The notes under the pieces are model-generated. The model was given only the letters and a program-made list of their open reading frames with translations, searched no databases and was not told where the DNA came from. A DNA stretch of 33,500 bases from Calidithermus chliarophilus DSM 9957 (GTDB taxonomy: Bacteria > Deinococcota > Deinococci > Deinococcales > Thermaceae): positions 49,307 through 82,806 of the forward strand of contig NZ_KE387028.1 in assembly GCF_000430045.1 (NCBI RefSeq), read 5' to 3'. How positions within the stretch are numbered: position 1 is the stretch's first letter; each line of letters begins with the position of its first letter. Shown piece by piece: positions 1 to 33,500 of this stretch. The position numbers and the translations under genes are program-made.

Positions 1-146
1 AGGTCGTAGAGGTAGCGCCGCACCCCCCGCGGGCTGTGGCCCTTCTCCAGCAGCAGGTAGCGCTCGTAGGCGGCGAGCTCCCGCCCCTGCTGCGCGGCCG
101 CGCCCTCGGGGAGGGGGTTGCCGCCGTTACCCACGGGTCCTGACAC
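1..146 (-). CDS. Possible tyrosine recombinase, N-terminal part (cut by window edge)
   Basis: An open frame runs off the left edge. I chose GTG at 146-144 because GGAG lies five bases before it. Residues 27-48 read like the first helices of the SAM-like core-binding domain of XerC/XerD-type integrases (AYERYLLLEKG, then SPRGVRRYLYDL). The catalytic domain would lie outside the window, so the assignment rests on about 20 residues only. It follows the 169-465 gene after 22 bp on the same strand, so the two are probably cotranscribed. It could be any small helical protein. If it is an integrase, it would mark one end of the mobile element. Confidence 0.4.
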   Translation of the reverse strand, partial: MSGPVGNGGNPLPEGAAAQQGRELAAYERYLLLEKGHSPRGVRRYLYD

Positions 147-168
147 GCTCGCTCCGCCGCCCTTCCCC

Positions 169-465
169 TCACTCCCCGGGCAGGCCCTCGTCGACGACCA
201 GCAGCGCCCCGGGCACCAGCGCCCGCGCCGCCTCCAGCAGCTCCGCGCGCGCCCGGGAGGCGGCGTCGAGGGGGGCGGTGCGCTCGGCGAGGGTGCGCCC
301 GTCGCGGGGGTCGGCCAGCCGCCAGGTGGCCCGCCCGCCGGGGCGGTCGCGGCGCAGCAGCAGCAGGCGGGGGTTGCGGCAGTCGTCCCAGGTGTACACC
401 TGGCCCACCGGGCGCTCGGGCCCCCCGGCGGGGAGCTGGTCTTCGGGTCGTTCCTCGGGCTCCAC
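169..465 (-). CDS. Hypothetical protein, 98 aa
   Basis: The start is GTG at 465, with a strong GGAGGAG about six bases upstream. The protein is acidic and proline-rich at the N-terminus (EPEERPEDQLP), then has a compact segment with VYTWDDCRNPRLLLLRRD and ends in a hydrophobic strand (PGALLVVDEGLPGE). There is no signal peptide or membrane segment. I do not recognise a family. Its style (short, Arg-rich, isolated strong ribosome binding site) matches the other unknown genes at 531, 27424, 29380 and 30108, which suggests a shared mobile-element gene set. Confidence 0.6.
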   Translation of the reverse strand: MEPEERPEDQLPAGGPERPVGQVYTWDDCRNPRLLLLRRDRPGGRATWRLADPRDGRTLAERTAPLDAASRARAELLEAARALVPGALLVVDEGLPGE

Positions 466-486
466 AGCTTGCTCCTCCGTCTCCGT

Positions 487-506
487 CCTGCCGATTCCTG
501 CCGATT
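487..506. repeat. 10-bp tandem direct repeat
   Basis: CCTGCCGATT occurs twice in direct tandem (487-496, 497-506) in the short gap between two minus-strand genes. It could be a slipped duplication or a small binding site; two copies are too few to call iterons. Confidence 0.8.
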
Positions 507-530
507 GTACCCGCCACGCCCGCCGGCCTC

Positions 531-986
531 CTAGCCCGGCCGGCGCCGGGGGAGGGGGTGCTCGCCCCGGGTTTCCTCCCAGGCCCCGACCCCCAGCGCC
601 CCCTCGCGGAGCCAGCGCTCGAGGGGGTCCTCCGCCTCGAAGGCGGCCAGGACCTTGGCGAACCCCTCCGGGCTCAGGTAGTGCCAGCGCGGGCCCTCGA
701 GCCGCTCCCAGTCCGCGAAGGAGACCGTGCTGGCCACGCCGTCGGCGCGGCTCCAGTGGATCCAGTGCAGCCTCATCCGGTCGAGGCCGTGCGGGGCCAG
801 CAGCTCCTGGCGCACCTTGCGGCAGACTTGCTCTAGGGCGTTGGTGACCGAGGGGCCGCCGTGGTCGTCCTGGTCGCGCAGCACCACCAGCACCACCAGG
901 CCCAGCCGGTAGACCTCGACCTCGCAGCGGCCCTCGCCGCCCCCCAGGCCGGGGTAGGCGAAGGCGGGGTGGGAGATCTCCTTCAT
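531..986 (-). CDS. Hypothetical protein, 151 aa
   Basis: The start is the ATG at 986, which has GGAGGG four bases upstream; the longer frame to 1037 would begin inside an inverted repeat and lacks a ribosome binding site. The N-terminal half has alternating hydrophobic strands (CEVEVYRLGLVVLVVLRDQ), followed by a helical segment rich in Arg/Glu (ALEQVCRKVRQELLAPHG) and aromatic residues (MRLHWIHWSRADG, GPRWHYLSPEGFAKVL). It is soluble and no family is recognised. It may be expressed from the region of the inverted repeat at 1015-1052. The compositional style is that of the flanking element rather than the lower-GC lanthipeptide operon upstream. Confidence 0.6.
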   Translation of the reverse strand: MKEISHPAFAYPGLGGGEGRCEVEVYRLGLVVLVVLRDQDDHGGPSVTNALEQVCRKVRQELLAPHGLDRMRLHWIHWSRADGVASTVSFADWERLEGPRWHYLSPEGFAKVLAAFEAEDPLERWLREGALGVGAWEETRGEHPLPRRRPG

Positions 987-1014
987 GGTTCCCTCCGGGA
1001 TGGCCTCAGTGTAG

Positions 1015-1052
1015 CACATCATCCGTGAAAGGTACATTTCACGGATGATGTG
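1015..1052. repeat. Perfect 16-bp inverted repeat, 6-nt spacer
   Basis: Arms CACATCATCCGTGAAA (1015-1030) and TTTCACGGATGATGTG (1037-1052) are perfect complements around GGTACA. The right arm contains the stop codon of the M16 peptidase gene, and the left arm ends 28 bp before the ATG of the 531-986 gene. No T-tract follows on either strand, so it is not a standard terminator. It may be an operator, an RNA stem at the operon end, or the boundary of the imported lanthipeptide operon. Confidence 0.85.
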
Positions 1053-2343
1053 GGCGGTGCCAAGGCACCCCCTGGCCGCACCGGATTTTCAGCCCTACTA
1101 GGAATGACCCACAGGCGCTGGGGCCAACCTCGGCCGCCGGTTCACGGGGGGAAGACATAAACCTCCGATGAGGAAACGGTGCCCGCGCCAAGTAAGCGGC
1201 GACGTCGGCCGTTCGCAGCTGCTCAACAGCAAGGGCGAGTTCATGCGGGTCGTGGACCTGGCCATAGAGCGTGAATTGCTCCCCCAAGGAGAGCACCCGG
1301 TCCAGCGGGGACGCCGTCAGCTGCAGATGGGCGACGGCGACCTGTTCCTCCAGACCCTCGAGCAACCCAGCCGGGCAACCCTCACCCTCCAGGGCACGGA
1401 AGGCCGCCTGGATCCCTGGACCGACCTCCCCCCGGAGTTCGGCATCGTAGCCCACGATCACGAAACAGCCCGTCCACGCGGCTGTGGCCTGTGGCGCGAC
1501 GAGCAGCGAGGTGGCCACCCCGCCCAGCTCGAGCGCCTGGACGAAAGGGAGGCGCCGGTCGGTGAGCATCTGCCGCACTACGGCCTCGGCCGCAAAGTCG
1601 GGGTGCCCCGGGGGCACGCCTGGCACCACCGCAACCGCGATCGGTTCGCTAAGACCTGGAGCGCCGCCGGACAGGCCAGCCGGGCAAGGGGGGTGGTACC
1701 CGGTCGGTGGGCGGGGATCGGAAGGTGAAGTCAGCGAGATTCGCTCCGCCCACTCAAGCACCTCGTCCCAGTCAAAGTTCCCGCCGACGCAGACGGCGGC
1801 GTTGGCAGGGGTGTACCACCTCCTGTGGAACGCGCGCACCGCGTCGACAGTGGCACGCTGTAGGTCGGCAGCGCTGCCTATGGGGCTGAGGCTACGCCCC
1901 GATATGCGCCGCCAGACGGCCTCGACGGCACGCGCCATTGCGTCGGTGCTTGTCTCGGTCATTTCATTGAAAATAACGGCCTTCTCCGCTATCAAGTCCT
2001 CAGCCGCAAACGTAGGGGCGAATACCAGGGTGGCCAGCCCGTCTAGGAGGGTGGCAACGTGCTCCGGTCGCGTCACCCCAAAGTAGCAGACGTAGTCTCT
2101 GGCCGTGTGGGCGCTGACCCAGGCACCGCAACGGGCGAGCTCACCACCGGGGGCCAGCAGGCGCCGGGTCTCGCGGAAGATCAGGTGCTCCACGAGGTGG
2201 GCGACGCCCTCGAGGCCGCTCTCCTCGCAGCGACTTCCCGCCTTGACGAAAAGCGCGATCGCAGCGTAGGACGACCCGTCCATGGGCAGCCCGAGGGCGC
2301 CGAGGCCGGTACCTATACCCGTATGCCAAGTGAGGACCGCCAC
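1039..2343 (-). CDS. M16 zinc peptidase, catalytic subunit; probable lanthipeptide leader protease
   Basis: Member of the M16 (pitrilysin/insulysin, M16B) family. The zinc motif HxxEH is present as HLVEH at residues 49-53, and the downstream glutamate ligand is probably E127 (AVIFNEMTE). At 434 aa it has the usual two-domain M16B subunit size. The GTG at 2343 is chosen because GGAGGAGGG lies just upstream and the stop of the preceding gene is one base before it; the longer frame to 2448 would overlap that gene by 104 bp. It is the last gene of the lanthipeptide operon. M16B heterodimers are known to mature class III lanthipeptides in Firmicutes, so leader removal is the likely role. The last 10-15 residues run into the inverted repeat at 1015-1052 and look atypical, so the natural C-terminus may have been altered there. 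Confidence 0.85.
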   Translation of the reverse strand: MAVLTWHTGIGTGLGALGLPMDGSSYAAIALFVKAGSRCEESGLEGVAHLVEHLIFRETRRLLAPGGELARCGAWVSAHTARDYVCYFGVTRPEHVATLLDGLATLVFAPTFAAEDLIAEKAVIFNEMTETSTDAMARAVEAVWRRISGRSLSPIGSAADLQRATVDAVRAFHRRWYTPANAAVCVGGNFDWDEVLEWAERISLTSPSDPRPPTGYHPPCPAGLSGGAPGLSEPIAVAVVPGVPPGHPDFAAEAVVRQMLTDRRLPFVQALELGGVATSLLVAPQATAAWTGCFVIVGYDAELRGEVGPGIQAAFRALEGEGCPAGLLEGLEEQVAVAHLQLTASPLDRVLSLGEQFTLYGQVHDPHELALAVEQLRTADVAAYLARAPFPHRRFMSSPREPAAEVGPSACGSFLVGLKIRCGQGVPWHRPHHP

Positions 2344-2344
2344 C

Positions 2345-3511
2345 TTAGCCCTCCTCCAGCGGTTGATCCGATTCGACCACCGCCCAGTGGCAGGTCGGGT
2401 CGGCGGTAGCAAGCCGATCCAGCAATCCTTCCAATGTCGCCGCCTCACAGAGGGCTACCAGATCATCGAGGGCCCGGGGAGAACCCCACAGGGCCAAGTG
2501 CTCCGCCAAGGCCACGGCTCGAGCGGCCGGGGCGTGGTCCTCCTCGAGGAGCTTGAGCACCGTGAGGCTGCGGTACTTCTCGAACTTTGGATCGTCCAGC
2601 CAGCCACCTACACTGGCTAAGGCTCCCGCCAGCGCGTGGTACGCCGGTCTGGCCCGGTCAGCCGCGGTTGAGAGCAGGACCACGGGCAAGCCATAGCTCC
2701 CCGCCAGTTCCCGGGAGCAGTTGGCCGAGTAGATCAGTCCGTCCCGGTTGCGCAACGCCTCCACCAGTAGTGCGCTTGTGTCGGCGGCTAAAGCATGGCA
2801 GAGGATGTGGGTGTACACAAACGACTCCGGATCCTGGGGGAGCGGCGGAAGCGCGCACGCGACGACGGCGTGGCGTCCCAAGCTTCGGGCGCGCACGGTA
2901 CGGGTGGGGCCGAACGTCACGGGCAACGCCTCTATAGGCAGACCGCGGACCTGCTCCAGCAGGTCCTCTGGCTGCTCAGCCCCCACGATGGCCAGGTTGG
3001 CACCCTCCGGGCCGAGCCGGGCGAGCAGTGCGGCAGCCTGCGCCGCTCCCGGCCCGGCCGACCAAGCCGGGAGTCCGTTGTGACTCTGCGCATACACGAG
3101 GCGCCGGAGCACCACTGCGGGGGGCTCTGCGCTCGAGGGGGTGGGCTCGCTGCGGGCGCGAGTGTCCAGCAGTCCCCGGATGAGTGCCTCCCCTTGTATG
3201 GCTGAAACGCTGAGCAACTCCCGCAGGAAGCTTACGACTTCCGGTAGCTTTTTCCGGCGGGCCACGAAGGTGAGCGAGGCGGTGTGGGGCCCCAGCGCCT
3301 TCGTGACGGTGACGCCCCCGGCCTCGAGGGCCTCAACCCAGGGCTCCACGGCACCCCAGGTGGCCTCGAATACCGCTTGCGCAAGGCCGGACCAGCCTGG
3401 AGGGTCGGCAGCATACCCGAGAGGCAGCGTCAGCCGCGCTGCGGAGAGGACGGTGCGCGGTTCGGGGCACACCGCCACCAGCAGGCCGTTTTCGAGGTGT
3501 TCGTATACCAA
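2345..3511 (-). CDS. M16-like peptidase partner lacking HxxEH
   Basis: 388 aa with the M16 fold signature (ENGLLVAVCPEPRTVLSAAR, then a helix where the zinc site should be). At the HxxEH position the sequence reads GLAQAVFEATWG, so there are no zinc ligands and no catalytic glutamate. Such degenerate subunits pair with an active M16B subunit and bind substrate. The gene begins at TTG 3511, two bases after the stop of the synthetase gene (GGGAG nine bases upstream), and ends one base before the catalytic M16 gene. The three are almost certainly co-translated. The inferred role is the substrate-binding half of a heterodimeric leader peptidase. Confidence 0.8.
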   Translation of the reverse strand: MVYEHLENGLLVAVCPEPRTVLSAARLTLPLGYAADPPGWSGLAQAVFEATWGAVEPWVEALEAGGVTVTKALGPHTASLTFVARRKKLPEVVSFLRELLSVSAIQGEALIRGLLDTRARSEPTPSSAEPPAVVLRRLVYAQSHNGLPAWSAGPGAAQAAALLARLGPEGANLAIVGAEQPEDLLEQVRGLPIEALPVTFGPTRTVRARSLGRHAVVACALPPLPQDPESFVYTHILCHALAADTSALLVEALRNRDGLIYSANCSRELAGSYGLPVVLLSTAADRARPAYHALAGALASVGGWLDDPKFEKYRSLTVLKLLEEDHAPAARAVALAEHLALWGSPRALDDLVALCEAATLEGLLDRLATADPTCHWAVVESDQPLEEG

Positions 3512-3513
3512 AT

Positions 3514-5130
3514 TCAGGCGCTCCCAGCGGTTTGGACGGGTTCGGCTGCGCGGATAAACTCAGGCACCAGGCTGTCCAGCATGAAGTTGAAATTCTCGGT
3601 GCGCTCACCACGGAGTGCCCGGCGCAGGCGATCGAGGAATGCGATAATCCCCGCCGACCCGGTGCCGAAGTCGGTCGAGATCCTGAGCAGCTGCTGGCCG
3701 GGGAAGGCGAGCCCGGACAGCCGCTCGACCCGGAATAGGAGGATGCCGTCGGCGGTCCGGTGGGCCTCCTGCAGGAAGCGCGGGTCTCCGGTGAACTCAT
3801 ACACGTCCAAAAGGGTGTTGCCCAGCCCAGCGAGCCCCTGGAAGAGGTTGGGGAAGGCCGTGTACCAGCGGCAGCAGTCGGGGATGAGCCGGTCGAGCAC
3901 CCCCTTGTAGCGGGTCTCCCCAGTGTAGCGCCAATAGCGCAGAAGCGCCGTCACCACTCCCGCGCTCCCGTCGACCCAGTAGTGGCTAACGACGTTGTCG
4001 TCAGGATCGTTCGGGTCTCGCTTGAGGCTATCGACGTCAGGCATTTCGGGATAAGGCATCACATGTCGCAGGTCCCACTCCAGCGCCTCCTTGCCGAGTT
4101 CAAGGTACGCCGCGTCTTGGGTGGCGTGCGCAAGGTACAGGAGAAACAGAGCTACGCCGCTTCCACCCCGGGCGTATCCGGTGTACTTTTGCAGCTGTTG
4201 GGAGGTCCACAGGGTCTCCCGGTTCTCTACAGCTCGCTGCCGTATCTCCCTCCCGGCCCGGTCGGCCTCGTCGAGCCACCGCTGCTGCCGGGTCCGCTCG
4301 TAGGCCGCCAGGCAGGCGAGGCCGTAGCCGCTCGTCCCGTAGAAAAGGCTGCTCTCCTCGAACAGGAGCGGGTGCCTGGAGGCGAGCCGTAGCAGCCGAT
4401 CTGCCAGGTCCTCGAGGCCCTGCTCCCGCAGAACCCAGGAAACGCCGCAGAGCCCCAGGTAGAGCCCAGGGGTCATCCGCTCGGCGTTGAGGTGGCGGTA
4501 GCCTTTGTCGAGAACCCAAGCCAAGACCCAGCCTGGAACCGGCTTCCCGATCGTCTTGAGGGCGTGGACCACCCCAGCCACGCCGTAGGCCACGCTCAGC
4601 GGGTTGGACTGGCGGGAAGCGATGTCACCCGGGAAGAGGCGGGTGTCACGTGAGGAGTCCGCGCTGCTCAGGATGTACTCCACCGCCCGGTCCACGACGG
4701 ACTCGAGCACGTCCTCCGGCGGCAAGGTGTCCAGGTCCTGCGGTTCCAGTGGCACCACGCCGTCCTCAAGGACGCGCACGACCTCCTCGACGGTCGGCCG
4801 CTCCGCAGGGTCGGGGCTCAGCAGCCCAGCGATGGCGCCGGCGCCGTGGACCTGCTTAGGTAGCCCGAAGTACGCAGCAGCCCTGTCCAGGAAACGGCCA
4901 GCTGCCGCCGGCTCGAGCTGAAACATCAAGTTCCCCGGCAGCAGGTTGTGCAGAAAGATCGCCCCGAGGGAGTAGGCGTCGTCCGCCCAGTCCCGGGCCC
5001 CCTCCTGAAAGTGCCGTTGGCTGGCGAACCCCGGGGTCGAGAAGCGGTTGAATGCGTCCACACCGCACTCCACGCTGCTCTCGAGGTCGATAAGCTTTAC
5101 AGTCCCCCGTTTGGGGTCCGTTAGCACCAC
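3514..5130 (-). CDS. lanKC: Class III lanthipeptide synthetase LanKC, C-terminal part (kinase C-lobe and cyclase), out of frame with the N-terminal part
   Basis: This 538-codon frame carries the second half of a LanKC enzyme. It begins just after the kinase catalytic loop and contains the metal-binding aspartate (VKLIDLESS), the kinase C-lobe (DDAYSLGAIFLHNLL) and a full LanC-like (alpha/alpha)6 cyclase domain with repeated GxxG helices. The three LanC zinc ligands are missing: where LanC enzymes have WCHG this has YWVDGSAG, and where they have CHG this has NLFQGLAG. That absence is diagnostic of class III (LanKC) as opposed to class IV (LanL). The apparent GTG start at 5130 lies inside a 7-bp duplication and has no proper ribosome binding site, so this is a broken half of one gene with the 4856-6262 frame, not an independent protein. 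Reading through with the duplication removed gives one 913-residue protein, a normal length for LanKC. Confidence 0.85.
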   Translation of the reverse strand: MVLTDPKRGTVKLIDLESSVECGVDAFNRFSTPGFASQRHFQEGARDWADDAYSLGAIFLHNLLPGNLMFQLEPAAAGRFLDRAAAYFGLPKQVHGAGAIAGLLSPDPAERPTVEEVVRVLEDGVVPLEPQDLDTLPPEDVLESVVDRAVEYILSSADSSRDTRLFPGDIASRQSNPLSVAYGVAGVVHALKTIGKPVPGWVLAWVLDKGYRHLNAERMTPGLYLGLCGVSWVLREQGLEDLADRLLRLASRHPLLFEESSLFYGTSGYGLACLAAYERTRQQRWLDEADRAGREIRQRAVENRETLWTSQQLQKYTGYARGGSGVALFLLYLAHATQDAAYLELGKEALEWDLRHVMPYPEMPDVDSLKRDPNDPDDNVVSHYWVDGSAGVVTALLRYWRYTGETRYKGVLDRLIPDCCRWYTAFPNLFQGLAGLGNTLLDVYEFTGDPRFLQEAHRTADGILLFRVERLSGLAFPGQQLLRISTDFGTGSAGIIAFLDRLRRALRGERTENFNFMLDSLVPEFIRAAEPVQTAGSA

Positions 5131-6262
5131 GCACCACGTTCCTCACCGAAAAGTCGCAGTGGAGCACGTTATGCCGTTTGAACTCTAGCATCGCCAGTGC
5201 GAGGTGGTACCAGACCTTGCCGATCTCCTCCAGGTACCGCCTGCGGTCGTCCGGGCCCGGGTTGATCCGGCTGATCACCGGGTTGTGTCCCATCACGAAC
5301 GTCACCAAGTCCATGCCCTCAACGAATTCCTCCGCGAGGAAGAGGTGCTCGCCTTCCTCGAACAGGGCGACCGGGGCGGGTACCAGCTCAGTAGGCGCGA
5401 GCTTCGCCAACAAGCGCCACTCCTTCCGGAGCCTGCCGACGGCGTCCAGCCCGTCGCCCACGTTCTCGGAAGTGTACGGGCGTGCTTCTTTGATCACCAC
5501 GGCCCCGCCTGTCGTAGAGTCGGTTGCCCGGTATACGCCGCCACTGGTACTGAACGACAGCGCTCCCTCGACCACGAAGCGCCCCTGCCCCAACGTGAGG
5601 GTCTCGGTGGGACCCTCATCCTCCTCGCCAGGGTCGAAGGGGTCGGTGACCCAAGCGGGGCAGTGCCAGTAGGGAACCCGGAGGTCTGGCACGATACTCC
5701 CGTGCGGGTCCACCAGCTGCTGGGCAGCCCTGCCGTCGAGCGACAGCTCGGCCTTCCCCAAGAACGCCCCGTAGCAGTAGTGCACTACCTTGGAATCCTT
5801 GTACCTACGGTCCGAGAGCACATAAGGACCCTCGAACCCCTTGAACTCCTCGTATAACACTTCGCAGACGTGCTTAAACTGCTCGTCCGAGTTAGGGTAG
5901 ACGACGATGAATTTGCACGCTGCAGGCCGAGGGTAGCCCTTCGAATTCATCCGGGTAAGGAGGCCAGGGTCCGAGACGCACTTGAAGGCAAGGTTCAGCT
6001 CAACGCAGACTCGGCAGGCCCGCTCGAGCACCTCTAATGACCGTCCTAGCGTGGATGAAAGGTGGATCTTCCAACCCTGGAGGCGAACCGGGTAGTTTGG
6101 GGGCGTGGCGAAGATCCAGACCTCACTGCGGATAACCTCCCACGAGGGAGGCACCAACCGGCGCACCACCTCGAGGTGCTCGTACGAGATCGGGATCCGG
6201 TCGGGCTTTTCGTAGAATTCGGGGTGTGCTGCCAGGAGCAGCGGTTCAAGTTCCCACTCCAT
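4856..6262 (-). CDS. lanKC: Class III lanthipeptide synthetase LanKC, N-terminal part (lyase and kinase N-lobe), frameshifted
   Basis: It starts at ATG 6262 with AAGGAAT directly upstream, 20 bp after the ABC transporter stop. Residues ~1-210 match the LanKC lyase domain (LQGWKIHLSST, CKFIVVYPNSDEQF, GPYVLSDRRYKDSK), which eliminates phosphate from phospho-Ser/Thr. Residues ~225-375 are the kinase N-lobe, with a conserved lysine (VVIKEARP), an acidic helix and the catalytic loop HCDFSVRN (H368, D370, N375). Immediately after N375 the tandem duplication 5124-5137 shifts the frame; the remaining ~90 codons, ending at 4856, read a wrong frame (Arg/Gly/Pro-rich). Together with 3514-5130 this is the installer of dehydroamino acids and (methyl)lanthionine or labionin rings in the peptide at 8212-8349. 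As given, the gene should be inactive unless the duplication is variable or erroneous. Confidence 0.85.
   Translation of the reverse strand: MEWELEPLLLAAHPEFYEKPDRIPISYEHLEVVRRLVPPSWEVIRSEVWIFATPPNYPVRLQGWKIHLSSTLGRSLEVLERACRVCVELNLAFKCVSDPGLLTRMNSKGYPRPAACKFIVVYPNSDEQFKHVCEVLYEEFKGFEGPYVLSDRRYKDSKVVHYCYGAFLGKAELSLDGRAAQQLVDPHGSIVPDLRVPYWHCPAWVTDPFDPGEEDEGPTETLTLGQGRFVVEGALSFSTSGGVYRATDSTTGGAVVIKEARPYTSENVGDGLDAVGRLRKEWRLLAKLAPTELVPAPVALFEEGEHLFLAEEFVEGMDLVTFVMGHNPVISRINPGPDDRRRYLEEIGKVWYHLALAMLEFKRHNVLHCDFSVRNVVRGANGPQTGDCKAYRPREQRGVRCGRIQPLLDPGVRQPTALSGGGPGLGGRRLLPRGDLSAQPAAGELDVSARAGGSWPFPGQGCCVLRAT
5124..5137. repeat. 7-bp tandem duplication that breaks lanKC
   Basis: GCACCAC occurs twice in tandem (5124-5130, 5131-5137). 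On the coding strand the text is AACGTGGTGCGTGGTGCTAACG. Removing one copy joins HCDFSVRNVV directly to LTDPKRG, restoring the canonical kinase segment between the catalytic loop and the DFG-equivalent LID. Confidence 0.9.
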
Positions 6263-6282
6263 ATTCCTTGTACCTCACGCAC

Positions 6283-8097
6283 TCAGTCCACAATGCCGTT
6301 TGCGCCGACAGGGGTGTTGTATGCCGCTGCCTGCAAGTCCCACAGCGCGCGGTATTCGCCGTTGAGCCACAGCAGTTCGGTGTGCGAGCCCTGCTCGACG
6401 ACACAGCCATCCTTGAGTACGAAGATGTGGTCGGCCATCTGCACCGAGGCCAGGCGGTGGGTGATGAGGAGGACGGTCTTGCCCCGGCTGAGCTCGGCAA
6501 AGTTCAAATAGAGCTCGTGTTCGCTGCGAGGGTCGAGGGCGGCAGTTGGCTCGTCCAGCACAACCAGATCGGCAGTCTCGCCCCTCATGAACCCTCGGGC
6601 AAGCGCGAGCTTTTGCCACTGACCGCCGGAGAGCTCGATTCCCCCGAAGGGCCGCCCGATCTGGGTCTGGTAGCCCGCCTCGAGTGAGTCCACCACGGGT
6701 CCGATCCCCGACTTGGCCGCCGCTGCCTCGACCCGGGCCTCCAGCTGGGGGAGGTCAACTCCGCCGAGCGCGATGTTCTCAAACACGGTCAGGTTGTAGC
6801 GTGCAAAGTCCTGGAAAACTGCGGTGATGCGCCTGCGCCAAGCGTCGAGGTTGAGATCGCGCAGGTCGTGGCCGTTAACCAGGATCTGACCCTCCGTGGG
6901 GTCGTAGAAGCGCATCAGCAGCTTCACCAAGCTCGTCTTGCCCGCCCCATTCTCGCCCACGATCGCGTAGACCTTGCCGGGCTCTAGGGTCAGGCTGATG
7001 CCCTTCAAGACGGGCACCCCGGGTAGGTACGCGAAGCTGACGTCTCGGTACTCGACGCGGGGCGGTAAGGTGGGTTCGAGCCTCACCCCGTGCTTCTTCT
7101 CCGGGAGCCCAGGCTCCCGCGCCAAGTACTGCTGAAGCTGGCGCATGTAGAGCAGGTCATCCGCGAACGATGCCGACAGCTGGATGAAGTTCGCCAGGTT
7201 GTCCTGGATGCCGACGAGCGCCTGCAGGAACAGTACGAGCGCCCCGACCTGCGCCAGCCCCCGCAAGGCCTGGTCCGCGATGAAGAGGACGCAGGCCGCG
7301 ATGACCCCGAGGTTCACCATTCCGAGCGCCGCAGCGAACGTTAGCGCCCGGACCCGGGCGGGAGTGCGGGCCGCGACCATGGTCTCGAAGGTCCGTCGGT
7401 ACAGGTTGAGGAAGTAGGCGCCCAGGTTGAACAGCCGGACTTCTTTGGCGAACTGGGCGTCGAGCAGCACCGTGGCGTAGTGGGCAAGCTTGCGCGCCTC
7501 CACCATGGTGTGGCTCATCACCCGCCAAATCCCGTTCTGCAGGCTGGCGGCAAACGCGACTTGCGGGATGAGGCTGGCGAGCACCACCGCCGGGATCCAC
7601 CAAGCGATGGGGGACAGGAGCGCGAGCAGGGCGGCGATAGTGATGAGGTTCTGAGTGAGGTAAAGGGTCCGTAGGACGAACATCGATGGCCGGGCCAGGG
7701 CCTGCTCCTGCAGCAGCTGGATCTCGTTGTAGAACTGTGGGTCCTCGAACGGCCGGAGATCCTTGAGCTGGGCGGCTTTCTCCATCAGTGAGAGCCGGGC
7801 CAGCCCCGAAACCTTCTCGTTCAGGCGGGTTTGCACGTACGACGCGAACGGGCTAATGAGGTACTGCCCTGCCACCGCCAAGCCCAGCACCGCTGCCGTG
7901 GTTAGGAAATCCTGCCGGTCCGCTGTTCCTCCGCCAAGCAGAGCGGCCAGTTGGCTGACCACAAGCTGGGTCAGCCAAGCCACCACTGCAGGGAGCAGGC
8001 CCTGGAGCAAGGTGGTTGCCGCGGTGAACGCCAACTCCGCCGGCGCAATCCTCATCGCGTAGCGAAACCCGAAAACCACATCCTGTATCGCCATCAT
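6283..8097 (-). CDS. ABC exporter (fused membrane and ATPase domains) for the lanthipeptide
   Basis: 604 aa from the ATG at 8097 (AAGGGC just upstream); a TTG 30 bases earlier is possible but lies in a hairpin. Residues 1-330 form a type-1 exporter membrane domain with about six hydrophobic helices. Residues ~345-600 are the ATPase: Walker A GENGAGKTS (~380), signature LSGGQWQKLALARG, Walker B VVLDEPTAALD, H-loop ITHRL. There is no N-terminal C39 peptidase domain, so it exports but does not cleave, fitting the presence of separate M16 peptidases. It probably works as a homodimer in the inner membrane, exporting the modified peptide. It lies between the precursor gene and the synthetase. Confidence 0.9.
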   Translation of the reverse strand: MMAIQDVVFGFRYAMRIAPAELAFTAATTLLQGLLPAVVAWLTQLVVSQLAALLGGGTADRQDFLTTAAVLGLAVAGQYLISPFASYVQTRLNEKVSGLARLSLMEKAAQLKDLRPFEDPQFYNEIQLLQEQALARPSMFVLRTLYLTQNLITIAALLALLSPIAWWIPAVVLASLIPQVAFAASLQNGIWRVMSHTMVEARKLAHYATVLLDAQFAKEVRLFNLGAYFLNLYRRTFETMVAARTPARVRALTFAAALGMVNLGVIAACVLFIADQALRGLAQVGALVLFLQALVGIQDNLANFIQLSASFADDLLYMRQLQQYLAREPGLPEKKHGVRLEPTLPPRVEYRDVSFAYLPGVPVLKGISLTLEPGKVYAIVGENGAGKTSLVKLLMRFYDPTEGQILVNGHDLRDLNLDAWRRRITAVFQDFARYNLTVFENIALGGVDLPQLEARVEAAAAKSGIGPVVDSLEAGYQTQIGRPFGGIELSGGQWQKLALARGFMRGETADLVVLDEPTAALDPRSEHELYLNFAELSRGKTVLLITHRLASVQMADHIFVLKDGCVVEQGSHTELLWLNGEYRALWDLQAAAYNTPVGANGIVD

Positions 8098-8119
8098 GCC
8101 CTTGACCCCAAAGGAATAT

Positions 8120-8157
8120 GGGCACAAAGGCCCGGACCAACCCGAACCTTTGTGCCC
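8120..8157. promoter_or_regulatory. Stem-loop between precursor and exporter genes
   Basis: GGGCACAAAGG (8120-8130) and CCTTTGTGCCC (8147-8157) form a perfect 11-bp stem with a 16-nt loop, in the 114 bp between the precursor stop and the exporter ATG. No T-run follows. Such hairpins in bacteriocin operons often let the precursor mRNA accumulate above the downstream genes by partial termination or by 3' protection; that is inferred here. Confidence 0.65.
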
Positions 8158-8211
8158 GGCACCGCAGCCAAGGTTCCGCCTCCTTGCCGACAGTTGCGGT
8201 AGGCTCAGACG

Positions 8212-8349
8212 CTAGGGGCAGTAGGTCGTCTGGCAGCCCCCGCCCGTGCAGCTGCTGGAGTAGCACGAGCTGCAGCTAGGCATCACCATGCCGTTGACGC
8301 GCTTGTCCTTCACCTGGAGCCTCTGAAGCTTGAGCACGTTCTTACGCAT
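8212..8349 (-). CDS. lanA: Class III lanthipeptide precursor peptide, 45 aa
   Basis: The ATG at 8349 has an ideal GGAGG five bases upstream, and TAG ends it at 8212. The leader begins MRKNVLKLQRLQVKDK: the amphipathic LKLQRL (residues 6-11) matches the hydrophobic LxLQxL helix that LanKC enzymes recognise in class III leaders. After a short linker (NGMVMP) comes a Ser/Thr/Cys-rich core from about residue 25: S25, S27, S28, S31-S33, T35, T41, T42 as dehydration candidates and Cys 26, 29, 34, 39 and 44 as ring partners. Five cysteines in ~20 residues is high for class III, where S-x2-S-x(2-5)-C units dominate; here S28-Y-S31-S-S-C34 gives such a unit. It is the first gene of the operon, followed by exporter, synthetase and two peptidases. 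It is too short to be found by length-limited gene callers. Confidence 0.88.
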   Translation of the reverse strand: MRKNVLKLQRLQVKDKRVNGMVMPSCSSCYSSSCTGGGCQTTYCP

Positions 8350-8489
8350 AGATCCTCCAATGCAATCAAGTCAAAAGCCTAGACCTGGCTGCGGTGGCGA
8401 ACCAGTGCGTGGGGATATCAAACCCCTAAACACGACAGGGACTGTTTCTTTGTCCTACTGTCAACTGCCACCTAGACTCTGTCCTAATC

Positions 8490-8518
8490 CTAATACAAAG
8501 GCGCTCTGGAATTTGCAA
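8490..8518 (-). promoter_or_regulatory. Candidate promoter of the lanthipeptide operon
   Basis: On the minus strand, -35 TTGCAA (8518-8513), a 17-bp spacer and -10 TATTAG (8495-8490). It would give a 5' leader of about 130 nt before the precursor ATG. The whole interval 8350-8580 is AT-richer than its surroundings. Confidence 0.45.
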
Positions 8519-8558
8519 CCCTCCTAGAGCTTTCATTAAGGGTAGCCCCGGTACCTTT

Positions 8559-8572
8559 CGAGGTTAACCTCG
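8559..8572. promoter_or_regulatory. 14-bp perfect palindrome upstream of the lanthipeptide promoter
   Basis: CGAGGTTAACCTCG is a perfect palindrome 41 bp upstream of the candidate -35 box. It may be an operator for a regulator not encoded in the operon; nothing else supports it. Confidence 0.4.
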
Positions 8573-8577
8573 GCACG

Positions 8578-9096
8578 TTCTGTTTCATATCTCTCCCCTG
8601 GACCTGGCGATCTCCGGCCCCGACAAGCACGGCAGGCTGTACCTGGCGAAGGCAAAACCCACTCGCGCTTTTCCTCGCGCGAGTGGATCAGGAGCGCCCT
8701 CAAGGGCTTCCTGAAACTGGTGGCTGAGCACCTCCAGGGCGAGGAGCGCTCGCAGTTCCACCGGGTCGTGCGTTACCTGAAGCGCTGGCGGGACCGGAAC
8801 TTCCCCGATGCGGGCAACGCGGCCCCGGTCGGGATCGCCGTGACCGTGATGGCTCTGAAGGCCTTCCGGCCCTCCGTCGACCGAACGGGCAGGCCGGATG
8901 ACCTGAAAGCGCTCAGCACGACCGTCAGGGGCATGCTCGAGCCGTTCCATTTCTTGCTGTTTTCCCCCGGACGGCAGTGGCCAAGCTGCTGGTGAAGCCC
9001 TTCGACCACGTGCTATCCTACATGACGCCCAAACAGAACCACCGGGCCGGAGTAGCAGGAACGGCGGCTGGACGGTCAGGGGGGCCACAGGCTTAG
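8578..9096 (+). pseudogene. Decayed CD-NTase-like (CBASS-type nucleotidyltransferase) gene, C-terminal two thirds
   Basis: Three reading frames together give a continuous match to the middle and C-terminal part of CBASS nucleotidyltransferases. Frame 1 (about 8578-8650) reads PLDLAISGPDKHGRLYLAK, like the strand with the last catalytic Asp and the RLYLA element. Frame 2 (about 8640-8970) reads SREWIRSALKGFLK, QFHRVVRYLKRWRDRNF and APVGIAVTVMALKAF. Frame 3 (about 8975-9096) reads LLVKPFDHVLSYMTPKQN, like the PVxPxxDxFxxMTxxQ end. The N-terminal GS motif and first catalytic acids are absent. No effector gene is adjacent. This is a remnant, presumably cut when the lanthipeptide operon or other DNA arrived on its left. 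The family call is from pattern memory only. Confidence 0.5.
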
Positions 9097-9641
9097 CCGG
9101 CGTTACTTTACGGAAACGCCGGTTTCCGAAAAAATTCTTAAGCGCCCCGGGGGGGGCACGGCCCCCGCTATGCTGTGGGGTTGCGCCCGGGACCGAACGT
9201 GCGTGCCGCACGGTCTGTACCCCGGTCCACGGGCGCGGGGCGGGCTCGAGGGGCCCGGACCCCCAAACCCTTAAACCCCCAAACCCCATAGGGGGTTTTG
9301 GGCTTCTGGGTTTCGGGGCTTCGGGGGCTCGAGCCCCGGCCCCGCACCCCCTCGAGCCCCCCTCCCTCCCCTCCCCCGCCCCCCTTCTTCCCTGGACTTG
9401 GCCCAGCTTGCCCGTTCCTGGACCCATCCCGTGTAGGAGGGCCGTCCTGGACGGGTTCGAAACCCTCGACCACGTAAAACGGCCTATAAGGCCCCCCCGA
9501 GGGGTACCCCAAGGGTTGGACGGGGATGCCCGGCCCCAAGACCCAGCCCTACCGGGTGCTGGCCCTCGTCAAGGGACGGCTCGAGCCCTTCGTGACGCTC
9601 TGAGGACACCCGGGGATCCGGGCGTTCGCCGGGGGTCCGCC
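9097..9641. other. Intergenic region with hairpins and G/C tracts
   Basis: No convincing gene. It contains overlapping inverted repeats (CCGGCGTT 9097-9104 with AACGCCGG 9115-9122; CGGAAAC 9111-9117 with GTTTCCG 9122-9128), the G/C-tract block at 9260-9327, and a 25-codon ORF at 9526-9603 (MPGPKTQPYRV, then a 14-residue tail) that could be a transposase N-terminal scrap but cannot be assigned. No T-tract terminator is evident. Confidence 0.6.
9260..9327. repeat. Telomere-like C-tract array followed by G-quadruplex motif
   Basis: Four C-tracts spaced by AAA, TTAAA and AAA (9260-9287), an ATA turn, then five G-tracts of 3-5 G with loops TTTT, CTTCT, TTTC, CTTC (9291-9327). The plus strand can fold a G-quadruplex at 9291-9327, the minus strand another at 9260-9287, and the two halves can pair as a hairpin. 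Confidence 0.75.
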
Positions 9642-10259
9642 TCAGTGCGGGTGCCCGGCGGCAGGGGGCGGCTCGAGCGGCTCTCCGCCCCGCTGATCGA
9701 GCAGCTGCCGCATGGACTCGATCTCTAGGGCCTGGCTGCCGGCCATCGCCGCCAGGAGCCGCCGGGCCGCGGGGTTCTGCGCCGCTTCCAGGGCCGGCCC
9801 CATCATGGCGATGGCCCCCTGGTGGTGCCGGATCATCAGCTGCAGGAAGCGGGCCTCGGCCTCGCGCCCGGTGAGCGCGGCGAAGGCCCGCATCTCTGCC
9901 TCGCTGGCCATGCCCATCTCGGCCACCTGCCGGGGGCTGAGGCCGTGGCGGAGGAGCCCCATGAGGGGGCGTCGCCACACGGGGAGCCAGGTCCTCATCT
10001 GCTCGATCTGCGACTGCTGGGTAGCGATGATGTCGGCGGCGGTAGCCTGTAGGGTGGCGTCGTCGGTGCGGCTTTGCAGCATCCGGGCCATCTCCACCGC
10101 CTGGGCGTGGTGGGGGATCATGTGCAGCGCGAAGCGGGCCTCGGAGCGCGGGGTCAGGGCGTCCCAGACGAGCGCGGCCAGGGCCGTCACCAGCGCAAGC
10201 CCTGCGAACCGGAGCCAGGGCCTGGCGCGGGTTGGATTCTTGCTCGGAAGGGTCTGCAT
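9642..10259 (-). CDS. DUF305 family membrane-anchored protein, 205 aa
   Basis: The ATG at 10259 has GAGGTG four bases upstream. A basic N-terminus and one hydrophobic segment (residues ~16-33, FAGLALVTALAALVW) anchor an extracytoplasmic four-helix domain. Two paired motifs typical of DUF305 are present: FALHMIPHHAQAVEMA and FLQLMIRHHQGAIAMM. These His/Met-rich helices are typical of ferritin-like metal-binding bundles, and DUF305 genes are common in copper and heavy-metal resistance operons. A Pro/His tail (PPPAAGHPH) ends the protein. It is the last gene of the Zn/Cd operon starting at 14214. The precise function is not known. Confidence 0.85.
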   Translation of the reverse strand: MQTLPSKNPTRARPWLRFAGLALVTALAALVWDALTPRSEARFALHMIPHHAQAVEMARMLQSRTDDATLQATAADIIATQQSQIEQMRTWLPVWRRPLMGLLRHGLSPRQVAEMGMASEAEMRAFAALTGREAEARFLQLMIRHHQGAIAMMGPALEAAQNPAARRLLAAMAGSQALEIESMRQLLDQRGGEPLEPPPAAGHPH

Positions 10260-10268
10260 GTTCACCTC

Positions 10269-10319
10269 TTAGTCGGCGCGTCTGATGAACTGTACTTCGT
10301 CCGTTGAGTGTGCCTGCAT
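10269..10319 (-). CDS. 16-codon ORF between CDF exporter and DUF305 gene
   Basis: ATG at 10319 is preceded by an ideal AGGAGGTAAAC, and the frame MQAHSTDEVQFIRRAD ends with TAA at 10269. That stop is part of the string TAAGAGGTGAACATGCAG which starts the DUF305 gene, so the ribosome binding site and start context (GAGGT-A/G-AACATGCAG) is duplicated 60 bp apart. It may be a short peptide ensuring translational coupling, or the 5' stub left when a gene between the two was deleted. Confidence 0.4.
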   Translation of the reverse strand: MQAHSTDEVQFIRRAD

Positions 10320-10334
10320 GTTTACCTCCTAGGG

Positions 10335-11237
10335 TTACTCCCAGCGCGGGTGGGCGTGCTCCTCGGCCGCGCGCAGGGCCGGGGTCTCCAGCTGCACCGT
10401 GACGTGCCCGATCCCGTGGCCCTCGGCCACCGCCCGGGCCAGGGGGATCACGTTGACGTCTGGGGTGTCCATCACCAAGTGCACCGAGAGGTTGTGCTCC
10501 CCGCCGGTCGTGGCCCAGACGTGCAGGTCGTGGGCCTCTTGCACGCCGGGCAGCGCCTCCAGCTCGGCCTGCAGCTTTAAAAGGTCCGCCCCCTCGGGCA
10601 CCCCCTCGAGCAGGACGTTCACGCTGGCCGAGAGCAGCACCCAGGTGCGGGGCAGCACCCACAGACCGATCAGCGCCCCCAGCAGCGGGTCCACCCAGCC
10701 CCAGCCGGTGAAGAAGATCACCACCGCCCCGGCGATCACCGCCACCGAACCCAGCAGGTCGGAGAGCACCTCGAGGTAGGCTCCCCGCACGTTGAGGCTC
10801 TCCCGGCTCCCGCCCATCAGGAGGCGGGCCGCGATCAGGTTCACCGCCAGACCGCCGACGGCAACCAGGAGCATGGGCAGGCTCTGCACCTCGGCGGGCT
10901 CGCGCAGGCGCTGGTAGGCCTCGAGGAGGATGTAAAAGGCCACGACGAACAGCACCGCGGCGTTCACGGCCGCCGCCAGGATCTCGAGGCGGCGGTAGCC
11001 GAAGGTGCGCTTCGGGTCCGCCGGCCGCTGGCCTAGCCGGATCGCCAGGAGCGCGATCAGCAGCCCCATCACGTCGGTGAACATGTGGGCGGCGTCGGAC
11101 AGGAGCGCCAGGCTGCCGAAGACCAGCCCGCCCACCACCTCGGCCAGCAGATAACCCCCGGTCAGGGCTAAAGCCCAGCGCAGCCGGGCTTCGGGCACCT
11201 CACGGGCGGCCTTGCCGTGCTCGTGGCCCCGGCTCAT
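10335..11237 (-). CDS. Cation diffusion facilitator (Zn/Cd/Co exporter), 300 aa
   Basis: CzcD/ZitB-type CDF protein. The ATG at 11237 has GGAGGT upstream. A His-containing N-terminus (RGHEHGK) precedes six transmembrane helices. The TM2 metal site is LSDAAHMFTD (His and Asp); the TM5 site reads YLEVLSDLLG, with Glu where many family members have His. The cytoplasmic ferredoxin-like domain has AHDLHVWATTGGEHNLSVHL. It exports Zn(II) and related cations by proton exchange. It lies downstream of the P-type ATPase and lspA in one minus-strand operon, so the cluster exports the same metals by two mechanisms. Metal specificity cannot be read securely. Confidence 0.9.
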   Translation of the reverse strand: MSRGHEHGKAAREVPEARLRWALALTGGYLLAEVVGGLVFGSLALLSDAAHMFTDVMGLLIALLAIRLGQRPADPKRTFGYRRLEILAAAVNAAVLFVVAFYILLEAYQRLREPAEVQSLPMLLVAVGGLAVNLIAARLLMGGSRESLNVRGAYLEVLSDLLGSVAVIAGAVVIFFTGWGWVDPLLGALIGLWVLPRTWVLLSASVNVLLEGVPEGADLLKLQAELEALPGVQEAHDLHVWATTGGEHNLSVHLVMDTPDVNVIPLARAVAEGHGIGHVTVQLETPALRAAEEHAHPRWE

Positions 11238-11241
11238 GCGC

Positions 11242-11346
11242 CTACCTCCCGCGCCCAACCCGTTTCCAGAGTACCGCCGCCACCGCCACCAGGGCCAGCA
11301 CGGCAACGAGGAGCGTGGCATCGAGGACGGAGCGAACGGGGGCCAA
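11242..11346 (-). CDS. Possible single-helix small membrane protein, 34 aa
   Basis: From TTG at 11346 the frame MAPVRSVLDATLLVAVLALV continues as one hydrophobic helix ending in KRVGRGR, a typical small membrane protein, and stops four bases before the CDF gene. The ribosome binding site is poor. A competing ATG at 11374 with GGAGG in another frame gives a 46-residue Gly/Arg-rich peptide (stop overlapping the CDF ATG) that looks less protein-like. Real expression is uncertain. Confidence 0.25.
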   Translation of the reverse strand: MAPVRSVLDATLLVAVLALVAVAAVLWKRVGRGR

Positions 11347-11363
11347 CGGGTTTAGCGCCAGGG

Positions 11364-11873
11364 CTACCGCCCATGCCGATCCTCCTTCCAGCGTACAGGA
11401 CGCGCCCGCGGGACCAAGAGCAGGACAACCCCCGAGACCAGCCACACGTCGGCCAGGTTAAAGACCGGGTAGTCCTGCCCATAGAGGGACCGGGTCAGCA
11501 CGGACAGGGTGTGCGAGTAGAGCATGTCCACCACCGTGCCGTCGACCAGCTGGTCCAGCCCGTTGCCCAAGGCCCCGCCCGCGATCAGCGAGAGCGCCAC
11601 GCCGGCGGCTGGGGGCGGGGCCTTCCAGGCCAGGTAGCCCAGCAGGGCCAGCCCCACCCCCAGCCGGACCAGCACCAGCAACCCAGTCTGGCCCGACAGC
11701 AGCCCCCAGGCCGCGCCGGGGTTGAAGCCCAGCGCCAGCGAGAGCACCCCGGGGGCTAGCGGCTGGGGGTGGCCGGGCTCGAGGTGGCCCAGCGACCACC
11801 CCTTGAGGGCAAAGTCCAGGCCCACCCACAGCCCCACCAGGACCAGCGGGAGCCAGCGCGTGCCGCGGCTCAT
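11364..11873 (-). CDS. lspA: Lipoprotein signal peptidase (signal peptidase II)
   Basis: 169 aa, four transmembrane helices. All LspA signatures are visible: DFALKGW near the N-terminus, NPGAAWG, the catalytic-Asp block GGALGNGLDQLVDGTVVDML and FNLADVW with the second catalytic Asp. It cleaves prolipoprotein signal peptides before the lipid-modified Cys. Start ATG 11873 follows a G-rich ribosome binding site. LspA copies inside heavy-metal operons are known (the pbr lead-resistance operon has one), so this is probably an accessory copy co-regulated with the metal exporters rather than the housekeeping enzyme. Confidence 0.95.
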   Translation of the reverse strand: MSRGTRWLPLVLVGLWVGLDFALKGWSLGHLEPGHPQPLAPGVLSLALGFNPGAAWGLLSGQTGLLVLVRLGVGLALLGYLAWKAPPPAAGVALSLIAGGALGNGLDQLVDGTVVDMLYSHTLSVLTRSLYGQDYPVFNLADVWLVSGVVLLLVPRARPVRWKEDRHGR

Positions 11874-11961
11874 TCGCCCCCCTCCCCGCGGGCCGCCCGC
11901 GCCCGGGGCCCGACCAGTCGGGGGCGGCGCCGGAAGCATGGTGCAAAGCCGGCCATCAGGA

Positions 11962-14214
<2,253 letters not shown>

Positions 14215-14247
14215 CGGGCCTCCTGTCGGGAATAACCATTCAACACA

Positions 14248-14302
14248 TGAACGATCATTCAACCACTGCCCCGAGGATAACATATGAGCAACTGTTCAAC
14301 AA
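14248..14302 (-). promoter_or_regulatory. Promoter and two ArsR/SmtB-type operators of the metal-export operon
   Basis: On the minus strand, -35 TTGTTG (14302-14297), 17-bp spacer, -10 TATCCT (14279-14274). Operator 1 TGAGCAACTGTTCA (14285-14298) overlaps the -35 and spacer; operator 2 TGAACGATCATTCA (14248-14261) lies downstream of the start point; a half-site CCATTCAAC sits at 14237-14245. Both 14-mers fit the imperfect dyad TGAAC-N4-GTTCA typical of SmtB/ZiaR/CadC repressors. Confidence 0.65.
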
Positions 14303-14376
14303 TAGACGCGGAAGGAGAACACGAGGGCCGCCGAGTGGCGGCCCTCCGGTGTCCTTGGCCAGGTCGGTGCTACGCC

Positions 14377-14754
14377 CTACTCGGCGGCGTGCTCGAGGGC
14401 GCAACGTAGGATCGAGGTAACGTGGGCGTCTGCGAGGCGGTAGAAGGCTTGCCGCCCCTCCTTGCGGAAGGTTACTAGGTTGATGGAGCGCAGGAAACGC
14501 AACTGATGCGACACTGCCGACTCGCTCATGCCTACCACCGCCGCGATGTCGCACACGCACAACTCCTCGACCGACCACAGCGCCGAGAGGATGCGCATGC
14601 GGGTGGGGTCGGCGACGGCCTTAAGCAGCTCGGAGGCTCCGGCGATGGCCCCTGGGGCGGGCATCCCCTGACGGGCCCGGGCCACGGCCTCGGCGTGGAC
14701 GACCTTGACCTCGCAGACTGCCGGATCAGGGACGGTGGGTGTTGAGACGGCCAT
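14377..14754 (-). CDS. ArsR/SmtB-family metal-sensing repressor, 125 aa
   Basis: Winged-helix repressor. It has the alpha3 metal motif ELCVCD (C66, C68), an N-terminal Cys14 and His20 that could complete a CadC-type alpha3N site, and a perfect alpha5 zinc site D109, H111, H122, E125 with the same spacing as SmtB. The recognition helix is SESAVSHQLRFLRS. Carrying both sites resembles ZiaR and CadC, sensors of Zn/Cd/Pb. The ATG at 14754 is preceded not by a ribosome binding site but by an extended -10 (TGCTACCTT) six bases upstream, so the mRNA is probably leaderless. It most likely represses the ATPase operon downstream, which begins 163 bp after its stop. Confidence 0.92.
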   Translation of the reverse strand: MAVSTPTVPDPAVCEVKVVHAEAVARARQGMPAPGAIAGASELLKAVADPTRMRILSALWSVEELCVCDIAAVVGMSESAVSHQLRFLRSINLVTFRKEGRQAFYRLADAHVTSILRCALEHAAE

Positions 14755-14760
14755 ATCAAT

Positions 14761-14769
14761 AAGGTAGCA
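14761..14769 (-). promoter_or_regulatory. Extended -10 promoter of the ArsR gene (leaderless)
   Basis: TGCTACCTT on the minus strand, with TACCTT at 14766-14761, six bases before the ATG at 14754. No -35 match is seen at the right distance; the TGn extension may compensate. Confidence 0.5.
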
Positions 14770-14830
14770 CAACGCGAACGGCGTGCCCCGGGCTCACACC
14801 CCCAGCGCCCTGATCGCCCTCGCAGCTCTC

Positions 14831-15199
14831 CTACACACCCTCGAGGGAGGGGTGCGGGCAGGGCTCCACCCCACCTACCGCGCCCAGACCAAACCTGGGC
14901 AGTGCGGAAGAGCGCGTTCTTGTGCGACTACCTCCAGCTTGAGTCCCTGCACCCGGAGATCCAGGGAGCCTGAACATCATCGAGGCCTGGGAGGCGCTAA
15001 CAACTTTGTCTTCATCTTCTACGGCAAGGGCCCCGAAGGCACCAGTGACCGCGACAAGGACCGGGAGACTCTCCCGCGTCGCCCGCGCCTCGACCACCGG
15101 CCCCACCACCTCGGCCGCCTCGAGCGGGAGCACCGGCGGCAGGCTCAGCCCCAACCCCGCCAGCAGCCCCAGGCCCAAGTAGGGGCGCACGCGGCTCAT
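14831..15199 (-). CDS. Truncated secreted protein of unknown function
   Basis: ATG at 15199 overlaps the stop of the DUF3105 gene (ATGA), so translation is coupled. The first ~50 residues look genuine: a signal peptide (YLGLGLLAGLGLSLPPVLPLE) and a mature start AAEVVGPVVEARATRESLP. Beyond about residue 55 the frame runs antisense through Tn3 transposase debris and becomes low-complexity (GGSRTRTRSSALPRFG). The original gene was therefore cut at about 15050 by a transposon, and the present C-terminus is junk. The family is not recognisable from the remaining piece. Confidence 0.45.
   Translation of the reverse strand: MSRVRPYLGLGLLAGLGLSLPPVLPLEAAEVVGPVVEARATRESLPVLVAVTGAFGALAVEDEDKVVSASQASMMFRLPGSPGAGTQAGGSRTRTRSSALPRFGLGAVGGVEPCPHPSLEGV
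14896..15042 (+). pseudogene. Tn3-family transposase (TnpA) fragment
   Basis: Three frames give a continuous match to the C-terminal part of Tn3 TnpA: WAVRKSAFLCDYLQLESLHP (from 14896), then LNIIEAWE in a shifted frame, then GANNFVFIFYGKG in the third. The family form is FLCDYLxxExLRxEIxEGLNVVExWNxANxFIFYGKGG. At least two indels break it. It is opposite in strand to the truncated gene at 15199. Confidence 0.65.
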
Positions 15200-15864
15200 C
15201 GCACCGGGTTCTCCGGCCCCCGGCCCCGGTAGGTGTCCACGAAAGCGGCGGCGGCTGAGGGGTCCCAGCGCTCCAGCCGCAGGGTCTTGTTCCAGGCCGT
15301 GAGGATCACACCCGGCCCCAGGCCCGCTACGGGGGTCACCACCAGCCCGTCCCAGGCCCCGCGGAAGCGGGCCGCCCAGCCCTGGAGGGCCTGCAGCGCG
15401 CCCTCGCCCGGCCGGTCATAGTAGACCACCACATTGCCGTGCTCGAGGGAGTGCACCAGCTTCTCCTCCGGCTGGGGGGCGGTGTAGAAGCCCGCGTCCA
15501 CCCAGTCGGGCCAGTGGGTCCCCGAGGTCGGCGGGCTGCTGACGTAGCGCAGGTCCTGGCCGAGGCTCGAGTGGGCCCGTCCGGCGTCGGCGCCGATCTC
15601 CACCCGTCCCAGCGCCGCCGCTCCCTGCGCCACCAGGGCCTCGAAGCCGGCCTCTGCCTGCCGCGCGTGCCACCCCAGCCAGCCCCCGTAGGCCAGGCCG
15701 ATGGCGGCGAGGGCGGCCACCACCCAGCGCCCGGCGACCCGCCGGGGCGGGGAGGTCTTGGGCGGGTCCTGTCTCGGAGCTCTCGGGCTGGGCGTGCGGT
15801 TTCCTCTTGGCCGTTTGCGTGTAGCCGCCTTGGGGGCGAACCGGTTGCTGGGGTTCTTGGACAT
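15196..15864 (-). CDS. DUF3105 family membrane-anchored protein, 222 aa
   Basis: The ATG at 15864 has AGGAGG eight bases upstream. A strongly basic cytoplasmic N-terminus (residues 1-47, many Lys/Arg/Pro) is followed by one helix (WVVAALAAIGLAYGGWLGW) and an extracytoplasmic domain with the DUF3105 hallmarks: YVSSPPTSGTHWPDW, GFYTAPQPEEKLVHSLEHGN and VVVYYDRPG. The conserved His and Glu residues look suited to metal binding, but no function is established. It is coupled to the truncated secreted gene at 15199. Its placement among copper and zinc genes suggests a metal or redox role; this is inference. Confidence 0.85.
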   Translation of the reverse strand: MSKNPSNRFAPKAATRKRPRGNRTPSPRAPRQDPPKTSPPRRVAGRWVVAALAAIGLAYGGWLGWHARQAEAGFEALVAQGAAALGRVEIGADAGRAHSSLGQDLRYVSSPPTSGTHWPDWVDAGFYTAPQPEEKLVHSLEHGNVVVYYDRPGEGALQALQGWAARFRGAWDGLVVTPVAGLGPGVILTAWNKTLRLERWDPSAAAAFVDTYRGRGPENPVR

Positions 15865-15975
15865 GGTGAGGGCCTCCTTGATGGCCAGGGCGCTGCCGGT
15901 CGCTCGAGCGCGGCCCGGCAGCGGGATTTCTGGACGCGGCGGGGTTGAGGGCGCAGGCAGCCCCTTGTTCGTAGG

Positions 15976-16002
15976 GAAAGGCCGGGGGTTCACCCCCAGG
16001 CC
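15976..16002 (-). terminator. Probable intrinsic terminator on the minus strand
   Basis: Minus-strand GGCC-T-GGGGG-TGAA-CCCCC-GGCC followed by TTTCC: a nine-pair GC stem with a GNRA-type loop and a short U-tract. It lies after the 16043-16429 gene and before the DUF3105 gene. Confidence 0.55.
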
Positions 16003-16042
16003 CCGGGTCGGGAAGGTTTCAGCCTGCCACAGGCGCGCCGGG

Positions 16043-16429
16043 TCAGGCCCGCGGCGGCGGTCGGGGCACCGCGAGGGCGAGCTGCTGGCGCCGCAGTGCC
16101 GGTCCAGCAAAGGGCCGAGGGAAGCAGGGCGCGAATAGCCCCGCCCCACCTGCCTCGGCGGCCCAGCAGTGCCCGGCCGGGCACTGCTGGTGACCCCAGG
16201 CACAACCTGGATCCGACGGGAGCTGTGGCCCGGCCTGCAGCGCGGGGAGGTGCCCATACCCGGGGCTCGGATGCCCGGCTCCGGCTCGCGGCAACAGCAC
16301 AAGGAGCGCCGTCAGGGCCAGGACCAGCAGCCCCCGCCCCGGCCCGAGACCCCGCGGTTTATCCGTCCCGCCCTGCGGCCGCTGAAGAGTGCCTCGAGCG
16401 GGGCCGGGCCTCAGCCCTCTCCGCGCCAT
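16043..16429 (-). CDS. Putative secreted Cys/His-rich protein, 128 aa
   Basis: ATG at 16429 overlaps the end of the membrane-protein gene by 19 bp. A long Arg/Gly/Pro N-region precedes a hydrophobic signal or anchor (RGLLVLALTALLVLLPRAGAG, residues ~33-53). The mature part starts GHPSPGYGHLPALQAGP and has a metal-site-like cluster PGCAWGHQQCPAGHCW (three Cys, two His), then further Cys and a Pro/Arg-rich tail. It is unlike any family I know, but resembles in layout the small secreted protein at 17001 (one helix, one CxxC-type cluster). The start is uncertain because the N-region is unusually long and the ribosome binding site weak. Confidence 0.4.
   Translation of the reverse strand: MARRGLRPGPARGTLQRPQGGTDKPRGLGPGRGLLVLALTALLVLLPRAGAGHPSPGYGHLPALQAGPQLPSDPGCAWGHQQCPAGHCWAAEAGGAGLFAPCFPRPFAGPALRRQQLALAVPRPPPRA
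16163..16190. repeat. 28-bp perfect palindrome
   Basis: CCAGCAGTGCCCGG followed directly by its reverse complement CCGGGCACTGCTGG, with no spacer. It sits inside the putative 16043-16429 gene, where it encodes part of the Cys/His cluster. It could form a cruciform. Confidence 0.85.
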
Positions 16430-16902
16430 CGGCCGATCCGCCACAGCCACAACCCCCCTGCTAGGGTCATCCCCACCATCACCAGGCCGAGCGGGTTGGC
16501 CCCGGCCGCCTCCCCCCATATCACCCCCTGGGCGCTGGGCACCGGCAGGCCCACCGTGCGGGTCAACAGGAAGGCGATCACCAGCAGCAGCGCCAGCCAA
16601 GCCCCGCCCCGGTAGCTGCGCGCGGGCGGGGCCCCGGCACCGGGGCGGTCGGCGGCGTCCAGCAGCAGCAGCAGGCCGGTGAACACCGCGTACAGGAGCT
16701 GGAAGGAGAGCAGCCCCATGAACAGCAGCGCGTACCAGAAACCGGCGGGCTGCTGGTCCAGCGGCAGATCCCGCCCGCGGAACAGCGCGCCGCACAACCC
16801 CCCGCCCAGTGCCCCGCCGAAGCCCAGCAGCTGGAGGAAGAAGGGCAGGGCCAGCAGCGCCAGCGCCCACTGGGGCGCGGGTCGGGGACCGGGAGCCGTC
16901 AT
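16411..16902 (-). CDS. Four-helix membrane protein of unknown function, 163 aa
   Basis: From ATG 16902 the protein has about four transmembrane segments: ALALLALPFFLQLLGFGGAL, FWYALLFMGLLSFQLLYAVF, AWLALLLVIAFLLTRTVGLP and PLGLVMVGMTLAGGLWLWRI. A loop carries GVIWGEAAGANP. No family recognised. There is no clear ribosome binding site at 16902; a 14-bp ArsR-type operator (16906-16919) sits immediately upstream. An alternative ATG 18 bases upstream (16920, MNNGSS) would place the operator inside the coding region. It shares the operator region with the plus-strand gene at 17001, so it is probably metal-regulated. Confidence 0.65.
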   Translation of the reverse strand: MTAPGPRPAPQWALALLALPFFLQLLGFGGALGGGLCGALFRGRDLPLDQQPAGFWYALLFMGLLSFQLLYAVFTGLLLLLDAADRPGAGAPPARSYRGGAWLALLLVIAFLLTRTVGLPVPSAQGVIWGEAAGANPLGLVMVGMTLAGGLWLWRIGRWRGEG

Positions 16903-16904
16903 AC

Positions 16905-16932
16905 TTGAACCATTGTTCATCTTTCTGCTACC
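16905..16932 (+). promoter_or_regulatory. Promoter with embedded ArsR/SmtB-type operator (divergent region)
   Basis: Plus strand -35 TTGAAC (16905-16910), 16-bp spacer and extended -10 TGCTACCTT (TACCTT 16927-16932). The operator TGAACCATTGTTCA (16906-16919), a perfect TGAAC/GTTCA dyad, overlaps the -35 and spacer. The same TGCTACCTT string drives the ArsR gene at 14.76 kb. It lies 68 bp before the 17001 gene and a few bases before the minus-strand membrane gene. Confidence 0.6.
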
Positions 16933-17000
16933 TTGAGTCAAGGGGCAGGACGATCGTCCCGGGGAGATCCCCATAGGGTGAACGGAAGAGTGAACAGGCC

Positions 17001-17441
17001 ATGACCGCGCCGCAGACCACCGCCCCCCGCCGGGCCCTGTGGGTCTGGATGCTGGCTTTGACGTGTCTGCACCTCGCGCTCGAGGCCGTGCCCGGGGTCA
17101 GGGCGGCGGGCGGAACCTCCGCCGCCCTGACCCTCGAGCAGCTCACTCAACACAACCGACTCCCCGCGCAGCTGTGCGGCGGCCAGCCCTCCGGCGGCCC
17201 CGACGACGAAACGCACGGCGACGGCGAGCGCTGCTGGCTGTGCGCCTTTCCGCTGCTGGGAGCTCCCGCTCGGCCCGAACCGGCGGCGCCGCGGGCGGCA
17301 CGTCTGGAGGTCCCCCCGCGGGGCTACTGCCCGGTCCTACCAGCCCCAACGCGGGCGGCAGCAGCGAGGGCCCCGCCCGCCGAGGCCCGGGGCCCTCAGC
17401 CCTTGCCGCTCGCCCGACTCCGGGCGAAGATCCAACCCTGA
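17001..17441 (+). CDS. Small secreted or anchored protein with a CxxC (DUF2946-like), 146 aa
   Basis: ATG at 17001. A basic N-terminus and hydrophobic helix (ALWVWMLALTCLHLALEAVPG, residues ~12-32) are followed by a mature region with QLCGGQPSGGPDDETHGDGE and CWLCAFPLLG, then a long Ala/Pro/Arg-rich tail. The short acidic His-containing loop before CxxC resembles DUF2946-type small proteins found in copper-handling clusters. It is followed after 42 bp by copC. The Pro/Ala tail is low complexity and may not be conserved. The family assignment is tentative. Confidence 0.5.
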   Translation: MTAPQTTAPRRALWVWMLALTCLHLALEAVPGVRAAGGTSAALTLEQLTQHNRLPAQLCGGQPSGGPDDETHGDGERCWLCAFPLLGAPARPEPAAPRAARLEVPPRGYCPVLPAPTRAAAARAPPAEARGPQPLPLARLRAKIQP

Positions 17442-17483
17442 CCCCGCGCAAAAACCCTACCCGAACGCTCGTGGGAGGTCTGT

Positions 17484-18032
17484 TTGACAAGCAAATTCCG
17501 GCCAGCTCTGCTAGCTTTAATGGCCCTAGCGACCGTCCTCGCACCGCTGGCCCGAGCTCACGCCGACGGGGTGATCTCAACCCTCGAGGCGAACGAGCGC
17601 CTAAAGGTCAGGCCCACCGAAGTTCGGCTCACCTTTAACGAGCCGGTCGAGCTCAGGTTCTCCACCCTCAAGGTCTACCCCCTGCACGACCCAGCCCGGC
17701 TACGCACCCGGACCAAGGCCTTGGTCGGCCGGGTGCTCAGGCTGAAAGGGGACGAGACCCCGCGGGCCGACCTCGGCCCCAAAACCCCCCCGCGCACCAC
17801 TCGGGCGGCGGTCATCGGCCTGAAGCCCGGCCTCAAGCCCGGGGCCTACATGGTGATATGGCGCGTCCTGTCAGTGGACACCCACCCTAGCGAGGGCTTC
17901 TTCGTCCTTCACCTACCGGCCCTAGAGCGTGTTAGGCACTTTGGTGTAGCCGCTGTCCAAGACGGGGTTACAACGTGCCTCGGGCTAGGTCGGAAGAGGC
18001 CAGAAGCCGGGTTCAGCACGAGACTTTTCTAA
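17484..18032 (+). CDS. CopC-family copper-binding protein with 3' end replaced by a MITE
   Basis: TTG at 17484 with GGGAGG six bases upstream. Signal peptide MTSKFRPALLALMALATV ending in ARAHADG; the His after the cleavage site is the N-terminal copper ligand of CopC. The CopC beta-sandwich follows: VRLTFNEPVELRFSTLKVYP and, near residue 128, YMVIWRVLSVDTHPSEGFF with the second Asp/His copper site. A periplasmic copper chaperone role is expected. From 17924 onward the codons are inside a 127-bp inverted-repeat element, so the last ~36 residues (from ALERVRHFG) are foreign. The CopC domain itself seems complete, and the natural tail was probably only a few residues longer. Confidence 0.85.
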   Translation: MTSKFRPALLALMALATVLAPLARAHADGVISTLEANERLKVRPTEVRLTFNEPVELRFSTLKVYPLHDPARLRTRTKALVGRVLRLKGDETPRADLGPKTPPRTTRAAVIGLKPGLKPGAYMVIWRVLSVDTHPSEGFFVLHLPALERVRHFGVAAVQDGVTTCLGLGRKRPEAGFSTRLF

Positions 18033-18050
18033 AAGTTCATAACACGCTCT
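17924..18050. mobile_element. 127-bp MITE-like element related to the IS5-type IS at 22.3 kb
   Basis: Terminal inverted repeats AGAGCGTGTTAGGCACTTT (17924-17942) and, reversed, AGAGCGTGTTATGAACTTT (18050-18032): 17 of 19 bases identical, the outer 11 perfect. The right end closely resembles the IS end at 22327 (AGAGGGTGTTATGGACTTT). Flanks CTAG (left) and CTGG (right) fit an imperfect 4-bp CTAG-type target duplication. There is no transposase inside. Confidence 0.7.
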
Positions 18051-18116
18051 GGGAAACCGGGACACCCGGAGGAGAGCGTCACAGACCGAGGACTACGAGA
18101 TCAAAGGAGAGCACGA

Positions 18117-18557
18117 ATGTCGATGCCACGAACCCTCATACACGCTGCGCTGCTGGCGCTGGGGCTCACCCTGGCCCAGGCCCCCGTGGTCCGAGTGCAG
18201 GACCCCTACGTCCGGTTGGTGCCCCCGACCCTCAAGGACACCGCGGCCTACATGACCCTGGAGAACCTGGGCACAAAGCCTCTGCGGCTTGTCGGGGGGA
18301 GCACCCCGGCGGCCGCGATGGTGATGCCGATGCGGGGGGTGAGCGAGGTCCGGGGCGGGCAGGAGGTCAAAGGGATGCGCCCGGTGGAGCACCTCGAGAT
18401 CCCCCCCAAGGGCCGCCTGGTGCTCAAACCCGGCGGCGATCACCTGATGCTGGTGGGGCTCAAAGCCCCCCTCAAGGAGGGCCAGAAGATCCCGCTCACC
18501 CTGCGCTTCGCGGGGGGCCTGAGCCAGACTCTGGAACCGACCGTGCAGGCGAGGTGA
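18117..18557 (+). CDS. PCuAC-type copper chaperone, 146 aa
   Basis: ATG 18117 with AAGGAGAG upstream. Signal peptide (LIHAALLALGLTLAQAP), then a cupredoxin-like PCuAC domain: DPYVRLVPPTLKDTAAYMTL, GMRPVEHLEIPPKGRLVLKP and the C-terminal half of the copper site GGDHLMLVGLK (HxM). The usual first half (H-x-M near the start of the motif) reads AMVMPMRG, so the expected His is replaced by Met. Such proteins deliver Cu(I) to the CuA site of cytochrome oxidase together with SCO1, the next gene, which starts three bases after this stop. Confidence 0.88.
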   Translation: MSMPRTLIHAALLALGLTLAQAPVVRVQDPYVRLVPPTLKDTAAYMTLENLGTKPLRLVGGSTPAAAMVMPMRGVSEVRGGQEVKGMRPVEHLEIPPKGRLVLKPGGDHLMLVGLKAPLKEGQKIPLTLRFAGGLSQTLEPTVQAR

Positions 18558-18559
18558 AC

Positions 18560-19225
18560 ATGTCCGACCCTATCCAAGGCCCAGACCATGGCCGAACCCG
18601 AGCCCAACCCCTGAGGCGGCCACTTCAGGCCGTCGGCCTGCTGACCGGGGCGGTGGGCTTGGCGGCCCTGCTAATCTTCGCCCTGCCCCGCATGGGGGCC
18701 TACAAGCCTTACGGCACCCCGCTGCTCGATCCCCGGCCCGCTGCCGACTTCCGCCTGACCGGCTCCGACGGCAAGGCGTACACCCTAAAGAGCTTCCGCG
18801 GCAAGGCGGTGCTGATCTTCTTCGGCTTCGTCAACTGCCCCGACGTCTGCCCCACCACCCTGGCCGAGCTGAGCAAGGTGTACCAGGCCCTCACCCCTGC
18901 CGAGCAGGGGCGGGTGCAGGTGCTGATGATCACCGCCGACCCCGAACGCGACACCCCGGCGGTGCTGGAGAAATACGTGACCTTCTTCGACCCCCGCTTC
19001 CTCGGGCTCACCGGGACCCCCAACCAAGTGGCCGAGGTGGCCAAGGGCTACGGGGTTTTCTACCAGAAGTCGCAGATCAAGTCGGCCCGGGAGTACAGCG
19101 TCGACCACACCGCCAGCGTCTTCCTGGTCGACCCCCGGGGCCGACTGCGGCTGATCTACGGCTACGGCAAGGCCCGGCAGACCGACCGGGTGTTGCAGGA
19201 CCTGCGCTGGGTGCTGAAGGGCTGA
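18560..19225 (+). CDS. SCO1/SenC family copper metallochaperone, 221 aa
   Basis: ATG 18560 with GAGGTG four bases upstream, overlapping the PCuAC stop. One N-terminal membrane helix (LLTGAVGLAALLIFALP), then a thioredoxin-fold domain with the copper-binding NCPDVCPTT (CxxxC), LMITADPERDTP and the distal ligand His in DHTASVFLVDPRG. SCO proteins receive copper and reduce/metallate CuA of cytochrome oxidase. The tight pairing with PCuAC is the usual arrangement. No clear terminator follows before the promoter at 19291. Confidence 0.95.
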   Translation: MSDPIQGPDHGRTRAQPLRRPLQAVGLLTGAVGLAALLIFALPRMGAYKPYGTPLLDPRPAADFRLTGSDGKAYTLKSFRGKAVLIFFGFVNCPDVCPTTLAELSKVYQALTPAEQGRVQVLMITADPERDTPAVLEKYVTFFDPRFLGLTGTPNQVAEVAKGYGVFYQKSQIKSAREYSVDHTASVFLVDPRGRLRLIYGYGKARQTDRVLQDLRWVLKG

Positions 19226-19290
19226 ACGCGGGGAAGGAAGGGCACAGCCCCAGAACCACCTGACCCGGCCGTCTGAATACTTTTCCAACC

Positions 19291-19347
19291 TTGACACTCA
19301 TCTTAAGGCGGGGCTAAACTATTGGCGTGAATAGTTTAGCCCCGCCT
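19291..19347 (+). promoter_or_regulatory. Leaderless promoter and 18-bp inverted-repeat operator of the DtxR-like gene
   Basis: Consensus -35 TTGACA (19291-19296), 18-bp spacer, -10 TAAACT (19315-19320), then ATTGGC and the GTG start at 19327, so the transcript should begin at or next to the start codon. A perfect inverted repeat AGGCGGGGCTAAACTATT (19306-19323) / AATAGTTTAGCCCCGCCT (19330-19347) spans the -10, start codon and first codons. Each half contains TTTAG/CTAAA elements reminiscent of MntR/DtxR boxes. Confidence 0.75.
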
Positions 19348-19908
19348 AAATATGACCTCTCCGAGGCCCGGCAGGACTCCCTCCAGCAGGTCCTGCTGCT
19401 GGGCAAGGGCGTGCGGCTCACGGAGGCGGGGTACAAGGTAGCGCTGGAGGTGCTGCGCCACCACCGGCTGCTGGAAACCTACCTGCACCAGGCCCTGGGC
19501 TACGGCTGGGAGGAGGTGCACGCCGAGGCCGAGCGGCTCGAGCACCACATTTCCGAGGCCTTCGAGGCCCGCATTGCCGAGTGGCTGGGCCATCCCTCGC
19601 ACGACCCTCACGGCGATCCCATCCCCACCGTCCACCTCGAGCTGCCCGATTCCCAGCCCTCCAGGCGACTGACTGCCCTCGGGGGCGGTGAATGGGGGGT
19701 GGTGACCCGCGTGGCCACGCAGGACCAGGACAGCCTGAACCTCTTCGCGCACCTGCACCTGCGGCCTGGGGCCAGGGTGGAAGTGCTCGAGCGCCTCGAG
19801 CAGGGAGTGCGGGTCCAGATCGGTAAAGAACGCTTTCTGCTGCCCATCAGCCTGGCTCAGGCGCTATGGGTAGCTGAGGAAGGTGGACGACTCGCCGATA
19901 GCTCATAG
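19327..19908 (+). CDS. DtxR/MntR-family protein lacking the winged-helix DNA-binding domain, 193 aa
   Basis: Residues 28-105 match the metal-binding dimerisation domain of DtxR/MntR (GVRLTEAGYKVALEVLRHHR, YGWEEVHAEAERLEHHISE, DPHGDPIP), and residues ~120-185 the C-terminal FeoA/SH3-like domain (ARVEVLERLEQGVRV). The usual ~60-residue N-terminal winged helix is missing: only 27 residues precede GVRLTEAG and they contain one helix but no recognition helix. An in-frame TAA at 19315 rules out an upstream start. The promoter geometry supports the GTG. It could be an anti-regulator, a metal sensor relying on a partner, or a regulator broken by an internal deletion. It precedes a copper oxidase and a ZIP transporter. 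Confidence 0.8.
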   Translation: MNSLAPPKYDLSEARQDSLQQVLLLGKGVRLTEAGYKVALEVLRHHRLLETYLHQALGYGWEEVHAEAERLEHHISEAFEARIAEWLGHPSHDPHGDPIPTVHLELPDSQPSRRLTALGGGEWGVVTRVATQDQDSLNLFAHLHLRPGARVEVLERLEQGVRVQIGKERFLLPISLAQALWVAEEGGRLADSS

Positions 19909-19933
19909 CTAATAGCCGATATGAGCTATCGGC
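19894..19933. repeat. 14-bp inverted repeat between the DtxR-like and oxidase genes
   Basis: GCCGATAGCTCATA (19894-19907) and TATGAGCTATCGGC (19920-19933) are perfect complements around a 12-nt loop that repeats AGCTAAT and AGCCGAT. It contains the stop codon of the upstream gene and ends 21 bp before the oxidase ATG. No T-tract. It may be an mRNA-stabilising hairpin or an interspersed AGCTAT-type repeat. Confidence 0.75.
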
Positions 19934-19954
19934 AATAAGCAACGAGAGGTACAT

Positions 19955-21130
19955 ATGAGGAGCTTTCTTCCCAAACTGTTCTCCCGCCGCCAGGTGCTTC
20001 GCAGCCTGGGCGGGGTTGCCAGCGTGGCCGGCGCGGCGGCCTTGGGTCTTGGCCAGGGGTCGAAACCGGCCCCCCAGGGCGAAGTCGGTGGCCACAGCGG
20101 TCACTACATGGGCGCCGCCGACCCCAAGCAGATGGGCCACGGCAACAACCTGACCGTGGGGGCGGTCGATCACCAGGCCAACGGCTTCGACCCTCTGCGG
20201 CTTTTGGTGGACTGGGACTACGGCAAAGTGAGCACGCTGCCCAGCGGCCAGACCCTGCGCGAGTACGAGTTCGTGGCCCAGGAGAAGGAGATCGAGATCG
20301 CCCCTGGGGTGTTTTTCCCGGCCTGGACCTACAACGGGCGCGTGCCGGGCCCTACCATCCGCTGCACCGAGGGCGATCGCATCCGGGTGCGCTTCACCAA
20401 CAGCTCGAGCCACCCCCACACCATCCACTTCCACGGCATCCACCCCGCCGAGATGGACGGCACGCCGCTGCCCGGCAACGGCGGCCTGGTCCAGCCGGGC
20501 CAGAGCTTCACCTACGAGTTCACCGCCGAGCCCTTCGGCTGCCACCTCTATCACTGTCACTCCCTCTCGCTCAAGCGCCACATCCACAAGGGCATGTACG
20601 GGGCCTTCGTCGTCGATCCCAAGGGAGGTCGCCCGCCCGCGCGCGAGTTCGTGATGGTGATGAACGCCTTCGATACCAACTTCGACGGCGGCAACGAGGT
20701 CTACGCGGTCAATAGCGTGGCCTTCGAGTACGCCCGGCGGGCCATCCCGCTGAAGCTGGGCGAGCTGGTGCGGATTTACCTGATCAACGTGCTCGAGTTC
20801 GACCTCATCAACACCTTCCACCTGCACGCCAACATGTTCGACTACTACGACCACGGCACCACGCTCGAGCCCACCCTGCGCCGGGTGGACACCATCTCCC
20901 AGGTGCAGGGACAGCGGGGGATCGTCGAGTTCCGCTACAAGTTCCCCGGGATGTACATGTTCCACCCCCATGTCTCGGAGTTCACCGAACTGGGCTGGAT
21001 GGGGCACTTCAACGTGGTCAGGCCCGAAGACTTCGCCGAGGCCCTGCAGAGCGTGGGGCTCGATGCGGCCTGGGACCAGAAGAGCCTCCAGGGCAGCACC
21101 GTGCCCTGGAAAGGGGGTGAGCAGGCGTGA
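19955..21130 (+). CDS. Tat-exported multicopper oxidase, 391 aa
   Basis: ATG 19955 with GAGAGGT upstream. Twin-arginine signal SRRQVLRSLGG, then a His/Met-containing linker (GGHSGHYMG, KQMGHG). Two cupredoxin domains follow. Domain 1 has HTIHFHGIHP and HLYHCHSLSLKRHIHKGM; domain 2 has FHLHANMFDYY and MYMFHPHVSEFTELGWMGHF. The His-x-His pairs supply trinuclear copper ligands, so this is a two-domain laccase/nitrite-reductase-like oxidase, likely periplasmic, oxidising Cu(I), Fe(II), Mn(II) or organics. Its stop overlaps the GTG of the ZIP gene (GTGA), so oxidase and transporter are translationally coupled and probably act in one metal pathway. The substrate cannot be told from sequence. Confidence 0.9.
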   Translation: MRSFLPKLFSRRQVLRSLGGVASVAGAAALGLGQGSKPAPQGEVGGHSGHYMGAADPKQMGHGNNLTVGAVDHQANGFDPLRLLVDWDYGKVSTLPSGQTLREYEFVAQEKEIEIAPGVFFPAWTYNGRVPGPTIRCTEGDRIRVRFTNSSSHPHTIHFHGIHPAEMDGTPLPGNGGLVQPGQSFTYEFTAEPFGCHLYHCHSLSLKRHIHKGMYGAFVVDPKGGRPPAREFVMVMNAFDTNFDGGNEVYAVNSVAFEYARRAIPLKLGELVRIYLINVLEFDLINTFHLHANMFDYYDHGTTLEPTLRRVDTISQVQGQRGIVEFRYKFPGMYMFHPHVSEFTELGWMGHFNVVRPEDFAEALQSVGLDAAWDQKSLQGSTVPWKGGEQA

Positions 21131-22326
21131 ACGTCGAGCGCAACACCACACCCGCGAGCAAGGGAGGCTTTGGCTGGGCGCTGGCGCTGGTGCCGCTGTT
21201 GCTGCTGGGCCTGGTGCTGGCCTACCTGGTGACGACGGGCGGCGGGTTGCGGGAACTGGCCGGGCCTCCGCTCGAGAAGGTCACCATCCAGCGCATCACC
21301 CTGCCCGAGCCCGGCGTGATCAAGGTGGAGGTCGTCAACGACGGCCCGCAAGCGGTCACCATCCCCCAAGTGCTGGTGGACGAGGCCTACTGGGAATTCA
21401 GCGCCGAACCCTCCACGACCATTCCCCGGCTGGGGCGGGCCACCTTCACCATCCCCTACCCCTGGGTCGCGGAGGAGGCCCACGCCGTCACCCTGATCAC
21501 CCGCCTGGGCACCACTTTCGAGGGGGAGATTCCGGCGGCGGTGCAGACTCCAAGCCTCGACGCCGGCCTGTTCTGGCGCTTTGGCCTGGTGGGCCTGTAC
21601 GTGGGCGTCGTGCCGGTGGTGCTGGGGATGCTGTGGTACCCCTGGATGCGCCGCCTGGGCAGGCGGGCCATGAGCTTCGTCCTCTCCCTCACGGTGGGGC
21701 TCTTGGTCTACCTGGCGGTGGGCACCTGGCTCGACGCGCAGGAGTTCGCCGCCGAGCTGCCCGCCTTCTGGCAGGGGATTCCGGCGGTGATCCTGGTGGC
21801 CCTGATCGCCCTGGGCGTGCTCGTGGCCACCGGAAGCCACCGACCGGGCGCTTCCGGCGAGCGCAGCCCCCTGAGCCTGGCCTACCAGATCGCGCTGGGC
21901 ATCGGCCTGCACAACCTGGGTGAGGGCCTGGCGATTGGCGCGGCCTTCTCTGCCGGGGAAGCGGCACTGGGCACCTTCCTGGTGCTGGGCTTCACCCTGC
22001 ACAACATCACCGAAGGGGTGGGGATCGTGGCTCCCATAGTGCGGCAGAACCCCGGCCTCAAGCACTTCGCGCTGCTGGCCCTGCTGGCGGGGGGGCCGGC
22101 CATCCTGGGCACCTGGATCGGGGGCTTCGCCTTCAACCCGGTGCTGGCCACGCTCTTCCTGGCCGTCGGGGTCGGAGCCATCCTGCAGGTGGTGTGGGAG
22201 GTGGGCAGGCTGGTGGCCAAAGACAGCGCCCGGCTCGAGCTTCCCACCCTCAACTGGGTCAACCTCGGCGGCTTCGTGGCCGGGGTCGCGGTCATGTACC
22301 TTACTGCCTTCATGGTGAAGTTCTAG
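21127..22326 (+). CDS. ZIP-family metal transporter with N-terminal extracytoplasmic domain, 399 aa
   Basis: GTG at 21127 overlaps the oxidase stop. Residues ~15-38 form an anchor helix, followed by a beta-rich extracytoplasmic domain (residues ~45-135, VIKVEVVNDGPQAVTIPQVL) not found in ordinary ZIPs. Residues ~150-399 are the ZIP core with both metal-site motifs, GLHNLGEGLAIG (TM4) and FTLHNITEGVGIV (TM5). ZIP proteins carry Zn, Fe or Mn, usually inward. The added domain may receive metal from, or dock with, the coupled oxidase. The C-terminal TAG is immediately followed by an IS end at 22326. Confidence 0.9.
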   Translation: MNVERNTTPASKGGFGWALALVPLLLLGLVLAYLVTTGGGLRELAGPPLEKVTIQRITLPEPGVIKVEVVNDGPQAVTIPQVLVDEAYWEFSAEPSTTIPRLGRATFTIPYPWVAEEAHAVTLITRLGTTFEGEIPAAVQTPSLDAGLFWRFGLVGLYVGVVPVVLGMLWYPWMRRLGRRAMSFVLSLTVGLLVYLAVGTWLDAQEFAAELPAFWQGIPAVILVALIALGVLVATGSHRPGASGERSPLSLAYQIALGIGLHNLGEGLAIGAAFSAGEAALGTFLVLGFTLHNITEGVGIVAPIVRQNPGLKHFALLALLAGGPAILGTWIGGFAFNPVLATLFLAVGVGAILQVVWEVGRLVAKDSARLELPTLNWVNLGGFVAGVAVMYLTAFMVKF

Positions 22327-22543
22327 AGGGTGTTATGGACTTTAGGGCTAAGCCGGGGGGATGAGCCGGAAGCGGTACCCGAGCGACGTGAGCGACGGGG
22401 AGTGGGGGTTCGTGGCCCCCTACCTGACCCTGATGCGCGAGGACGCGCCGCAGAGGGGATACGCCCTGAGGGACGTGTTCAACGGCTTGCGCCGGGTGGT
22501 GCGGGCGTACACTCCTGATCCCGGCAGAACCCCTTCTCTCTAA
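22326..22543 (+). mobile_element. IS5-family element remnant: left end and transposase N-terminus
   Basis: The left terminal repeat AGAGGGTGTTATGGACTTT begins right after the ZIP stop. ATG 22361 opens MSRKRYPSDVSDGEWGFVAP and DAPQRGYALRDVFNGLRRVVR, the standard N-terminus of IS5/IS427-type transposases common in Deinococcota. Homology stops at about 22510 and the frame ends at 22543. The catalytic DDE region and right end are gone. A 7-bp hairpin (22529-22535/22544-22550) marks the break point. Confidence 0.75.
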
Positions 22544-22564
22544 AAGGGGTACTGACCCCCAAGG

Positions 22565-22768
22565 GAGGTCGAGAACCGCTTGCACCACAAGCGGGATGTG
22601 GTGTTCGGGGAGAATGCTTCGCGGAGCCGGAAGAGGGCGGTAGGGCTGATGTGCCTACGGAGCGTAATCCAGAGCCTCTTGCATCTCAAGAAGCAGCCGG
22701 TGTTGTGCTCGGTCAGGAGGTTCTCAGCCAGCCCTCAAGCTCTGTTGAGGTTGATTCAAGGATTGTGA
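22565..22768 (+). pseudogene. ISAs1-family transposase, C-terminal fragment
   Basis: The frame EVENRLHHKRDVVFGENASR and the following SRKRAVGLMCLRSVIQSLLH match the C-terminus of ISAs1-family transposases (VENRLHWVRDVVFGEDxSRxR), ending with TGA at 22766. No start and no upstream catalytic domain are present; it abuts the IS5 fragment, so two different elements have been fused by deletion. Confidence 0.7.
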
Positions 22769-22818
22769 TAAAAGCCTGCCTCAAGGGGTGTCGAACCCGT
22801 GGTGACAACCGCCTACCG

Positions 22819-22829
22819 TAGAATGGTTC
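22819..22829 (+). promoter_or_regulatory. -10 box of the metallophosphoesterase gene (leaderless)
   Basis: TAGAAT at 22819-22824 followed by GGTTC and the GTG start at 22830. No ribosome binding site and no good -35 are visible. Confidence 0.5.
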
Positions 22830-24149
22830 GTGTTACCTCAACACCTTGAATCCCCACTCGCGTTCATCATCCAGCTGAGCGACATCCATCTCCATCACTC
22901 AAAACCGAACCCCGTTCTAGATCGGGCTGCCCGGATCGTGGATGCCATCCGGGGGATTGAGCCCGGGCGGGCACGGCAGTGCGTGCTGCTGGTGACCGGC
23001 GACGTAGCCTTCAGCGGCAAGCCGGAGGAGTACCGGCTGGCGTCGGATTTTTTGGCAGGCCTCCGGCAACGTCTTGAGTCAGAGACCGACAACCCCGTCG
23101 AGGTCATCCTAATTCCAGGCAACCACGACTGCGACTTCGCTTTCGACTCTAAGGCCCGCGGTTTGCTTCGGGATGCAAGCCTCAATTGTGGGGACGCCGA
23201 TGCCTCGGTCGTGGACATCGCGACCAATGTGCAGAGCGCTTTCTTCGAGTTTCGTTCAACTTTCGCTAAGGGCGCATGCCCTCAAGGCTTGGAGCGCCTG
23301 TTCCAAACCGTAGAGATCCCGGTCGCAGGCGGCAGGCTTTACGTGAACGCCTATAACACCGCGTGGCTGTCCACCTTGAGCGAAAAGCCGGGAGAACTCT
23401 TCATGCCGGTCACGCGGCTGACGCCTCCTGACCAGCGTGACGGACTGGTGGTCAGCGTCTTCCACCACCCGTACGGTTGGCTCGAGCCGAACAATGCCCG
23501 CGACTTTCGTAACCTCATTGAGCGCACCTCCGATTTTGCCCTGACCGGCCATGAGCACGTCCCCGGGGTGCGGGACGTGAGCAACCGGGACGGGTCAACC
23601 CAGCACTACATCGAGGGCGGGGTGCTACAGGACAATGATGACCCTGCCCAGAGCTGGTTCCACGTGATCGTCCTCGACCTGCTTAACAACCAGCACAAGA
23701 CGGTGACCCTGACCTGGAACGGGGAGCGCTACTCCACCTCCTGTGAGGACGCTTGGTCCAGCATCCCCTGGAATTCCTTGCGGCAGCGTAGGGAGTTCCA
23801 GTTCCAGCAGGGCTACGCCGAGGAGCTCGACCACAGTGACTTCCGCTTCAGTACCGCCCGGCGGCAATTCTCTCTCAGCGACCTCTTCCTCTACCCCGAA
23901 CTGACGGTGTCATCGCCCCGGGACCAGGCCAGACGCATCGACCCGAAGCTGGGCAAGCCGGAGGCCACCCGGGTCCGGTCGGGGCAATTCCTCGACTTCA
24001 TTCGCGAACACCGCAAGGTCATGCTCTACGGACCAGAGAAGTCCGGCAAGACCACCCTGAGCAAGCGCCTGCAGGTGGAGCTGTACGAAGCCGGGATGGT
24101 CCCCGTTCGGCTGGACGTGAGTCGCCTCAAGGACCTGCAGCCTGTATAA
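22830..24149 (+). CDS. Metallophosphoesterase-STAND NTPase, N-terminal part (frameshifted)
   Basis: GTG 22830, placed five bases after a -10 box. Residues ~10-260 are a calcineurin-like metallophosphoesterase: IIQLSDIHLHH (DxH), LLVTGDVAFSG (GD), LIPGNHDCDF (GNHD), VFHHPYG and ALTGHEHVPG (GHxH), all metal ligands present. Residues ~365-440 begin a STAND-type NTPase with Walker A YGPEKSGKTTLSKRL. The frame then breaks at 24147. Predicted defence proteins join an effector (here a phosphoesterase) to a STAND ATPase sensor, and this has that layout. It continues in a second frame at 24151. It is not one of the named Avs types as far as I can tell. Confidence 0.8.
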   Translation: MLPQHLESPLAFIIQLSDIHLHHSKPNPVLDRAARIVDAIRGIEPGRARQCVLLVTGDVAFSGKPEEYRLASDFLAGLRQRLESETDNPVEVILIPGNHDCDFAFDSKARGLLRDASLNCGDADASVVDIATNVQSAFFEFRSTFAKGACPQGLERLFQTVEIPVAGGRLYVNAYNTAWLSTLSEKPGELFMPVTRLTPPDQRDGLVVSVFHHPYGWLEPNNARDFRNLIERTSDFALTGHEHVPGVRDVSNRDGSTQHYIEGGVLQDNDDPAQSWFHVIVLDLLNNQHKTVTLTWNGERYSTSCEDAWSSIPWNSLRQRREFQFQQGYAEELDHSDFRFSTARRQFSLSDLFLYPELTVSSPRDQARRIDPKLGKPEATRVRSGQFLDFIREHRKVMLYGPEKSGKTTLSKRLQVELYEAGMVPVRLDVSRLKDLQPV

Positions 24150-24150
24150 A

Positions 24151-26010
24151 GTGTGGAAAGCCGTCGAGAAGATATTCGAAGAGCAGTACGACAAGGGCAC
24201 CGAGGCCTACCGCCAGCTACCGGAGGAGAAGCGGGCCTTCATCGTGGATAACTTCCACTCGGAGGTTCTCGACTACCGGCAGAAGGAAGCGCTGGTGGAG
24301 CAATTGACGAAGCTAGGCGATTATATCGTGCTGTTCAGCGGGGACGAACTCGCTGTTGACGAGTTCGTCATCGCCCGGAGCCTGAAGCCTTTGCTGGAGT
24401 TCAAGCGCTGCGAGATCCAGCCGTTCGGTTACTCCCTCCGCTCACAGCTCATCCGGCGCTGGTACGCCACCTCCGACGCCTATACCAGTGACGTGGCAGC
24501 CCTCCGTCGGAAGTGTCTGCAGGTGGAGCAGTTCGTGAACAACATGCTCGGCGCCCAGCTGATCACCCCGTACCCCTTCGCCGTGCTGATCATCCTGCAG
24601 CAGATCGAGACCAGCCTGGGGCACGATATCACCTCGGCCTCCTACAGCGCTTTCTGCGAGCTGTACGTCAAACAACAACTGGCCCTGATGAGCGAGGTGA
24701 CGAGGATTGAGCTGGGCACTTTCGGGGCGGTGCTGGAGGAGCTCGCCTACCGGCTGTACGACAGCGGGCAGCGCACGATCTCCCGGCCGGCCTTCGAGGC
24801 ACTGGTCGCCGAGTACAGCAGGTCCAAGCTGATCAAGGTTGACCCGCAGCGGCTGATCGACGCCCTGCAGTCTCGCGGTTTCCTCCGCAACATCGCCTCA
24901 GGCGTTGAGTTTTTGTACAACTATCAGTTCCACTACTTCACCGCCGCCCACGTCGACTCCTTGCTCAAAACAGACCCGGACAAGGGCCGCGAGGTGGTGG
25001 CAGGGCTGGTGGAGAACCTGCACCTTGAGAACAACGCCAACATCCTTGTGCTGCTGGGTCATCTGTCTAAGGATCCCCGAATCATGCGGGCGGTCCTCGA
25101 GAATGCACGGAGCCTTCTCGGAACTCAACAAGCCTGCGACTTCGACCGGAGCACGGAGTTCGTGGCCCGCCTGACGGATCGGGTACCTCAGCTGGTGTTC
25201 CGGGACGGTGACCCTGAGGCCAACCACACCGAGAAGCTCAAGCTCCACGACGCCCGGGCAGAGGGCGACCAGGAAGCTCGGACGACCGCCGAGACCCTGG
25301 CCCAACCCGACCCCGAGCGCTACGACCACTCCGTGGATGAGATCGACGAAACCCTGCGCAACTTCATCACCCTGAACAGGGTGTCGAAGACGGTGGACGT
25401 CATGGGTCAGATGCTGCGCAGCTACGCCGGCAGCATCGACGGTGAGACCAAGGTCCGGGCGATGCGCGAGTGCTACGACCTGACCATGCGGGGGCTGGGC
25501 CTCCTCTACACCCTTATCGAAAACAACCTCGAGGAGGCCGTGCAGTTCGTGGGTGAGTTGTTCTTAGAGCGGCTGCCCACCTGGAAAAGCCTCGAGAAGC
25601 GCGAGCTCGAGGAGCGGGCCCGGCATTTCATCTTCAACCTCTGTACGGCGCTAGCCCAGGCTTTTCTCCAGCGGCTCACCAACGCCGTGGGCGCCCAAAA
25701 CTTGGAGCTGGTTTTCAACAGCCTGCTGGAGGACGCACCGGTGTCTTATCATCTGATCGACTACTGTATCCGCACTTGGGCGCTCGACCAGGTGGACATC
25801 CACCGGGTGAGGGAGCTCAAGAAGCTGACCCGCAGCAAGCTCCTCGCCTACACCCTGCTGATGCGGCTCACCCTCACCCACTTCTACCTCTATCATGTAG
25901 ACCCGCGGAAAGCGCAGCAGATCTGCGCGGAGCTCGGCATCGAGTACCGCGCCGCTATGCTTGCCGACCTTCGGGGAAGAGACCAAAAGCGCAACCCGCA
26001 CCGCGGCTGA
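24151..26010 (+). CDS. Metallophosphoesterase-STAND NTPase, C-terminal part
   Basis: The real frame continues from the first half: SLYKVWKAVEKIFEEQ starts upstream of the apparent GTG at 24151. Walker B is RAFIVDNFH (residues ~28-36), followed by a sensor-like segment (YIVLFSGDELAVDEF) and FGYSLRSQLIRRWY, then a winged-helix/helical region (LEELAYRLYDSGQRTISRPA) and ~300 residues of alpha-helices without an obvious repeat unit, where target recognition would lie in STAND proteins. Deleting one C in GCAGCCTGTATAAAG rejoins both parts into about 1,060 residues. No second gene of a defence operon follows; the next feature is a response-regulator scrap. Confidence 0.75.
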   Translation: MWKAVEKIFEEQYDKGTEAYRQLPEEKRAFIVDNFHSEVLDYRQKEALVEQLTKLGDYIVLFSGDELAVDEFVIARSLKPLLEFKRCEIQPFGYSLRSQLIRRWYATSDAYTSDVAALRRKCLQVEQFVNNMLGAQLITPYPFAVLIILQQIETSLGHDITSASYSAFCELYVKQQLALMSEVTRIELGTFGAVLEELAYRLYDSGQRTISRPAFEALVAEYSRSKLIKVDPQRLIDALQSRGFLRNIASGVEFLYNYQFHYFTAAHVDSLLKTDPDKGREVVAGLVENLHLENNANILVLLGHLSKDPRIMRAVLENARSLLGTQQACDFDRSTEFVARLTDRVPQLVFRDGDPEANHTEKLKLHDARAEGDQEARTTAETLAQPDPERYDHSVDEIDETLRNFITLNRVSKTVDVMGQMLRSYAGSIDGETKVRAMRECYDLTMRGLGLLYTLIENNLEEAVQFVGELFLERLPTWKSLEKRELEERARHFIFNLCTALAQAFLQRLTNAVGAQNLELVFNSLLEDAPVSYHLIDYCIRTWALDQVDIHRVRELKKLTRSKLLAYTLLMRLTLTHFYLYHVDPRKAQQICAELGIEYRAAMLADLRGRDQKRNPHRG

Positions 26011-26085
26011 CCTCCGGAGGCTCGGGATTGGGGCTTATCTTGCTGACCAGAGTCGTCGCATAAACCCAACCCTCCTGCATGTCAC

Positions 26086-26197
26086 GTGCTAGTGCTCAGC
26101 TCCAAGGACGAGGCCGAGAGCATGCCCAGCGACCTGGAGGGCGCGGCCGCCTACCTGGCCAAGCCGGCGCGCCTCGAGGCGGTCGACCGCCTCACCC
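26086..26197 (+). pseudogene. Response-regulator receiver domain, C-terminal fragment
   Basis: VLVLSSKDEAESMPSDLEGA followed by AAYLAKPARLEAVDRL matches the last third of a receiver domain, including the conserved Lys-Pro after a hydrophobic strand (LAKP). The phospho-acceptor part is missing and the downstream sequence is low-complexity. A GC hairpin (GGGGGC-GGAA-GCCCCC, 26199-26214) follows. Confidence 0.55.
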
Positions 26198-26298
26198 GGG
26201 GGGCGGAAGCCCCCTCCGCCCGGTGGGGAGGGCACGGGCGCTGCGCGCGGCTGCGGGGCCTGGTTCACGTTCACCCCAGCCCGAAGAGGGCCTCTCCC

Positions 26299-26905
26299 TC
26301 AGTGACGGCCGCGGGGCCCGCCGGGCCGGTCGCCCCCGGCCCTCCCGCCATACTGGCGCAGGAAGCGCGCGCCCTTCTCGGTGACCTCGGCGTCGCCCCT
26401 GGCCCGCAGCTCGCGCATGTGCCGGGCCACCTCCTCCGGCCGGGCGGCCTGCGACGGGGTCTCATTGCCCCAGTTGTCGATCCAGAAGAAGCCGTCGGCC
26501 CGGTAGTGCAGCCCGAGCCCCTCGCCCGAGCGCAGGAACATCAGCAGCCCGTAGGGCACGCCCGCGGAGTCCTGCCGCGCTGTGCGGTGCGGCGCCGGGG
26601 GCAGCGGGGGCGGCGGTCTGGGGGGCTGGCGCTCGTCGAAGCGCACCCAGCTGGTACTTCAGCCACCGGTGCTCCTCGCTCTCCCCCGCCCCGTAGGGGC
26701 ACGCCGAGGCCCCCTGCACGTGGTAGAAGTGCCAGCGCCGCCGCAGGGGGAAGCGCGGGCGCAGGGGCCGGCCGCAGTGCTTGCACACGTACTCGCCCGC
26801 GCGCAGCTCCTCCTTGTGGGCCGCGTCCCCCCCTCGCTGCAGGTGGGCGAAGAGCAGGTTGACCTCGGCCGGGGGCTGGCGGCGGGCGTCGAGCGCGGTG
26901 AACAT
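26299..26905 (-). pseudogene. CoiA-like zinc-binding protein, broken by a one-base frameshift
   Basis: The ATG at 26905 lies ten bases after a -10 box (TATACT, 26921-26916). The first frame reads MFTALDARRQPPAEVNLLFA, a zinc-ribbon-like EYVCKHCGRPL, the motif RRRWHFYHVQGASACP and ESEEHRWLKYQL. This C-x2-C, HFxH, ESxEHxxxK order is that of the CoiA competence-protein family N-terminus. At about 26650 the frame must change: WLKYQL joins VRFDERQPPRP, then GVPYGLLMFLRSGEGLGLHY and GFFWIDNWGNETPS, ending at 26299. One extra G in CTGGGTG explains it. Whether it is a true pseudogene or a read error cannot be told. It follows the DUF2227-like gene on the same strand. Confidence 0.55.
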
Positions 26906-26982
26906 CCCTGGAGCCAGTATAGTGCGCAAAACCGCCGCCCCCGGGCCACACCACGCCCCGGCGCCGGCGGGCCCGGTGCCCA

Positions 26983-27417
26983 CTACAGGCGCCGCAGGGG
27001 GATGCCGTCAAGGGCCAGGTGGAGCCACTGCGAGGCGTAGTACCCCGCCAGGGACCCCCACAGCAGGGCGGGCTCGAGGCCCTCCAGCCACCCGCGCAGC
27101 GGCAGCAGCAGCGGGCTCAGGTACAGCAGGCGGCTGAGGGGCCCCAGCACCCAGTGGTGGGCCAGGCCGCGGTGGCGGAAGAGCAGCCCGTAGGGCAGCC
27201 ACACCAGCTTCAGCGGCCCCCAGCGCCGGGCGGCGAGGACCGGGTAGCGGGGGAAGTTGTCGAGGTCGGGGGTGACCCAGAAAGTCCCCAGCGCGTAGCC
27301 CAGCGCCGCCCCCAGCCACAGCGGCTCGCGCCAGTCCAGGCCGAGGGCGCTGCCCGCCAAGGCAGCGCCCTCGCCGAACAGCAGGTTGGCTCGCTCGTGG
27401 ACCTCGCCCGCCGGCAT
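26983..27417 (-). CDS. DUF2227-like putative metal-binding membrane protein, 144 aa
   Basis: ATG 27417. It has the pattern of DUF2227: an early conserved His/Glu segment (VHERANLLFG), TPDLDNFPRY, RRWGPLKLVWLPYGLLF and FRHRGLAHHWVLGPLSRLLYL, then a C-terminal helix with HLALDG. The HxxxAHH and D residues suggest a bound metal; two or three segments are hydrophobic enough to be membrane helices. It starts six bases after the stop of the 27424 gene. Known members are small proteins of unknown function on phages, plasmids and chromosomes. Confidence in the family is moderate. Confidence 0.65.
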   Translation of the reverse strand: MPAGEVHERANLLFGEGAALAGSALGLDWREPLWLGAALGYALGTFWVTPDLDNFPRYPVLAARRWGPLKLVWLPYGLLFRHRGLAHHWVLGPLSRLLYLSPLLLPLRGWLEGLEPALLWGSLAGYYASQWLHLALDGIPLRRL

Positions 27418-27423
27418 CGCGAC

Positions 27424-27846
27424 CTACACCGCCGGCGCGCTGGCCAGCGCGCCGGGGAGGCTGAGGGGGTCACTGACGAAGCTCACCCCCTCCAGCACCC
27501 CTCGTACCACCAGCCCGTCCCAGCGCCCGGCGTACAGCAGCAGGGGCTGGGCCCAGTGCAGCCGCGCCCCCTGCAGGCTGGCCAGGTCGGCGGCGTAGAT
27601 CTGGTCGCTGGACCCGCGCCGCCGCAGGTCGTGCAGCAGCCCGGGGGGCGGCTCGAGGAGCAGCGGCTCGTGCAGGCTCCACACCAGGTAGTCGGCCCCG
27701 GTGCGCCGGAAGACCTGCTGCGCCTGGCGCTCGTAGCCGTGGTAGGCCTTGAGCGAGCCCAGCAGCAGCACGCCCTCGCGGGGGCCCTCCCCGCCGGAGA
27801 ACTGCACCCGCACGGCGCCCTGGTAGCGGTTGAGGATCACGGACAT
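27424..27846 (-). CDS. Hypothetical protein, 140 aa
   Basis: ATG 27846 with AGGAGGT five bases upstream in the string GATAGGAGGTC. Soluble mixed alpha/beta protein: MSVILNRYQGAVRVQFSGGE, EGVLLLGSLKAYHGYERQAQ, YLVWSLHEPLLLEPP, RWDGLVVRGVLEGV. No family recognised. First gene of a minus-strand set with the DUF2227-like and CoiA-like genes. Its ribosome binding site is perfectly complementary over 11 nt to the candidate small RNA at 28041-28131. Confidence 0.65.
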   Translation of the reverse strand: MSVILNRYQGAVRVQFSGGEGPREGVLLLGSLKAYHGYERQAQQVFRRTGADYLVWSLHEPLLLEPPPGLLHDLRRRGSSDQIYAADLASLQGARLHWAQPLLLYAGRWDGLVVRGVLEGVSFVSDPLSLPGALASAPAV

Positions 27847-27874
27847 GGCGACCTCCTATCTCCTATGCTTCTTA

Positions 27875-27903
27875 TATATATCACCAAGCTCGGGAAGGGG
27901 CAA
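27875..27903 (-). promoter_or_regulatory. Promoter of the 27846 gene
   Basis: Minus strand -35 TTGCCC (27903-27898), 17-bp spacer, -10 TATATA (27880-27875), about 28 bp before the ATG. Confidence 0.6.
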
Positions 27904-28007
27904 GGGCGAAGGACGATCCCCTGTCGGGACGCCGCCGCCTACCGCAGACGAGCATGCCGCCGGAGGCGGCGGCGAGTCCCCGCGCGGCGGGAGGCCCGTG
28001 CACCAGC

Positions 28008-28037
28008 TTGACGATTTCCCCGTGCCTGTGCTAGCCT
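28008..28037 (+). promoter_or_regulatory. Promoter of the candidate small RNA
   Basis: -35 TTGACG (28008-28013), 18-bp spacer, extended -10 TGCTAGCCT (TAGCCT 28032-28037). The expected start is near 28043, just before the first stem. Confidence 0.6.
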
Positions 28038-28040
28038 CCA

Positions 28041-28131
28041 GCTAGCTCACGGGAGGTCGTGAGCCGTACCACCGAAAGGTGGACCTCCTATCACGAATCG
28101 CCGCCCTGAACAAGGGCGGTGGTTCGTTTTT
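28041..28131 (+). ncRNA. Candidate structured small RNA with pseudoknot and anti-Shine-Dalgarno sequence
   Basis: Three perfect or near-perfect stems in ~90 nt. P1: GCTCACG (28045-28051) with CGTGAGC (28058-28064), closing the loop GGAGGT. P2: CCACC (28069-28073) with GGTGG (28078-28082) around a GAAA tetraloop. P3 is the terminator. ACCTCC (28083-28088) is the exact complement of the P1 loop, so a pseudoknot can form. The strand ACCTCCTATCA (28083-28093) is also complementary to the Shine-Dalgarno regions of the genes at 27846 (11 nt), 30578 (10 nt) and 30738 (11 nt). It could instead be a cis-acting attenuator for the 28267 operon. No known riboswitch class was recognised. Confidence 0.6.
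28093..28131 (+). terminator. Intrinsic terminator of the small RNA
   Basis: Stem ACGAATCGCCGCCCT (28093-28107) with AGGGCGGTGGTTCGT (28113-28127), 15 pairs of which two are G-U, loop GAACA, then TTTTT to 28131. Confidence 0.85.
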
Positions 28132-28216
28132 CCCGGATAGGGGGCCAGCCAGGGTACGGCCCGCGTCCCTCGGGCCACCTGAGCGAAGCCTTAAGGTTCC
28201 TTCATGCCCGAAGGCA

Positions 28217-28230
28217 TATGATGCTACAGT
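28217..28230 (+). promoter_or_regulatory. Possible -10 region of the HTH-RHH operon
   Basis: TATGAT (28217-28222) and the overlapping extended -10 TGCTACAGT (28222-28230) lie 36-50 bp before the ATG. An ATGCC-CGAA-GGCAT hairpin (28204-28217) directly precedes them and may be an operator. No clear -35. Confidence 0.4.
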
Positions 28231-28266
28231 GAACGTTGATAGGGAAAAGGAAAAGGAATAGGGAGG

Positions 28267-28899
28267 ATGCCGAGGAAGTACCTGTACCATGACCCCGCCT
28301 GGTTGCGCCGCGAGCTCAAAAAGCATCGCAGCATCAGGGTGCTCTGCCAGATGCACGGCTTCAAGCCGGCCACGGTGATCGACTACCTCGCGCGCCACCC
28401 CGAGGTCAAAGCCCAGGTCGCCGACCTGCTCCTGCCCTCCCCTCCGGGTCCGGGCAAGGGGACGCCGGAGCGCGCCCGCCTGGCCTCGCTGCGCCGCCAC
28501 AAGCAGGACTGGACGGTGGAGGAGCTGCGCGAGCAGAACCTGCCGCTGTACTGGAACCACGGCTGGCTGCTCGAGCAGCTGCGACAGCTGCGCTCGGTCG
28601 AGGAGGTCGCGCGCCAGCACGGCTACAAGCCGCTCACGCTGCAGTCCTACGTCTTCCGCCACCCCGAGCTGCGCCGCGCGGTGGAGGAGCTGCGGCTGGA
28701 GCGGCGGGAGAAGCTGCAGGGGGTGCACCTGCGGCTGCCAGGGGAGCTTTCCGAGCGGCTGGCCCAGGACCCGCGCTCGAAGATCGGCCTGGTGGAGAAG
28801 GCGGCCCGGTGGAAAATGAGCCAGACCCAGAAACAGGACCAGAACCCTACTCGCGAAGCACAAGAAGCGCAGGAGGCACAGGATGAACAGCAAGGATAA
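28267..28899 (+). CDS. DNA-binding protein with two HTH modules and a degenerate ribbon-helix-helix, 210 aa
   Basis: ATG 28267; AAGGA about nine bases upstream is the likely ribosome binding site (GGGAGG also abuts the ATG). Two copies of a ~43-residue module: YHDPAWLRRELKKHRSIRVL with GFKPATVIDYLARHPE (residues ~6-48), and YWNHGWLLEQLRQLRSVEEV with GYKPLTLQSYVFRHPE (residues ~95-137). Each is a helix-turn-helix of the form W-L-x-E/Q-L...S-x2-x-L/V-C/A...GF/Y-K-P. Residues ~155-178 (VHLRLPGELSERL, then IGLVEKAARW) resemble a ribbon-helix-helix. A hydrophilic Gln/Glu tail follows. The stop lies 17 bases inside the next gene, which carries a third module copy. Probably a transcription or replication regulator. 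Confidence 0.75.
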   Translation: MPRKYLYHDPAWLRRELKKHRSIRVLCQMHGFKPATVIDYLARHPEVKAQVADLLLPSPPGPGKGTPERARLASLRRHKQDWTVEELREQNLPLYWNHGWLLEQLRQLRSVEEVARQHGYKPLTLQSYVFRHPELRRAVEELRLERREKLQGVHLRLPGELSERLAQDPRSKIGLVEKAARWKMSQTQKQDQNPTREAQEAQEAQDEQQG

Positions 28900-29296
28900 G
28901 TACAACCTCATCCGCTTGGGGCGGAAGGTCTTCCCGACCCGCCCGCACTGGGAGCTCGAGGCCCTGCAGGCCCAGGGCCTGCCGCTGTACTGGAACAAGG
29001 AGTGGCTGGCGGGTGAACTGCGGCGCCTGGGCTCGGCACGCCGGCTGGCCCAGGAGTGGGGCTACCCCTGGGGCGAGGTCGCCCGCTTCGCGCGCCAGTT
29101 CGGCCTGACCGCCCCCGGGCACCGGCCCTGGAAGGCCACCTTCGTCATGCTGGACAAGGACCTCGTCAAGGAGATGGACCAGGCCTCCAAGGCCGCCGGC
29201 GTCTCGCGCAACCGCTGGATCGTGCAGGCGCTGGAGGAGTACCTCGCCCACGAGGACGCGGCCAAGGCGCAGGGCGGGTCCCGGCTGACCAACTGA
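28883..29296 (+). CDS. HTH plus ribbon-helix-helix DNA-binding protein, 137 aa
   Basis: ATG 28883, AGGAGG six bases upstream, overlapping the previous gene. It holds one copy of the module found twice in its neighbour (YWNKEWLAGELRRLGSARRL with WGYPWGEVARFARQFG, residues ~35-75), then a clear CopG/MetJ-type ribbon-helix-helix (ATFVMLDKDLVKEMD with GVSRNRWIVQALEEYL, residues ~85-125). RHH proteins dimerise and bind DNA through the strand; here fused to HTH. The pair may regulate their own promoter, the small RNA or plasmid functions. A strong terminator follows at 29322. Confidence 0.8.
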   Translation: MNSKDKYNLIRLGRKVFPTRPHWELEALQAQGLPLYWNKEWLAGELRRLGSARRLAQEWGYPWGEVARFARQFGLTAPGHRPWKATFVMLDKDLVKEMDQASKAAGVSRNRWIVQALEEYLAHEDAAKAQGGSRLTN

Positions 29297-29321
29297 CCCC
29301 CCCACGACCCCTAAAAGACTG

Positions 29322-29344
29322 AAGGGGCCCGGTGGGCCCCTTTT
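29322..29344. terminator. Bidirectional intrinsic terminator
   Basis: AAGGGGCCC (29322-29330), GGT loop, GGGCCCCTT (29334-29342), TTTT run to 29344; CTAAAAG on the left gives a weaker U-tract for the minus strand. It ends the HTH-RHH operon and faces the minus-strand gene ending at 29380. Confidence 0.9.
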
Positions 29345-29379
29345 CGCGTGCTGTGCCTGTGTCCGCGGCCCGGCTAGAC

Positions 29380-30108
29380 CTAGACCCCCGCCAGCAGCCC
29401 GGCGACCAGCCGGTCGTAGGCCTCCTCGAAGCCCGGCGGGGCCGCCTCGAAAAGGCTGGCCCGCCGGGGCGGCTGGCTGTAGATGAGGCGCTGGCCCGGC
29501 AGGGCGGTGAAGCTCAGGCTGTCCCCCTGAACCACCAGCTCCCCGTGCAGCGGCAAGGCCAGCAGGCGCTCCAGGCGCCCGGGGGGGATCGGGCTGTCGG
29601 CCTCCACCCACCACTGCCCGCGCCGCTCGAACCAGCGGCGGAGGACGGCGTGGTAGGCCTGGGGCCCCGCGCGCACTGCGCCCCAGCCCCCCTTCAGGCC
29701 CAGCTCACGCAGCGCGCCGCGCAGTGGCCCGCTGGTCTCGTGGGGCACCCCGCGCAGGTGGAAGATCTGGCGGTCGGCGGCCTCGCCCGGCCGACCGCCC
29801 AGCGCCACCGCCGCCCGGAAGCCTTCGGGGGTCCAGGCCCAGCCGAGGTAGGCCCGGCACGGGGTGCGGGCGCCGGCCAGCCTCGTCGGGAGCCGCCCAC
29901 GGCGGCCCTCCCCCGCGCGCTGGACCAACCAGAGCCCGGCGGTGCAGTCGGCCAGGGCCCGCTCGAAGGGCTCGGCCCGGGGGAGCAGCCGCTCGAAGGC
30001 CTCGCGGGGGCCGCCCACGGGGAACAGCTCCCACACCGCCGCCTCGAGCACCTCCCGCGCCGCGGCGGGCGCGGTGACGTGGGGGTCAGGGGGGACGACG
30101 ACGTGCAT
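29380..30108 (-). CDS. Hypothetical protein, 242 aa
   Basis: ATG 30108 overlaps the stop of the upstream gene (TGATG), with GGAGGG upstream; the GTG three bases earlier is less well spaced. Mixed alpha/beta: MHVVVPPDPHVTAPAAAREV, CTAGLWLVQRAGEG, CRAYLGWAWTPEGFRAAVAL, RRGQWWVEADSPIPPGRLER and a C-terminal helix. No signal or membrane segment. Unknown family. Coupled to 30108-30578, so the two products probably act together. Confidence 0.65.
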   Translation of the reverse strand: MHVVVPPDPHVTAPAAAREVLEAAVWELFPVGGPREAFERLLPRAEPFERALADCTAGLWLVQRAGEGRRGRLPTRLAGARTPCRAYLGWAWTPEGFRAAVALGGRPGEAADRQIFHLRGVPHETSGPLRGALRELGLKGGWGAVRAGPQAYHAVLRRWFERRGQWWVEADSPIPPGRLERLLALPLHGELVVQGDSLSFTALPGQRLIYSQPPRRASLFEAAPPGFEEAYDRLVAGLLAGV

Positions 30109-30578
30109 CACGCCCTCCCCGCCTCCCGCACGGCCATCCGGGAACCCTCGCCCCGCGCGCCGTCCCCGGCGACGGGAGGCCCGTACACCAAGGGGTCCAG
30201 CAGCCGCCAGGCGCCCGCGCCCTCCAGGGCGGCGGGGTCGTAGTAGACCCAGCGGTCGCCGGGCTGGGCCGGGGGAAGCGCCTCCACCGCGCGCACCGGG
30301 CTGTGCGCCCAGCGCCTGCGCAGGGCGGAGGAGTCGAAGCCCACCAGCACCACCTCCTGCCGGCTGTAGAGCCGGGAGAGGGCCTCGAGGTTGGCCCCCA
30401 CCGCCACCCCACGGCCCGCCAGCCCCTCGGGGGCCTGCCGGAGCACGAACAGCCGCTTCACCTGCCGCCCCTTCCGGCGGCTCTGCCGCAGGAATTGCAG
30501 CGTCAGGGCGGTGAAGCGCTCGCGCACCACCTCCGGGGGCTCCTCGGGGTGTACCTGTTGTCTCGGTTGTCTCGTCAT
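30108..30578 (-). CDS. Hypothetical protein, 156 aa
   Basis: ATG 30578 with an AGGAGG six bases upstream in GATAGGAGGCAGAC. A basic helical N-terminus (VVRERFTALTLQFLRQSRRK) precedes beta strands VKRLFVLRQAPEG, VVLVGFDSSALRRR and RWVYYDPAALEGA. No family recognised. The ribosome binding site is complementary to the candidate small RNA over 10 nt. Divergent from the helicase gene with 159 bp between. Confidence 0.65.
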   Translation of the reverse strand: MTRQPRQQVHPEEPPEVVRERFTALTLQFLRQSRRKGRQVKRLFVLRQAPEGLAGRGVAVGANLEALSRLYSRQEVVLVGFDSSALRRRWAHSPVRAVEALPPAQPGDRWVYYDPAALEGAGAWRLLDPLVYGPPVAGDGARGEGSRMAVREAGRA

Positions 30579-30599
30579 GTCTGCCTCCTATCAGGGATT

Positions 30600-30605
30600 A
30601 GTATA
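30600..30605 (-). promoter_or_regulatory. -10 box for the 30578 gene
   Basis: TATACT on the minus strand, 22 bp before the ATG; no good -35. Confidence 0.4.
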
Positions 30606-30705
30606 TCTATTCCATCCGGTGCTTTCGGCATCCCCGGCCGAGGCGCTGCCGGGGGAGCTCCAGGACCACAACCCCCACCGACCGCCCCGCGGGGGCGGTT
30701 ATTGT

Positions 30706-30714
30706 TGCTATACT
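30706..30714 (+). promoter_or_regulatory. Extended -10 promoter of the helicase gene
   Basis: TGCTATACT, with TATACT at 30709-30714, 23 bp before the ATG. An ACCGCCCC/GGGGCGGT hairpin (30681-30699) precedes it and may insulate the divergent transcripts. No good -35. Confidence 0.5.
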
Positions 30715-30737
30715 TGCTCTTGATAGGAGGTAAAGGC

Positions 30738-32690
30738 ATGAACCAACAAGAGCAGGCCATGCGGCACCTCGAGGGACCGGCCCTGGTCTTCGCCGGCGCG
30801 GGGGCGGGCAAGACCCGCACCCTCACCCACCGGGTCAAGCACCTCGTCGAGGCGGGGGTAGACCCCTACGGCATCACCCTGGTGACCTTCACCAACAAGG
30901 CCGCCGGGGAGATGAAGGAGCGCATCGCGCGCCTGCTGGAGGCCCCCCTGGCCGAGGCGGTGTGGGTCGGCACCTTCCACCGCTTCTGCCTGCAGGCGCT
31001 GCAGGTCTACGGCAGCGAGGTCGGCGTGACGCAGGTGCGGGTGCTGGACGCTACCGAGCAGCAGCGGCTGGCCGAGCGCCTCATCGAGGCCCTCTTCCCC
31101 AAGCGCAAGCCCGACGGCTTCACGGCCCGCGCCGCGCTGGGCGCGGTGAGCCGGGCGGCCAACAGCGGCTGGGACGACGTGCAGCTGGCGACGATGTACG
31201 CCGACCTCACCGAGAAGATCGTCAACTTCCGGTGGGCCTACGCCGACGCCAAGAAGGAGCTGGGCGTGCTGGACTACGACGACCTGCTGCTGCAGGGGGT
31301 GAGGCTGTTCAAGCTGAGCCACTCCGCGGCGGCCATGGCGCGGCGGCGCTGCGTGCAGCTGATGGTCGACGAGTTCCAGGACACCAACGCGGTGCAGCTG
31401 GAGCTGGTGCGGGCCATCGCCCCCGGGGCCAGCCCCAACCTGATGGTCGTGGGCGACCCCGACCAGTCCATCTACGGGTGGCGCGGGGCCGATTTCCGCA
31501 CCATCCTGCGCTTCCGGCAGCTCTACCCCACGGCCAGGGTCTACGGGCTGTACGCCAACTACCGCTCGCAGGCCCACGTGGTCCGGCTGGCCAACCAGGT
31601 GATCCGGGGCAACCGCGAGCGCAAGCCCGAGGAGCAGCTCCCGGTGCGCGAGGCCGGCGAGCCGCCGCTGCTGGTCAAGGCCCAGACCCGCGAGGAGGAG
31701 GCGCGCTTCGTGGCCGACGCCGTGGCCTTCAGCCACGAGCAGGGCGTGCCCTACGAGGAGATGGCCGTGCTGATGCGGGCCAACTTCCTCTCCCTCGAGG
31801 TCGAGCGGGCGCTGCGGGAGCGCAAGATCCCCTACCAGCTCGTGGCCACCAGCTCCTTCTACGAGCGGCGCGAGGTCCAGCTGGTCCTCACTGCCCTCAA
31901 GGCCCTGCTGCAGCCGGATCCGCTCAACGTGGGCTTTTTGGTCGAGGAGCTCGTCGAGGGCGCGGGCGCGGCGGGGGTGAGCAAGGTGCTCGAGGAGGGC
32001 AGGGTCCGCGGGCTCGGCCCGCTGGAGGCCTTCTGCGACCCCGCCTGCCTCAAGGGCCTGCGCACCGAGCAGGCCCGGCAGGACGCCCGCCACCTGGCCT
32101 CGGCCCTGCGCTGCCACGCTCCCTACATCCACACCGCCCCCCCGCGGGAGGTGCTGGAGGAGCTGCTGGAGGGCATCGGTTTCGCCGCCTTCCTGGCGCG
32201 CGAGGCCGACGGGTCGGCGGAGGCCCTCCTCAGCCGCGAGCGCAACGTCGAAGCCCTGCTGGAGCAGGTCCAGCGCTGGCGGGAGAAGAACCCCGACGCG
32301 CCGCTGGGCGACCTGCTGAGCGCGCTGTCGCTGGAGGCCGTCGAGAGCGCCCCCGAAGGCCGCGGGGTGCGGCTCATGACCGTGCACGCCTCGAAGGGCA
32401 TGGAGTTCAGCGTGGTCTTCCTCTTCGGCTTCAACCAGGGGGTCTTCCCCCTGCGCAAGGCCCAGGACGACCTCGAGGCCCTAGAGGAGGAGCGCCGGCT
32501 GTTCTACGTGGCGGTGACGCGCGCCAAGGAGCGGCTGTTCCTGTCGTGCTCGCTCAAGAGCCCCAAGGGCGCCCAAAGCCCCTCGCCCTTCCTCGCCGAG
32601 GTGCAGCTCGAGCAGCTCGACTACGACCCCGCCCTCGGCTTCCACGGCCGCGGCGCCACCCGCGCCGCGGCGGCGCTGTTGAGCCTGTAG
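30738..32690 (+). CDS. UvrD/PcrA-like superfamily 1 DNA helicase, 650 aa
   Basis: ATG 30738 with AGGAGGT upstream; the frame is open further upstream but that part is low-complexity. SF1A motifs in order: Q-like motif (MNQQEQAMRHLEGP), Walker A AGAGAGKT (19-26), TFTNKAAGEMKERI (Ia), VGTFHRFCLQAL, DYDDLL, Walker B VDEFQD, GDPDQSIYGWRGAD (III), YANYRSQ (IV), VRLMTVHASKGMEF (V) and RRLFYVAVTRAK (VI). It unwinds DNA 3' to 5', in repair or in replication of rolling-circle replicons. Length is slightly below housekeeping UvrD. As an accessory copy it may serve replication of the element. Its ribosome binding site matches the small RNA. Confidence 0.92.
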   Translation: MNQQEQAMRHLEGPALVFAGAGAGKTRTLTHRVKHLVEAGVDPYGITLVTFTNKAAGEMKERIARLLEAPLAEAVWVGTFHRFCLQALQVYGSEVGVTQVRVLDATEQQRLAERLIEALFPKRKPDGFTARAALGAVSRAANSGWDDVQLATMYADLTEKIVNFRWAYADAKKELGVLDYDDLLLQGVRLFKLSHSAAAMARRRCVQLMVDEFQDTNAVQLELVRAIAPGASPNLMVVGDPDQSIYGWRGADFRTILRFRQLYPTARVYGLYANYRSQAHVVRLANQVIRGNRERKPEEQLPVREAGEPPLLVKAQTREEEARFVADAVAFSHEQGVPYEEMAVLMRANFLSLEVERALRERKIPYQLVATSSFYERREVQLVLTALKALLQPDPLNVGFLVEELVEGAGAAGVSKVLEEGRVRGLGPLEAFCDPACLKGLRTEQARQDARHLASALRCHAPYIHTAPPREVLEELLEGIGFAAFLAREADGSAEALLSRERNVEALLEQVQRWREKNPDAPLGDLLSALSLEAVESAPEGRGVRLMTVHASKGMEFSVVFLFGFNQGVFPLRKAQDDLEALEEERRLFYVAVTRAKERLFLSCSLKSPKGAQSPSPFLAEVQLEQLDYDPALGFHGRGATRAAAALLSL

Positions 32691-32711
32691 GGCATAGCCA
32701 CAGCCTGGAGC

Positions 32712-32740
32712 AGCCCCCGGTCAAATGACCGGGGGCTCTT
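32712..32740 (+). terminator. Intrinsic terminator after the helicase gene
   Basis: AGCCCCCGGTCA (32712-32723), AA, TGACCGGGGGCT (32726-32737): a 12-bp perfect stem followed by CTTTCC. Confidence 0.85.
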
Positions 32741-32764
32741 TCCGTGGGTGGCATAATACAGGCT

Positions 32765-33094
32765 ATGTCCAGCATGCCCAGCCTATGGAAGAAAGTCCTG
32801 GAAGCCGCCGACGAAAACTTGGTCCGGGAACTGGTCCACAGCCTCAAGGCCGAGGAGGCCGAGGCGATCTGCGGGCGAGGGATCGCGGCCGTCGCGGCCT
32901 ACGCCCTTCCCCGCGCCGAGCCGCCCGACCTGCTGGCCTTCCTGGAGATGGACGCCCGCCCGGCGGTGCTGTGGCGCGGGGAGGAGCGGGTGATGGAGGG
33001 GGAGCTGCTGGAGATCGCCCTCCACGTCGAGGAGCACCCCGACCCCGGCTACCGCCTGGAGCTGGTCCGGGAGGCCGAACCCGTTGCCCGCTGA
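32765..33094 (+). CDS. Hypothetical protein, 109 aa
   Basis: ATG 32765, seven bases after CATAAT, a good -10, so the message is probably leaderless; the longer frame from 32744 starts upstream of that box. Residues 1-50 are helical and acidic (WKKVLEAADENLVRELVHSL, KAEEAEAICGRGIAAVAAYA), then strands AVLWRGEERVMEG and LLEIALHVEEHPDPGYRLEL. Soluble, no recognised family. It is followed after 45 bp by another unknown gene with its own strong ribosome binding site. Confidence 0.65.
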   Translation: MSSMPSLWKKVLEAADENLVRELVHSLKAEEAEAICGRGIAAVAAYALPRAEPPDLLAFLEMDARPAVLWRGEERVMEGELLEIALHVEEHPDPGYRLELVREAEPVAR

Positions 33095-33139
33095 GGGGTG
33101 CTGAGGTAAGCTGGAACGGACACGGAATCAGGAGGCCCC

Positions 33140-33500
33140 ATGACCTACCACGTTTCCCGTATTCAGTTCCAGGACACCGTTTACGACGACCCTCAGGGCC
33201 AACCCAGCTACGTCGCCATCACCCGCGACGACGAGCTGGTGTGCCTGGTCTGCCCCTACGAGGGCAGCACCCCGGCCGACCTCGAGTACGCCCGGCAGCT
33301 CGCGCTGCGCCTGGAGCTGACCCACGGCGTGCCCACCGACGTGCTCGAGGCGCTCGCGGAGCGGAAATTCACCCAGTACGAGCGCAACCGCATGCTCGAG
33401 GCACTGCGGAGCTTCGTGTCCCTCGCGCTGCGCACGTCCCGCGTGCCCACCCGCCACCTGCGCCCGGGCGAGGAGCTGCCGGCCGGCGCCGGCCGGCGCC
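33140..33500 (+). CDS. Hypothetical protein, N-terminal part (cut by window edge)
   Basis: ATG 33140 with AGGAGG four bases upstream; open to the right edge (at least 120 codons). Begins MTYHVSRIQFQDTVYDD, then QPSYVAITRDDELVCLVCPY, DLEYARQLALRLELTHGVPT and a helical part ending at RHLRPGEELPAG. A beta-rich start and helical second half; no family recognised. Confidence 0.6.
   Translation, partial: MTYHVSRIQFQDTVYDDPQGQPSYVAITRDDELVCLVCPYEGSTPADLEYARQLALRLELTHGVPTDVLEALAERKFTQYERNRMLEALRSFVSLALRTSRVPTRHLRPGEELPAGAGRR
33481..33500. repeat. Tandem palindromic 10-mers at the window end
   Basis: GGCCGGCGCC twice in tandem. It is GC-only and self-complementary; it may be coding or an assembly-end effect. 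Confidence 0.6.

Follow-up and report, generated by a model that had tools for sequence, protein, structure and literature searches.

A class III lanthipeptide operon of Calidithermus chliarophilus DSM 9957 with a probably inactivated lanKC gene

We analyzed a 33,500-nt stretch (hereafter, the window) of contig C8 of Calidithermus chliarophilus DSM 9957 and found a class III lanthipeptide operon in which lanKC appears to be inactivated, and which on its own has therefore probably ceased to produce a ring-bearing peptide; we assign this reading a probability of roughly 0.7. From the size (155,960 bp) and content of the contig, we infer that the operon is plasmid-borne; close DNA relatives of the operon were not found among plasmids. 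The order lanA, hairpin, lanT, lanKC, lanP1, and lanP2 runs along one strand. The initial annotation had described a complete operon in which an exporter, LanKC, and two M16 genes follow lanA with gaps of 1–114 bp. The layout agrees with the gene starts (lanT, 8097; lanKC, 6262; M16 genes, 3511 and 2343), but completeness of the operon is not supported: lanKC is frame-broken, and its lyase domain has in addition lost an essential Arg. The features are as follows.

8354–8358, minus strand: Shine–Dalgarno sequence GGAGG, 4 nt 5' of the lanA ATG
8212–8349, minus strand: lanA, predicted 45-aa class III lanthipeptide precursor with LxLQ leader (VLKLQRL) and core PSCSSCYSSSCTGGGCQTTYCP
8120–8157, minus strand: hairpin of 16–17 pairs within the 114-nt lanA–lanT gap
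6283–8097, minus strand: lanT, ABC exporter (membrane and ATPase parts) with intact Walker A, LSGGQ, Walker B, and H-loop
3514–6262, minus strand: lanKC, the whole broken gene, in two reading frames
4856–6262, minus strand: lanKC 5' fragment, RamC_N lyase and N-terminal kinase part (LanKC model positions 5–368)
5774–5776, minus strand: lanKC codon 163, TGC (Cys), which is Arg in other LanKCs and equivalent to ThurKC Arg163
5124–5138, minus strand: exact tandem duplication of the 7-bp unit GTGGTGC, where the lanKC frame breaks
3514–5130, minus strand: lanKC 3' fragment, kinase remainder (LIDLE) and LanC-like cyclase without zinc ligands (LanKC model positions 367–832)
2345–3511, minus strand: lanP1, M16 non-catalytic subunit with an R254/Y261 pair and without HxxEH
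1039–2343, minus strand: lanP2, M16 catalytic subunit with the zinc motif HLVEH at residue 84

The lanA ORF comprises 45 codons from the ATG at 8349 and encodes MRKNVLKLQRLQVKDKRVNGMVMPSCSSCYSSSCTGGGCQTTYCP. Its leader contains an LxLQ-type motif (L6-K7-L8-Q9) of the kind named in PMC7268733, and its core (residue 24 onward) contains 6 Ser, 3 Thr, and 5 Cys, with a spacing (S25-x2-S28-x5-C34) that fits S-x2-S-x(2-5)-C. LanA scored 27.7 bits against the NCBIfam model NF038160.1 (lanthi_III_c), above the curated cut-off of 27, and lanA was the top-scoring place in the whole genome for this model. Additionally, a profile built solely from the two precursors of a relative in the same order (G041; see below) ranked lanA first (E = 1.5e-8) when 1067 small start/stop candidates from the window were scored, whereas the next unrelated ORF had an E value of 1.1. 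The family model, the leader and core motifs, the position, and the fact that related LanKC genes are preceded by homologous precursors together support lanA as a genuine class III lanthipeptide precursor gene, in agreement with the initial annotation, which had proposed such a precursor with an ideal ribosome binding site, an LKLQRL-containing leader, and a Ser/Thr/Cys-rich core. LanA is short and had no Pfam match, as might be expected if the 45 codons were merely a chance Cys/Ser-rich frame; however, we regard chance as barely credible, being ruled out by the NCBIfam score and the ranking with the G041 profile, and homologues also lie at the equivalent place in related loci. A promoter scan found no sigma-70 promoter upstream of lanA, and Rfam gave no match across the operon.

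The closest LanKC within the order was that of G041 (43% identical), with two precursors in tandem upstream, MQRILKLQQTQVHGFKGPKDIVFHSCSSCHVVSCY and MKRILKLQTVLASRDMRALDIVAHSCSSCHFWSCY (L035:11505-11764), with the cores SCSSCHVVSCY and SCSSCHFWSCY. This G041 cluster, on C6, resembles the window's operon in its two precursors with an [IV]LKLQ leader and an SCSSCxxxSC core, but its lanKC is intact, two ABC genes lie downstream, and it has no M16 pair. Both G041 precursors were missed by every NCBIfam class III model at an E value of 0.1. A Chloroflexi locus (L078) encodes a LanKC 45% identical to that of the window and, directly upstream of it, the precursor MRRILALQKIAVDTETTGIVMLSAGSCVSNSC, with the core SAGSCVSNSC; S-x2-S-x5-C is common to LanA and the G041 and L078 precursors. 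It had been asked beforehand whether related LanKC operons carry some other conserved precursor. The closest ones carry clear relatives of LanA, whereas more distant ones from the same family (G069, G076, and G023) have a different core, SWTSSFSxCC, and a VLSLQRM leader.

Within the phylum, only 6 of the 111 genomes searched yielded a LanKC match at E = 1e-20. The statement that class III lanthipeptides are poorly known from Deinococcota thermophiles is consistent with the searchable open literature, but it needs qualification: class III clusters in the phylum are already known by annotation, with lanKC and lanthipeptides annotated on Deinococcus plasmids, and the lanthi_III_c model also matches relatives in the same family. 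The plasmid clusters of Deinococcus sp. QL22 (NZ_CP097152.1) and D. gobiensis I-0 (plasmid P4, NC_017792.1) share with the window LxLQ precursors upstream of lanKC, an ABC exporter gene, and the plasmid location, whereas they differ in having an intact lanKC, several repeated precursors, an adjoining LuxR-type regulator, and no listed M16 pair.

Lyase, kinase, and LanC-like domains are all present in lanKC, yet they are split over two frames. The break falls directly after HCDFSVRN, inside the kinase catalytic loop, at an exact 7-bp tandem duplication, of which the window contains only four. Homology of the 5' fragment stops at about 5131, and the remainder is an out-of-frame read-through of ~91 foreign residues; codon-position GC indicates that the coding frame switches at the duplication. 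Of the 86 LanKC loci compared, 84 retain a single frame; the window's lanKC and L079 do not. In L079 (Fodinicola feengrottensis), two halves of LanKC match in different frames. A composition-based scan of C8 and 180 kb of chromosome for frame breaks also flagged the lanKC break, together with many doubtful sites, and thus provides no usable error rate. The gene carries a further lesion, independent of the frame break: position 163 is Cys, whereas each of the other 78 LanKCs in the alignment has Arg (encoded by CGC or CGA in the four relatives examined). ThurKC (PDB 8sao/8sap/8sam) has the same lyase–kinase–cyclase architecture and a metal-independent cyclase, but it is a single chain with Arg163, and its R163A variant showed no turnover (PMC10604976). 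The lyase residues K65, H67, K94, K108, and K117, conserved at positions matching those of ThurKC, are retained in the window's LanKC, as is D151. On these grounds, this lanKC is most likely a pseudogene, inactivated at the sequence level. As to the class, the cyclase reads NLFQG at the site occupied by QCCG in the zinc-type 8car chain; the zinc ligands are therefore absent, and class III rather than class IV is indicated. A class IV (LanL) assignment was also rejected by model scores, which for both lanKC halves were lower against the class IV than the class III model.

By analogy with the family, LanKC as designed would bind the LKLQ leader, phosphorylate core Ser/Thr and eliminate the phosphate, and form lanthionine or labionin rings with Cys, a ring pattern likewise drawn from family knowledge; the M16 pair would cut off the leader, and LanT would export the product. 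The 7-bp duplication in the kinase and the loss of the essential lyase arginine would since have inactivated this enzyme, and the operon most likely represents a known kind of cluster that has been pseudogenised recently. Since lanA, lanT, lanP1, and lanP2 look intact, any decay would be young, or selection still acts on these genes.

The same lesions can be read in other ways. The duplication and the Cys codon could be assembly or strain artefacts, with lanKC intact in the living strain and the operon functional. Both lanKC halves do retain strong coding composition, and a second split gene in the window (22830–26010) could hint at sequence errors. However, an exact 7-bp duplication is unusual as a base-calling error, the independent substitution falls on an essential residue, and the 9-contig assembly has a completeness of 99.97%; we therefore consider artefacts quite improbable. 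It is far more improbable that LanKC works as two assembling proteins, an N-terminal lyase–kinase part and a C-terminal part with the rest of the kinase and the cyclase, the latter restarting at GTG 5130 behind GAGG at 5146–5143. This in-frame GTG with a weak Shine–Dalgarno-like stretch does lie at the junction, but the cut goes through the kinase catalytic loop and leaves ~91 foreign residues on the first half, and the lyase Arg is missing as well. A programmed frameshift was likewise rejected: no slippery site was seen by eye, the break falls at a 7-bp duplication, and the upstream frame continues for ~91 out-of-frame codons.

Apart from lanKC, the exporter, the lanA–lanT hairpin, and the M16 pair appear intact by sequence. 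The 114-nt lanA–lanT gap has a minimum free energy of −54.8 kcal/mol (z = −2.9), and its hairpin occurs once in the genome and has a weak U tract. It is likely a leaky terminator or transcript stabiliser, and lanA could thus be expressed above the rest of the operon. The lanP2 frame is open from 2448, with GTG 2343 as the probable start, and the best solved relatives of LanP2 were 3eoq and 7v4y ("putative zinc protease"). HLVEH in LanP2 and R254-x6-Y261 in LanP1 correspond to the motifs of PttP1/PttP2, the two subunits of an M16B protease that acts on class III peptides (PMC8960859). Like the present operon, the paenithopeptin (ptt) cluster is of class III and encodes an M16B pair of its own, one subunit having HxxEH and its partner R/Y; the R/Y spacing of 7 in LanP1 equals that of R298/Y305 (PMC8960859), and in both cases a separate M16 pair occurs elsewhere in the genome. 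Here, this is a chromosomal pair at C3:333434-335871, 25–26% identical to the lanP1 and lanP2 products. Conversely, the precursor families differ, and the Q-A-(A/V)-(D/E) cleavage motif of PttA was looked for in LanA and is absent, so the specificity of LanP1/LanP2 must differ. No match to this M16 pair was found near LanKCs in 80 named loci (up to 8 kb on each side) or in the stretches covered for the Deinococcales loci.

A second class III cluster (G000:C8:9002-17582; L032) lies outside the window, about 40 kb from the lanA operon. Besides its lanKC (C8:11510-14329), it encodes a full ABC exporter, a membrane-domain-only ORF, and an 822-aa TPR protein. This lanKC is intact, with the lyase Arg, GDLSPNN, and LIDFE present, and two small ORFs lie upstream of it, MRRILALQKLSSQVARPAPQGWSAISTNCSSNSNGC and MSRILALQKLVPQGTSRPAPQHLSTLSVICSSQNAGCP. 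The first passes the lanthi_III_a cut-off, and the second scored 21.7 against a cut-off of 22. Having an intact LanKC on the same contig that could act in trans counts against a decayed operon, and such rescue is the interesting alternative to pseudogenisation. The second LanKC would modify LanA in trans, and the M16 pair and exporter of the present operon would serve both clusters, since no M16 match, and no protease gene, was found beside the second cluster; sharing in both directions is thus conceivable. The intact lanA, lanT, lanP1, and lanP2, together with an [IV]LxLQ leader common to LanA and both precursors of the second cluster, fit this arrangement. Nevertheless, the leaders are unlike outside LxLQ, the cores differ (S-x2-S-x2-C in the second cluster vs. 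S-x2-S-x5-C in LanA), and the two LanKCs share only ~40% identity; on balance, we consider shared enzymes unlikely. Its fuller form, in which two Thermaceae clusters are interdependent, one giving the only intact LanKC and the other the only clustered protease pair, with LanA matured by a LanKC ~40% identical to its own lost one, appears slightly less likely still.

Inactivation of the operon's own lanKC remains our preferred reading, and it corrects the call of a complete operon: for mining a putatively heat-stable product, it would be preferable to test the LanKC of the second cluster or the intact relative in G041 instead of the broken lanKC. With this locus, a class III precursor family with an SCSSC core and an M16 protease pair encoded within the cluster become known from Thermaceae, for which the open literature on class III lanthipeptides is nearly absent.

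Elsewhere in the window, the plus-strand segment 8602–8995 is a remnant of a CBASS-type nucleotide cyclase: a reading of 8602–8994 contains two stops, and a 91-aa ORF (8720–8995) matches the PADLOC Cyclase model (E = 3e-23). The split gene at 22830–26010 (plus strand) is a candidate defence gene, PDC-S60 (metallophosphoesterase and STAND NTPase), divided into two ORFs by a stop and a shift of frame near 24149, within the NTPase part. In keeping with membership of the Thermaceae, the window also contains a P-type ATPase gene that shares 86% identity over 95% with a gene from a Meiothermus taiwanensis plasmid.
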